Assembly (NCBI GenBank): GCA_002205965.3
Contig: NADL03000599.1
Span: forward strand, 62,001 to 126,000
DNA length: 64,000 nucleotides
From: Kappaphycus alvarezii
Taxonomy: Eukaryota; Rhodophyta; Florideophyceae; Gigartinales; Solieriaceae
Reading direction: 5' to 3'
Within the stretch, counting starts at the first letter, position 1. Each line of letters begins with the position of its first letter. The notes below the pieces were generated by a model that was given only the letters and a program-made list of their open reading frames with translations, ran no database searches and was not told where the DNA came from. This document shows positions 1 through 64,000 of the stretch, one piece after another. The translations under genes were made by a program, and so were the position numbers.

Positions 1-2080
1 TAATTCATTCACCTCTTTTCTTACTACTTGATTATGCTTTGGCGACATTCTGCGGGCTTTCGAATGTATCCGAGTCTCATCCGTCAACTCGAGAGAATGT
101 ACCACCGTCACTCAAGCCGGCTCCATATCATGTATGTCTCACGCTATAACGTCCGTATCCTTGAGCTCATTCACCAATTTCTTCTGGTTCTCCTCCTTTA
201 TATGCTTCACATTCGATACGAGAAACACGGAATGATTCGATTCCTCGTCTTCCTTGGTGGACCCGCCCCCCAACATCAGGCCCTCTGGATCGGGCTCCTA
301 CAGTTCCTTTTTTACGATCAACAGCGTCAATTGATGCTCGGTCTCCGACCCACCATCGCTGCCGTCTGACTCTGATGAGGACGAGACGGGAAACTGCTCT
401 CCATCAGACTCTCCAGAGGTTGTGAAATCCTCGCTATAAGTCCGCATCCCGTCAATCACTGGGGGCTCACAGAGTAGCGGTAAAAGCGCCTTATTCCTCA
501 TAACGACCACGGTTGACCTGCTGCCGCCCGTAATACAGGTTTGCCTGCATGTATTCTAATGCAGGACTGCCAACAATAGTATCGACTGGCGCGTTCCGTA
601 CCACCAAGAAGCCCAGAGGCACCACCAGGGTTCTAAGGAAACTGGAACCTCCTGTACACGCCCAATAACTTCAGCCAGCGCTCCACCGGCGACGGAGATC
701 TGACGATCTGTAGTCATCGGAGCGAGTGCCAGCCTCTCGCGAAAGTCCCAGGCCATCAGTTTTGGAACTATAGCCCTGTATAGCAGGGCGTACGTCCCCG
801 TTCAATAAGCCTTCAAGGCCACGAACTTCAACCGACGAGAAGAGATTTCGGGGTGAATTTTCATGGGAGCCTGAGTCACCTTGACAGTCTTGGAAACCAG
901 ACGCTTCAACTGGTTCCTTGCTTAATCCCCGTCTCCACGGAAAGACTGCCCGAAGTTCATTCTCGAACAGGCCAAATCCAGTTCTGCGACCACATTAAAC
1001 TTCACTACGTAGTCCTAGAGGGCTTCTGCTGCATTCTCGGTCTTCCTTGCCATATTTTTCTTCTTCCTTGGCTCCGACACGATCATCGGCTGGCGAACGA
1101 GAGGGGCCTTATTCATCAGCGCGTCGATGCCCATGAAATTTTCCCTGCGTTGCTTCGGAAGGGCTTTGACTTCGGCGTTCCTTTTTGCCACGGTCACAAA
1201 ATCGCCCTTGCGAGCCTTCTGGACGACGACAAACCGCTTGTCCTCATTCTTTTCCCATAGTTTAAGTTCTTCTTTCGACTCCAAGCTTGCTCCGACAATT
1301 TCTACACGACTATCTCCATCTTGCTGTCCCTTTTACCAGCAAATTGCCTCTGAGTGACCTCTCTTCCCACAGAAACACCACCGAGTGTGTCTGTGGGGTT
1401 CTGCGGGCACTGTGCGGCCCGTTGGCCCCTTCGCCCACAAAAATGCAACTAAAGTCGTCATCGACCATAGCGTCAGGTTTTCTCCTCTAAAAATGCTTCT
1501 TAACGAAGAGAGACAACTCCGCAAACTGTCCCGCAAGCTGATCAACCTTTTTCTTTAGCTGATGCGGCTTTAAATTATGCACGTCAGGCCTCTGCAGAAT
1601 CCTCCTCGAAGCGACAAAAGGCATTCGAGCCCCCTCCTTGTCGGCAAAGAATGCATTATTTCCTAACTGAAAGTCTTCAATTGCCTTTTTAAGTTCCTTG
1701 TAGTCCGACGGCGCTCGATAAATAACGAAAACAGCCAACTACGGGTGTGTCGCCACTGCCTTCCGAAGCAAACCGAAAGAAGACGTCTCGTTGAAGCCTG
1801 AGCTCTTTTAGAAGGCATCTTCTTCTTGACGACATAGTACTTCTCGTCGTCTCCAGTGAGGGACCAATCTTGTGAAACGAGTCGTATTAGAAGTCCAAAG
1901 CAGCCCTCTCGAGATGGCACATAATCTGGAGGGCCTTCTTGCTGTCCGTCTTTCCGCGCATAACGACGTTCTCGAACGCGAAAAGGAAACGAACAATTGC
2001 GAAAGAGGGAGATACATCAAAAGAGAAGTTAGAGGCGTTGGAGTCTGTCATAGCATCTTCGAACCATGGATGCGGTACCA
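1..2080 (-). mobile_element. Ty3/gypsy retrotransposon, 5' part (gag, protease, start of RT), degenerate, runs off the left edge
   Basis: Minus-strand relic of the same family as the complete element at 14064-20557. From the right, gag begins at the ATG near 2079, immediately downstream of the primer-binding site, and resembles the gag at 19940-20320 (shared FAFENVVMRGK / FAYENLVLRGK type segment). A zinc-knuckle-like Cys/His box lies near 1337-1376. Its first Cys position is Trp, so the spacing reads C-x1-C-x4-H-x4-C instead of C-x2-C-x4-H-x4-C. The protease and linker region (about 298-760) matches 18835-19450 in the other copy, including an acidic Ser/Glu/Asp-rich linker. The window edge cuts it just inside the reverse transcriptase. 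Reading is spread over several frames with stops, so it is a pseudogene. Plus-strand open frames here are antisense shadows, since equivalent ones occur at 18820-19011. Confidence 0.85.
2067..2080 (-). other. Primer-binding site of the gypsy family (partial copy)
   Basis: Read on the minus strand this begins TGGTACCGCATCCA directly after the LTR end ...TTTCA. A PBS begins with TGG because it pairs with the CCA end of a tRNA. The same sequence sits at the same place in the complete element (20306-20319), which supports the assignment. The priming tRNA was not identified. Confidence 0.6.
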
Positions 2081-2280
2081 TGAAATGCTTGGAAATGTCT
2101 TTCATTCTATCCTACCCTGCCTACTGCAGGCCAAGCGTAAACTTTTGTCTCCCTTTTTTACATCAACACTCGACACAGTACAGTACAGTATATATGTATT
2201 TACTGTACTGTGCCGGGTGTAATGCGCCTAACCCTACATTAGCTTGGGGAGATACAGTACAGCATCTCCCCAGATCAGCA
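2081..2280 (-). repeat. Probable 5' LTR of the left gypsy copy, diverged
   Basis: Starts on the plus strand with TGAAATGCTT, the same start as the two LTRs of the 14-20 kb element, and abuts the PBS. It contains the GTACAGTAC-type tandem palindromes (2175-2215) that also occur in the other LTRs. The outer end is not certain. A CA at about 2280 is only a candidate. Confidence 0.5.
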
Positions 2281-2702
2281 AGCGAGCTCGCACAGGTGAC
2301 ACAGTGCATACGTTGGACTTTCATACAGTTTGGAACAGTACGACATTACGTACACAATGGAGTTAGTAATATACAAAGAAACTGTTGTCGCCAAACTACA
2401 TTGTATTACAGAGCAAACAATGCGACAGAAAGGATATACAATACATGTACCTTGATAGTGTAGTGAAGGCATTTCAAGAGAAAGGCCTTGAAAATAAACT
2501 GTACAGAACTTACTGAAACTTGATGGCATCCGATTTGGTACACGCGAAAGGGAGTTGCTACTAGCAAGTGGCAACTCAGTAGTGACTGTAACGTAATGTA
2601 TTGTATGCGAAAATCAACAATTTGTAACCTCCATGCAGAAATGCTTTTGAGTTTTTGATGTACCGTCGTCTATCGAAAACTGTTTCCTTTTCTTTGCAGC
2701 TT

Positions 2703-3458
2703 TCATGTGGGCTGAGGTACGTAAGTGACGCTAAGGGTCGTGGACCGATGGGAATGGCCTTTCTCAATCACGGAAATACGGGGATCCTTCCCTTTTGTCT
2801 GGTCCTGTGCTGCCCGAGAGTGTGCGTTAGAGGCGCAGTGGAAGTCCTTTTCACGCAGAGTGCTAAAGACCTTATTGCACATCTTACACCGGAACCTCCG
2901 CTTCTCGTACTTCTTTTGCTGTGTCCGACGTTCCCGGTCGATAGCGACTTTCTGCGCTGTCCTACAACGAAGTGCCGTCCGGGAGTCCCCTTGATAGTCA
3001 AAAGTAATCAATTTCCTGACTGGACCTTCTATTTCAGTTTCTTTCCACACAACAAAGGAACTAATAGGGCCCCGTCTTTGTTCTTTTTGAGTCTTTTTCT
3101 CGCGCAACTGCCGAAACTCACTCTTTTCCTCGCTGGAGAACTCAGCAAATGAGTAGTCGTCTCGCCTGTGCTTCTCTTTGAGTTTCTCCCAACGCTTTTC
3201 CTCTGCTCTGGAGCCGAATATGTCGGAGAGATTCTTTGGGGCAGCCACAAGATTCATTGTAGAGGTGCAACTCGATCTCGGAGCCGAAGACGACCGAGAC
3301 TCCGGGTTGGAATTCGATTCAGTTTCCGTACTTTCACCTTTGTACTCGGAGGAACTGACTTCCCTAGCTTCTTCGTTGAAAAAGGGGTGTCCAGGATAGT
3401 GGGAATTATTGGATCCGTTATCAGTATGCTCCTCAGCCTTTGGATTATTACCAATCAT
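2703..3458 (-). CDS. C2H2 zinc-finger protein, 251 aa, intact
   Basis: Intronless open frame from an ATG at 3458. The first 70 residues are Ser/Glu/Asn-rich and low in complexity. Residues 85-185 are strongly charged and probably helical, with many Lys/Arg/Glu. A single zinc finger follows at residues 191-213 with Cys191, Cys194, His207 and His213 (C-x2-C-x12-H-x5-H). That spacing is the one found in U1-type/Jaz-type fingers of RNA- or dsRNA-binding proteins rather than in classical DNA-binding arrays. The last 40 residues are basic. The architecture of one finger after a charged helical segment resembles splicing or ribosome-biogenesis factors, but no specific orthologue was recognised. It is uninterrupted while all neighbours are broken transposons, so it is probably a functional host gene. 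Confidence 0.7.
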   Translation of the reverse strand: MIGNNPKAEEHTDNGSNNSHYPGHPFFNEEAREVSSSEYKGESTETESNSNPESRSSSAPRSSCTSTMNLVAAPKNLSDIFGSRAEEKRWEKLKEKHRRDDYSFAEFSSEEKSEFRQLREKKTQKEQRRGPISSFVVWKETEIEGPVRKLITFDYQGDSRTALRCRTAQKVAIDRERRTQQKKYEKRRFRCKMCNKVFSTLREKDFHCASNAHSRAAQDQTKGKDPRISVIEKGHSHRSTTLSVTYVPQPT

Positions 3459-3735
3459 GCATTGGGTTTTTACGTAGGCAGACTAGAAAGCAAAATCTCA
3501 ACACCAGCTTAGAATTACTTAATCTCTTCCGGGGCTTCTTAGGAGGTAGCAGGTTGCCTTATAAGTTGGGCAAGGGTTCCTCAGTAGGGCGGACAGAGCA
3601 AGACAGACTGTCTGATAAATTTGAGCAGGGATTCCCCGAGAGCAACCGGATTTTACTGTTGCTTATAATAAATTTGACCAGGTTTTCGCTCCTTTAGATC
3701 CAAGTTCACAACTTGAATCCCCAGATGGAGTAACA

Positions 3736-3925
3736 GGCGCGGCGCACACCATCCTCTGTATAGTATAGTATACTAGTGTGTGGAGGAGGCCAAATCAAGT
3801 ACCTCCCCTGAGCCTGCGAAAGCAGTTACAGGCACGGCACATAACAGCCTTTGTATCGCACAATAGACTATCGTTTGGCGGAGACCAACTCGCGAGTGAG
3901 TCCAGCAACGCCAAGGAGTAGCGGG
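3736..3925. repeat. Tandem duplication, about 94 bp unit, two copies
   Basis: Unit 1 starts at ACAGGCGCGGCGCACA (about 3736) and unit 2 at ACAGGCACGGCACATA (about 3830). The two can be followed through 'CCTcTGTAT', 'GGAGGaGgCCAA' and similar blocks. Unit 1 contains a GTATAGTATAGTATAC stretch. No coding potential is recognised. Confidence 0.5.
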
Positions 3926-3959
3926 AACAGAGAAAAACGGCAGCAGCAGCGATGGTCGA

Positions 3960-4200
3960 TGATGTATTTGTCGGTGGTGATCCGTGGTGCAGTGGTAGTG
4001 TCGGTGGTACAATAGTCGGTGGTCGGTGGTGCAGCAGTATGTGATCGGTGGTGCAGTGGTCTATCGTATATGGTGCAGTGGTCTATCGCAGGTGGTGCAG
4101 AGTCTATGGTCGGGGGGTGCGTGGTCTTTGGTCGGGGTGCAGTGGTATATGGTCGAGGTGCAGTGGTCGTGGGTTTGTGGTGCAGTGGTCTATTAATGCA
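3960..4200. repeat. G/T-rich minisatellite built on GGTGCAGTGGTC
   Basis: The motif GGTGCAGTGGTCTAT and variants recur about ten times at irregular spacing of 18-30 bp (for example 'ggtgcagtggtctatcg', 'ggtgcagtggtatatgg'). The repeat keeps frames open on both strands, giving His/Thr/Pro-rich translation on minus and Gly/Val/Trp-rich on plus. These frames are not taken as genes. Confidence 0.7.
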
Positions 4201-5840
4201 CCTTTTGTAGGCCTGCATCGTGATACCGATGCTGGCCTACTGATGTTTTATTGAAGTCTGTAATACTGCACAAGGTTGAGGTACGTGAGCGAGGGGTGGA
4301 AGTAAGTCTTTTGAGTAGGTTACGCTCTCTTTTAAGTACTGGAAAGTAAAGGACATTTCAAGCTGTTCAGTAAGATGCGAAAGTAACGTTACTGTTCAAT
4401 TTGATAGAAGGCTCTGCGATGCGGATCCAAAAAGCTGTGATCTTGACATGGGTTGGGAGGAATAATAGGTCTTCTGGTTGGGAAATACGACGAATTTTGT
4501 CGCTGAAGATGTTTTAGAATGGCAACAGAAGTACGTTATGGCCACAAAAGATCTGTTAAATGTCAGTATATAGACCTCATGTCAATAAAAAAACCCGGAG
4601 ACGAAAGTGGCTTCAGAGTACGGAGTTTTTGGGTCATTTTTTCAAGGAGGCGAAGCGGGTTCGTCGAAATGCATAAATAGTTTGAAGAAATCGCCGCCAG
4701 GTGCATCATTGTGGGACCGTCGTTAAAGAGGTTAGTAAAATCGGTCTGCACGACGATAAAACGACACCTGGACCACAATACTGTTTTAGGTGTTGTATAG
4801 CTGCGTTTATGGTGTTTTTGGTTGCGACTGTTAGTGTTCATAAGAATAGTTTTGATTTCCGAGTGCTTTAGGATTTAGTGCGGCTTTGGATGCTGTAAAG
4901 TGGGACACTAATCCTTTTCGGAAGGTATTCAGAAAAGCCTTAGTTTCATTAGCTTTAAGGGAGAGTTGATCGGCTTCCTTAGTGGCTTAAGGATCGCATT
5001 ACTCCCTGAGAGCGACGCTCTGGGCATCGAACTCGTCGAAATTGGCGCGAAATTTATAGTTGATATGGCTGTGATTTGACGTGTTTTGGTGGCTGACTTC
5101 GCCTGAAATATATTTTGTCTGCCGCAGGTCATTGAGGACGTTGGCCGTTATTTTTTATAAATTTGTGCGGGTAAGACTGTATTCTACTAGTGGGGAGAGG
5201 TTTATGTCATTCTACTAAGCAGTCTACTTATCTAGAGAGTAAGCGATGGATGTCATAGTTTGCGCTTGCTGAAGAGAATGCTCAGGTGTGTGGTTCAAAT
5301 CTGGCGGGGTTCGATGGGCTGGGGTGATGGCCTGGGTCGGGGTTTGAGTTTTCTAGTAGTGTTGGGAGTGTATTTATGGATGTATTTCGCAGAGATTCCA
5401 CTCGAAGAAGTACGAAGGACAGGTACTTTTCATAAGGATAGACATGTTTTCGGCTAAAGGGGGAAAGCCTTGGGTGTTTTACTCCTGGAAGATTTATCCG
5501 ATCAATCGGCTAAAGTAAAGGTTGCGGAGAGGAATCAGGAACCTTTTCGTGGGTAGAGATTGGATTCGCGTGGTTGTCTGGGCATTTAGTGCGAGGGAGG
5601 TGGTCTGGGCTTGTGGAAGCTGACGGTGTGACCGGTTAAGAGCGGGAAAGTGAGAAAGCATATCGCGTCATTAAGGCGTGGAAGAGAGAGATTGGGGCGG
5701 GAGAAGGTGCCAATCGGCGATAAATTTAAGGGTTACAGGATGTCAAGATGGATTTTCGTTGGCATGAAAATTGTAAGCAGTCAATCCCCTGTTCTTGGCG
5801 TGACATACAAACTTTTGTCTCTAGTCCCCGCTTTTGTATT
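4201..5840. other. No gene recognised; contains one copy of a dispersed repeat
   Basis: Short open frames of up to 92 codons on both strands, none with a recognisable domain. The segment around 5460-5505 is the reverse complement of a repeat found at about 49325-49400 and 50322-50400 (core 'AGTAAAACACCCAA'). Confidence 0.5.
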
Positions 5841-6440
5841 TCATTCTCTACATAGCACATACTGTTGATAAAGCAGGCTAAATGAGCATTCTATTTCGCA
5901 TGGGGACCGTGGAATTGAATGTACGTATATTTTCAATGCCACGTAAAGCTTAAATAAATCATTGCAAAGCTGAATATTCTCACTTGGATCGGTTGCTTGT
6001 CGGAAAGTAACATCGGCGGCAGAGCTTTTGGTTGGGTAGTTGCGAAACTTCACTCCATCTTTCAGCAAATCTGCAAATCTCATAGTTTTTATAGACTTAC
6101 TCACAAGGAAGCACAGGTAGGCTTGCTCATGCCATCGATGAACCTAGTAATCAGTCACTCGAAAGTTGGATCCTTCAATTTAAAAACTGTCACGAGTATA
6201 TTCCAATTTAAACCATGTTTCAGTAACACTAATGACATGAAAAAAAATATTTCCACACATACAGAGATTTACATCTAGCACCAATGTTGTAAAATCGATC
6301 CACTGTTTCGGAAAGCATGTCCCAAACGGCGTGGAACTCAGTTGCATCGAATTTTGGCATTTGTTGGAGCGAGCTATTTCTGTTACAATCGTACAATGCA
6401 TCAAAGAAATGGGCAGCTGGGGTCTTTTGAATCATCACTG
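5841..6440 (-). pseudogene. DDE transposase relic, same family as 54070-55350
   Basis: Minus-strand fragments in two frames. The first (6438 to 6229) includes a FHAVWDMLSETV segment. It is followed by a stretch that reads like the wing before the catalytic domain. The second (6104 to 5841) contains FRNYPTKSSAADVTFRQATD, which aligns with FKYFPCTRYATDVTFQQGNR in the better-kept copy at 54.6 kb, a DDE_Tnp-like endonuclease. The DGT-like first catalytic region is at this point, and the rest of the catalytic core is missing or unreadable. Multiple stops and frame changes mark it as dead. Confidence 0.6.
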
Positions 6441-9400
6441 TCCCGAAGACGCGGGTTTCAGCTGTACCTGGAAAGTTCTTGATCCCGTTTTAAAGCATAA
6501 TTGGCAAGGGTGTGAAGCGAGTTTTGTACTGCGGTATGCGTCGACACCAGAATCTCTGGCTATTGGGTATTCCGAGACAATTTATATTGCTTGGTCATGG
6601 TGGATGGAGGTGGCAGTTTTCAGGAGCCTATACACGAGTCACTACGCAGCAAAAGGGTCTTTTTTGGATAATAAGGATTAATTATGCAATCACCAAGAGT
6701 TTGAATAAGCACGAGACTTTTAAATTTTGCTGCTCTATATTTGACTTTGGACGAAGCGGTTACTTTGGCACCAAACTTAAATAACAGCGATGAATGATTT
6801 GGAATTATCCATATCACTCAAGTTACGCATCGCTATCATTTTCAAGAACTGATTTGTACTGTACCCAATACAGTGTCCGGTAATCTACTGACTCTTTCCC
6901 ATGTCCTCCAGATTTGATTTCGATCTAATGCAGTTGTTTCCATAAGGCTCGTGCGAAGCTGTAGATTATAGGTTTGGCGAAAATTAGAGGTATAGCATAC
7001 TGTGGTAGACTTGCGGCGTTAGCGGCGAGGCTGCAGAAACGTTTAGACTCATTTATTAGACTAGAACGGTTTTTTAGGTTGAAATATAAGTATTGCTTCT
7101 TGTTCGTATTAATTAGACTCCCAAAGCCGACGAGGCCTTACTCAGGCAAGTAGCTGCGGTAAAATAGCTCTCGCACAATATTTTAGTACTAGATTATTAT
7201 TGTAGAGAATAAATTCTATACCAGCTCAAATCCCAAGCGGAAGCTACAGAGGACCCTACTGTGGGGTTTTGAGTGCAAACAAAAGGTAATAGATGGTAGA
7301 ACTGTTGGTTGATGCTTCCGCTAAACAGAAAGAAGCGTTAAACTAGGGTTTATATGGAAAAATTACTCAACACCAGCAGAGATAAATTTTAAACAAACTG
7401 TAGTGGATTAAATAGTATTCTAGAAAAAGCAATCCTAGAGTTATCAAACTACAAGGCTGTGAAGGCTCATGTAGCAGCCATCAATGATACCGGTAGGACG
7501 AAACATCATGTCTAAGTTATATTTGTCCAATTAGCAACGAGGCGTAAAGAAATTGCTGATTGGTGAGGTCAAAAATGTTTCAAAAACCACGCGAGACAGC
7601 CATGATGGCTTCATATCATTTACGTTTTACACCGGTGCCTGGTTCTGGTGCACAAGTCGCACGGATGCCTCTTACTGTGTAAATCCTTGGTAATGTTTAC
7701 TGGAGGGATAGTGTGAGCGTATTTGAGGTATTTTATGGGCATGATCGTTACACACACTTTACAAAAAACACTACAATCATGCATAAAACAGTGTAAATAC
7801 ATATTTTAACTACATATGTAGGATATAAAAATATGGATTAACTAGCCTTAAATATCAGTTTTGATAAAATAAATATCCTACAGAAGAATTTTGTGAACCT
7901 GATGACTCGTTCAGGCCGCTCCTCGGCCGGGACCTGTATTTATTATACTCTAGGTAGACCAGAAAAGGCAAAAATACATTGACTAAATGCAGCACCGCGA
8001 GCTCTTTAGGAAACCGAGGGCCCCAAGGCCCCTGAAGTAGTGTACATTTAACGTTTTGCTAACCAGCCAAGTACAGCAACAAGGGATACCACGATAACAA
8101 GTAGACTTCTCGCCAATTAAATAAACCTAATAGAAAAAGCGCTAGCTATAAGGGGAGCCTAAAAGGTAAATTGCATCACTGAACTATTTTGAACGTGTAT
8201 AGTGTGGGTGGTTATCTTAATCAAATACAGTATTTGACAACTAACTTATCGACTGTACCTGAATTTAGTCGATTCGACTAGGTCACCCAGGATATGACTA
8301 GCATTACTGTACAAGTGGGTGTAGGTAGAGCGTATTTACGTCTGACACTTGCGTGTTTTTTATTTGTAGAGGTATGATTGATGATTGATGAGAAAGGATG
8401 ACTACTCTAGCAGAGATAGCTATCTTTAATACTAATTTGTAAACAACCCTTCCACAAAAAAATTTTCAAGGTATTAATACGTAATATTTAGTCGGGTATT
8501 GAAAAAATAAATGTAAACAGAGACGGTACAGTATATAGTACTATGGATAGGACCAATTCATGGATTAGGCCTCTGAGTAACATTCGGGGGCCAGTATTAT
8601 AGAAAAAATGTTAGTTATCAGCTTTCTTGTGTCTCAATTAGGTAGAGCCTGCCCAGTGTAGCATACAACAGATAGATCCGGGCTATTAATCGGCTTCGGA
8701 ACAACAGTATGTGGTAGGTAGGATCTAAAGCGGCTGTTAGTTATATGTTGTAGTGTGTATACTTTATATAGCGCCTGTCCAGTGTATCATACATTAAATA
8801 GGTCCAAATGATGTTGTCTGGCTTCACAACTACAAATGAGAGCCAGTAAATAGATGGAGACGGTTGCTTTTCAGTGGTTGTATCTCTGCATATAATTTAG
8901 GAGGTCCAGTATAGTATACCACAGATAGGTAAATGTATGGTATCCAACTTCGAAGAAACAGCTGAATGCGGTTAAAAATGTAGATAATTTTTTGGCGCGA
9001 TTCTTTTCTTCACAGTAAGAGAGATACTCTTTACGTACAGTTTCTAGAGCCTCTGCAAGGACTGAGCGACTTTTCACTTGAGCACTAACGATACATTATC
9101 CCTCCAGAACGGGTCAATTCGGGACAGAAGGAAAATTTCAGGACCAAAACAGTGTACACCCGCCAAACAACAACTGTCCAAGTATGCCTTACGCCTTTCC
9201 TCTACCAAGAAGTTTGATACTACGTGGTCTGCGGCTGCAATAATTAACTATGCACGGATCCAATGAACGATACATCGATCGATGACGTTGTAGAGAGCAA
9301 CTAAAGCAAAGACAAGTGCCACCGATTCAGTCAGAATGATATACCGTGAAAATTCGCTTGCATTATTAGACTACAATATGAAGAAAATACCAAAGCTAGA

Positions 9401-11475
9401 AATAAGCTTCCTATTAGAGCGATAGCTTCCATCTCATCTGTCAGCATTGGTTTTGTTGGAGAAATGAAGCAGTGTATGGATAAGGGAAATGAAAAACGTT
9501 TGCGATTCTCGGAGGAAATCGTTACGAGGAAAGAGTAACTGATTTGAAAGCAGCAGATTAGGAGGTAATTTTCCAGCGCCTTCGGTATTGTGCGCATCGG
9601 GTAGATTCATGGGAGAGGTTGATTCGGATGGTCTTCCTGGTTTTGAAAACAGTATTAATTCCCAGAAAATATTGCAGGCCTTCCTCGCAAGTCATCGTGA
9701 ACGGGAATATTGAGCCTGGGAAAGCAAAAAAGGCTCAAAACTAAATGCGAAGAATACCACCATTTCGATCTCATTTTAGTAAATTTCTGGAGATTGAAGG
9801 GCGAAATTTTGGTATCGTTTCGAACTAAAACCGCATTTCGAACATGAAAGAAACAGCAGTTGATGGCATATAGGGCGTAAAGTATAAATTCCTTACTACT
9901 ACCGCACATAGTCACGCAGGAGGGTACAAGGCGTGCGGCAGCACCAAGTGGGCTTATAAACACATCAAAGCAGTATTTTAGTGTTTCTAGTAGTGGTGTA
10001 AAGATTGATTGTTTCTTCTAAGTGAAAAGAAAGATAAGTAATGAGCGCTGTTTTGATCTTGCTCAGGACACTTTCAGGGAAGCTGCTGAGCATGTTACCT
10101 CCCGTTTCTCTTCTGAAAATGGGTCCAGTTGTCTTCCGCTGTTGTGAAAATCACCAAAAACGGTCCGAAGGAAAGTTACACTCCACGAAACCATCAAAAA
10201 CATCAAAAGTTTCCTTCATAAAACTGCACGGAAAGAGAATGTCATTCTAACTCTTGATGTACAGACGTCTCGAAACGGAATAGGTTGCATTGAAGAATGT
10301 AAAGAAAACAACATTGAAGCAGTGATTGTATCTGGAAAACGTATCTAATGTTGCAAACATGCAATAAACATATAGATATAAAATTTAAGATTGGATTTTG
10401 GGACCTTTCAGACTTTTTTGTTCTCTATGAGCAGTCGACGGAGCCCTTTATGGGTTATATAAATTTTTTAAGGATTAAATCGCCGTAGATAACGAATATA
10501 TTTGAAGAAATAGGTCTTTTTCCATTGGAAAAAGATTTTCTGCGCCTTTTTTCTACAAACCTTGATGAATCGCATGACCATGGTCTACCTGTGCTGCTTC
10601 AATTCAAAGAAATGGCGACTAACAAGGCTGAGAATATGAGACCAATTAGTTATGAGCATACCCTTGCATCAACTAAGGAAGCAATTCAGAGTGCCCAAGA
10701 ACCTGCTACAACTGTCAAAGAGATAAGTACAGTACTACCAAATGGTGAGATTGTTAACAAAATCTCCTTGTGAAAGCTAATTCAAAGACAGTAAGCTTCA
10801 ATCACGGATTTGCGCTCCATGCAGCAGAGAAGCATTAGAATGTGTCACTCCGAACGAAGTGTTTGCTCTCCGACAAGCGACGGCTCAACGGAGAGTTTCA
10901 GAAGAATTTGAAAAGCACTGTAAGAAGCAATAAGAACCCACAACGGTTGCCCTTGAAAATTATGATAAAAAGATTCCAGACGTCGAAAGAGAATGCAGAA
11001 AAGTACCTTGTAGAAGGGCTTTGAAATCATTTAAAGTGCTTAATAAGTGCAGTGGAGTAGAGACCGACGTGTGAAGCGAAAGAAGCGGGATTGGTTGCTT
11101 ATCGGTGGTGCAGTTGGGGATATTAGTGGGTTAACGCCTACGGTTCTCAGAATAAAATATGACTAAAACTGAGCAGAAAATTACAGTCTGCAATTCATTT
11201 GCAGAATTCTGCAAACTTCTCGTGACGAAAATGTCTAGAATCCCAGTAGTTAGTGAACATCCGCGAGAAAATTTTACGCGGGAAACCAGCAGTGTGACCA
11301 TGTAGCTTACAATAACAGAACTGATCTTCCCATTATCGATCTATGCCCTCAAAACCCTAAACGGCACCTCCCACCCATCACCGTATCCCTCGACACCCCC
11401 ACCCTATTCTACCACATCTCCGGCTTCATAAAAAAATCTTCCTAACCAAACTAGCACTCAACTTAAACCACCATC
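6441..11475. other. Gene-poor AT-rich stretch, nothing recognised
   Basis: Both strands contain only short frames (about 100 codons or fewer) without known motifs. 7000-9000 is particularly AT-rich. A lone plus-strand frame at 10525-10773 (MEKDFLRLFSTN start) reads like ordinary protein but has no recognised relatives and is followed by stops. It may be a transposon relic. Confidence 0.4.
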
Positions 11476-12375
11476 ATGTTCACAAAAAAAAACTTGGTCA
11501 ACATTCGTCCGCTTGCGGTAGGTAATGCAACAACCGGCAATCAGCAATCTAATAATTCGAAGCAGCAACCTCATAAACCCCCAGCAACCGTGGAGCCTGT
11601 GTCCGTCCAAGTGCCTCAAGCAGATGACGTTCTTGTATCCACTCCTCCGCTCTCAGCAGAAAAAGAATCGAAGGGTCGCTATTCACGGTTCTCTGCATAG
11701 GAAGATATTGTCATTGTTCTTGAAGTTGCCGCCGTAAAGCCCACATAGCGGCATATGGTGGCTTCCTAAAGCGTTTCGAAGTAATTGCAGATAAGTTCAA
11801 TAAAAACCAGCATTCAGCAGAATTTTTCAGCTAAATGCGCTCAAGACAGGTACAAGAGGTTACAGTCGTTATTTTAAATGTTGTATAAAAGGGATCAACC
11901 TCGATCAGGGGTGGGCGGAGAGGTATGGGAGATGGAAGAGCTTCTTTTGATGATGCGCGTAGCACGAGACGATATGGAGACGAAAAAAAGATTGGATAGG
12001 AAGGTAGCTAAAGAGCATGTTGATGAACATGGAAGCAGACCGGTGAAGGTCGGAACACTCAGATTCTAGGAGCATAGCTATTGCAAGAGACATATCGACC
12101 AGCCAGCGTCCTCGTAAGGCAGCACGAACGATCAACGACAGTATAGTTGTAGGAGAAATGGACAGGTTCGTGATGCATCTCCGTGACGCCGATCTCGCTC
12201 GCATTGAGGTCGATAAAGATCATTGTAAATTAGAGCGTGAGAAACTTGCGTTCGAGTCCTAAGAGTGTGAAAAGGATCGCATCGAATGGCGCAGGGAGTT
12301 AGAAACCTCTCAGAAGTTGGAACTTCAGAAGTCCAAGCTTATGATCGAGGAGTGTGGACGGAAATGAAAAAACAC
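11476..12375 (+). pseudogene. Myb/SANT-like protein with C-terminal coiled coil, Harbinger-type accessory gene, broken
   Basis: The ATG at 11476 opens a polar N-terminus, followed by RYSRFSA-x-EDIVIVLEVAAVKP, which resembles helix 1 of a Myb/SANT-like DNA-binding domain. The sequence continues in other frames through KRDQPRSGVGGEVWEMEELLLMM (about 11885-11950) and then a long charged helical segment rich in Lys/Glu/Arg (about 12160-12370) typical of a coiled coil. There is a stop at 11698 and at least two more, plus frame changes. In PIF/Harbinger transposons a Myb-like protein is the partner the transposase needs for DNA binding and nuclear entry. Here the next gene, facing it, is a Harbinger-like transposase (12593-13600), which supports this reading. 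Confidence 0.6.
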
Positions 12376-12592
12376 GAGTTGTTGCGCTTTGGGGACTCAT
12401 TTCCTACTCCGAAATTTAAGTCTAGTCTTCAAGTCTCGCTAGCTTCCCCGCTCGAGCGAGGAAGCTAGTCAGCTCGCGCTTCGCGCGGGATGCGCTACTC
12501 TAACTTTGTCCTTGCTGGTCGGCCCCTCGCGCTCTATAAAGTACTTCATTTTACCTCATTGGGAATGCATTTCTGCAAGTTCTAGAAGTTCA

Positions 12593-13600
12593 TCAGTTGA
12601 TGGAGGGACACAAATTGAAATAAATGGATGTGTGATGTGGGTATGAACACACCCTTATCTTGTATAAAAGCATTTTTGATACAGAGAGAACCGACCGGAC
12701 CTTCATCACCTTCATCGTCCTCTTAAAGTCAATAGTTGTAAAATACGCCTTAATTTCTTTGAATAACCACTTCAATATAACGCGGGCAGCAGCCATTCCC
12801 TTGTTAAACGCACTTTGATGAGGTTGTAGATTACTACAATCCTATGGAACTTCGATAAATCATTTTCTATTGTGCCCAGAGTCTCCGCAAATACAATGCT
12901 GAGTACCACTGACGTTAAGTACTGATGGAAGGAGTTCCTCTATATTGCTCCGAATGTAAAAAGTCCAATCGTTTCTTCTGCCCTCTAAAAATCATAAACC
13001 CTGCAATATGAGCCCATTCGGAGCACTAACGGAAAGAAACTTCATCGCATGTTTCCGCGTATGGCCATTATAAACAACCAACTGCAGAATATGGCTTCTG
13101 CTAGGTCTTGCTCTACCAATGACGGTTCCATCACTTAATCTAACACATTTAGTGAAGCCGCCTGTTTTCATTTGTATAACTCCGGCACATAGCCCATACC
13201 TTCAATTGATAAGTTCTGGGGTAAGTCGTACGGTGAGCAGAGATCGTTTTGTCATCAAAATCCATTCAAGTCCTTCCCAAAACATATCTGAAAGTTGCGT
13301 TGCGTGTTTACCAAATATCATCTCCAGATCAGACCATCTGGTCGGAACTTCCAATCGCCTTAGTATAACACAAGTAACCAAGATTCCGCTAACAAAGAAC
13401 CTGTTCCTGCTTGTTTTCGTTTGAAAGTTAGGCCATGCAACCACCTTTGACACTAAGTCAACATGGCGTTTCTCAAATCGGAACAGGGAAAAACAAGCCG
13501 CGTTACCAAGGTAATTGAAATTTAAGATGAAACAGTAAATGCTTTTTCTTCTACTTCGCAGTAAAATTTTCATGTATTCTGCTTGAGTTTGCATAAATTT
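12593..13600 (-). pseudogene. PIF/Harbinger-like DDE transposase, degenerate
   Basis: Minus strand. The N-terminal part (13594 to 13202) has LRRLEVPTRWSDLEMIFGKH and a helical region leading to the catalytic domain. Further on come a DGTVIG box (about 13100), a region reading VVYNGHTRKHAMKF (about 13060), and GRRNDW. The C-terminal part (about 12900 to 12593) has a GDSG box and then FNKGMAAARVILKWLFKEIK. In this family the segment with Ala-Arg and Trp-Leu-Phe holds the last acidic catalytic residue. Here that position reads as Val rather than Glu, so activity would be lost even apart from the stops and frameshifts. It cuts and pastes DNA in its family. No terminal inverted repeats could be delimited by eye. 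Confidence 0.7.
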
Positions 13601-14068
13601 GGTTGTTGTCAGAGGTATTGCACATGATATTGTAATTGAAATGATAATTTTAATTGTAAATAAGTATGTTCTTTTCTGACGCTATGAGGCACTGTAGATA
13701 AGTGCTTGTCGCCATTGGGTCGCTTTTGTTCGGCATTCCGTCTTTTTGCGGTCCTTAATTCGCCCCTTTGTCATATCTCGATTCGCTTATTACGGATTTC
13801 CGAGATCAGATTTCGATGTGACGAAAATCTTTTGCTTGAGCGGGCTATTAATACCCGATTAAAGGAATGTAGGCCCTCAAACTGTAATAATTCCCGACCC
13901 ACTCCCGAAAATTAGCGTAATTATGAACGGACATGATAGTAGAATTACATTTATTTTCACTAAGCTGTATGATAACGGGCTGCAGTACTTAAATTTATTC
14001 TAGAATTTCTTGAAGCGTAAACTCACATTTATAGAGGAGGCTATGGGATCCTAAAATATTTGGCTGTT

Positions 14069-14342
14069 TGAAATGCTTGTTTTCTGTTTACTTAACTTTT
14101 TCCTGTGTCGGCCAAGCGATAACTACCTCCCCATCCCTCGGACTCCTGCCGCCCTTACGTCCTCTTATGGAGGCGCCCGGTCCGGGTTTTCTACGCGTGT
14201 ACAGTGCAAGTACAGTGTACACTACCACCGTACACTGTACGAGTCCACTTCCCGCTCGTACAGTAGTACTGTATACTGTACGAGCACACCTGTCCAACCA
14301 AACAGCGACACTGCTAGTCGCGCCACACAAAACTCGCGCGAA
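14069..14342 (-). repeat. 3' LTR of the complete gypsy element
   Basis: Aligns with 20320-20552 from the shared TGAAATG start to the shared AAAACTCGCGCGA end. It is about 35-40 bp longer because of an extra GTACAG-type palindromic insertion (about 14240-14283). The C/T-rich block next to its inner end is the complement of a polypurine tract. Confidence 0.8.
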
Positions 14343-14544
14343 AGGCCCCCCCACTCATTGTTGGCCACGGGCGCCACAAAATAATAACGGACTGCTGCTC
14401 AGCAGACTCCAGCTCCCCCTCCCCACATAGGGGGCCCTCGCATCACCGCTCTCTCCGTCCATCCCACTCCCATACCACGTCATCTACTCTTTCCATCGAC
14501 CCCAGTCCACACTCAGCCCCTCAACACACTCAACCTTTCAACCT

Positions 14545-14660
14545 CCATCGAGCGAACGACCGAGGTGCTGAAAAAAAGCCGATATACGCGCGATATGCAA
14601 CACTTTCCCCGGGCGAACGACCGAAGTGCTGAAAGGCAGCCAGTGTACGCCCGGAAGTCC
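14545..14660. repeat. Direct repeat pair upstream of the H3-tail ORF
   Basis: The segment CGAACGACCGAGGTGCTGAA (about 14551) recurs as CGAACGACCGAAGTGCTGAA (about 14611) with related flanks. The unit is about 60 bp and the two copies are adjacent. It lies between the LTR and the start of the antisense ORF, so it could belong to that gene's promoter or 5' UTR. This is an inference. Confidence 0.6.
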
Positions 14661-14889
14661 CACATTCTCCACCCTCCGTCAACCCATTCTCCTCTCTTAG
14701 CATCTCAACAGCCCAAAAACCATTTGTAGCTCTTCTTTCCTTCCTTGACACCTTTAACCGCTCAAAACTGATTCACAAACCCTTTTTCTTTCTCCACATC
14801 TTCCATCGCTCATCAATCTCTTCTCCACTCTCCACCTTGCTGACTGCTCAAACTCATTCGCAACTCTTTCTTTTCTCTCTCCCTCCTCA

Positions 14890-16144
14890 ATGGCTCGAAC
14901 GAAGCAACTCGCTCATTTGAGTACTGGCGGTCGCGCACCTCGGAAGAAAATTGCCACTAAGGCGGCGCGAGTCGCCCGCGGCGCAAAGGAGCCTCCTCCA
15001 GTGGTAAGGGCGAATGTGATGCGTTTGTTTTCGGAACTTTCAGACATCCAAAAAGAGCTTTGTATCGGTAGGGAGGAGCATAACACCTTCGTTATCCACA
15101 CAGACTCCTGTGGAATCCACCCGTATTCGCGTTTCGTGTTTCGTGTTAGGATTTACTCGATCTCTTCGGAACCCGCATTAAGTATTACGTAACTCACTAC
15201 GTCGGTGAAAAGGTCACGCGTGAGGACGCCTTTCAACTCGGTCTCATGGAATCCCAGCACGATCGGCGCGTTTACGATGTGTTAGGAGAAGGGGATTGGA
15301 TCATCAGTACGGTACGTTGGGACGACGACAACCGGACTTATCGAGCAGTCGAAACGGAAATTGGAGAGAAGCACTCGGTTTTGCTCTACCTTCTCGCGTT
15401 TTCCGGTCCCCAAGAGCCAGAGGTCACTCCATCTCCCGTCAGGCCCGATTCTCCTTTGGGTGCCAAGGTCGACTCAGTGCTGTGTCGAGCTTCCACATGT
15501 GGTGCCAATTTCATCCTGGTTGTCGTGTCCAGTTTCCATCAGTTCGTTCCAGGGAGCCACGTGCTTCCCCCGATTCTTTTTTGGCCTCTCCTCGCTCCGA
15601 TGTGGTATCCCGTGATGACACCGACCTATGCATCGGTTTCTCAATCTCCAACGCCCTCTGGCAGCTGTGTGCTCCTTCCTTCGCCAGAGAGTGGTTGGAG
15701 TACTACAAGAGTAACGATCGAGCTTTGAAGACCGACATCACGCGTAAGGGTCCCGTCAGGAGTTTGAGGGACGCCAAAAAGGATGCGCTTCCCCGTTCGT
15801 TCATTCTTCATCAAATCTTCAGTCTCGATCCGGGCATCAAGGAGACTTTGGCCTTTCCGGCGGTCCATGGTTCCTGTGTTGTTCATCACTGTGTCACAAT
15901 GAACACTGAGACCGGCCACATATGGAATCCATGCGAGCGCTTTGCTCTGGAACTCTCTCCTCAAGCTCTCCGGGAATGTTTCGGCGATAATTCTACGTTC
16001 ATTTCCGTCTTAGATGTCCGGGAGGCGGTGCTCATGACTGCTGGAAAGCGCAGAAAGCGGCGTTCTGGTCGCGACTCCTTGTCAGCTCGTAAGCTCGAGC
16101 GGAGGATGAAGGAAAACCAGGGAGACAGTAGCGCCGCTCCCTAG
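14890..16144 (+). pseudogene. Antisense ORF of the gypsy element: histone H3 tail mimic + unknown domain + papain-like Cys/His segment
   Basis: The ATG at 14890 opens a frame whose residues after Met match histone H3 positions 1-26 at 20 of 26 sites (ARTKQ, STGG, APRK, ATKAAR). Lys4, Lys18 and Lys23 are kept. Lys9 is Leu, Lys14 is Arg, and Lys27 is Val. No histone fold follows. An unrecognised domain continues, with frame changes near 15108, 15145 and after about 15400. The last 500 bp are one open frame. They hold a Cys box (DLCIGFSISNAL, Cys at 15629-15631) and, about 85 residues on, a His box (HHCVTMN, His at 15887-15889) followed by GHIWNP. That is the order and spacing of a papain-like cysteine peptidase. 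The C-terminus (from about 16045) is very basic and NLS-like. It is convergent with pol, and its last codon lies about 160 bp from the end of the integrase. The frameshifts make it a pseudogene unless they are sequencing errors. Confidence 0.75.
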
Positions 16145-16302
16145 TTACTCAAGATTCAAGACTTCACCCCCAATGTTTACAATTTCTCTGCGTGCTTCTT
16201 TAGTACTTATCCTTCTATCATGCGTTCTTCTCTGTCATTGCCCTTCAATCTACTTGATTCCTGGTTCTTCTTCTCTTGCTTCCTCGATTTTATTGCTTTT
16301 CC

Positions 16303-17410
16303 TTAGCAGTGTAAATGGGTCGATCTCTTCCTACACGGGACAATCCGGCGCGCAGGAATTGCTTTCCTTGTAACGCGACAGGTGGAGGACATTAGCTCGT
16401 AGCGAGGGTGGTTCGCCTTAGTCACCCAGCACGGTCCATAGAATAATGAATCGAAAGCCGGCCACTTGCACCCCGTACTGAAGGCCGCACCGTGCGACAC
16501 CAACATTTTATCTTCAACCTTGAACTTTCTTACGTTTCCCTCGATCCTGCGGGTTCGCCAGATTTCTCCACCATACCAGCTCGCGTTCCAGAATCTCCTA
16601 AGGTCTCAATAAGCCGATGATAGGGACTTTTGTTACTGAGAAATGGTACCGATTAACTGGCCCGAATCTTGATATTAATTCCATATATCAGTCGGAAAGG
16701 GGAATGGGCGTCGATCGCGTCTGCGGTAACCATATAAGACATTGAGGAGGGCTTCTTCCAAGTCTGCCCCACCGAATACGATCGACGTTTTGAGGGCGTG
16801 CTTGATAGCTTCCACCATCCGCTCCGCGCGACCGTTTGTAATCGGCGCGTAAGGAAGCACCGCCTTCCACTCGACCCCCTTCTCTTTCGTGTACTCTTGT
16901 ACCGAACCCGCCATAAACGCAGTCACGTTATCCGAGACGCTTCTCTTGGCGGACCGAACGTAGATATTATCTCTTCCTCGATGAATCTCATCACGGTGTC
17001 GGCAGTAGAATCCGTCGTGGCCCACGCTATGAGCCACTCAGTCATATGTTTCACGGCAATCAGAATAAATCCTTTTCCTGTCTTCTAAGGCTTGAATTGT
17101 CCAGCGAAGTCCATCGAGAAGTTCTCCAAGAGTCCCGTAACGGAAGCTCTCATAGTCGAGTGATACGTCGGCAACCTCCTCGCATGCTTACACCCATCAC
17201 AACCTTGTACATACTCGGTGACATCACGTACACCCCAGGCCAACAGAATCGATCTCTCACGGACTTTATTGTCGATCCGGCGTCCCAGTAGCCAATATCA
17301 TCGTGAAAGGTGGCCATTATATCCGGTCTTTGACCGTGGAGGCACGACACGGAGTCAGTTCTTCTCGCGGCGAAAGAGGGTGTCGTTCCAGAGCATGAAA
17401 CTCTTTGCAT
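16303..17410 (-). pseudogene. Gypsy integrase domain
   Basis: Minus strand. An HHCC zinc-binding region sits at about 17330-17160 (FHDDIGYWDAG then Cys-rich). The catalytic core has Asp in a SMDFAG box (about 17120), Asp in SDNVTAF (about 16930) and Glu in NGRAERMVEAIKHALK (about 16830), so the DDE residues are present. The C-terminal module (16506 to 16303) reads FYGPCWVTKANHPRYEL and ends with ARR. This matches a GPY/F module without a chromodomain. The core spans several frames. Its role is to insert the cDNA into chromosomal DNA. Confidence 0.8.
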
Positions 17411-17456
17411 TACGTCTGACCGCGACCTTCTTCTTCGGGTCGGATTCTTGAACCCT

Positions 17457-18834
17457 TTATCCGGCTAGGAACGGTGCTACGGCTAGCAGGTGCGGTTCCA
17501 AACCGTCCAAATTTGGGTCTGCCCAATCGACTTTTGCTACCAATCCTTCCATTATGTTTTCATCGTTTCTTCTTTCATCCATCTTTTCAGATCTTCGCGA
17601 AAGATAATCTGCCGCCCTATTCGCTAATCCCGGCCGATAATTTATCTCGAAGTCGTTTTCAGCCATCAAGTACATCCATCTTGCCAACCGCCCGTGAATA
17701 TATTTCTTCTTGAACGCAGTTTGAAGTGCTTGATGGTCTTTATAAACGACGAAAGGCTTATCAGAAATAAGGTACACTCGGAACTTCTTAAGGGCGAAAA
17801 AAAAGGCGGGTGGTTCTCGTTCTCTTGTGGAGTAGCGGCGCTCCTGGTCCGTCATCGTCGAAAAGCGAACTGAATGGGATGTAATTTCCCGCCTTCTTTC
17901 TTCTGCCAAAGAAACACCCCAAGGCCTGCCGAAGAGGCGTCTGTTTCCACCAAGAAAGTAGAATTGAAACCTGGAAACGCTAATACTGGAGGGCTAGTCA
18001 GTTTCCCCTTCAAGTATTCAAAAGCCTCCTGCATCTCCGGAATCTATTCGAAACCCTTCTTGACAGAAGTTGCCGCATGCTGCACTTCTGAGCTGTCGCC
18101 AAACCCCCTTATGAAACTTTGGTATTACCCCTCGAGCCCTAGAAAACTCCTGAGTTCAGTCACTCTTTCCGGCACCGGAGCTTCCACTATATCTTTGGTC
18201 TTGTCGGGGTCCACCTTCACACCACTTGAATTAACGATGTGACCAAGCAACTTCACTTCTGACTGAGCAAAGCTGCTCTTGGTAACCTTTAACTTCAGCT
18301 TCGATGTTTTGATCCTCCTGAACACTTCCTTGCAATGAGCTATGTGTTCCTCCAACGTATTAGAGAAAATAACAACATTGTCCACGCAAAACATAGCAAA
18401 CGGTAACCCGCGAAGGACCTCGTCCTTCATCCTTTGAAACGTCGCTGGAGCGCTCATGAGTCCAAACGACATTACCTCGAACTTGTACGTTTCATATCGA
18501 GAGAAAAATGTGGTCTTTTCCTTGCAAGTTTCGGACATTTTGACCTGCCAGTATCCTGTGTGAAGGTCCAATGTTGTGAAGAACTCTGCGCCAGAGAGTT
18601 CGTCGAAGATTTTTTCTACTTTCTGTAACGGCCAGCTACTTTCTGTAACGGCCAGCGGTCTGGCTTCATCACCCTGTTCAACTGACGGTAGTCGACGCAG
18701 AACCGGGACCTTCCGTCTTTCTTCGTGGTTATCACACCCGGAAAGAACCAGGCGTACCTTGATGGCGTAATAATTACAGCTTTCAATAATTCCTTCACTT
18801 CTTTCCTTATTACTTCTTTATGCTTCGGCGGCAT
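17457..18834 (-). pseudogene. Gypsy reverse transcriptase and RNase H
   Basis: The RT starts near 18834 (SRYAWFFPGVITTKKDGRSR and FCVDYRQLN boxes) and continues at 18571-18125 (MDLHTGYWQVKM, MSFGLMSAPATFQ). The catalytic YxDD box reads CVDN: the second Asp is Asn and the Tyr is Cys, so polymerase activity is lost. RNase H follows (VETDASSAGLG at about 17950, then DHQALQTAF and ADYLSRR at about 17600). A 20-bp tandem duplication (CTACTTTCTGTAACGGCCAG twice, about 18617-18656) sits in the early RT. Frameshifts separate the blocks. Confidence 0.8.
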
Positions 18835-19480
18835 TCAGCGGGCTTTCGGATTTATCTGAGTCTCGTCCGTCAGCTCAAAAGAATGTATCACCGGCACATG
18901 AGCAGGCTTAAGATCGTGAATGTCCCAAGCTATGACATCCGTTTCCTTGAGAGCAATCTCCAGCTCCTTCTGATTCTTCTTTTTGAGATGGTCCAGCTTC
19001 GAGGCCAATAGAGCCGAGCGGTCCACCTCCACTTTTAACTCTTTCTTAACTTCAGTCTTCGCAGAGCGAGGTAGATCAGGCTCGTACGGTTCCTTGTTAA
19101 TGATGGCTAAGACCAGGACTTGTTCGGTATCCGATCCACCATCACTTTCGATAGACGACGAGAAAGGGTGGAGAGATTCTTCATCGTCCTTTGGGGGGGT
19201 GAAGTCCTCAGTGTCCGTCTGAGCCCCATTGATTCTGGACGGCTCATTGAAGAATGGTAACACAACCTCTTCTTCTCTCATAACCAAAGTGACGTGTTGG
19301 AGTGCACAATCAATGCGCGTCTGGAGAGCTTCCAGAGTCGTGCTTCCAACAATAATGTCGAACGGGGCATTGTTGACCACCAGGAACTCTAGATGCACGA
19401 CTCTTGACCCATAAGACACCGGCACTCCTTTGAGCTTACCAATAACCTTGGCGACAGTTACGTCTGCTAGGGGTCTTTAG
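18835..19480 (-). pseudogene. Gypsy aspartic protease remnant and acidic linker
   Basis: One 196-codon open frame. FDIIVGSTTLEALQ matches the C-terminal hydrophobic-Gly box of retropepsins. The active-site Asp-Ser/Thr-Gly box that should lie upstream is not found. The 19480-19510 region is instead filled by short A/T-rich direct repeats (TCTTTAGGG). An acidic linker follows, then the run into the RT. Confidence 0.6.
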
Positions 19481-19499
19481 GGAATTTCTCTATCTTTAG

Positions 19500-20320
19500 A
19501 GAAATCTTTAGGGTATTTCTCTATCTCTATGCGGAATATATGGGCAACGGCTCTCCCCGTGGCCCTTCTGGTTCCAATAGCTGCAAAAATAATCTGCTTT
19601 CATCTTCACCGGAGGCGCCGTTCCGTCTAATTGTTTCTTCACGAGGAACGACAGTTCAGCGAATTGGTCAGCCAACTTATCCACCTTGTTTTCCAGATGC
19701 TGAGAACTACGAACATCTGGCCTTTTGAGGATCTTCGTCGTCGTTCCACTAGATTAAATTCCTTGAATTCATTCTCCGCAGAACGTCTCCTGTCCACCCA
19801 CGAAGTCCGCGATTGCCCTTTTGAGCCCTTTGTAGTCCGTAGGGGCTCTGAAACTCACAAACTGCCCCATATCTTGATTTTCTGCCACTGCTTTCCGAAG
19901 AAGGCCAAAGTAAGCGGTATCATTGAATCCAACTCTCTTTTATAGAGCATCTAACTGCGCAAGGGAGCCTGACAAGTCCTTCGGGTCCAACCTAGCGTTG
20001 ATAGCCTTCTTTAGTTCTTCTTCCGGCGTCAGAGTCTTCCCAAACTCCTCGATGCGCTTGGCCTTAACGGTCGAATAGTCCTTCGCCTCCTCCGTCAACG
20101 CCCCGTCTCTCGCGAAAACCTCGTAGTAACGCTCAAACGCCGCGCCCTCGAGGTGGCAAAGGATCTGGAGCCCCTTTTCTAGGTCGCTTTTCCCGCGCAA
20201 AACTAAATTCTCGTACGCGAAAAGCAAGCGCGCGATTTCGGAAGAAGGTGAACCGTCGAAGGACACGTGGGATCTCGGGGAATCGTTCATCTTCTTAGTC
20301 GACCTTGGATGCGGTACCAT
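19500..20320 (-). pseudogene. Gypsy gag with damaged zinc knuckle
   Basis: The ATG at 20320 overlaps the PBS (the TG of the start codon and the next G form its first bases). The 126-codon first frame includes IARLLFAYENLVLRGKS and a long helical capsid-like region. A CCHC knuckle is visible near 19600 as C-S-Y-W-x4-H-x4-C, with the second Cys changed to Trp. The C-terminal half is in other frames. Confidence 0.75.
20303..20319 (-). other. Primer-binding site of the complete gypsy element
   Basis: Minus-strand TGGTACCGCATCCAAGG begins directly after the LTR terminal CA with no spacer. It is identical over 14 bases to the site at 2067-2080. It overlaps the gag start codon, leaving no untranslated leader between LTR and gag. 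Confidence 0.65.
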
Positions 20321-20552
20321 GAAATGGTTGTTTTCTGTTTACTCAACTTTTTCCTTTGTCGCTCAAGAGGAACCTACCTCCCCTTCCCCAGGACTCCTGC
20401 CTCCCTCTCGTCCTCTTATAGGGGCGACCGGTCCGGGGTTTCTACGCGTGTACAGCGCAAGTACAGTGTACACTACCACTGTACACTGCACAAGCACACC
20501 TGTCCAATCAAACAGCAACGGTGGTAGTCGGCGACACAAAACTCGCGCGACA
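20320..20552 (-). repeat. 5' LTR of the complete gypsy element
   Basis: 233 bp, TG...CA. It shares with the 3' LTR the block CGGTCCGGGG, TTTCTACGCGTGTACAG, the GTACAGTGTACACTACCAC palindromes and the AAAACTCGCGCGA end. The two LTRs have diverged by many substitutions plus an indel, so the insertion is old. Confidence 0.8.
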
Positions 20553-20587
20553 CCGTTTTCAATATCCTGAATTGACCTGCTTGATTC

Positions 20588-20836
20588 TTAACTTTTTTGG
20601 TCGACAAAATAGAAATAGCTCATTAGACGATGCCATCTGTCCTTTCCAACGATGTTGTTCAATTGCGGACGAAAAAGGAAAATTTCATGTACAAGCAACC
20701 ATATAAAGGCATATGTCACCGTGACATTTTGGGAAATAGTTATTTGATAAAATTCGTCCAGATTTGCCCGCCACGTGTCGCTCTCGCTCTCATGAGGTCG
20801 CAAGGCTGTAGCGCTTTTTTTGAACGATTTCAACAT
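20588..20836 (-). pseudogene. Possible piggyBac-like transposase N-terminal fragment
   Basis: An 82-codon minus frame contains NNIVGKDRWHRLMSYFYFVD, which resembles the 'RF..I...LHFND' region of piggyBac transposases. There are no catalytic residues, and it stops next to the LTR. The assignment is weak. Confidence 0.25.
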
Positions 20837-22180
20837 AAAGAGGGGGGAGCAGTTGTTTCTAATCGAATAGCAGTTGTTTTAAATCAGCGATTGTAAAACC
20901 GTTGTACTGCAATGTCATCCAGCCACATTCGTGAGAACATTTTTTATTAGAATCGGCTGTGCTGGCCGGGCTTTTGCAAAAAAGCGAGAAAACTACCGAA
21001 AAAGAATAAATTTAAAGAAAACATTAACAGGCTCACCATCCTCATAGCCCTATTTGACCATCTAATAGCTTTAGTACTTCTATTCGCTTCTTTATTCAGA
21101 AACAACGATACCTCTTCAACTCACTGGCTACGATTGACTTAACACCCCCCCACTGCTACTCCTAGAAGCCCCGCGTAGATATATAAGGGGGGGATCTGGG
21201 CGATCTTTAATATTTGAAAGGTGCGATCAAATGGCTGACTACCTGCTACCAGGTTTGTGGACTGTTTTCTAGTAGCGAAGGAGTCATCGAATATTCGTTC
21301 ACCTGGGCTGCAGTCATTTTTATATGCTTTAAATACCCTCACTGCATTATGCCATGTATTCTAGCCATATTATATCCTCCTCCGCAGTAAATCACCCCTC
21401 GTTTTCTCGCCGACCTATTTGTTTCCTCAAGTCCGATTCTGTTTCAACCTCCCTGTTGTTCCTCAGGAAAACATAATACTAAGCAATCATAAAAGCCCCC
21501 AACAGGAATTCCTTCATCATGTGCTACCCATGCGATAAAAGTATTGGTGCTTGGATAGAGCTACTATTTACAGAAAGATATGTCTGAAATCAAAACAGTT
21601 CACTATAAAATGCTATTTACTATTAATTCAGGTAGTCCTAGATAACACAGCATGTGTGTCCTCACTTCAAGATGATACTGTTCACAGTTTCATCTTGCAG
21701 TTCACATGAACGGTATCAACTTACGAAAGCCGGTAAAATCGCTGTTTCAAGTCTTATGATCTGTACTGGATTCTTTTGTTTACTTTTTGATTATAGTTAT
21801 GTACAATACGAATGAAATATGCTCCTTGCGCTTCGACTATCATAAAGCATGCCTCTTCTCCGAGAAAGAAGTATAGAATAATAAATGTGCTACCGGTAGT
21901 TGACATGTGTCAGCTATGGGACACAAAATTGACCCATGTGTCGCCCACGCGACACATGGGAACATCGCTTGCAAGCAGCAAACTGCGTTAATATTAATAT
22001 GATCATTATGAGTATCTCAAGGTCACTATGTTACGCTGCATTTAGCGATGACCGTCAGCATCTATGAGAATTCTTCCATATTGTTTGTCAATAGGGTCGC
22101 GTATGTGTCACCCCACCGACACAATTTTGGGAAGCTGACAGAAATACAGCACTGCAGTATCATGATAAAAAGGCGGTAAG
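20837..22180. other. No gene; isolated TGTGTC palindromes
   Basis: AT-rich with short frames only. At 21933-21960 there is an inverted repeat with perfect 11-bp arms (CCCATGTGTCG...CGACACATGGG) around a 6-bp spacer. Further TGTGTC/GACACA motifs occur at 21905-21925 and 22098-22125. They belong to the same motif family as the array at 26.1-27.2 kb. Confidence 0.6.
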
Positions 22181-22199
22181 TTTTAAATCATGTTGATGT

Positions 22200-22990
22200 C
22201 GATATCAATACATATGTATTCTCCCTCCCCATTACTTACCCCTCCACCGTTCGCCTCATCCTCACCGTCCTGATCAAGACTGCCCTCATCGCACCCTTCG
22301 TCCCGAATCTCCTCGCGACGCTGCCAAGTCCTTGCTCCCGCCTTGCCCCGCACCCACCACACGCCTCCATCCCCACTCTGCACCGCCACCCGCACCCCCT
22401 CACGCATCCTTCTCCGCCAAGAGGCCGCTGCCACAACCACGGGCAACACACGTATCCCACCCTACACCGCCACCCCGCACCGCCACCCCGAACCACCCAA
22501 CCCGTACCACCATCTCCGAACCCCTGCCAAATGCAACCCCTTTCCACGCCTTCATTCTCAACACAGCATCCAAAACACCGTCTCCGGTACTGACGCCCAT
22601 ACTCGCAATCCCAGCACCAGATCCGGCACCGACGCCCATACCCGCATTCCCAACACCAGATATGTCCCTCACACCCGTCCCCGACAATCGACGCCCACAA
22701 CCGACGCCTACAATCCGACACTGATACCAACAACCGATGCCAGCAACTGACGCCCACATTCCTACGCCGGGACCAACACCGATACCCACACCGACACCCA
22801 CGACCGACGCCCACACTCGGACACCCACACTGGACACCGACACCCGCACTAGCACTGCCACTCCGACACTCCCAGAAACACACTCGCACTGCAGCCCGGC
22901 GGTAAGACTCCCAAAAACGCACACCTACCGCCACAGACGCCAAAACTTCCTCAACCACACACGCACCGCCACCGCCACCAAAACTTTCTG
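22200..22990. repeat. C-rich low-complexity tract
   Basis: Degenerate repeats of CCGACACCCACAC type. They keep long frames open on both strands (Pro/Thr/His-rich on plus, Gly/Val/Cys-rich on minus), so neither is accepted as a gene. It lies just upstream of the tyrosine recombinase gene. Confidence 0.7.
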
Positions 22991-23098
22991 AACATCAACC
23001 TCACCTGTGCAGGCCACACCTGCACACCTGTATCAAAAGCTGCCTCTGTAAACAAACCTCCACCACCGTCCTGGCTACCGTTCCGCGCACGATTCTTC

Positions 23099-24956
23099 AT
23101 GTCTAAACGGCGTAAAGTTATCAGTGCCAAATATAGGAAAGCTCAAGCCGTGAGTACTAGCCTCGGGTTCGTGAGGGAGAGCAGTGATGCAATGTATAAA
23201 AGGTAATGGGAACAATTTCGATCGTTCTGCATTGGCAGTGAATTGCAGGATGGGGGGATTTCTGTCGATCCTGAAGGACCGGGAGAACCAAGCGCATTAA
23301 TTGTTGGGAAGATATTGGAGTTTTTCTACTACAAAGTTATGGAGACAGGATGTGACCCTGGCAAGGTGGTCAATATCAGATCTGCTCTTGCGAGCGTGTA
23401 CAAAAGGAAATTCAGAAGGGATGGGAAATGGAAAACTTTTCCAGGTGGGAAGACAGAGGTAAATCCGGTGAACTCAGTCGATATTGAGGGCGCCATGAAC
23501 CACTACACGAGGGCAAAATCAGATAGGATACAAGAGATTCCTTCCTTTAAAGTACAGATACATGGAACGCTTACAGAGATACTCAATCCGCGTGGGAACG
23601 CAGTCATTGCATTCTACGTACGTAATGCGAGCTGCGTCTTTGTGTATTTCGTTGTGGTTGCGAATAGACGAACTAGTGAAATTGAGCTGGGATGACATCC
23701 GATTGGACACAGTGAACGAGCAAGAGGGCCATTTATTAAAGTTACATTGAAAGGGGGAAAGTTTGAAAGCAATGCTGATGGGCATAAATACGCTATATAT
23801 GAACAAAAGAATGATTTTTGTGTATGTGCATTCACTCATGTTCGTGATTGGATTGAAAAGTACCAATCTATAATGTCTCGACCGCTTGAGAGTGGTGATC
23901 CCCTATTTCCGCATGCAGGTGATGTTGTTTCGCAGATCAATTTTGGAACACGAATGAATCAGCAGAATTTCATGAAAAAAATTAACGATTGGGTTGAAAG
24001 GTGAAACATTATTCCCAGAAACACAGCGGAGGAACCATTAGGTAAGTTTAATATGCGTTGTTTTCGACGGGCGGGCGCATAACATCGGTTTCTTACGGGA
24101 GCCAAACGGTGGCCGCTTCATGTAGTTAAATGGTGGGGGGGTGGGGGAGCGGGGGTGAAGTGAACAATATAATCCGCTATCTGCTGGAAGAGACGTGGAA
24201 ATATGAAGAAAGTTATACTCATTACCTCTTCAATCGTGGGAATGGCGTTGAGGTAAAATCAAGCATAGAGTCTGTGTGTGACCTTGAGGGCGTGATTTAT
24301 GAACTAAAACTTGCAATATAGAAGGAGCAAAAGGACATGGTGGATTTGGAAGAAAGGATTATCACGCACATATCAGCACAGACAGATTTCCTGTCCGAAC
24401 TTTGGAAAGAAAAAATTTCAAAGACATTGATGGTGCCAATGGACAGGATGATAGGAAGGGAGGATGCAGCAATAGTGGGGGTGTGCGCAACAACAGTGGG
24501 GTGGGAAGGGGGAGCTCAGCAACAGTGAGGGGGGAGAGGGTGGGCTCAGCGACAGTAGAAGGGGAGGCGGGGCTGAGCAACAGTGGTGGAGGACTGGGGG
24601 ATGATGAAAAAGCAGGGAGGGATCTGGTTCTGTACTTGCATCAGGAAATGAAGAAGAGCTTTCATCTAAATGCAAAAAATGATACCGGGAGTTAATATTT
24701 GGCGGGATATTACTGAACACTGGACATTGGTTGCTCAGGATTGAACTTTGTCGTGCGACTGAAAGACTGGCCTGAAAAAGCCAGGACTGCGGCAATGAAA
24801 TACAAATATCACGACAGGAAACTCATAGCAGAAGAATATGAGAGACTCGGAGAGAGATCTTTTATTGATGCGTACAATCGTGATGAAATTACGATCCTTG
24901 AGTTGAAAAGGAGGGTGAGAGCAAGCAAGATGGAAGCAGAAAACGGCTGGGGGTGA
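23099..24956 (+). pseudogene. Crypton-like tyrosine recombinase with GCR1_C-like C-terminus, recently broken
   Basis: The ATG at 23099 starts a basic N-terminus (SKRRK). An in-frame TAA at 23204 interrupts it, and reading continues in the same frame through a helical SAM-like domain to about 23600. Box I reads LWLRIDELVKLSWDD (catalytic Arg, about 23670) in the next frame. The second core box (about 24040-24085) reads RCFRRAGA, then an in-frame TAA, then HRFL. The expected His is Arg here, but the following Arg is kept. KRWPLHVVKWWGGW and the likely nucleophile Tyr in IIRYLLEE follow (about 24100-24185). The C-terminal 90 residues (24690-24956; W-x-D and KYKYHDRKLIAEEYERLG) resemble a GCR1_C domain, known from Cryptons. 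These elements move by site-specific recombination. Lesions include at least four stops and three frame changes. Confidence 0.7.
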
Positions 24957-24961
24957 TACAC

Positions 24962-25636
24962 TTAGGTAGCTTCCTCATCATTGTGCGGGACACAATTTAA
25001 ACAATTGGTGTTGGAGCAAAGTCTATCTTCCGTCTCAATCCAAGTGCTGCTCTTAATGGAAAGTTCAACAAAAGTAGCGTGGAGGGGACGGAAGCAGTGT
25101 TCACACTGTCTGGACATTGTTCCTGCTGTTTCAGTGCATCCCAGTTTGTAATTTCCGCAAAGAACACTACCGAAATCATCTCGCAACACGCTCAAAAATC
25201 ACAGTCGCCGTTGTGGTAAGATTGGATTGTGTTTCTCATCGTGTTTATGTTTCGCTTTCCATCCCCAAGCTGCGACAACGTTTTCATACGCTGCCTTCCA
25301 CAAATCCATCCTCCCGACAAATCCACGCGCTAACCTGAGCCAGTCCCCCTTAGATTTCTTCTTCTTGTCAAACTTGCTGCGGAGGATGGCTTTGTCGCGG
25401 ACGTATATCTTGAACTCCACTTTCTTTTCCACCGCGTCTCTCCTCGAAATCTTCAGACGCCACATGAGCTGTCCGACGACATAGTTATTGAAAGCTTCGT
25501 CTAGAGCGGGATCTATAGCCTCGGAGAGCATGGAGAGGTGACTAAAGCTTGGTTGTGGTACTGTGTAACCACGGTGGTCGCAGACAGTCAGTGACTGCTT
25601 TTCGTTTCCGCGCAATAGTGAGGTGCAACCTGACAC
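24962..25636 (-). pseudogene. Unrecognised protein with Cys-rich C-terminus, one in-frame stop
   Basis: Convergent with the recombinase, with stop codons about 6 bp apart. One frame runs from about 25636 (no ATG at the start; the first ATG is near 25540) to 24962, interrupted by a single TGA near 25199. The first part is Lys-rich (residues EKKVEFKIYVRDKAILRSKFDKKKK). The C-terminal part has paired cysteines (CEHCFRPL, then CSNTNCLNC), so it probably binds a metal. No family was recognised. Its position suggests it may be a second gene of the same mobile element. Confidence 0.4.
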
Positions 25637-26084
25637 GAGGGTAGATCATAATAATGTGGAGATTAATTTAATTGCTGGAAGCGTTATGTGGATACTGAAG
25701 TAGTGTGTCGGTGACCTGACACAAGGTTGACATTTGTGTCGTATATGTGACACAACAACTCATAGTGCGACTCTGGAACATAGTTAATATGTTACAGATA
25801 TCTGTAATGAACACAGGTCAAAGTATTCCTTGCATGATGTCGTTGAGTTTCAGAGGGTTGACAAAAAATTGCAACTATTGGATGCGTATTGCGTAGTCTC
25901 GTCGACGCATAATTTTCAGTTGTCTACGGAGTATGGTGATCGGTGCACGTTGCAAGGAGTAATTTACACAAAGTGTAACGTTATACCTTTCCGAAACATC
26001 CCTTCAAGGGTTGCAGAAAGGGCAACACAGTTCGAAGTTCAGATATCACAGTTTGCAAAGTTCAGGTGTGCAGTGAGGCGGGAT

Positions 26085-27196
26085 TGTGTCGGGATGACGA
26101 CACAACAACTTTGTATTGTGTCAGCCCCTCGACACATACCATAAGGTCTGAAGAAGAACTGCTTTTTAAGTCTGTGTCGGGTGGATGACACAATATCTAT
26201 GTACAAATTGTGTCATCCACCCGACACAAGTTGTGTAAACCCCTCGACACATACCATAATTAAATTTTTTATATATTTTTTATATATTTATAATTTTTTA
26301 CCATAACTTTATATGAAGTAGAGGTTCTTAAAGTCCGTGTCTGGGAGATGACACAATACCTATGTACTGTGTCATACCCTCGACACATACTTGAAAGTGC
26401 ATGTTATAGAGAAGCTCGGTGCTTGAAGTCTGTGTCTGGGAGATGACACAATACCCATGTATTTTGACACCCCCTCAACACATACCATAAGGTGTATACG
26501 AATTACAGCGAATCTTAAAGTCTGTGTCTGGTTGGGGGATAACACAACACCTATGTAATGTGGCCTTCCCGACACATATCATAAGATGTATATGGAGTAG
26601 GGTGGTGGCTATAGTCTTGTGCCACACTGTATGAGTAGGCTATTAGGTTCAGTTTGTGTCGTGGGAACAACACAGTACCTATTTTTTGTGTCACCCTCGA
26701 AAAATAAGGTGTGTGTGCGCTAGTAGTTTCAGGTTGTGTCCTGTGGGTGACACAGTACATAAGTATTGTGTCATATCCATGAAACATACAATAAGGTATA
26801 TACGGAGTACGTTAGTGGGTTCAGGTTATGTCGTGGGAGTGACACAGTACATAGTTACTGTGTCACCTCCATGACACATACAGTTAGGTATATATGGAGT
26901 AGGCTAGTGGTTTAAGGTTAACCTGTGTCACCCGCACGACACAATTGTGTCAATTGTGTCGTGGGGGTGAGACACAATACATAGGTACTGTGTCACCTAC
27001 ATGACACATACAGTAAGGTATATGTGTAGGCTAGCGGTTTCAGGTTTTATCCTGAGGGTGACACAGTACATAGGTATTGTGTTACCTCAATGAAAATACA
27101 GTGAGGTACATGTGTAGGCTATTGGTTTAAGGTTGTGTCGTGGGTGGGACACAGTACCAATATACTGTGTCATCCCCAGAACACATACCATAAGGT
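26085..27196. repeat. Array of about 11 nested-palindrome units (TGTGTC-N8-GACACA pairs)
   Basis: Each unit of about 90-120 bp holds two 20-bp imperfect palindromes, TGTGTC-N8-GACACA. The second is the reverse complement of the first, so the pair forms a larger palindrome around a GTAC...GTAC centre. It is followed by a conserved tail (ACATACAGTAAGGTATAT... TAGTGGTTTCAGG). The clearest pair is 26173-26192 and 26209-26228, exact reverse complements over all 20 bases, 16 bp apart. Other units start at about 26092, 26333, 26432, 26521, 26645, 26735, 26825, 26945, 27045 and 27133. No open frame spans the array. Confidence 0.85.
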
Positions 27197-27283
27197 ATAT
27201 TGCAGTATAATGATGTTTGTCAAATGAAAATCAATTTATCATGCTGGCAGATATCCACAGAGAGCTGCTCGTTACCCTTCTAT

Positions 27284-29352
27284 CTACGCCTCGTCCAATT
27301 CTTGCCCCTCCCCACCGTCTTCATCATCCTGCGCATCGTTTTCGTCCTCCACCTCTTCTTCATCGTCACCGTCGTCCTTATCTACCGAGCCATCATCATC
27401 GTCATTCTGCCCGTCGCTTTCCTTCTTGTTCCCGGCATTTTCCCCCTGATTACCGCTCTCGCCCTCAATGGCATGCTCCCGATCCCCGTCACCGCCCACC
27501 TCAATCTGTTCATTTGTGTCATTCTCGCCCTCCTCAATATCATGGCTACTTTCCCCGGGGTCTTCCTGCTCCTGTCCATTGCTGTACTCATCTCCACTAC
27601 CCTCCTCCGCGTTGATTCCGGGCCGGTGACCCTTACGCGACTGTCTGCGAAACGGGTTCCTTCTCGGAGCACTATCACGACCAATTATGCGTTGTCATCC
27701 CTGCACCGCTTCCTACTGTGCTCCGTATAAGTGGACGACACGAAACATGTTACGGAAGACATCGCGCTAGGGAATTGGGAGGTGACGGTTTCTCTCTTGT
27801 CCTCAGCGATAAGATGGAACATAGGATAAATCAACAAGTGCGCGAATAGGTCATCGGCGAAGCGCTGGCACATCATTTAAACCCCCATTAGCACCGGTTC
27901 AACGTACCCCATTGCATCAGCTACGTCAATGAACATTCTCGGACCGGAATACACGCTGACATTTTCAACTTCTGCGAGGCAAATGATGTTTTCTTCGTAC
28001 GATTTCCAAATGATCTCGGGAAGTATGTCTATCTGACGCCACAGCTTCCTTGTGAAGGCTGATTGGCCTTTCAAAATGCAGAATACAGTATTGAGATCCG
28101 AGTATGCAGCGTATATCGTATCACACAGCAACTTGTGATTCGTTTTTCCCTTGCGTTTTGTGTACAATGCCGCAGTGTCCGGTCATTCCTGCTTCTGCTG
28201 CGCGAACTCATACCACTCGTTTCTCGACTGATACGTTGAATTCTCATCACTGAACATACTATCTAAACGAGCAACGATATGGAGGAGAGCTAACGGCAAC
28301 CCGACGCTACCACCGCACACATCAACAAATTCTGCATTCTCGCGGAAATCTTTCCATATCTTTGAGTCCTGTGTCATAGTTCCCTCTTCATGAATTGCAG
28401 TGGCATACTTCTTAACCGCGATTGCGTTTTTTTCATGTTCCAATGGCAGAATTAGCTCCAAAATAGCCGTGAAAATGTCCATGGCTTCATCGACTATAAC
28501 ATATTCGTTGTCAACCATATTTCGGGTGGATACAAAACACTTTCCATTCTCGTACTCATTGCCAATTGAATGAATTGGTTCCGAATTAGCCAGGTCTAAT
28601 GCAATTGCGCGAGTACAATCCCTCATGAGTACACGGCCAATGCGCCCTGTGAAATCTAGCTTGATCGACTTTGCCCACGATGATATGCAACCCATGAATA
28701 CAAAGAACCCAAGCAAAGTCAAGAAATGAAGAACCGGCAAATCAAAAGCGGGGGATAAAGTTCCAATCGCAATGAAAGAGCGAGAAAAACTATCAAGTCG
28801 AAGTGACAGCATGTCGCGATGGAACCCAATAGAAGTTCCAATTTTCTTTCCCTTCGCTCGATTCGGTGCACTATGGTTCTGTTTTGCCTTAAATGTCGAT
28901 TTCAACTCGGCAAAATATTTGTTCACGTCCTTCAGTACATTCTTTAGCATTTTAACTTTCGCTCCAACCTTGAACAAGCACGATAACATAACGTGATACT
29001 CCACCTGGGGTAAATCGTGGTAATTGCAAAGTAAGTCTTTCTTTATAAAATTGAGCTTCTTTTTTGCGGTGTTTCCACGAACGTGTTGGAACTTCTCCAG
29101 CAGCCCATCGTCAAAGTTGTTCTTTCCTGCCTTCGCAAACCGCTCCCCTTGTGTGCCCAATACTCCGGCAACAACCCGTGAAAAGGGGAGGGAAGAGAAC
29201 CAGAAGAGGCGCTTACCCTCATTTGCCGGGGCTAGCACATCCGGGTTTGCAAATGATACAAGCAAGTTGATGCCTCCTGCATCAATCTGGGCGGTGGATC
29301 CGCAGAAGCGGGTGCCCGGGCAAAACTGTTGGATGGTGTGTTGCTGGTGGCC
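27284..29352 (-). pseudogene. Unrecognised large gene with acidic C-terminal tail, broken
   Basis: A candidate ATG at about 29352 (MATSNTPSNSFAR) runs into the main frame by a frameshift near 29240. The main frame stays open for about 360 codons to a single TGA at 28183-28185, then continues in the same frame to a TAA at 27877-27879 and a third stop at about 27685. A last frame change leads to a strongly Asp/Glu-rich tail ending at 27284. The body is mixed alpha-type with a hydrophobic segment (about 28750-28690, FLTLLGFFVFMGC), perhaps membrane or core. No known domain was recognised. Three stops and two frameshifts over about 690 codons indicate recent decay. It sits between two TGTGTC palindrome clusters (26.1-27.2 and 29.56-29.65 kb), as if part of the same unit. 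Confidence 0.5.
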
Positions 29353-29555
29353 ATATTTGAATGTTTTTGGATGCACAAGGGATGTGTCGCAAGGTCGACC
29401 AACGCCTTTGAGCTGCGCGTGCCGTCGGGGGTTGCGGAGCAGATTGGGGTTCGAAGAACTGTGTCCGTTTAATTAAACGAGTAGTTATTTCTGGCCAACA
29501 AATTTCGGGAGGTGGAGGGGCCTTCCCAAAAAATGGGACCCGTAATGTCAAAAGT

Positions 29556-29650
29556 AACGGACTGTGTCGTGCATACAACACAACTTTAGCAGGTTGTGTC
29601 GTGTGCACAACACATTTTGAGTTTGTTGTGTCGGTAGGGCAACACAGGGT
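29556..29650. repeat. Three more TGTGTC palindromes
   Basis: Three copies of TGTGTC-N8-AACACA within 90 bp (starting near 29565, 29597 and 29629), variants of the arms in the 26-27 kb array. They end the region occupied by the unknown minus-strand gene. Confidence 0.75.
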
Positions 29651-30090
29651 ACAGGCTTGCTGGCAACCCGTCGACAGCGTATTTAAAATATTTGAAAAGT
29701 TTTAAAAGTTTCGAAATAGGGCTGAAATATTTCAAACCGTAACGCTGGAATACTCCCCAAAACAACCGCTGTGGGGGCTGTCACGGTTGTGTAAGCTCGC
29801 GAAACTGGTACATCCTGTCATCCAGAGTTGGCTTCGAGGTGCTGTGAGTATTTTTCATTACTTTTAGGGGTGCCTTTGTTAACTTCCAAAATTGACCCGG
29901 CCTGGAGGGGTATTTGAGCAGATTCACGACATGACAAGTTTTGGGCAATCCTCTGCTCATAATCCATGTCACCCACCCACAGCATCGAGATTCGAGGAAT
30001 TTACCATTAACGGTGCGAGCTGCTTAGCAGTTTAAGCTGAGATCAACTCTGAATTCGCAAAATTTGCTGCAATTCCTTTCGGCTAGCACC

Positions 30091-30714
30091 ATGGCCGCCT
30101 TCCTCTATCCTGTTCCTAGGCGCCCTCTTCTCACCCCTTCCTCTCTCCATATCTCAGGATGTAAAACCACCCCATCCTGCTTGACCACAACTCAAAAGCC
30201 GCTCGTATCTTTAGCCGCCCTTGCAACTGCTGCTGCCCTACTTTTGCAACAACCATACTCAATTTCCCACCCGAGTTCAGCCTTCGCGGTTAGTGGAGGC
30301 GGCAAAGATTATGCCTCGCAAAACTGGGACGGATCCACATTTCACGGCGACTATTCTGAGAAAGACTTTTCTGGCGGCCTCTTCCGCGGGTGTGACTTTC
30401 GCGGAGCAATCTTGCGTTCCGCCCGATTCTTCAAAGCAGAGCTGCGGGAAGCGGATCTGACGGGTGCGGATTTGTCTTTTGCAACAGTTGAAGCGGCCAT
30501 CTTGAGGGATGCAGTTTTGAGGGATGCAGTGATGGTCGGAAGTTATGTGTCAGATTCCGTTCTAGATGTGGCAGCAATTGAAGGGGTAGACTTTAGTGAC
30601 GCCCTCATTAGTCCAGCCAGTGTTGTAAGCAAGTTATGCGCAAGAGAGGATGCCACGGGCGTGAACCCTACCACAGGAGTCGGTACGAGAGACAGTTTGA
30701 TGTGCCCAGATTGA
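30091..30714 (+). CDS. Thylakoid-lumen pentapeptide-repeat protein, 207 aa, intact
   Basis: The ATG at 30091 is chosen because the upstream in-frame start is not ATG and the leader then makes sense. Residues 1-37 are Ser/Thr/Pro/Arg-rich like a plastid transit peptide. Residues 38-52 are a hydrophobic Ala/Leu helix, followed by an Ala-Phe-Ala cleavage site at 64-66, which is a lumenal targeting signal. Pentapeptide repeats of A(D/N)LXX type (CDFRGA, ADLTGADLSF, AILRDAVLRDAV) run over residues 82-175 and would form a right-handed beta-helix. The C-terminus keeps two cysteines (183, 205) around GVNPTTGVGTRDSL, a pattern seen in lumenal pentapeptide proteins of plants and algae (the 15/17.4-kDa type). 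Its precise role is unknown. It is intronless and undamaged, and it is the best evidence that the host is photosynthetic. Confidence 0.85.
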   Translation: MAAFLYPVPRRPLLTPSSLHISGCKTTPSCLTTTQKPLVSLAALATAAALLLQQPYSISHPSSAFAVSGGGKDYASQNWDGSTFHGDYSEKDFSGGLFRGCDFRGAILRSARFFKAELREADLTGADLSFATVEAAILRDAVLRDAVMVGSYVSDSVLDVAAIEGVDFSDALISPASVVSKLCAREDATGVNPTTGVGTRDSLMCPD

Positions 30715-33121
30715 GACATATGCACCTCTTGCATCATCGGGAAGGTCGGATTAGGGAACGTGGCATGAAAACGATTTTACTTCGCATGTTTACGGAAGAC
30801 TTAACGCATTACACAATGCAAGAAAGTGGGAAAGAAACCTTGGAGTATATGACCGTTTGCTTAAGACCAAGCAGCTTCACAAGCCTCTCAGATACGTAGG
30901 TAGCCAGTGATGACGCCAATTTTCAGGTTCGTAGGCGTTCGAGCATTACATGCTTACTCATGGAAATACCGGTCGATTCCACCAAGTTATTCCTGGAGTA
31001 CATTTAAAACCTCTTCCTCCTTTGCAGCAAGGTGAATGTTTGGCAAACTTTACATGTCCTTGGAAATCCCGAGGTGCTTCAGCAGTTCATTGGCGCGGTC
31101 CAGTTCAGACCCCCTCTCCGTTACCGCATTCTTAAAAGTTTGGCAACGCGTTTCGGTAGCTCCTTCACGCGGCAGCTAACTACTCAAGTAGAGCTTCAAC
31201 GCTGCACCTTTATATTGCATTTCGGGGACTGGTCAGGTGTTAAACCGTGAAATCGTTCCTCGATGCAGTCCGCAAGATCTCTTGAAACCGACCCATATCT
31301 GCTCAATATCCTGATACTCTGCTCAAGGTCATTGAAGTCTTGGAATTAAACTTACTCGGAGTAGATAGCTAAATCCAGCGGTTGAAGGCGGAGATAACGT
31401 CTCACTGATGAAACCCTCTGGCGTTTTGGTACACCACCAATAACTGGCTCTCAAGTGGAAAGGAAGAGAGGACAGAAACTGTTCGCGTGAGCAGTGTGCA
31501 AGGAAGACAACATCGAATCAATATCTATACGTTCAGTCCTGTACCACAGCACAAAGGTCAAGCAGCAAGACGGTCCGGCAGCCATGTAACTCTGCAGAGT
31601 TTATGATGGAATAGATGCGGTGTTCAAAGTCACGCTCCTTCTCCGTAGAGAGTTCGGCCGAATGATTCCCCTCATCTTTTGCGCAAGCCAATTTCCCTAA
31701 CGAGCGTTTGCTGGCAATGAAAACGCACATCATGAGGTAAACCTCGGAGACGTGCTGGTGAAAAATGTTGAGAGCGAAACAATTCGATCCCTCTGCAGCG
31801 TAAGTCTGGTCTCTAGCTAGGCGGCCTAATTCTATTGATCCCGCATCCATCCCATGCTCCGGTGTGCTAATGATGTTTGTTTGGCAGAAAGGAAGTGGCC
31901 ATGCAAGACACCACTTGCCCAGTCTGGCATGGCATCTTACGCAGCAAATGCAGGCCAGACTGGGACGACGAATCAAGATACTGTATAATACCGCAAACCC
32001 TAACCTCAAATTCCTCTATTATGCCAAACCCGACTCTATTGGTCCCACCCGGAAGTTAGCCTTGCCAACTCCTTTGCGCAAATAGACATTGCCTTTTGCC
32101 GATCGATCGCCCCGCTCGACCTTGACAGCGATCACGACATCTCACACTGCACGCACGCGTTAAGAAAGATCCGGACTTCGGCGCCGAAGCCCCGATGACA
32201 AAGCAGGAATTCTCTGCCCTTTTGCGTATCCTCACCGCCGAGTTCGCTGAACTCTCCCCGCCCGAAACCTCAACGGAGGACCCTATCCACGAGGTCTCAT
32301 AAAACCAATTATACCACCATCGCTGCGCGGCCACGGACGCAGACACCCGCGGCGCCCTCAAGCCACTCCCGCTGCTGTGTCTCCAAGACGAACCCCCGCC
32401 CGTAGACTCCGAAGGCCGCATACTCGATACTCGCCTCACCCGTCGCGCTCGCACTTCGCAAAAGCCAGCTCGGGGCCTTTCTCGTAGTCCTCCAGACAAA
32501 GCCGCCATCTATCTTTTTCCTTGTCGCACCCAAGAGGGCCCTTCCCCTCATCCACCATGCCTACAAAAGATTCGGGCAACAAGCTACCGCTGAGGGGCTA
32601 ATTGTCCATACCATGCAATTCCACGACCTCGTACAACCCCAGGATGCATGCCGCACCACCTCCGAACTCAACGCCCTGTTCCACATCACATCTACGGAGA
32701 TCACTCACTTGTCCAGCGACAACTGCATCTGAGAGCACCGCCACGACTATATAGCCACCCCGCGACCCGCCGCTGACCCCGCGTGAAACTGCTGGAAACG
32801 CCAACTACATAACGCTGAGCGCACCCACCAGCGATGGACCCCGCACCCACCAGCTCCTAAACCCCTTCGGCAGCGATGAGACAATCAAGGCCCGCCCAAC
32901 GAACCCTAACTCCACGTCGCGTGTCATCTCCGACAAGACCTACGCCCACCCAGCGCTCCCGCAGCCGCACACTACAGATGTTGAGGTCACTGAGGGCCTT
33001 CCACTTGCGACTGCCGTGGACCATATCGCCCCTATTCCCCATGCCTCCAACACACCAACAGATTGAAACAATTCACATCAAATAGTCTCTATGGTGTCCG
33101 CTGCAGGATCCGACTATAGGG
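30715..33121. other. No confident gene; unassigned coding-like fragments
   Basis: A 158-codon minus frame (32009 to 31533) has a Cys-rich start (ICCVRCH) and otherwise ordinary composition. It could be a small gene but has no recognised domain. From about 32090 to 33060 the plus strand is GC-rich and reads in alternating frames like a degraded protein (for example HTMQFHDLVQPQDACRTTSELNALFHITSTEIT near 32610-32710). It was not recognised and may be the ORF1 of the LINE relic that follows. Confidence 0.3.
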
Positions 33122-33545
33122 CTAGGAACTAACCGGGTGTTCCACTTCGGTCACGTGCAGTGGCGTTCGCGAGCAGATACCAATAACAGTAGAAGACCAC
33201 AAGACGCAACTAAGGCGCTGATACACTTGCGGGCGTATCACGCCTGCAGTCGTACCATACTTCCGCGCTTTTCGCGGGATTAACTCCTCAAGCAAAACGA
33301 TAGTTTGCGGGGCAGGCGCACCGAGAGAATCAAACGCAATTGGTTGAAAGATGAAGTTCGGTGCAAGGGTCGGGGTGTCAGACGGTAGAGGGGGACGGCG
33401 CGACAGCTTGCGTTCCAGATCCTAACCTTGTCACGGTGCGCCAACGCGGCAGCACCGCCAGCGGCTGAGTTGGCCTTCGTGCGAACGGCGGCCTTGAACG
33501 GGGGAACGACTGTGATGTCGCACGCGACGGGCCGTGTCTCTTTGT
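33122..33545 (-). pseudogene. LINE ORF2 C-terminal fragment
   Basis: Minus strand. DITVVPPFKAAVRTKANSAA (about 33520) then, after a frame change, FIFQPIAFDSLGAPAPQTI to a stop at 33122-33124. It lines up with the C-terminus of the LINE at 39224-40676 (DVTVSSPLQ..., then FVPLALDSLGTPS, then RLYQKLS). Confidence 0.65.
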
Positions 33546-34081
33546 TGCTCGAATCGGCGGGGGGTGAACCAGGATGGTGGTGGCATTGGTGGGGTGGGCA
33601 GTTAGGAAGGCTGCGATAGAACTGTGGAATAATGCGATTCCGCGGATGGGGAGCGGAAGTCGGGGTCGTTGTTTGGCGTGGGAATAGTAGTGGCGGTCCA
33701 ATCGCCGTCCTTCTATTGGACTGGGGATCGCGTCGTGCCGCGTTCTGGTTAGAATTGAGAAGCTACTATTGGGTGAGCCCGCGAGGACGTTGGGGGCGGA
33801 GGGACCAATTCCGGGGAACGATCGGAACTGGATACTGTGCTCAGGAAAAAGCGAATGAGTTGTTTGGTTTTAACAGTGAGGGACCCGTATGTTAGCTAGC
33901 ATGGACATGTGGATATCTGAGCTGTTGGGCGGTGCGAGGCGATGAAAATCGGGCTGCGCGGGCTCAGTAAAGTGCGAAGGGCACATAAAGTTTTGCCTCC
34001 AAAATGGATTTATAGAGTCCTGCCACCTTATTTTGAGAGCCCTTTCCCAAATAAACTCGTGGCAACAGCTCCCCTCCTACG

Positions 34082-34141
34082 GTACGTATTATTGCGCTGT
34101 GCTATTCCCATTTGCACTGATCCCAACATCTCCTTTTGCAG
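34082..34141 (+). other. Candidate 60-nt GT-AG intron in the 5' UTR of the Maf gene
   Basis: Strong donor GTACGT at 34082 and acceptor CTCCTTTTGCAG ending at 34141, with CACTGAT as a plausible branch point. It lies 56 bp before the chosen start codon. Confidence 0.55.
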
Positions 34142-34197
34142 ATCCAAACGGGTTTGAGCGCCATCAAGCTGGCTGCCGATCCCGTAACTTTTTCATT

Positions 34198-34812
34198 ATG
34201 ATCGTGGAATATCTCCCTCTGCTCAAAACAAAGATAATCATCCTAGCATCTCAATCCCCCCGGCGCAGTGAAATTTTGAATCTCATGGGCCTCCCTTTCA
34301 TTACTCAACCCTCCAAATTCGAAGAAACTCTCGACAAGGCTCAATTCCCATCCCCTCAAGCCTATGTTATAGCGAACGCTCATGGCAAAGCTGCAGACGT
34401 AGCTAGCTCCCATCCAAATCACAATCTAATAATTGGCAGCGATACCGTTGTCGTTCAAGACGGTAAGATTCTAGAAAAACCACGCTCTGAGGGTGATGCG
34501 TTCAATATGCTCAGATCGCTTAGTGGGCGCGAGCACACTGTCTACACAGGTGTGTCACTAATTGCAAAGGGGTGTGAGGCGCGTAACTTCTGCGAGGCCA
34601 CAAAAGTGTGGTTTATGGATATGAGTGACGAAATGATCGCCGCCTACATCAAGACAGGAGAACCTATGGATAAGGCGGGGGCGTATGGCATTCAAGGCAA
34701 GGGTGGGGTGCTTGTGCGCAAGATTGATGGATGTTTCTTCGCGGTGATGGGCCTTCCTATGCATGCAGTCGCGAGGGAAATAGCACGGCTCTGCGAGGAC
34801 AGGTTGTTATAG
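34198..34812 (+). CDS. Maf-like nucleoside triphosphate pyrophosphatase, 204 aa, intact
   Basis: The ATG at 34198 places the conserved start 15 residues before the first motif. The longer upstream open frame has no ATG and probably includes a UTR intron. Motifs: SQSPRR at residues 18-23 (phosphate binding), IIGSDTVV at 79-85 with Asp82 as catalytic base, EKP at 93-95, GREHTVYTG at 110-118, AGAYGIQGKGG at 160-170 and VMGLP at 183-187. The family hydrolyses non-canonical or excess nucleotides (dTTP/UTP, m7GTP or CTP) to the monophosphate and pyrophosphate and is normally cytosolic. The set of motifs is complete and the length is typical (about 200 aa). No transit peptide is visible. Confidence 0.9.
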   Translation: MIVEYLPLLKTKIIILASQSPRRSEILNLMGLPFITQPSKFEETLDKAQFPSPQAYVIANAHGKAADVASSHPNHNLIIGSDTVVVQDGKILEKPRSEGDAFNMLRSLSGREHTVYTGVSLIAKGCEARNFCEATKVWFMDMSDEMIAAYIKTGEPMDKAGAYGIQGKGGVLVRKIDGCFFAVMGLPMHAVAREIARLCEDRLL

Positions 34813-36186
34813 GGCGGCCTTATGTCTGCGATGTTTCGTTTGGGTTTCTCCCGTGGGAATGGTACCCAGACCTTAGAGATGACTTTTGTTTCCCTCTACC
34901 AGCAACTACTACAGATTGGACTGTCTGAATATGGCATGGCCGGCTTTGAAGTTGCAGAAGAGAGAATTGCAGTGATCATCGTCGCTACAAAAACAGAATC
35001 CCTTTCTTTCCTCCCAACGTGTATTGCCAAATCACGAAATGGAAAGCAGAAACTAAATTCCGCGTATCATTGGTGTAGGTCCACGCGGTTGCCTCATCAC
35101 TGCTGATATCAGCAGCGACAGGTTTCTGGGCACATACAGCACCTCTACCTGGTTTCCTCGGGGACTCTTACTTGTTAAGATCAGGAGTACGCATCAGTGG
35201 AGAGGGCAGCGGTACCATTGTGTGAGATGGTGGTCAATTACGGCAACGGTGAATGGACCGAGCTAGATACCGTGAGGCCCATTCACGAGCAACGAAAAGC
35301 ACGAGCCAACGGTGACATAAAACAATGCTTTGATTGCGAGGATTTGTCTTGGAAAAGCATTACTTTCGATAACCCGGAGTGAGGGACTAAGTCATCTTCA
35401 ATGAACAAAACAGCAGTAAGATCACCAAGTCCTAAGAACCATCCTTGGGCAACCCATCTGTGCTCAAACAAATAATTTACGTGCTTTAGGATGGTTATTA
35501 CATTGCCCATACTTATTGAACACTGCTTTTAACCACAAGTTTTTACTACTCATGAAATTAGCGCTCTCCAGCAGGCCAATACTACCTCCAGTCTATTAGT
35601 CGGATTTCCACTCCGCTCGTGCGCCATTACTGCCTACGACGTAGAAACACAAAGAAACCCTCCCAGCAGCGGCAGCTCAAAATCGCGTCTGTATTGTTCC
35701 ATTGCCGCAATTCGTATTGAATTGCACTGCGAAAATATCATCAAGTGCCCTTGCAAGAATCTCTTTCGATTAAGGAGCTGAGGCGAGATGGAGTGCATGG
35801 TCAAAGTGCAGTCATGCGGGAACAAGTGTTCGTACTGCACAATGCGGGTCGACTACCCGCGGTGATGTGAAGTCAGGAAAGAGAAAGAAATGGGACAAAT
35901 CCGGGCGCAAGCAGGACAATTACAGAAGTCCACGGAATGTAAGTGGGAACAAAGTACAACACACCCATGGCGATCTGCGCCGATAATAGTTGAGCGACTA
36001 CGAAACTCGAGATTTCACCACAGTGACCCAGATCTTCACTGCAAAAGATGCCATTGTTTGTTGACGGACCAATCAGGTTTAGCTTGAACTCAACGGAAAT
36101 GTTACAGGCATCTACGGTTCACGCCGCTCCGCAAAAGAATAACTAGATCCTCAACCAAAGTCAGATGATGAAATACATTCTTAAGG
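34813..36186. other. Intergenic, nothing recognised
   Basis: Short frames only. No repeats or TE motifs could be assigned. Confidence 0.4.
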
Positions 36187-37475
36187 TCACAAGGTTGTTC
36201 CCTCCGCATCATCCGCCGCAATCTTCTTCCCACGGCCCGCGCGGTTGCCTTTTCGATCTTCTGCAGTCCCTTGGCATGCCTTTTCCAAGTTTTGTGGAAC
36301 CCGCTCCCTCACAGCCCGTCGCACCATGCTCACTGGACACAACGAGCCAAACGCCTCGCATCCCTTGATCACCACCTCCTCTCCCTCATACCGCAATCGC
36401 ACCATTGCTTCTGTATTCGGCCGCCCATCATCCCATGTCTCCAGTACCACATCCGCTGCAAACTCCGGAATTCCACGATTCGCTGAATCCTCAAAACAAC
36501 CCATGAGCGGTAGAAGCGTCGTATCATGCCCGGAAAAGATCTTCACCCGCCAGGGTACGGACTTGTGCTTCTCGGCATTTTCCAGCAGTTCCTCAACAAA
36601 CTGCATATCAGTTGACCGCAACTCAAACCGACATACGCAAATGCGAAAGAAACATCAACAAACTCGCGTTAGTTCGCTCCCTTATCTCCAACTGCGCGCT
36701 ACCGCCCCGAAACAAACGTAGAAACGAAAACACATACCCGTCCCAGAGACAACCCCCAGCTCTCCCTTCCATATATCCTTAGGATTTGCATTTCCGCCGC
36801 CCTGTCCGCTACTCCCTCCCATCTCTTCGGCTCACATCCATTCTCCCTCACCGCAATTGCCACATCCCTAAGCATGATCACCTGATGGCTGGCCCCCACT
36901 CCCCGCTCCCCCCCCAACACCTCTTGCGCCTCCTCTGTCAACACCTCCTCCCCCCGATACCCGCGATGCACCCCCATTTGCAAATCAAACAATCGATTAC
37001 ACATACGTCTCATCCCCACCATTGTCTCCATCGGCCGCGCACGAACCTCAACTGCAACCTCCCGCCCCAATTCCCCTTTCCCACGCGCCGGAAACATCCC
37101 CGACAAGGTCGCCATCGCAGACTCCACCGTCCGTCGCATCGCCGTCGACCGCACCGACACCTTGTCCTCATCAAATCTCTCCGGTAAAAACTCCCCATAT
37201 CGAGCACGCAGACGGGCCCCAAGCGCAAACATCTGCGCAGCCCCTACCGGCGTTAACTGTCCCGCGTAACATGACGCCGTGTCCGACGGTTCGAACCGAT
37301 GAGGTGTGTACGGATACAATGACACCGGCGGCAGACGAGGCGTGAAGGTCAAAAAGGTTCGAAACGCAGCTTGACCGCAGATCGATGGGAATGAAACCGC
37401 GCGCGCAGGAGAACGTGCCCCGTGCCGATGGATGATCTGCAGTTGTACAAGTTTGCGGCCGCACTCGTCTTCCAT
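36187..37475 (-). CDS. Histidine acid phosphatase, 383 aa, two exons (36738-37475 and 36187-36600)
   Basis: ATG at 37475. The exon 1 signature is RHGARSP at residues 17-23 (His18 is the phospho-acceptor). LTPVGAAQMFALGARLRARYG and RSTAMRRTVESA follow, matching the N-terminal half of the family. Exon 2 holds GHDTTLLPL at residues 270-278 (His271-Asp272, proton donor). The two are joined by an intron of 137 nt (36737-36601) with donor GTATGT and acceptor TATGCAG, phase 0; without it a stop is met within 12 codons. Family members remove phosphate from lysophosphatidic acid, phytate or sugar phosphates. The RHG motif very near the N-terminus and the absence of a signal peptide suggest a cytosolic or mitochondrial ACP6-type enzyme rather than a secreted one, unless a further upstream exon exists. 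Confidence 0.8.
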
Positions 37476-37779
37476 AGTGGGAGGCAAGAGGTTGGTAGGG
37501 GAGGGGGCGCGTTGCTTGCGGAAGTTTCAAGTAAGGTCTGGCACTTGCCGTGCAAACTGGTGCGATAGGTACCTGCTAGGTGAAGATGGGCTTTGGCGCC
37601 CAGGATCTACTTCAACTGCCGCCGTCGATGGAGGGGCTGGCACCTTTCGCACCGTTCCACTTACAAAGCGTGATATTTACGCTGCTTGTTGTACGGGAAG
37701 GGAGCGGTGTGGGATCTAAGATGAGTCCACATTGTACACACGCTTTCGGCCCGGTTGCCGACTGCATATGATTCTATTA

Positions 37780-37860
37780 GACCACAATTGTGCAGTACAG
37801 TAAAGTAATGCCCAGTACTGTACTGTACAATACAGTATAGTACACATACCCTGGGAATCG
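37780..37860. repeat. GTACAGTAC-type tandem palindromes
   Basis: 'GTGCAGTACAGTAAAG', 'CAGTACTGTACTGTACAA' and 'TACAGTATAGTACACA' follow each other within 60 bp. The same motif occurs in the gypsy LTRs. It may mark a solo LTR fragment, but no LTR ends were found. Confidence 0.5.
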
Positions 37861-37971
37861 AGAGCCAGCGGTTGGAAATCAAAGTTGGGGGCTTATGTGC
37901 GGTTGTCACATGGTGCCGTAGGTTTCACTCATTAATTTTCTTCAGTACTTGTAAAGGGCCACTAGAATTGA

Positions 37972-38400
37972 CTAGCTTTGGAGCGGGAGGCAAACATCTG
38001 CATGTTGCGGGCTACGACCAATCGCTGAAGCTGCTTACGTGGACCAAATGGCATAGCTGAGCTTCTGATAAAGCCGAAAGGATACCTTCACCTTAAAGCT
38101 TTGGAGGTGGTCTCCGACGGGCATCCCAGGGAATCAAAGGCCAGCACACACACTAACAGCCGAGTTGCGGGCGTCCAGGTGAAGCATGACCAGGAATGGC
38201 GGATATTTTGGTCGCAAAGTCCCTCGGTTTCCATCGTTCTGCCGCATTGGCGGCAGCGCGTGCATTCACGGCTCCCTTGGATAGGAAGCACTCTTGGAAA
38301 GGTGAGGAGACTGTGATGTCATATGCAACCGGGAGAGAGGGTGTCACTGTTGGGCAAAACCTAGAGAACTGGGCTTTGCATGTTTCCGACAATAATTGTT
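37972..38400 (-). pseudogene. LINE ORF2 C-terminal fragment, close to the 39-40 kb copy
   Basis: VAYDITVSSPFQE, NARAAANAAERWKPRDFATKISAIPG (38340-38170), then ALDSLGCPSETTSKA, then RLYQKLSYAIWST, a stop, and RSPQHADV, ending at 37972. It matches the tail of 40275-40676 nearly residue for residue (RLYQKLSYSIWST, RAPQHAEL), so the two copies are recent relatives. Confidence 0.75.
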
Positions 38401-39157
38401 GCGGGACGTTTAATGAGTTTACACGTGGACACGGGCTGGATCCAGAGCGACTTGCCGTGTATGTCGTTGCCCTGTCTTATTCCTTGGGTAGGCCTTCGAC
38501 CGACCCAGTATCTTGCTAATCGTCCTACTCCGTCGGTGGAGGAGGGCGGGCAAGAAGATTCAAAGAAAAAGACGACGGCGGCCGGGAAGAGTGGAAGGTC
38601 TTCCCACTCCAAATCATTACTTAAAGACAGAACACCCCAAACGACTCAAAATCTAAAAAGTAGAATTTCGCTATAGAATCGGCAACCCCTCTTCAAGCTA
38701 CCAAAAATAGAGATTAGGCTTTCACAGTGTACTTATGTTGCTACGTTCATCGCCGGCGTGGCCGCCGTCTAAACCTTCTCCCAATTGAATCTACTGTCTA
38801 GCTGAAACATAGTAAAAGCTTTCCCGTTTGAACATCTTGGGCATATCATCTCGTAAGTCGCGCGTAGCCCGCAAAGTAACGACGGGGATCTCAACAGTCA
38901 CATGGTACTGCACAGCACAGAAACGCGCTGCAGCTGTTGTACTGTACAGTACAGTACGTACAATGGATTCTGTACAAACAGCCCTGCCCAATCACAGGCT
39001 ATGACTGAGCTGACCTGGCAGATGGCATGGTTTGCGCCCTAAATTTGTTAGTACAATATTACACTCAATGAGATTGAAAGGCGAAAAGTGTCACCATTCG
39101 GTGGCGCTGACAGGACCAACTGTAAGCTTACCGGTGCAATCCGCGTGTGTGGCAAAT
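38401..39157. other. No gene recognised
   Basis: Short frames only. A run of GTACAGTACAGTACGTAC lies at 38943-38962, another copy of the LTR-associated motif. Confidence 0.4.
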
Positions 39158-39215
39158 CTTTATGGTTTGTACAATGATGCACAGATTCGTGCGGAGGGAG
39201 CCTAGGATTTTTATC
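39158..39215 (-). repeat. LINE 3' end in reverse orientation
   Basis: GGCAAATCTTTATGGTTTGT, then GCACAGATTCGTGCGGAGG, matches the reverse complement of 49880-49925 and resembles 47285-47360, both ends of LINE copies. It sits head-on just before the plus-strand LINE ORF at 39224. Confidence 0.55.
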
Positions 39216-39223
39216 ACTGTAAC

Positions 39224-40676
39224 ATGTATGAGAAAATCAGCGGCTGTAAGAACACTTTATCGCTGATCGACGGTATCGGAGACGTTCGTACTCAGCTTCA
39301 TCTTCACCGAGTATGTGCCTCGGCATGCAAGCTTCAACATGTGATGAAGCTAACGCCGCCGGATGTGTCCACTGCCATTGCAATGAGATTTGATGAAGAA
39401 CAGTTGGAATTCTACTCGCGCTCCAATAATGTGCCGATGACCGGTGCAGTTCGACAGCAGGTATCCTTACCTCTGCGATATGGCGGCCATGGCTTCACAC
39501 CTGTTGCGACGCTCAATATCGCAGCGTATGCGGCGAGCATTATTGAAGCCGAGCAACTGCGATGCCCTGACGAGCCCGATGCGTTAGAACACCGTGAGTA
39601 TAGGTACGCGGAAGCGGATGGACACCTTCGGGACTTTGTACGACAACTCCAAGCATCCTTTCCGAACGAACAAGGCAGTCTTCCAGAAGCACTGACAGCG
39701 GCCAGCCTTGCTGCCAAGCCCGATAATCCACACAACGTTCTATATCGAACCTGGTGCGAGTCGGCAGCAAAGTCCTTCTGGAAGGATGATGAATGGGCGA
39801 GATTCCCCAACCCCGCAACGCACTCGGAAGAAGATATTCGGCGAAGGATTCGCCGCCAAGCATACATGGGGAAGACTGCAGCAGCGTTCCTGACTGCGCA
39901 TCCGTCTGCGGTCAACCGAACGTACGACGAGATGTGGACAGTAATGCTCCGTCGCCATCTGGGAGTGCCCGTATTTGATGACACTGCTCCGCTGCGGTGC
40001 GCGGAGTGCCACAGGCCCATGGACACTCTAGGAGACCATGCAGCAGACTTATGCAACAAAGGTCTCGGATGGACCAATCGTCACACAGCGGTGGTAAAGG
40101 TACTTGGCCGAGAGCTGTTCAAGGCAGCAGGAGTCAGCGTTCAAAAAGAAGTGAAGTACCTACTTCCTGGACTGAACGCGCGACCCGCAGACATTCTGGT
40201 GTACCCAAGGTCAGATGCAACAAACACCCAGTCCCCTACCCGTTTTACTGATGCCATAAAGTTACTCTCTCCCAGTGGCGTATGACGTGACTGTATCATC
40301 CCCGCTCCAAGAGAGCTATAAGTCAATGGCAGCACGAGAAGCGCGAGCTGTTGCAAACGCAGCAGGAAAGCGGAAGAAGAGAGACTTAGCTACGAAAGTG
40401 GCAGCGATTCCAGGCGAGGCAATGCCGGGACGATCAAGGCTAGGATGGGATTTTGTACCACTAGCCCTCGACTCGTTAGGAACACCCTCTTTAGAAACAT
40501 CCAAGGTTATAGAGACATACGCGGCAGCAGTAGCGTCTCGTAGCGGATGCTCGACTGGGGGAGTGAAGACTCGCCTGTATCAGAAGCTTAGCTACTCAAT
40601 CTGGTCAACATGTGCAGCATCCGTAATTTGTCGCGCACCGCAACACGCAGAGCTTAGTCACCCAATTCCAACTTAA
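39224..40676 (+). pseudogene. LINE ORF2 C-terminal half with restriction-like endonuclease region
   Basis: 353 codons are open from 39224 to 40285, then one frameshift leads into 40275-40676. There is no reverse transcriptase core. The segment starts in the post-RT helical region (HLHRVCASACKLQHVMKLTPP). A Cys/His box follows (RCAECHRPMDTLGDHAADLC, about 40000-40050), then RH and VQKEVKYLLPGLNARPADILV (about 40140-40203). The RPAD-x-V element after a zinc box is what is seen in LINEs with a restriction-like (PD-(D/E)xK-type) endonuclease. The tail (DVTVSSPLQ..., RLYQKLS) is conserved in several fragments of this window. It is one of the best preserved LINE pieces here, 5'-truncated as usual for LINE insertions. 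Confidence 0.75.
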
Positions 40677-40879
40677 TTTTAAGTACTTTGCAACGTTGCA
40701 CATTTGGACTGTACACCAATGATAAAAGACGAAGTAGATGTTGGAGTCGACCGTTGTGTTGTCTGTTTACTCGCGCGCCTTCGACGCTTCGCCTCCATGT
40801 ATAGGCAAGCGCCGAAAATGCATGTGGTCAAAAGGCGGCCGGCAGTTCCTACTAGACAACAAATAAATTTCAAAATACA

Positions 40880-41060
40880 AATACAACTCGTACAGTACAG
40901 TATTGTACTCTACTGTACTTAGAAATAATTAAAAACAATCTAGAATGCAACATTTGTCCCCATCACCACCCTATCTCCAAAACGGACCGGACCCCGGGGT
41001 CGCATACTGTACTGTACGTTTCAAATTACCAGTCCTTCCAGCCCTTCCAACCCGACCCTC
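40880..41060 (-). repeat. Possible LTR remnant of the second gypsy copy
   Basis: Contains GTACAGTACAGTATTGTAC and, in the same order as the other LTRs reversed by divergence, CGGACCGGACCCCGGGG next to TACTGTACTGTACG. The LTR start TGAAAT could not be found. The call rests on motif content and on position beyond the H3-tail ORF. Confidence 0.3.
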
Positions 41061-41084
41061 GACACCATCACTCCTGCTTCCCTG

Positions 41085-41365
41085 GCTTTGTTTCTTGGCT
41101 TGTGTTCCTCCACGATTGGGGCTCCTTGCTGCTCGTGTGCCTTGGCTTGTGTGTGTCTCCTCGGCTTGTGCGCTTCCTCGGCTTGTGAGCATCCTCGGCT
41201 TGCGCGCTTCCTCGTCTTGTGCGCCCCCTCGTCTTGTGTGCTCTCTCGGCTTGTTTGCCTCCTTGGTTTGCGCGCCTTGTTGCTGGTTCGCTTTGTGGGC
41301 TTGTGCACCTGTTCGGCTAGTGCGCCTTCTTTTCTCGAGCGCCTTGTTGGCTCATGCCTCTCGTC
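41085..41365. repeat. 18-bp minisatellite (CCTCGGCTTGTGCGCTTC)
   Basis: About 14 imperfect copies of an 18-bp unit. Because 18 is a multiple of three, frames stay open on both strands (Leu/Cys/Ala-rich on plus, Lys/Arg/Thr/Glu-rich on minus). It lies about 130 bp before the start of the second H3-tail ORF. Confidence 0.75.
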
Positions 41366-41498
41366 GACAACTAATTCTCCTCAGGATTGCGGTGGCAAAC
41401 TGACGGTGAAGTGGAAGCTGAGAAGTACGGAGGTGCAGTCTCAGACTGCCTGTATATTCGTGGAAGCTGAGCCTTAGTTGTACACAAACACCGCATTA

Positions 41499-42760
41499 AT
41501 GCGGACGAAGCAGTTGGCTAGATTGACCACGAGAGGCAAAGCGCGGCGGAAGAAGATTGCTACTAATACGGCGAGGATGTCGAGGGAAGCGGTCGCCGAA
41601 GCCCAGTCCAAGATACCTCCGCAGACAAGGGCCCTTCTTGGGAGATCGGATATTATTAAGATCAAGTACATTTCGTCGAACGAGCCAGAACTCGTTGTCT
41701 TCACCTCAGAGTCCCCGCGCGTAACAAGGGTTCGCGCTTGCGACTTTCCATCTTTATTCGGAAATCACATAATGGACTCAGTTTCCGCCTTGACTACCAG
41801 GGAGCTTACAAAGGAGATTTTTTGCCAATTGGGCTTGACCGAATCCCTTTACGACTCCCGTACGTACAAGAAAGTGTCGGAAATAGACTGGATCGTCAAG
41901 TCTATAGTATGGGAAGAGAAGGAAGGGTTAAATGAGGGAGAAGATGAGGCCACCAGTGAATTTAATACTATCCTTCGGTACAACCTTTCCTTTGAGGGTG
42001 GAAGCAGCTTCTTTATGCACGATATCGACGAAGAGGGCCTTTTCACGCTAGGTTAGGACAATAGTTGGGAGGAAATCTTTGAAATCGACAAATATTGCCA
42101 GGAAACCCCTGCCGGAAGCTTCTTCTTTCTTTTACCCCCTCTCGGGAACCCCGCGCTGACGAAACCTGGTACCGCTCTTTTCCGCTCCTCAAGACCCCTT
42201 TCATTGACCAGATGGAAGGGTGTATTGGCGCTTCCATCGCAAATGAGTTGCGGGAATTAGGGAAAGAGGGCGAAGCGAAGCGTTAGTTTGACTACTTCGT
42301 GTCAAATATGGCTCGACGCCTCACGAATTACTTGAGAAAAGGCCGTATCCGAGACCTACAGGACATCCAAAGGCACTTACCCCATATGGAGATTGTGTTC
42401 GAAAAAACCCTGCTGATGTACCCTTCTATTAAATCTGCGTTGGCCCTCGACCCCGCCGTCTATATCGTCTCTATAGAAGTTTCCAACGACGTCAGGCACT
42501 GCGTTGCGATGAATACTGAGACGGTTCACCTCTTCGGCTCCGCTGAAGCTTTTGTTCTTGAGATATCCGAGAAGTCCTTGGTTGAGTGCGTGGGCAGAAG
42601 TTCAACTTTCATCACCATACTGGAAGTTCGAAAGCTGTCAGTGAGAAGTGGACAGGCATCGAAGCGTCTCTGCCGTCGTGGCAGGACTAAATCGGGAATC
42701 CTTAAAAGTCGCGGCGCGCAGTCGGAGGTGAAGGAGAAACCGAGTAGCTCCAAGCAGTAG
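41499..42760 (+). pseudogene. Second antisense H3-tail mimic ORF of the gypsy family
   Basis: The ATG at 41499 takes the place of the Ala1 codon, so the product would start Met-Arg-Thr-Lys. H3 positions 2-26 match at 16 of 25. Thr6 is Leu, Lys9 Leu, Gln19 Lys and Leu20 Ile, exactly as in the first copy. Lys27 is Met. Lys4, Lys14 and Lys18 are kept. The first frame is open for 185 codons to 42056 and covers the tail and the unknown domain (CQLGLTES and DWIVKSIVWEE align with FQLGLMES and DWIISTVRWDD in copy 1). The second part (from about 42083, another frame) has the Cys box GCIGASIANEL (Cys at 42221-42223), a TAG at about 42284, then an open frame with the His box RHCVAMN (His at 42497-42499), ending in a basic Lys/Arg-rich tail. 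Convergent with the integrase relic at 42980. Confidence 0.75.
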
Positions 42761-42979
42761 GATTCTACGGTGATCCAGCGGGTTCTATCACTCGATCTTC
42801 TTCTTCGGCGATTCGTTTCTTCTATCTGTCTTTTCTTTTTTTATGTAGGCATGCGCTTAAAAGAAACAATACAAATATATTACTCAAACGATAAAAAGAT
42901 ATATTGTTCAAACAAGCAGGAGAAAAGTTCTGCTAAAGGGAAGCTTTGTGAACACTATGATCAGTGAGAATGGAGGGCA

Positions 42980-43880
42980 CTAATTTTGCAGGCTTTTGGG
43001 GCGGACCACAAAAAGAAACAAACGCCTGGCGTGGATAGCACGTCGGGAGTGACTACAACCATACGAGGTCAGCCAATACCTTGGGTAATCCCCTTTCCAT
43101 ATCTGGCACGGCCCGAAGTATCTTGACTTGAGAGTTGGCCCTTGAACTGTCGTTTGCAAAGCCGCCCCATGTGCAACAGGGACCCATTCGCCGACGTTGA
43201 ACCCTACAGGTTCCGCAAATGACTTTTTTCTCAATACACGCTCTTGTTCATCCCTTATTCGTGTTCGGAGTGCCACGTTTGGTAACAACTCCAATCGGCG
43301 ATGGCTCTCCGAGGGGTTGGAAATTAGAGCTATCTCATCTGATGATTCCATGCTCGGCACAACTCCGTATATCAAGTCGAACGGGGATGCTCCGCAGGCG
43401 AGACGACGACGACGGTAACCATACAAAACGTTCTGCAGACTCTCCTCCCAATCCACTCCCTGGCCTAGAACCATTTTCTTGATGGTAGCCTTGGTGGTGC
43501 GTACCATCCTCTCTCTCCTACCATTCTACATGGGCTCCAAGGCCAGAACAGTGCTCCAAGTGATTCCGTGTTTCCCCAAAAAGGAAATAAGAGAAGCAGC
43601 AGTGAAGCATCCCGCGTTGTCGGATACAATGGTCTTCGGGGGACCAAAAAGGAACAAAATTTCCTTCTCTATAAACTGAGCAACAGCTCAGGTGGAAGAA
43701 TCTCCGGTGGTCGAAGCGATTGGACAACCCGTTAAATGCTCTATCGTAATGAGCCAAAACTTCTTCCCGCCCTTCGAATTCGGAAGCGGCCCGGCGAAAT
43801 CGACCGAATGTTTCTCAAATAATCCTTGGCTTTGCCTTGTCTGAGACCGCCATCCGGCTTCCCCAAGCATTAAACGTCGC
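42980..43880 (-). pseudogene. Gypsy integrase, second copy, truncated
   Basis: SVDFAGPLPNSKGGKKFWL (first Asp, about 43800), TIVSDNAGCF (second Asp, about 43630) and RRERMVRTTKATIKK (Glu, about 43510) give a complete DDE set. QNVLYGYRRRR and the C-terminal SRYFGPCQI...YPRYWL...HARRL module (43200-42990) match the complete element. Two in-frame stops lie near 43687 and 43530. Everything upstream of the zinc region (RT, protease, gag) is missing. The copy is joined at about 43.9-44.1 kb to unrelated sequence. Confidence 0.8.
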
Positions 43881-44136
43881 AAGGCAGCGGTCGGGAGAAG
43901 ATGTATACGGAGGAAGGCAATGTGCACTGCTTTTGCGTTTCGTGCGTTTTCTGCGGATCGAAAGAGTCGAATGAGCAATACGGCAGGACTGTGAATGCAG
44001 TTCCCAGGAATGCGGTTGGAGATGTCCGAGGGCCTGAGCGGGCTGTGCAGTGCATCATACACCGAAGGAAGAGGATTGGTAGGGGTGGACTGGTCGTTGG
44101 TTGCAGAGGAAGTCGTCGGAGGCATCAGGGGTATTG

Positions 44137-45344
44137 TTATGGGGAAGTGGAAAAGGAGGGAGGGACTAATGGCGAGAGGCCTTGCTCGCCCGTTTTCCCA
44201 GTTGGGGGGGATTGGTCGAGTTGTGCCTTCACCGTCCGCATCTCCTTCATGCGTCGTGACAGGGCGCGGGTGCGTTTCGTGCGTCCTTCGGTCTTCCCCG
44301 TGTGTGTGGAGGGGGCTTCAGGAAGGTCCGGCTTTGGTTGCGTAAGCCGGTGAACCTCACCTTTTTCCTGGGGTTTTTGCGACCCTAAGGCTGACAGGTG
44401 AGGGTTCTCTGAGAGTAGGGGCCCGGATAGTTTTGTTTGTCGCCGGTGGCGTCGCACTGTCGGGTTCTTCATGGACTGTGGTGGTCTCCAGTGTTTCACC
44501 TCCACTGTCTGGGGTCTCGTCGCTGTTGTCGTGGTGGGCGGCTGGTAGATTGTCTGCCTCCGGTGCTGCGCCTGGGGTGTCCTGCGTATCCAAGTCAGTC
44601 TTTGCGGGAGCAAGGTTTTCGCACCCCGCGTAGAATTTCTCAATGAAGTTTTCAACAAAAGCATCCCCTCTCGGAAGGCTTGCTGTCGCTGCGTCAATGA
44701 GGCGGGTGATGGCTCCCACCAGGGCTTTCCTGTTTTCCAGTGTTGTTTCGGAGGCCACGGTCTTGAGCTTGCAACCTCGCGCGCAGCAGCGACGCAAGTG
44801 CCAACTTTCCACTCGGTTGTGGGGAGCTCGGCGATGAGATCGGAAAGCGGGCTAGTTGAGAAGTGGGTGCCACCGTAAATGTTTGGGATCCCCCGGAGTA
44901 TTTTTAGGAGATCGTTGGAGTCCGCGGCGTAGTGCACAACAATTGTCCAATCTCCGGATGTGAGGAGTGCATGCTTGGGCAAGGGCACTCCGGCATCCTC
45001 GGCTGCGATTCGTGGGCTTGCCTGTGCGTCTTCGTATGGCGGCAGGGCTCCAATGCCCGGAGGGTCTGCGTAGAAAGCCAGCGTGGACATCATGGGGGCC
45101 AGCGTTGGAGGTAATCCTGTCGTACCACTCAGGGCGACAAGGGCTCTCGGTTTGGGGGCGCGGCTCCGACGCGTCGGGGTCTCCTCCTGCGATGGGGCAT
45201 TCGGAGGAAGCGATCCTGCCTGCAGTCGGCAGAAATCGCGCACAGTAGAGGGGACGGCAGCTACTCGGGGCTCTTGTGATCCTTCACGATTTTTGCCCAC
45301 GAAGGCGGGCGCGCCTTAGCTTTGGCCTTGGTGGCGCTCTCCAT
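44137..45344 (-). pseudogene. Unrecognised protein, possibly LINE ORF1, with frameshifts
   Basis: The ATG at 45344 (MESATKAKAKARPPSWAKIV) leads by a frameshift near 45260 into a 350-codon frame (MSTLAFYADPPG..., GDWTIVVHYAADSNDLLKILRG). Near 44800 a second frame takes over (KLKTVASETTLENRKALVGAI). A third change follows near 44360 into a basic C-terminus. There is no zinc knuckle or other named motif. A short basic N-terminus followed by a globular part and a low-complexity tail would suit an ORF1/gag-like RNA-binding protein of the local LINEs, but this is only an inference. Confidence 0.35.
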
Positions 45345-45420
45345 GTTGGCGGGTGGATCGGAGATTTCTGGGGGCGTTGGAGGAAGAAGAGAGAAAAGCA
45401 AAAGAAGGGAAAGGGGAAAA

Positions 45421-45705
45421 AGTATGGTTGAGCGCCTGGACGAGGAGCATGCACTGGTATCCGTGGATGGGCACGGCGCATTCAATCGGTTCTCGAGAAT
45501 GCACATGATAAATTTGCTGCCGACCAAAGTACCGTTGCTGTGTCGTTTTCTGAACATGGTATACGCCCGCTACACGCCGTCGCTGATATTGCCCGTAGCG
45601 TCCGAACATGACATCCCCAGCCAAGAAAGTATACAACAGGGGGACCCTGCAAGCATGCTGTTGTTTTCTGTTGTAGTGCATCCAGTTAGCAGAAAGGCGG
45701 CGTAA
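45421..45705 (+). pseudogene. LINE reverse transcriptase fragment
   Basis: ALVSVDGHGAFNRFSR (RT motif A; the usual second-position residue is conserved Asp) and SIQQGDPASMLLFSVVVHPV (motif B, QGDP) on the plus strand. There is no motif C (ADD). It stops at 45705. Confidence 0.7.
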
Positions 45706-46249
45706 GAGAGATATCCGACGCCCACTATCCAAAAACAGAGGTGTTGCGAACGACAACAGTACTATGGTAAGGTAGTTTTGAGAAAAAATGTGCTGTATAC
45801 GGACGAGAGACCTAGGGAAATCGACTTTGTCCGAAAGGGGCAGGCTACACCTTCGCCTTGCGAACAACAGATCTGCTTTCGTGTACGTTGCAAGGCAAAT
45901 CCAATGGGCTGAAACGGAAAAGGGCTCGGTGGATCCCCCAACAATCCTAAAGGGCCAGGCTCTTCCACCTAGCTACAAGGCTTGAGAGCCGTTTATAAAT
46001 TTAGGCCCGAGGATGACTACCAACTTCGTTACTACTAGAGTATCTCTTTTGAAGTTGTCTGCCAACTTGCTTGACCTCTACATGAGGAAGCAGTTTACTC
46101 AGCTTGTATAGACTTTTGGCTACCCCTAAAGTCCGAACAAACTACAGAAGATACTAGGAAATGCATAAAAACACTTTTTGTGGATGATATACTCTAAGCA
46201 AAAGATACTTAAGAAAACAAACAATCGATCTGGTCCTCTTATTTCGCAT

Positions 46250-46810
46250 TCTCTAGATAAGACCCAAACAACTCTTCCAAAATATACATTCTGCCCAAGA
46301 AGTCCCACAAATATCTGCGAACGGCTCATAACTCGCTATTTCCTCCTGGGAGATATCTAAACCACTAAAGATACTCCCATCCGGTTCCAGCGTCGGCACC
46401 ACTTGGTCATTGCCGTCCAGACCCGGCCCCATCATTCCAACACTTCCCATGTCTCCCTTTCCCTCATCCTATTTGTCCTAGTCCTCATTCTCGTCGTCAT
46501 CCTCCTCCTGTTCACCCCCTCATCGTTAACCTCGTAGACCAATTCCGGGCTAGCCACTCCTCGAAGGTCTCCCCAGCTCCCTCCTCGACTTCGCACTCCT
46601 GCCCCTCAGGTACCTCCTCCGCCTCCTCCTCGAGGAACAAGCGACGCACGAATTCGATTACCTTTTTTTTGTTTGTCGGCGTAGGTAGTCATCGCGATCA
46701 GCAGGTCCCAAAGGGGGTAGGGGAATGGAGTTTAGGGGGCGGGGGTGGCGATTTTTGGTGATGGAGGCGGAGGGGCGAAGGTTGTTCATTTTGGTTGTAA
46801 ATAGAATGGG
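46250..46810 (-). pseudogene. Degenerate acidic coding relic
   Basis: Minus strand, alternating frames: an N-terminal ATG near 46795 (MNNLRPSASITK), then KVIEFVRRLFLEEEAEEVPEGQE (about 46650-46580), then MGSVGMMGPGLDGNDQVVPTLEP (46450 to 46253). The composition is that of a real protein but no family was recognised. Several stops. Confidence 0.35.
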
Positions 46811-47329
46811 GCGATTTTGAATGGAGGGTAGAGGGTGCGAGGGGAAGGGCAGTTTGTGTAGGGGTTGGTAGATCTCAAAAAAGTTGGGTAAAATGGGTTT
46901 AAGTACACCTTAGAGGCGGACTAGAGTCGGTACCATAAAGTTAAAATCGAAATTGCAGTAGCGCATTTGCCTGAAATTTCTACATAAGGAAAGAATTTGA
47001 TGAAGAAGGTAGATAAAAAAGAGGTAAAATGCTGATTTGGAGAAGAGGATACAGTATTAAAATGTCTAGGGAGGATGGTAGACAAATTTGGAAAGGATGG
47101 TAAGCGGAGTCAGGGGCGGGATCGTTGTGAGTTGCTGTTTCCTTTGGGAGGACCATTTCCTGTATTACACGAGGGGAGGACCATTTCCTGTGTTACAAGG
47201 GGGGAAGACCACTTCCTGTGTTACACCCGAAACACGCAGAAGTTAGTCACCCTATTCAAAATTAATTTTGTAGCGACTTAACAGTGTTGTACATAAATAT
47301 CACAATGATAAACATCCTAGGTTCTCCTC

Positions 47330-49293
47330 GCGTTGCACAGAAACGTGCGGAGGGTATTCGTAAGTTAACTACGGACGCGGGCGGCGGGTGGAAACCTGTA
47401 GCGCCTGCATTACTTGGGCCTGCATTACTTGGAGACTAAACGCAAAACGGGTAGCGAAGTCGCGGAGCTCCTGTTGAGGGGAGGAACCGCGACGGGAAGC
47501 AGTGAAGGAAGCAAGGCGGCGGAAAAAACCCTTGCCGTCGTCGCCCAAGGCGCCATAGATATCAATCCCGACGGGGGAGAGTAGGATATCGTTTTGGTTG
47601 CAGTAAGTGACGTAATGACGATGTACCTCGCGCTTGGCGAGTGTCGCGGCAGCGCCTGCGGTGACCGTACTTGGCGAGATGTGGCGGCGTGCGGAGGGGT
47701 GGGCAACAGTAATGTCGACGGCGATATCGGTACAGTGAAGCCCGTATGCAGCTGGTATGTAAATGTCCATTCGTAACGCGGGGGGCTCCGAATGCAGAGA
47801 CGAGTTGGGAACCTGGTAGAGGAGCGGATGCTCGACGAGGGCGACGATCCCAACTTCCTTACAATAGCGGCCAAGAACGCTGCGGATGACGTGATGTCGA
47901 CGAGTCATTCCGTGTTCGTATTTGCAGGTCAACGCGTGTTGACCGCTTGGATCTAAGACGTGTGCGATGTCGGCCGAGCGCCGGAGCGCCGAGAGCATAC
48001 CGGAGAGCGAGTAGATCCTGGGAATAGCGCGATGCCGAGAGGGAGAGCCAGTGCGACTTTCCACACAGAAGAGGAAATGTACGTACCGCGGTGGGGTGAG
48101 GAAGCGAAGAGAAAACAGAGGAGGCGGAGGATGTGCGCACGGAGAGGAGCCGTGCTCGGTCTTGTGCTGCCGCGGACAAGAACAACCTATCGGACTTCGA
48201 TAGCATGGGTTCAGTTGTGATCGCAGACTGGAGCCTTTCGCCGGGGACCGGCGATGAACAATTCTCGAAAAGAGCCATAGCTGTAAGCGACGAAGACAGC
48301 TGCGGGAGGCGGGAGGATAAGATCGAGATGGCGGACCGAGGGATCTCTTCCAGGTGGCGGTCCTGGGAAAGAGTCAGCAGGTCGGAGATAAGTCAAAAAG
48401 AATCAATTACAGATGCTACGTAAGCAGCCTCGGTAGTGTCTCAAGTATGCAGGAGACCTAGACCGCCCACTGAGAAGGGGAGAGAGGCCTGAAGCCAGGC
48501 CCGATCCGGGAAGGGCAACTGCAATTGGTGGAACGCTTCCCTCTGCATCTGATCGAAGCTGGCTGCGAGTACCGCAGATTGCGTGGAAGGAAGAGTACGT
48601 AGCAAGTGCATGACCTTGGAGGCGTTCACACAGAAGCGGTGTAAGTGTAAAGCCAATTGAGCATCATCCAAGTCCCGAAGGGATTGGAAGATACGGTCAA
48701 ATGCGGTTTGGCGGCCTGCTAAAAATTGGGAAACAAAAGGGTCCGAGCCAATCGAAGATCCCACCACGATGAAACCAAGGGGGTAGAAATGGACAGGGAA
48801 GTGTCAAAGGGGCGTGGAAAGGGGAGAAGCCATAAACTTGGGTCTTGGCAAGGTTGAACTTGAACCCGAGTGGACCTCCTTCAAGCTGGATGAAACGGAT
48901 GGCAGCGGCGGCTTGGGACCGAGAAAGAACAATGTTACCATCATCTGCGTACCAAGCGTTCAGGGCAGGTGAGAAGTTCTCCTGTAACGATAGCAAGAGA
49001 GGATGGAGAGCCAGGGCAAAGAGCAAGGGACCGGGGGGATCACCTTGCTGAGTGCCCTCTGAACTACGAACATAGTAGGGTCCGAAAGCAAGCTCTGTAG
49101 GAGCATCGTAACAAGAGTGTACCCACCGTGCGCGGCCTGGGGCATGTGTCCGTACGGCTTCCAGAGTGCGCTGGCGGGAGATGCAATTGAAAGCGTTGCG
49201 AGCGTCGATCTGGAAATAGAGGTGGTCGTGGAACTCGGATCTCTGGGAAAGACACAGCGTTATTAAAGCGCCTAAACTCAGTTCCTTCCCCAT
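47330..49293 (-). pseudogene. LINE ORF2: reverse transcriptase and C-terminal endonuclease-like region
   Basis: RT: QIDARNAFNCISR (motif A, about 49210), TQQGDPPGPLLFALALHPLL (motif B, about 49040) and AWYADDGNI (motif C with both Asp intact, about 48930). A frameshift near 48760 leads to the post-RT helices (LHLHRFCVNASKVMHLL). After a gap, 48064-47369 carries HVLDPSGQHALTCKYEHG (Cys/His box), RMDIYIPAAY and VDITVAHP. This resembles the C-terminal region of the other LINEs and probably represents a restriction-like endonuclease. The ORF ends at 47369 and is followed by a 3' UTR to about 47285. The element is 5'-truncated with several stops. Confidence 0.8.
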
Positions 49294-49319
49294 TACGCTG
49301 TAGGTATACCCTTTTTGAG

Positions 49320-49400
49320 TCGATTGCGGTTGTCTGGAAAACCATGGGATAGGTCGGAAATATCTTCCAACAGTAAAACACCCAAACGTTTTCCCCTAAA
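49320..49400. repeat. Dispersed repeat, copy 1
   Basis: GCGGTTGTCTGGAAAACCAT, then ATCTTCCAACAGTAAAACAC, nearly the same as 50322-50400. A third, partial copy in reverse orientation lies at about 5460-5505. No LTR or TIR features were found. Confidence 0.65.
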
Positions 49401-49734
49401 CTCTGACCTCCCAACGTAAAAAAAATAGAAACAGCAAGAAGGAGAAAGTATTGCATAACGTGGAATCGTCGTATACGCCGGAAGATCTTCGCTCTTGGCA
49501 CTTTCTATATGAAGCAAAGTTTTTCTTTCACTTCTAATCGTCTAGCCCTCTACCTATTACACTACCATTGTACGTAGTTAAGGGAAGTTGAATATTCTGG
49601 TAAGTTCGATGACAAACTTGACAGGCGGTAGTGCAATTCTATAGTAGTATGGAAGTTGAAGGGAGTGCTTCCCTCCTGAGTCACAAATGCTGTATTGCTC
49701 GAGAAATGTTCTTGTCGTTCATTCCTTGTTCCCG

Positions 49735-49925
49735 CTTTGCTTCCTCCGCTGCTTCCCGTCGCGGTTCCTCCCCTCAACAGGAGCTCCGCGACTTCGTTAC
49801 CTGTTTTGCATTTAGTCTGTAAATAATGCAGGCGCGACAGGTTTCTACCCGCCGCCCGCATCCGTAGTTAATTTATGAATACCCTCCGCACGCTTCTGTG
49901 CGAAATTGTACAACCAATAAAGATT
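49735..49925 (+). repeat. LINE 3' end, plus orientation
   Basis: The last ORF2 codons (RRGSSPQQELRDF) and 3' UTR repeat the sequence of 47285-47520 in opposite orientation (CTCAACAGGAGCTCCGCGAC, CCCGCCGCCCGCATCCGTAG). A short 5'-truncated LINE insertion. With the neighbouring copy it forms a 2.4-kb inverted arrangement. Confidence 0.75.
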
Positions 49926-50321
49926 TACCACATTCCTTGTTTTTTCTTCAAATTGAATGAGTTTCCTACAATACATGATTTATGAATTATCATGAGGGCC
50001 GATCAATGAAAATTAAATCGTTGGAGATTATTAAATCGGAAACTACATCTGGTAATTTCGGCCAGTAAACACAGTCCATCTGTCCCTCCACGACTTTCAG
50101 TTTTCCTCCAAGTCGGTAAATCTAAAATCCCCGATTTATGTCAGGGAAATCTAAAATTTCCCCGACAAAGAAATGATGAGTTGAAAACCCTAACTGCGGT
50201 AAGACTTGCACTGTCTTCCTCTCCCGACCAGCCATCGTTAATCCTCCGTCCCACTGTCCGCCTCGAATCTCGCAGCCCCCTTTCTTAACCGAAATGCCCG
50301 AAGATGACTCTCCTCCACCAA

Positions 50322-50400
50322 CAATCGGTTGTCTGGAAAACCATGGGATAGACCATATATATCCTCCAAGAGTAAAACACCCAAACCTTTACCCCAGCAA
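50322..50400. repeat. Dispersed repeat, copy 2
   Basis: Direct repeat of 49320-49400. The two copies are about 1 kb apart with a LINE end between them. Confidence 0.65.
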
Positions 50401-50489
50401 TTGTACCTGCTTAAACCTGCGCGATCAACCTGACCTCAACATATTGCCAGCAACGGCAACCCAATCTGCTCCCTTCCCCCAAACAAGAT

Positions 50490-51880
50490 GACTAAACACC
50501 AGATGCGCGTAACAAAACACCGAACGCGATTCCGACTGTGACATTAGTTGACGCTGGTCCTGCGGTTATAACAGATAACGTCGCTACAACCGTGCCAAAC
50601 GCTGCGAATGTTCGTGGCATTGTGCAAACGACCCTTGCACAAGCCAAACAGGTATTGCGTCCCGCACTTCTCGATAAAAACACGTTCAAATTTCTGTTGA
50701 AGGTCCTCGAGATTACCGGGGCAGCAAATGCGAAGCTTTGTACCAAACTGAAGATGTTTAGCGTCAAGATGTTGCAACGCGGATTTTCAATCGAAAAGGC
50801 TCTAGAACTAGTAGATAATCTCGAAGACGCAGCCAATACGCTATTACATGAAGCTCTTGCACTGCGCACGCTTAACCCAATAGTAGTCAAAGTTACTAAA
50901 TCTGGCAGATGTGTGGAAGAATTAACTTGATCACGAGGAGATCTGCCAGTGTTTGAGGGCGGTGAGGTTAAGGTGCGCAAACCACCGCTGGAGCGTATTT
51001 CGGATGCAGTACATTCATCTGTGCCACAAAGGGAACCTGATTTTGAGGCGAATGAGTATTGTCGGCTACTGCATGGCCCTGTCGATCCTCATATGACTAC
51101 TGCACGAACGCAATTGATGGAACCAAGTTCTCGGTCGGAGCTGGATTCTGGCCCATAGATCCATGGACTGAACAGATATCGCTACTATTCAGCGATACCG
51201 CTTTTAAACCTAACGCAATTTCTTTGCTAGCCGGTGATATTACGAGAGCGGATATTCTTTCTTTGAATCCCGCTTTGAGGCCGCATGAACGGGATGGTGG
51301 TGTGCTCAAGCGTAAGTTTGGAGAATTTATTTCCCCTTATGAGACCTGACTTTGCAAATATGAAGCGTCTGGTCAGGGAGACCCAGAAAAAATTTGTATA
51401 CTTCGCGAACGGGAGAAGTTAAATAATGTACGCCTATTCTTTTGCGATGCAATCCTATAATACAGACTCTTGCAACAAGGGCACTCCAAAGCGATGCACA
51501 GCGCAAGGAAGGCGTTTAAAGTGGTGTCACACCGGAAATTAATTCAAGCCTGAAGCGTAAAAGAGAGAAATAGGAAATTAGTATTCTCGAAATAGAAACA
51601 CCCCCTTCCGCGTTTAAACCTTTCTCGGAGGAAATTACAAGGGAGACGGAAGCCGCTGAAAGGGATAAAGCACGATTTAAAGCTTCAGAAGCTAAAGGAA
51701 AATCCACTCAATCTCTATTGTTTGCTATTACACAGGACGAAAGAATGGCTGCAGATGCTGATGATGAGGATGAGAGAATTGTTTACACTGAGATCGTCCA
51801 TGATCACATGGCGGATATATCCAGAAGTCACTCCGCATATACCTATCGTCTGCTACGAGGACGAATCAAACCCTATTGAT
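50490..51880 (+). pseudogene. Unrecognised broken gene next to a Harbinger-like transposase
   Basis: Coding-like segments in changing frames: 50538-50930 (VLEITGAANAKLCTKLKMFS, helical), 51059-51349 (FKPNAISLLAGDITRADILSL) and about 51577-51879, a charged Lys/Glu-rich helical end (TEAAERDKARFKASEAKGKS). It converges with the transposase at 52034, as the Myb-like gene does at 11.4-12.4 kb, so it may be the accessory gene of that transposon. No DNA-binding motif could be identified. Confidence 0.35.
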
Positions 51881-52033
51881 TAAGGTGTAGAGCGATTCGG
51901 TCTCTTTCAACTGCGTTTTCTCGTCTTCCTTGCCAATTCCTTTGGATATTTTGCTCTAAATGAAGATAATTCTGTAAGTGAAAAATAAGAGTACCCCCAA
52001 CTCTGTTATCCTCAGCGACTTCTAAATTGGTAC

Positions 52034-52860
52034 TTATGACGGATCACCAGAGTCCAGAATGAATTTGTGCAGTTTGCTTGTCACCATTATGATTAACGTA
52101 TCCGTTGCAATACTGAAACGTAAAGGAGACCAGAATATGCCAACTCGTGACACCAAAATTCCAAATGCTTTTTCCAACGTGATTCGGCAAAAGGAAATAT
52201 AGAAGTTAAAGGCGTCTGCAGATTGGGTAAGACCATATCCAGCGTAAGGTGTCGACAAATGATCGCTATTTACCTATGCATCGTCGGCAGAAATCTTCGC
52301 ACATCTTGGAATTCCATTTTGTTCGAAAAGACTATGCAGTTGAGTCGCTTGAAAAGCTGTAGAATCATCCGTTGCTCTGGCATGCCGTTCCGAAACAAAC
52401 AAAAACTTGTAGTCGGCTGCTGCAGCCGCCTGAACACACAAAGCATAGAATCATTTTCCATTATAATACGTGCGTTGATCTGGGGCTTCTCGAAGTTTCG
52501 GTTGAATTATCTCCACGGCAATACCATCAAGCACAGCTATGATGTCTTATAATGGGCTGCGCCGCAACGCTATGAATTCATTGGCTCGATGAACGCACTC
52601 CTCTTCTGATGTTGGGAAAGAGAGACCAGGCAACTTTTTGTCCAAAGCACCCAACGTTTTATGAAAGAGTGCATATGTTGACGATCGTGCCACCCTGTAA
52701 GGCCATCCAACATCTAAAATAGCTGGCACCAGCAAGTATGCGCAATGTGATACAGAGCATTATTTCTGTACTCTTCGTAGCTCCGGGGCAGTCCTCGCAA
52801 ATTTTCTTGCGCTGTAAGGGTGGTCGCAGCAAACGTAATAAAGATTTGAAATGAGCAATT
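52034..52860 (-). pseudogene. Harbinger/DDE_Tnp_4-like transposase, degenerate
   Basis: Minus strand. AILDVGWPYRVARSSTYALFHKTLGALD (N-terminal helix region, 52735-52650), then after a stop at about 52547 VLDGIAVEI (first Asp), YYNGK, TDDSTAF (second Asp), SADDAS, and after a frame change FNFYISFCRITLEKAFGILV (Glu) with TSKLHKFILDSGD to the stop at 52034. The order and spacing are those of the DDE_Tnp_4 domain. There are at least two stops and two frameshifts. No terminal repeats were delimited. Confidence 0.7.
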
Positions 52861-54069
52861 TAAACACGGTACAGTCTTTTAAATAGATCTTCTCCCACCT
52901 CGTCGATATGCGCATCCAATGAGAAAGACCTACGCTGCATTATCTATCTTCCATGCCGAAGATCTAAGCAGTTGACTGTCGCAGAGACGGTTGTCAACAA
53001 AAGAGAAGGTAGAGCAAGCTGTAGCGCACGTCTATGCTTGCTCTTAACCTTTAATAACTTTCGAATAGCATATGAACTTTGGCCAATGCGCATTATGATG
53101 TGGTTAATCTTATAGTAACCGGATGATTACCAAGGAAAGGAGGGAGTCGTTGACAGTTGTTTATGGGGGGTCCATCTGTATTTGTTTGTATCTTGTGGCA
53201 ATGTGACTGCTGGTGGAGGAAAAATGCAAAGCTCATTTCCGACTTTAATAGACAGAAGCACGCTTTGGAAATGTTGAAATTATGAAAATTAACGACGTTT
53301 CCAATTTCCAATTTAGAACCGTCAACGATTCATAGATCGGCCCTGATACAAGGAGGTGTAGTCGTTCTCTATCTGTTAGATCTACAGAAATAGAAATTGG
53401 GACGTGGAAATATCAGAATAGGCGTACTGTGTTGGATTTTCGCGCACGAAATGCGCACCAAAGCAGTAGGCCTCTCTATCATATATTAAACAAATACTCA
53501 AATTATGTGCAAATCACAACATCACGGTAGTGCAATCGTATATTACCAAATGGTTTTGCAAACATAGAATTTTAAGTAATGGAACAGTATTTCAAAAAAT
53601 AGTGCTCCACTCTATTATTTACTGCACACTAACGGCACAACCGTGCCATTACAAAAAGCATAGAATCAAAAAAAGAAACACCCCCATTTACAAAAGCGCA
53701 CAGTATTTGAAAATTTTGCACGCCATTTCCAAATTAAAAGCACAGTTCTGATGACGAGCCCGAAATAGCGATGGACAGTACCACCAAAGCCCTTCAGTAG
53801 CAACATTTTCATGTGTATATATCCGTCTCCAGTCGCCACTTACAACGACCCCGCTTAATTCATCGCTCCCACCCTCTCTTCCACTCCAGTCTATCCCCCC
53901 ACTGCTGCATACTCCTTCGCCCTTGCCAGCCCAGCTCTCTCTTCTTGCCAGTCCGGCCTCAGATACTGTTTCGCACTCCTCTGCTTCTCTGCTCTCGGCT
54001 GTTCCTTCAATCCCACCAGACGGTCCAACCATACACCTTTTCAAAGAACGAGTCTTATCTTTCAACCAG
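52861..54069. other. No gene recognised; likely 5' region of the transposon that follows
   Basis: AT-rich with short frames. From about 53820 the sequence becomes C/T-rich (pyrimidine-rich leader) up to the ATG at 54070. Confidence 0.4.
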
Positions 54070-55350
54070 TATGAGCTCCTCTCAACCCACCACCACCGCC
54101 GTCAATGTGCCCTCCCCACCTGCGGCTGCCGATGCATTTCACTTGTTAGCCTCAGCTGCAGTGGCTAGGGAGCAGGAGATTCGGAAATACACCAATGTTA
54201 GACTGGACCACGACAGTGATGACGAAAAAGACAGATTGATTCCGGTGATCCCTTTTATGAGTCCGTTGGAAATAAATGTATTCACGAAATGTGCAACTTC
54301 AATGCGTCACATTTCAAGCAGCTTCGGAACTACTTTTCAAGCACATTACGAGAGGTGAACAATTTAGAGCTTGGGCGAAAAGGCGCCTACAATGGCATGG
54401 ACTTGTTATTTATGACTCTAGTCGTATTGAAGTGCGGGACGCAGTAGGATATCACAGCTCGTGTTTTCAATTTGAAATGAATTACATTTAAGAAGGTGAT
54501 TTCGAAGTAAATTGATGGTATATGGAAGTTCTCGTACGAAAGTTTAATAAAGGAAATGGGTGGCGTATACCCATGTGGTGAGTTACTAGAAAATCGCATC
54601 CGATTCAAGTATTTTCCTTGTACACGTTATGCGACTGACGTTACATTTCAGCAAGGTAACAGGCATTCGGGAAACAGGCAGGAGGGTAAGAAGTATTTCT
54701 CAGGCAAGCAAAAGCTCTGCGGCTATAAAGTGGAAGTCAGCGTTTTAAAAAATAGACAAGCTATAAACTGCAGCCGACAATACCCGGGAAGCGTGGCCTA
54801 CTTGGAGATATTTCAGCGAAATATGCAGTTTCATAAAAGTTCTTTAAAAAAGAAACAGTCTGAAGTTGACATGGATGATGTCGGAGAAATTTCATGAGAG
54901 TATTCTCAGCATTGAGAATTTTTAATGGATAAGGGCGACCAAAGTGCTGGGGAGCTGATTCGAGCAATCATTCCGAAAATGAAACCTATGAATGGATTTT
55001 TACTCGCCGAAGACGTAGACAGGAACAGAAAAATTTCATCCGATCACATAATCGTGGAGAACTGCTTCGATCGGCTGTGCACTCTTTGGGGAGTAATGGG
55101 AGGGAAATGGAGGTGGAGGGAGGCCCGTTATGATGCAGTGTTCAAGCTTTGCGCTGCACTGACTAATTTTCACTGACTAATTTTCACGTAAGCTACCACT
55201 GCTTGCTGGCCGAGGATGCCCATATGTACAGTTCAGTGAGAAATAGTTTGTATTCAATCGGAACTGAGTCCCGCAATAAGCTGCGTGCGGCACAGACCGC
55301 CTACCGCGAGAAAAGAAGGCGCTTTTGTGAGTTCAATTTTAGGGCATCGT
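54070..55350 (+). pseudogene. DDE transposase (same family as 5841-6440), broken
   Basis: The ATG at 54070 (MSSSQPTTTAVNVP) opens a Ser/Pro/Ala-rich start, then FMSPLEINVFTKCATSMRHI. Reading shifts frame near 54340. From 54556 a 113-codon frame carries YATDVTFQQ (first Asp), KKYFSGKQKLCGYKVEVSVL and CSRQYPGSVAYLEIFQRN (the usual second Asp is Tyr here, from S-x-A-D). After a stop near 54895, 54925-55176 has SSDHIIVENCFDRLCTLWGV (Glu) and WREARYDAVFKLCAALTNFH. The tail to 55350 is basic. This is a DDE endonuclease of a cut-and-paste transposon. Confidence 0.7.
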
Positions 55351-55724
55351 AATTCCAAGATAGACATCCGTTTGATTCTCAGTAGCAGAAGCATTTATTT
55401 CATTGAAGTGGGGCTGGGCGAGTTGCAGAATCATGTGAGGGATTATGTGTTGGTCATGTAAACGAAAGACCCCCGCCGAGACATGGCATGCGAGATAGGA
55501 GGGGAAGAGGACATTGGAACAGATAGAAAACCTTCCCCAGTGCGACAGTTGGGCCTTGATGACAGAGCATCGACGGGCAGAGCAAAACGAGACTTCGCAG
55601 TCACAGTCGTCGCCTTTCACAGAATGAAAGTGAGACCAATACATCCTCCTAACCGGCACTCACAGGCGCTCAGTTCCATACGGACCCTGCAGAGGTAAAC
55701 CTGTGGTCATCTCCATGCTCTTAA

Positions 55725-56040
55725 TAGCCTCGCCGGCGTTCCTAGTGTACGATTGCCTGTAGGCGACTTCGGGTTGAATGTAGTAGGAGCTGCTTCTGAA
55801 TAAGATAAGAGCTTCCCATTATCGACAAAATATGTGCGTGAGTGGCTCGGTAGACATGGGATTTTGACCGGTGGATTGTTTGTTGTAAATACTGATGGAA
55901 CAGGGCACAGTTCCAAAATCGCAAATTTTTTCGCCGTTTCCGAGCTTGTAGTAGTCTCACCCGCTCGCCTAGTGTACGCCTGCCCGTAAGCGACATAACG
56001 ATTGAATGAGATAGGTGCGGCTTTCTGAGAAGATGGGAGC
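55725..56040. repeat. Old tandem duplication, unit about 235 bp
   Basis: 55745-55810 (AGTGTACGATTGCCTGTAGG ... GAGCTGCTTCTGA) is repeated diverged at 55970-56040 (AGTGTACGCCTGCCCGTAAG ... GTGCGGCTTTCTGA). An open minus frame (56192 to 55707) includes both halves. No known protein. Confidence 0.5.
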
Positions 56041-56639
56041 AGCTCGTGACTTATTTTTGAAGGGCTTGAGGAGTTCGGTAGACCCGAAACGTTGACCATG
56101 GGCCGTTTGGATTTGGGAACTGAAGGGGCAGCTGGGTTCGACCGCAATCCTTCATAGTCGGTGAATAGGAGGTCGCGTAGGGACCGATTCAACTGCCAAG
56201 CTGCAGTTTTCGCCGCCTCGACATGTAGCAGGGACAGAAATATAGTTTATGCCACGACGTGCCCAACTCCGTATCTCCACCACACTGTGCCGCCATGCAT
56301 TCGGAAGAGCCGCTGCAGGTCTTGACACAAGGTGTTGAATGTGTATGCGCAAGTCTATGAAATTGGGACGGGGGGAACGAAGCTCCGTTTCTATCTCCTC
56401 ATCCAAAGCAAAATTCACCATTCCCAGGTAGAACAACGAGAGCCCAAGTGGCTTGAGGTTTTGCGGCACCTCCGACCAGAGCTCGAGCTCTTCTGCAAAG
56501 GGCTTCGTTCGGTGTGCAGAGCAATCGGGTCACTGTGCCAGTCGTCGTAGGCATCAAGATCACCGTACCACTCGTAGTTTTCACCGTCGCCGTACTCTCC
56601 AAGCTCCGACACCCTTGAGTAAGGGCCAGTTTGCTTGGG

Positions 56640-57350
56640 CGTCGGAACACCGGGGAGGTGCGGGGTGTAGAGTACCGAGCTGCGCAGGCTCATGAAGGGG
56701 CCGATTCAATGATATTGGCGGCGATGGCGGCTTGAAGAGTATGATGAACAGCTGACAAACCCTGACCATTCATCCGTATTGGGAGGAAATCCTGGACCCA
56801 CGCTTGGTCAGTGAGTGGAACTCCGTTCAGGGACTCGTAGGAGCTCCGTTGAAGTTTATCGAATTGAAAGACAGCGCTCGAGGAGCGCGGGGGTCAGCCA
56901 GACGGAAAACGTGTGCCACGAGGCAAGCTGAGGCGCAAAGGCGATGCATGTGGGGACGTTCACGCGGGTCGGACACGCCAAGCAAAGGGTGGAGGGTGTT
57001 CTGAAAAGCCTCGATTTTGGCTTCCAGGAATGAATTGGCGGAGTGCAAGTCCTTGAGAGGGACACCTAATAGTTCGAAGCCTTCATTCGTGCATTCTTCC
57101 AGGGGAAGTCATGGTAGATGGCTATGCGGGAGAGGTTGGGGGTATAAAGCTAGAAGATTTGGGGTTTGCTTAGTGTGAGAAAAAGGACCACGACAGGGCC
57201 TTGGCACTGGATCAACCTGAACGCAGTGGGGAGATCGTTCAGCGTCCCAATCAGCATGCCATAATCGGCGAGCCATTGGTTAAGTAGAATGTTAGTGTAG
57301 TCCGGAAGTTTTGAAGTTTGGAGCGGAGGTCGGAGACAACAGGGGCGTCG
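56640..57350 (-). pseudogene. LINE reverse transcriptase relic
   Basis: Minus strand. The region after motif B reads ADYGMLIGTLNDLPTAFRLIQ (motif C ADD replaced by ADYG, about 57260), then EGFELLGVPLKDLHSANSFLEAKIEAFQ and HMHRLCASACLVAHVFRL (post-RT helices, 57050-56880), as in the 39 and 48 kb LINEs. Frames change several times. Confidence 0.6.
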
Positions 57351-57818
57351 AAAGAATTCGGGATAGTATACAGTCTTTGCTTTTTATTTGAAAAAAATCA
57401 GTCTCTTTGTTTTAATGGATCGAAGTGACTTTTTTGGATATTTATCACTCATTTCAAGAAAGGTGTGATTTCTGGTCTGGTTTTGCGTCATTTTCTTATC
57501 ATAGTTTCAATTGAAAAAAGTAGCTTAACTGCTCAGTTTGCTTTCATTTTGTTTTCGGACCTAGTAGGCTCGATTTCTGCCGGTTTTGACTATAATTTGT
57601 ATAAAAAGTAGTCGTATGATGAGTGAAGTAGACCAAAAAAAAGTCAAGCAGCAAGATCATTGCACCGTAAAGGGTTATGGGATCAGTCTAACAGCTTCTG
57701 TGCACTTCTTTGTCATTAACCCTACAGTCACGTTACTGTGTTCTCTCATAGAGAATACTTGCTATTTACTTTTCAAGGTGCTTATTTCGAGGGTGACTAA
57801 AGTACCATTAAGGAAGAT

Positions 57819-58290
57819 ATGAAAGTTCACAAATTCTATGGTTGCATTGGGGAAGACTTTCAGCGTTGGATCGCCCGTACAGAAGCAGCACTGGTAGCAA
57901 AGGATATTCTTTCTGTCGTCGATTCGGACGTTCCCAAGGGAAAGGATGATCAGAAATCCACATTGACTGCGGATGTGACGAGAAAAGTGGCTTTTGCTCG
58001 AGCTATCATTATTCCGGGGCTTGCTGACCGCCCCTCTTCGGCTATGTTTACCGGTGAAGCAGAATGATTTCCAGATGTGAAGCAAACTGAGGGATAGGTA
58101 CTCTGTATCCAGCACAGCCACACAGATGCAGCTTCAGTCCAGAATTGGCAGGATGTCATACCGCCACGATCCCATGCAATATTAACAGTAATGGAGCTGT
58201 TTGTGGGACAGTCCATTCCTGGCGTTCATTCGACGATTTTGGAATTGGCCCGGAATGGGGGACAAGTCTACTATATTTTCAGAAATTAGT
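57819..58290 (+). pseudogene. Ty1/copia gag, N-terminal part
   Basis: The ATG at 57819: KFYGCIGEDFQRWIARTEAALVAKDI is typical of the copia gag N-terminus (UBN2-like). It stops at 58067, and in other frames continues with HTDAASVQNWQDV-like gag sequence to about 58290. The matching C-terminal part of gag is found only at 61.8 kb. The AT-rich 57360-57818 may contain the 5' LTR or leader, but no LTR end was fixed. Confidence 0.6.
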
Positions 58291-58399
58291 ACTCAACTAA
58301 TTAGGCAATTTGTACAGTTCATATACTGCGATTTTATGCACATATGCAGTACTGTACGTGTCATTCGTAATTCCAACCGAAGCCATACAGTACCACCTC

Positions 58400-59380
58400 C
58401 TAACCTCTGCCGTCCGCAGAAATCACAGCTCCCTCAACCAGTCCCTCCTCCCCGACCACCTCGTACTCGAACCCCTGCTCGCTCTGCTTCAAACGGTGGG
58501 GCCCCGCAAGGCGTCCAGTCAACAATCACCACTACCATTCAAGAGCAACGCCTCCAAGCATACCTAACCTCTCCCCCGCAACATGAAACTGCAGCCCAAC
58601 GCCTACTGAGGAATCTTAGCTGCCGAAGCCGCTCTGCCAACTCCATTTTCCTCACGCTCCCGGACTCACGCAGCTCCAGTCGAAATTCCCCCGAGATCTG
58701 GACGTACATGGTCCTACCGCGCCTCAGCAACCCGGTTTTCAGTGGCGTCGACCGATGCCCTCGATTTTTGCTCTCCCACGCTCGCTCCCCGCCCCTCTTT
58801 GACCCGCTTGGCAGACATACAACTCACTACCCACCTATGGAAGGAATTCTTCGAAGGCACAAACACCTACGGAACAAGCTGTTCTCCCTGCTTCGGCAAC
58901 CATAGGCAATGCTTAATCCCACCCTCGAGTACACCTTCCCCGCGGAAAACCACCTCCCGCCCCAAGATCGTCGCAAGATTGACATCTTAATCAACAACTA
59001 CGAATTCTCTCCTCGTCTCTGCGCAATAGATGTCTTTATCGCAAGTACGTACACAGCTGCCGCCATACCCGTACACCCGCAAGACCTCAGGCGGAGCCAC
59101 TTCCCCTGTGGAGACCAAGAAGAGGGCACGCTACGCCGACCTTTGCGCAACAAAAAACGCTGACTTCTTCCCCCTCGGGTCTGACACACACAGGGCACTG
59201 GGCTCCTCTGCTCCACATGCGCTAGGGAAGGTCGCCGCCTTCCTCTCTACAAGGTGCGGCACTACCGCTGCCTTCGAATACGACCGCTTGGTCACTACCC
59301 TCTCCTCCCTCGTTCTCCAGCTGGCGGCCCATGCCGTATCTCACCGTGTTTTGTCCCTCACATCACCTGATGCCTGAGTG
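58400..59380 (+). pseudogene. LINE ORF2 C-terminal fragment inserted in the copia gag
   Basis: GVQSTITTTIQEQRLQAYLTSPPQHETAAQRL (about 58510-58610) and, in another frame, KKRARYADLCATKNADFFPLGSDTHRALG with the final HAVSHRVLSLTSPDA (59130-59377) resemble the post-RT and terminal regions of LINEs. 5'-truncated and frameshifted. Confidence 0.55.
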
Positions 59381-59589
59381 ACCCTGCTCGGTTTAGTTAA
59401 TATTTAATAAAAGCGTTTGTTTGTTCAAATAGAACACAGTAATGTATACAATTGTGAGTTGTGAAATGTGTTATTCTGAGGAGTGATGAAATACGGATCT
59501 GGATGGTTATGTAAATAAATAATGACTATTTTATAAAGTTTAGGCTAACCAAGGAAAGCATTACTAAGGAAAGGGAATAATGCAAATGG

Positions 59590-61430
59590 CAAAGATTTAT
59601 TGATATACTATAAAAGATTTGCAAGTCTTTTCTTCGCAGCTTTCTTTTGCTCTAAACGGTTTCTAATTATCCACCTGCGTTCTTTTAGAGTTCTGGGTTG
59701 GACGAACTGTTCTCCGTAGCACTCGACGCCGTCTTGAGCCTTCGACCTTGCAATTGCATCCATCCAGGCCCTTCTTCGAGCTTGCTGCGCACCTTCTTGG
59801 GCTCTTCTTAACTCCCCATTCAGGTCCTTCTCTACCTGTTCTTCACGCCTCTTTGCTTCGAGAGACTTCAGCAGTGCAATGACATCTAAACTTGATACCT
59901 CAATACCCATTGTAGTGTCAACAAATCCAGCCTTCACTTTAGGACCAAGAGGGCCTCCCCGCATCATTTGAGCAGTATTCATCCTTGTCGTCTGAAAAAC
60001 TTCGCTGACAGGTATCATTTCCTGACAGCGAGTTGACTTTCGAACGAGTAACCCTGCAACAGAATTCAAGTTGAGAGGCCAAAAGCCAGCCTTTTTAAAC
60101 CCGTCCATGACATTTTTTTGCGTAGCAGCCTTCTTAAATCCTACTTGAATTGAATTCCAAACATATCTTTCATGCAATTTTGCCAACCCTGTTGACAACT
60201 GACATCCATATGTTAACGAAAATTTCATGACGGCTTCATTCGCATAATGCCTGAAAGGCCCAAAAACTGATACATCCAAAGGTTGCAAGCGGTCGCTTGT
60301 ATGTGCTGGCAACGCAATTGTCGCAATTCGTGCCCTTCTCATCTCCTCAATTGCACTTGACAGCAAATGGGAGCGGCATGCGTCAAAAAATAAAACAATC
60401 TATTCTTCAACAGGATGTAAAGCTCGAACGGATTCGATGAAGCGCGACACCCATTTACGGAACACATATCCATCGAAACTGCCAGCATCACGTCTCAGAA
60501 ATGCAACCCAGCTTTCAGGCATCAAATTCGACATCCTCTAAGTACGTATTCCATCACTTAGTCTCGGTTCTTGAATACCCTTGAAAACTACGGCAGAGGC
60601 CACGCATTCGCCAGTACCACTTACAGACAACAGAACAGATATGCGGTTCCCGTACTGAAAACTAACCCTGGGCCGAGACGCTTTAACTCCAAAAGATGTG
60701 ACTACACGCTTCCCCTTCTTTGCAAATAAATCCCGCCCAGGAGAAAAGCCTGATTCATCCAGATTGTAGACTTGACGAGGGGCCTTGATGTTGTAAGTCC
60801 TGTAAACCAACTCCACTCGTGCAAAAAAGTTAGTTAATGTTTCAGCATTAAAACATTGAATAAGGAGCTGATCCACAGGACGACCAACGTAGGAGCTAAG
60901 CTTGTCAGAATTGCCTTTCAGAAAGCTACGAATCCAGAAAAGAGAGAATTTAGCCTCAATTAGGCCTCCAAATGCTTTCCCATTCCTTGCTAATTAATCA
61001 CAGTACTGACCTGCAATGTTTCACAAGTCTTCATTTGCCAAAAAGGGCCCTTTTGTCAGTCTAAGTGAAACTCAACCAACAATTTCTTTCTCTCGTTCCA
61101 ACGAGAAAACTGTGGCACCGTTCGGCCTTTCCGAGGTGATAAAGAAAGAACCATTCTTGTTTTGGCTTATCTGTGGTTCTGCCCGTTTGCTCCAGCGCTG
61201 CAAACTTGATTTGGAAATCTTGAAGAGTCCATTGCCTGTGGTGACACAGACGCTCCAACAAGAATCACCCGCCCAGATTCTTTCCAGTGCTTCGAACAAG
61301 GCACTGATGGCATTCAGCGCCATCTCCTTCGTCGCAAAAAAGGAATGTGTCATTACTGTGTTCAGAGGTGTATCTGAATTTGAAGTTGAAGGGATCAAAT
61401 AACAAGCCACCAATAGATGGTGTCGTGTCT
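59590..61430 (-). pseudogene. pogo-like (Tc1/mariner superfamily) transposase, recently inactivated
   Basis: The N-terminal DNA-binding part (61413 to 61072) has the helix-turn-helix-like FKISKSSLQRWSKR. After a frame change comes NGKAFGGLIEAKFSLFWIRSFLK (about 60950). The catalytic DDE_1 domain runs in one frame from 60876 to 59608: VYNLDESGFSPGRDLFAKKGKRV (first Asp), a TAG at 60538-60540, a TAG at 60400-60402, FFDACRSHL (second Asp) and HTSDRLQPLDVSVFGPFR (third Asp). The C-terminal 100 residues are charged and coiled-coil-like. All three acidic residues are intact and only two stops interrupt 420 codons, so inactivation is recent. TIRs were not found by eye. Confidence 0.8.
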
Positions 61431-61795
61431 ATTAGGGATCAAAGATTATTTTAACCAGTGGATACAGTTGGGTGACTGCTTGATGTTTTTGATTAGAATA
61501 TTCATTTATTGCAAATTTTTTATAAGGCTATTTTTATAATTCTATTACCAGTTTCCCGGGGAAAATGTTAGAAAGCGCAAATTGGGCCACTTGGGCCCTA
61601 TTTATCCCATTGAAACCCATTTATCCAGTTGTCATGACAATGACTCCATTGTAAATATTATCGCCAGGTTTGGTGTTCTATGCATGGTTTGTTCCAGAAC
61701 TACGCCCTTCCAAAGATAGGTGACTTGCAAGGACGAGAAAACATTTTGCGAAATTGTTCAAAATTTGTTTTGAGTTTTAGGTTTTTTTACCGGGA

Positions 61796-62400
61796 ATGTT
61801 TTTTTACTGTCACACAAACAGCTCTCACACTGCTATGTGGACGCCTACAACAAAAGTTTCAATAGGCTTGCTTCAAATGGTACAGCTGCTTCAGAGAATC
61901 TTCAAGTTGCTACATTTTTGGCGTCATTTGAGGATAAACAGAAGTCTCCACCCGGGTTTGTTATTGCTTCATTACAGACGAGCAAAGGTAAACTTCAGTG
62001 GGAGACTGTCAATGCTGTTTTATTGCAGGAACACGATGATCAGCAGTCAAGAAAGAACTCTTCAGTCGCATCCAAATATGGGAACAGTGGTCACTCCCAG
62101 GCATTGTCTGCAAGCGGTAGGCGACCAAATCGCAATCAGAGACCGAATTAGCACTCAAAAGCAGAGACTCTTTGTTGCTTCAGGTGCAATCATATTGGAC
62201 ACATTGCAAATAACTGCTACCTGAACAGAAAGAGGGATGGAGACAGAAATGAAAGGGCAAGCTCTCGCGAGGATAGCTCAGATTCGTGGGCTGCACAGTT
62301 GCTCCTAGCACATGGACCAAAGTCGGACGACAACTGCAATAGTTTTGAGGGAGTTCATTCCGCACGGCGGTGTAAAGCTGAAAAGTCAGAGTGAGCAGCT
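61796..62400 (+). pseudogene. Ty1/copia gag, C-terminal part with zinc knuckle
   Basis: 61837-62151 reads VDAYNKSFNRLASNG, VATFLASFEDKQKSPPGFVIASLQ and LQWETVNAVLLQEHDDQQ, the typical middle of copia gag. A frame change follows, then a perfect CCHC knuckle CFRCNHIGHIANNC (about 62179-62220), and a Ser/Asp/Glu-rich linker to a stop at about 62394. Continues the gag begun at 57819. Confidence 0.7.
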
Positions 62401-62403
62401 ACA

Positions 62404-64000
62404 TTGGGAAACATTGATACAGATAAGGACTCCTTAGTACTTGATTCAGGGGCATCTGATCATATGGTGTGTAGTAAGGAGTGGCTACAGGCGGTTCAAG
62501 AAATCGTACCACGTGGCATCGTCCTAGGAGACGGAAAGATATTTTATGCGACACAATCAGGCACCCTTCTACTGCGAATTGCAGTAGGACGTCGTGAAGA
62601 GATGTTCGATCGAACAATTGTGTTACGCATAGTCTTGTTTTTCCCCGAGCTTCAAACATCGCTTATAATGTGTTCGATGCTTTGCGGTCAGGTCCATGAT
62701 ACCAGCTTTAGAGGGGCTAAATTTAGGTGTATCCTGAATGAGACGACGATGTTTCAGGACAAACTAGTCCATGGTGTCTGCAGAATTGAAGAGATTCCAG
62801 TGGCACCTGAAATTGTTTGTGCTACTGCGGGAAGAGATGACTGCAGTTCGGATTCAGAATCAGCACTGCAACTATAGCATCAGCGAGTCGGCCATGCAAA
62901 TATAACGAGCATCAAAAGATTGTTAAGTTCTGGCGCTGTCACTGTCAAACACGAACCGAAGTTTCGTTCAACAAACTGGTGCGACAGCTGTCTCAAATTG
63001 AAACAGGTTCGGCAAACCCCACGTACACATCATCAACCATTCGCAGAGTAAGGGTGAGGTAATTCAATCAGAAACATGTGGCCCTATTTTTGTAAAATCG
63101 TTTCCAGGTTGCCAGTGCTTTATTTTATCTGTCGATGAATACTCAGGCCTGATTCGCATCCAACCGATCCAACGGAAAAAAGACGCCCTGGGCCAGTTTA
63201 GACTATATATAGCTTGGCTAAAGAGGCAATTTGACTGCAAAATCAAACGGTTGCATAGAGATAATGGAGGGTAATATATCGCTTTCAGGGAGCATGGAAT
63301 TGAGCACACCACCGCGCCGACTTACAGTAAAACCGTGCCAATGTCGTGCCAATCGCACTATCGATGAATTTTCAAGAACAATTCTTCCGCATGCGGGTCT
63401 TGCGAAGGTATTTTGGGCAGAGGCGGTTTTCCATGCTGCAAAAATCAAGAATAACTTCTTCTGCCCTCGTAACTCCTCACGTACCTCCCTGGAGATTTTG
63501 ACTGGCAAGAAGCAGGACATATCGTTTTTCAGGGTGTTCGGATCACTAGGATGGTACCATGTACGCAAGTAACTACGCGGAAAACTCGACCAAAAATCAC
63601 AACTTGGTGTTATTATCTTCTGTTTACACAGCCTTCAGTACAAATTATGTATTACGAGCCGGCGTGAGGCTTTCATCACTCGGGATATCACAGTGATCGA
63701 GAATAGGTTCCCTCCACGCCAAAAAAACATTCAACAATTTGAGTCACCTGAGAGTCATATAGAAGAAGAGTATTTGATTAATGACGAAACTGACGATGTG
63801 CACCGGCGAACTACCGAGGATATCGATGTAGAAACCAGCCCTGGTCTTCTAAAAAGTGCCACAGAGAGTGGCAGTGATCTTACACAGCTAAGTCCCGAGA
63901 TTTTGAAATCTGGAATAGATACTCTAGAGCATGTACCCTTGTCTGCACAGGAATGGAACGATCATGTTTCGTGTAATGGTGCAAAATGCCTAGCTACTGT
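62404..64000 (+). pseudogene. Ty1/copia pol: protease, integrase, start of RT; runs off the right edge
   Basis: The protease active site LVLDSGASDHMVC is intact (about 62436). After a TAG at 62875-62877 the same frame continues with the integrase zinc region HQRVGHANITSIKRLL and CDSCLKLKQ (HHCC). Core: SVDEYSG (Asp, about 63130), LHRDNGG followed by a stop where Glu is usual (Asp, about 63260), then LAKVFWAEAVFHAAKIKNN (63400-63455). From about 63660 EAFITRDITVIENRFPP and an acidic linker lead towards the RT outside the window. The order protease-integrase-RT identifies copia. Stops and frameshifts throughout. Confidence 0.8.

Follow-up and report, generated by a model that had tools for sequence, protein, structure and literature searches.

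Short H3-like peptides are used by viruses as histone mimics, as in the influenza NS1 tail and the ARKS motif of SARS-CoV-2 ORF8, and SNAG-domain proteins occupy LSD1. In H3-EZHIP and EZHIP, Met or Ile at position 27 inhibits PRC2 and Lys or Arg does not, according to the available part of the source (PMC6513997). Among mobile elements, the VANC proteins of Arabidopsis VANDAL transposons are anti-silencing factors that bind noncoding regions of the element's own DNA (PMC10398659, available part). Plant LTR elements carry antisense additional ORFs between pol and the 3' LTR, termed aORF-3R (Grande gene23, RIRE2, Retand and PvRetro13), some products of which are nuclear and whose function is unknown; the available part of this review gives no clear likeness to other known proteins and does not contain the words histone, chromatin or cysteine (PMC7264820).

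Here we describe an antisense gene of gypsy elements in Kappaphycus alvarezii whose product begins with a histone H3 tail. The gene is real, widespread, old and selected; its antisense slot is known, and its content is new.

Two copies of the gene and their carrier elements

The window, by which we mean the whole 64,000-nucleotide stretch of Kappaphycus alvarezii DNA analysed, holds two copies of the gene. Copy 1 and its carrier comprise the following features.

14069–14341, minus strand: 3' LTR of the copy 1 gypsy element, paired with 20320–20550
14890–14973, plus strand: putative H3-tail mimic of copy 1, 28 codons (MARTKQLAHLSTGGRAPRKKIATKAARV), phmmer match to H3 chains at E = 7.5e-07
14890–15192, plus strand: open frame holding the copy 1 tail, ending early at a stop
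15150–15500, plus strand: copy 1 middle domain, shifted into another frame, homologous to copy 2
15500–16144, plus strand: copy 1 C-terminal domain in a third frame, with the motif CIGFSISNAL ... HCVTMN ... WNP
16306–17037, minus strand: integrase, from the end of the catalytic core through the C-terminal part, lying antisense next to copy 1, rve_3
18128–18817, minus strand: reverse transcriptase of the copy 1 element, Pfam RVT_1 at E = 4.4e-23
20320–20550, minus strand: 5' LTR of the copy 1 element, paired with 14069–14341

The carrier is a Ty3/gypsy element: paired LTRs (87% identity over 175 bp and 88% over 59 bp, with the likeness beginning at TGAAATG in both) surround gag-pol, with gag judged by eye, and on the minus strand the reverse transcriptase lies upstream of the integrase (Pfam rve_3, E = 1.1e-4 on 16678–17037, below the curated cut-off), both between the LTRs. 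Copy 1 is antisense between integrase and 3' LTR, which is the aORF-3R position. The original prediction, made from the DNA letters, had proposed this arrangement, together with an H3 tail at 14890 matching in 20 of 26 residues and the absence of a histone fold, and all of these stand. Our own count of identical residues is also 20 of 26, and phmmer against the PDB set aligns the tail with H3 chains (E = 7.5e-07) over residues 1–31 only, so the likeness to H3 is not due to chance; the match of the copy 2 tail (E = 6e-4) excludes chance likewise. A Pfam search of the tail piece returns no histone match and the H3 match stops near residue 31, so that the gene has an H3-type N-terminal tail and lacks the histone fold of H3.

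The prediction erred in treating 14890–16144 as one ORF. A stop at 15192 closes the frame of the tail, and the homologous body is spread over two other frames, showing that copy 1 is broken. Its middle domain is matched in 29 of 29 other loci (L002–L030) and has a weak Pfam match, under the cut-off, to TT1_Tal (E = 0.0095).

The second copy, which the prediction did not mention, lies at 41499–42757, antisense to a Ty3/gypsy integrase.

41499–41579, plus strand: putative H3-tail mimic of copy 2, 27 codons, with Ala1 missing, K9 replaced by L and K27 by M, phmmer match to H3 at E = 6e-4
41499–42053, plus strand: copy 2 tail and middle domain, open
42083–42757, plus strand: copy 2 C-terminal domain, split by a stop into two open pieces
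42983–43687, minus strand: integrase pieces antisense to copy 2, open at 42983–43525 and 43529–43687

Copy 2 is broken too, because no single open frame spans its C-terminal half. The integrase piece at 42983–43525 has no Pfam match of its own and is 43% identical over 61 residues to the C-terminal part of the copy 1 integrase (L001); the piece at 43529–43687 was assigned by eye.

Elsewhere in the window, positions 1–2091 are part of another related gypsy element (1–216 resembles 18787–19002 at 77% and 1894–2091 resembles 20133–20330 at 70%), and a minisatellite-like array with units of about 88–92 bases occupies 26084–27207. Likely host genes encode a pentapeptide-repeat protein (30064–30714), a Maf-like protein (34033–34812) and a histidine phosphatase of branch 2 (36699–37487). 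Further mobile remains are a reverse transcriptase fragment (48697–49293), a DDE_1 transposase fragment (59608–60366) and a Pol beta-barrel domain (62404–62877).

Distribution in the genome and selection on the tail

We searched the 336 Mb genome assembly (884 contigs) with three queries. The first 100 residues of copy 1 match at least 150 places, the best 150 of 439 candidates having been scored; copy 2 has at least 151 matches, with the best 150 of 498 candidates scored; and for canonical H3 the best 150 of 399 candidates were scored. The H3 query recovers five H3 loci of 87–97% identity (L031–L035, of which two are not in a single frame; L040 covers the first part of L035), along with two divergent H3-like loci, each split into two pieces (L036–L039). 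A further 140 rows start at residue 1 or 2, most of them ending short of residue 60. The host genes L031–L033 diverge from one another just past residue 30, with ARKSAPAS, ARKSAPAT and ARKSAPIT (oriented sequence, from 1501 on), indicating that the host has more than one H3 variant.

From 140 collected loci, removal of L031–L040 and of the duplicates L045 and L055 leaves 128 tail-only loci, copy 1 included. The genome thus holds at least 128 tail-only loci besides the true H3 genes, which fall into ten multi-locus clusters (111 loci) and 17 singletons; two clusters were divided by eye to give 12 named groups. Antisense integrase and/or reverse transcriptase lies downstream in 19 of the 20 long-flank loci that we picked for diversity, and neither at L076. 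As far as read, the bodies are related in groups A, B, C, D, E, G, H, I and J. A pyrimidine-rich leader resembling that of the host H3 genes is present in groups A, G and H, and not in all groups. Tail genes also occur as pairs on opposite strands, of different type at contig C111 (L069, about 3 kb apart) and of one type at C609 (L097 and L098, about 2.3 kb apart).

The number of tail-only loci and their antisense pol neighbours bear out the expectation that the gene recurs in gypsy families and is not a local capture of H3. These comparisons support the view that it is an accessory gene of a large Ty3/gypsy clade, recurrent and selected in many families.

Not every relative carries it. Among the best 150 of 3420 candidate matches to the integrase C-terminal part, 61 show a gene match on the expected side at a distance of up to 2.5 kb, and 1 shows it on the wrong side. 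The comparison used a partial gene list made from an incomplete set of copy 1- and copy 2-type matches; against this list, 89 of these 150 close integrase matches have no match to the antisense gene. In a sample of six of the 89, the 3' end of the gene persists as about 155–168 nt in L141 and L146, about 75 nt in L144 (where, by eye, a leader-like stretch is joined to it) and about 45 nt in L145; likeness in L143 is confined to the stretch between gene and integrase, and nothing of the gene region was matched in L142. These remnants make gene loss look secondary in four of the six sampled loci, and gene-poor copies look common. The view that close relatives never had the gene is weakened to that extent. 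The original prediction had set its case against the chance that other copies of the family lack the ORF: many copies carry the gene, whereas some related copies lack it or most of it.

By eye, LINE-like coding sequence precedes the gene remnant in L141 and L146 and is also present in L142 and L143, a pattern that would fit the spread of a single disrupted subfamily. This LINE-like sequence resembles, again by eye, an ORF at 47369–48064 of the window.

In a pol tree of 21 rows the loci of one group stay together, with the exception of group B, which lies near E, J, M and C by pol and resembles A by tail and body. This mismatch suggests that the antisense gene may have been swapped between gypsy lineages, in a tree with weak support (0.277 at the deep node).

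Between groups (62 loci hand-picked from the 128), synonymous divergence of the tail is saturated, with a mean pS of 0.79 against a pN of 0.31, and pS is higher than pN in every one of the 66 group pairs; the search for loci relied mostly on tail similarity, which lowers pN. As a partial check on this bias, we considered 65 long copy 2 matches of at most 47% identity, in which 52 alignments reach residue 3 or earlier, 9 begin at residues 4–17 and 4 begin later. Compared with three host H3 genes, the tail has a pS of 0.63–1.00 and a pN of 0.16–0.26. Saturated synonymous sites with so low a pN point to an old acquisition held close to H3, and rule out recent capture from host H3.

Within groups, after removing pairs below 60% nucleotide identity as frameshifted, tail dN/dS is 0.25 in A, 0.19 in B, 0.07 in C, 0.29 in D, 0.21 in E and 0.45 in J, compared with 0.39, 0.60, 0.53, 0.54, 0.70 and 0.36, respectively, in codons 29–80. 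The predicted dN/dS below 1 along the tail is therefore found in all six groups (0.07–0.45). In the five groups with more than one pair, the tail (0.07–0.29) is more constrained than codons 29–80 (0.39–0.70); the single J pair goes the opposite way, its tail being no more constrained than its body. Across 13 between-group pairs of six natural ORFs, identity is 50–79% in the tail and 31–39% in the body. Over its 28 residues, counted from the initiator Met, the tail is more strongly conserved than the body, and the substitution ratios indicate that it is kept by selection.

The C-terminal domain contains, in order, a Cys (C[IMV]x[AF][SA]), a His (H[CAF][VA]) and an Asp (D[PC]), a pattern read in the natural frames of groups A, B, C, D, E, G, H and I and not read in F, K and M. 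Cys, His, Asp is the usual order in papain-like thiol proteases, and by this motif the domain appears thiol-protease-like. With six members as queries, profile searches of Pfam, NCBIfam and PDB yield no credible match for the body, papain-like homology included. The protein ends in a basic stretch. We found no relative in phages (queried with the N-terminal part of copy 2), plasmids (L004 tail), viral_contigs (C-terminal domain and host H3) or genome_contigs (C-terminal domain), collections that to our knowledge contain no red algal genomes.

Residues kept and altered, and readings of the tail

To describe the tail we counted 19 lineages: the majority for each of the 12 groups, and seven individual loci, namely L103, which belongs to the A cluster, and six of the 17 singletons. 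The remaining 11 singletons resemble members of named groups. Q5, P16 and R26 are kept in all 19 lineages, M0, A1, A7, S10, T11 and G12 in 18, and T3, G13 and A24 in 17. K23 is kept in 15 and K4 in 14, the K14 position is Lys or Arg in 16, and STGG is intact in 14.

The two ARKS motifs are altered in almost every lineage. ARKS at 7–10 is intact in group E only (1 of 19 lineages; 3 of 128 loci) and ARKS at 25–28 in M only (1 of 19; 2 of 128). R8 and K9 are each kept in 9 lineages, both in E only, exactly one of the two in 16 and neither in 2; this mutual exclusion is the second strongest of 378 residue pairs (Fisher p = 0.0055, with related lineages treated as independent). K27 is kept in 7 of 19 lineages, and together with S28 only in M. 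Replacements are L, R or M at position 9 and V, I, T, M, R or S at 27. Position 27 is Met or Ile in B, H and L101, Val in A, G, I, K and L133, and Lys or Arg in C, D, E, J, F and M.

Parsimony on an 11-group pol tree requires 5 changes for R8, 5 for K9 and 4 for K27, compared with 7 for Q19, 6 for T22 and 5 each for K14, K18 and R2. K9 and K27 thus change no more often than these other positions, and the alterations of ARKS may reflect drift where the sequence is not needed.

An in-frame stop lies 0–6 codons upstream of the tail in 12 of 14 loci (D 3/4, F 1/1, B 6/7, I 2/2), showing that in these B, D, F and I loci the tail is truly N-terminal.

The reading we prefer, to which we give about an even chance, is that the product is an H3-tail mimic that would dock on host H3-tail-binding proteins, evade silencing marks and weaken silencing of the element. 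From the sequences we infer expression, nuclear location, binding, enzymatic activity and an anti-silencing effect. The encoded protein would be nuclear and chromatin-directed, with three parts: H3-tail mimic, middle domain and thiol-protease-like domain. Removal of Met would expose A1-x-T3-(K4)-Q5 ... S10-T11-G12-G13 ... P16-R17 ... K23-A24-A25-R26 as in H3, and the protein would use this free H3-like N-terminus to dock on host factors that recognise the start of H3. With ARKS altered at 7–10 and 25–28, the sites methylated for silencing, the mimic could not be converted into a silencing signal; L, M, V or I at K9 and K27 may also jam a methyltransferase in the manner of H3K9M and H3K27M. Silencing of the element would be weakened as a result, and the thiol-protease-like domain might work on a chromatin substrate. 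A tail that is selected while its K9 and K27 silencing sites are altered suggests that the gene probably helps the element to deal with silencing chromatin, and the altered sites favour a mimic that evades methylation there. Engagement of chromatin enzymes or readers by the gene product, which the original prediction proposed, is plausible; neither the altered ARKS sites nor the thiol-protease-like motif figured in that prediction. In the host, three matches to the E(z)-type CXC domain exceed the family cut-off (two at E = 4.1e-7), and a search for Pre-SET, as in H3K9 methyltransferases, finds no match, likewise none in any control genome.

A more elaborate version of the mimic reading is tentative, and we think it more probably wrong than right: a stealth H3 tail on an element's enzyme, read as H3, proof against K9 and K27 methylation and poisoning methyltransferases in some families, would deliver a thiol protease that strips or cuts a silencing component. 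If so, the dozen or so tail types would be the trace of an arms race between the elements and the silencing enzymes of the host.

Residues 1–28 of H3 are a known import signal read by H3 importins. The tail could accordingly be a borrowed nuclear import signal that binds an H3 importin and carries the gene product or pre-integration complex, making chromatin mimicry beside the point. The retention of K23 and of a basic residue at position 14, and the basic C-terminal stretch, fit this account, which we nevertheless consider rather unlikely. An import signal need not sit at an initiator Met with Ala next to it, a short basic stretch would suffice and would drift, the non-basic residues T3, Q5, S10, T11, G12 and P16 are retained, and D-type tails lack both K18 and K23. 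The position of the tail at Met and Ala, with stops just upstream in B, D, F and I, favours a free H3-like N-terminus over a plain import signal.

It is unlikely that the tail is simply a poison of the H3K9M/H3K27M type, in which L or M at 9 and V, M or I at 27 would sequester SET enzymes so that H3K9me and H3K27me are lost. Groups A, B and G and singleton L101 do combine L or M at 9 with V, M or I at 27. The B cluster has Met at 27 in 22 of 30 loci and Ile in 7, and copy 2 has Met. EZHIP, a non-histone K27M mimic, offers a precedent, and by analogy the replacements in A, B and G may be of, or near, the methyltransferase-inhibiting class, although Val at 27 and Leu at 9 are outside the residues covered in the available part of the source (PMC6513997). 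Lys or Arg at 27 in C, D, E, J and F and Arg at 9 in C, F, L121 and L139 mean that this mechanism could hold for some families only. Poisoning cannot be general, because K27 is kept in C, E, J and F and K9 in D, E, H, I, J, K and M; as a model for all families it is ruled out by the lineages keeping Lys or Arg at 9 or 27.

H3 clipping is known in the region near residues 27–28, which is where the H3 likeness of the tail ends. Since tail and Cys/His/Asp domain share one gene in the groups read, the tail might be a substrate-like propeptide of its own thiol-protease-like domain, or mark that domain as an H3 tail protease. With catalysis predicted from the motif and no credible Pfam, NCBIfam or PDB match, we regard this as improbable. 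Still less probable is that the tail tethers the integration complex of the element to H3-binding factors and so directs the insertion site, a role that the original prediction also suggested and that nothing specific supports, given that the gene adjoins the integrase but lies on the opposite strand and is not fused to it. That the tail is a captured host H3 fragment without function is barely credible: the window copies are broken and canonical H3 genes are present in the host, yet across groups the amino acids are retained despite synonymous saturation, bodies are related in most groups, and had the capture been recent, its synonymous sites would agree with those of host H3.

Comparison with known systems

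Among the open-licence papers considered, a set outside which most subscription literature falls, none describes, by title and the start of the abstract, an H3 tail on a gene of a retroelement. For the antisense accessory genes of gypsy elements no function has so far been known, and a selected H3 tail in about a dozen groups points to a chromatin target, which makes the question of function testable with peptides. The tails also amount to a natural mutational scan of the H3 tail, with A1, T3, Q5, STGG, P16 and R26 kept and R8/K9 and K27/S28 altered.

The gene occupies the same slot and strand as aORF-3R. The difference is the H3 tail at the start of the protein; none is noted for aORF-3R in the available part of the review (PMC7264820). 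VANC resembles it as a transposon-encoded accessory protein directed against silencing, an activity that for the H3-tail gene is predicted, and the available part of the VANC source mentions no histone-like part (PMC10398659). Like EZHIP, H3K27M and H3K9M, the gene product presents an H3-like peptide, with Met in the place of K27 in group B, and like EZHIP it is a non-histone protein. EZHIP mimics the K27 stretch only and is a mammalian host gene, whereas here all of H3 1–27 is copied at the N terminus and several families have Lys or Arg at the position in place of Met or Ile.

With viral mimics and SNAG-domain proteins the gene would share the use of an H3-like peptide to engage H3-binding factors, SNAG also lying at the very N terminus. 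Those are short motifs, and the viral ones keep an ARK-type sequence, whereas here the copied stretch is 28 residues long and its ARKS motifs are altered. The gene would thus add retrotransposons to the users of histone mimicry, by means of a whole tail rather than a short motif.
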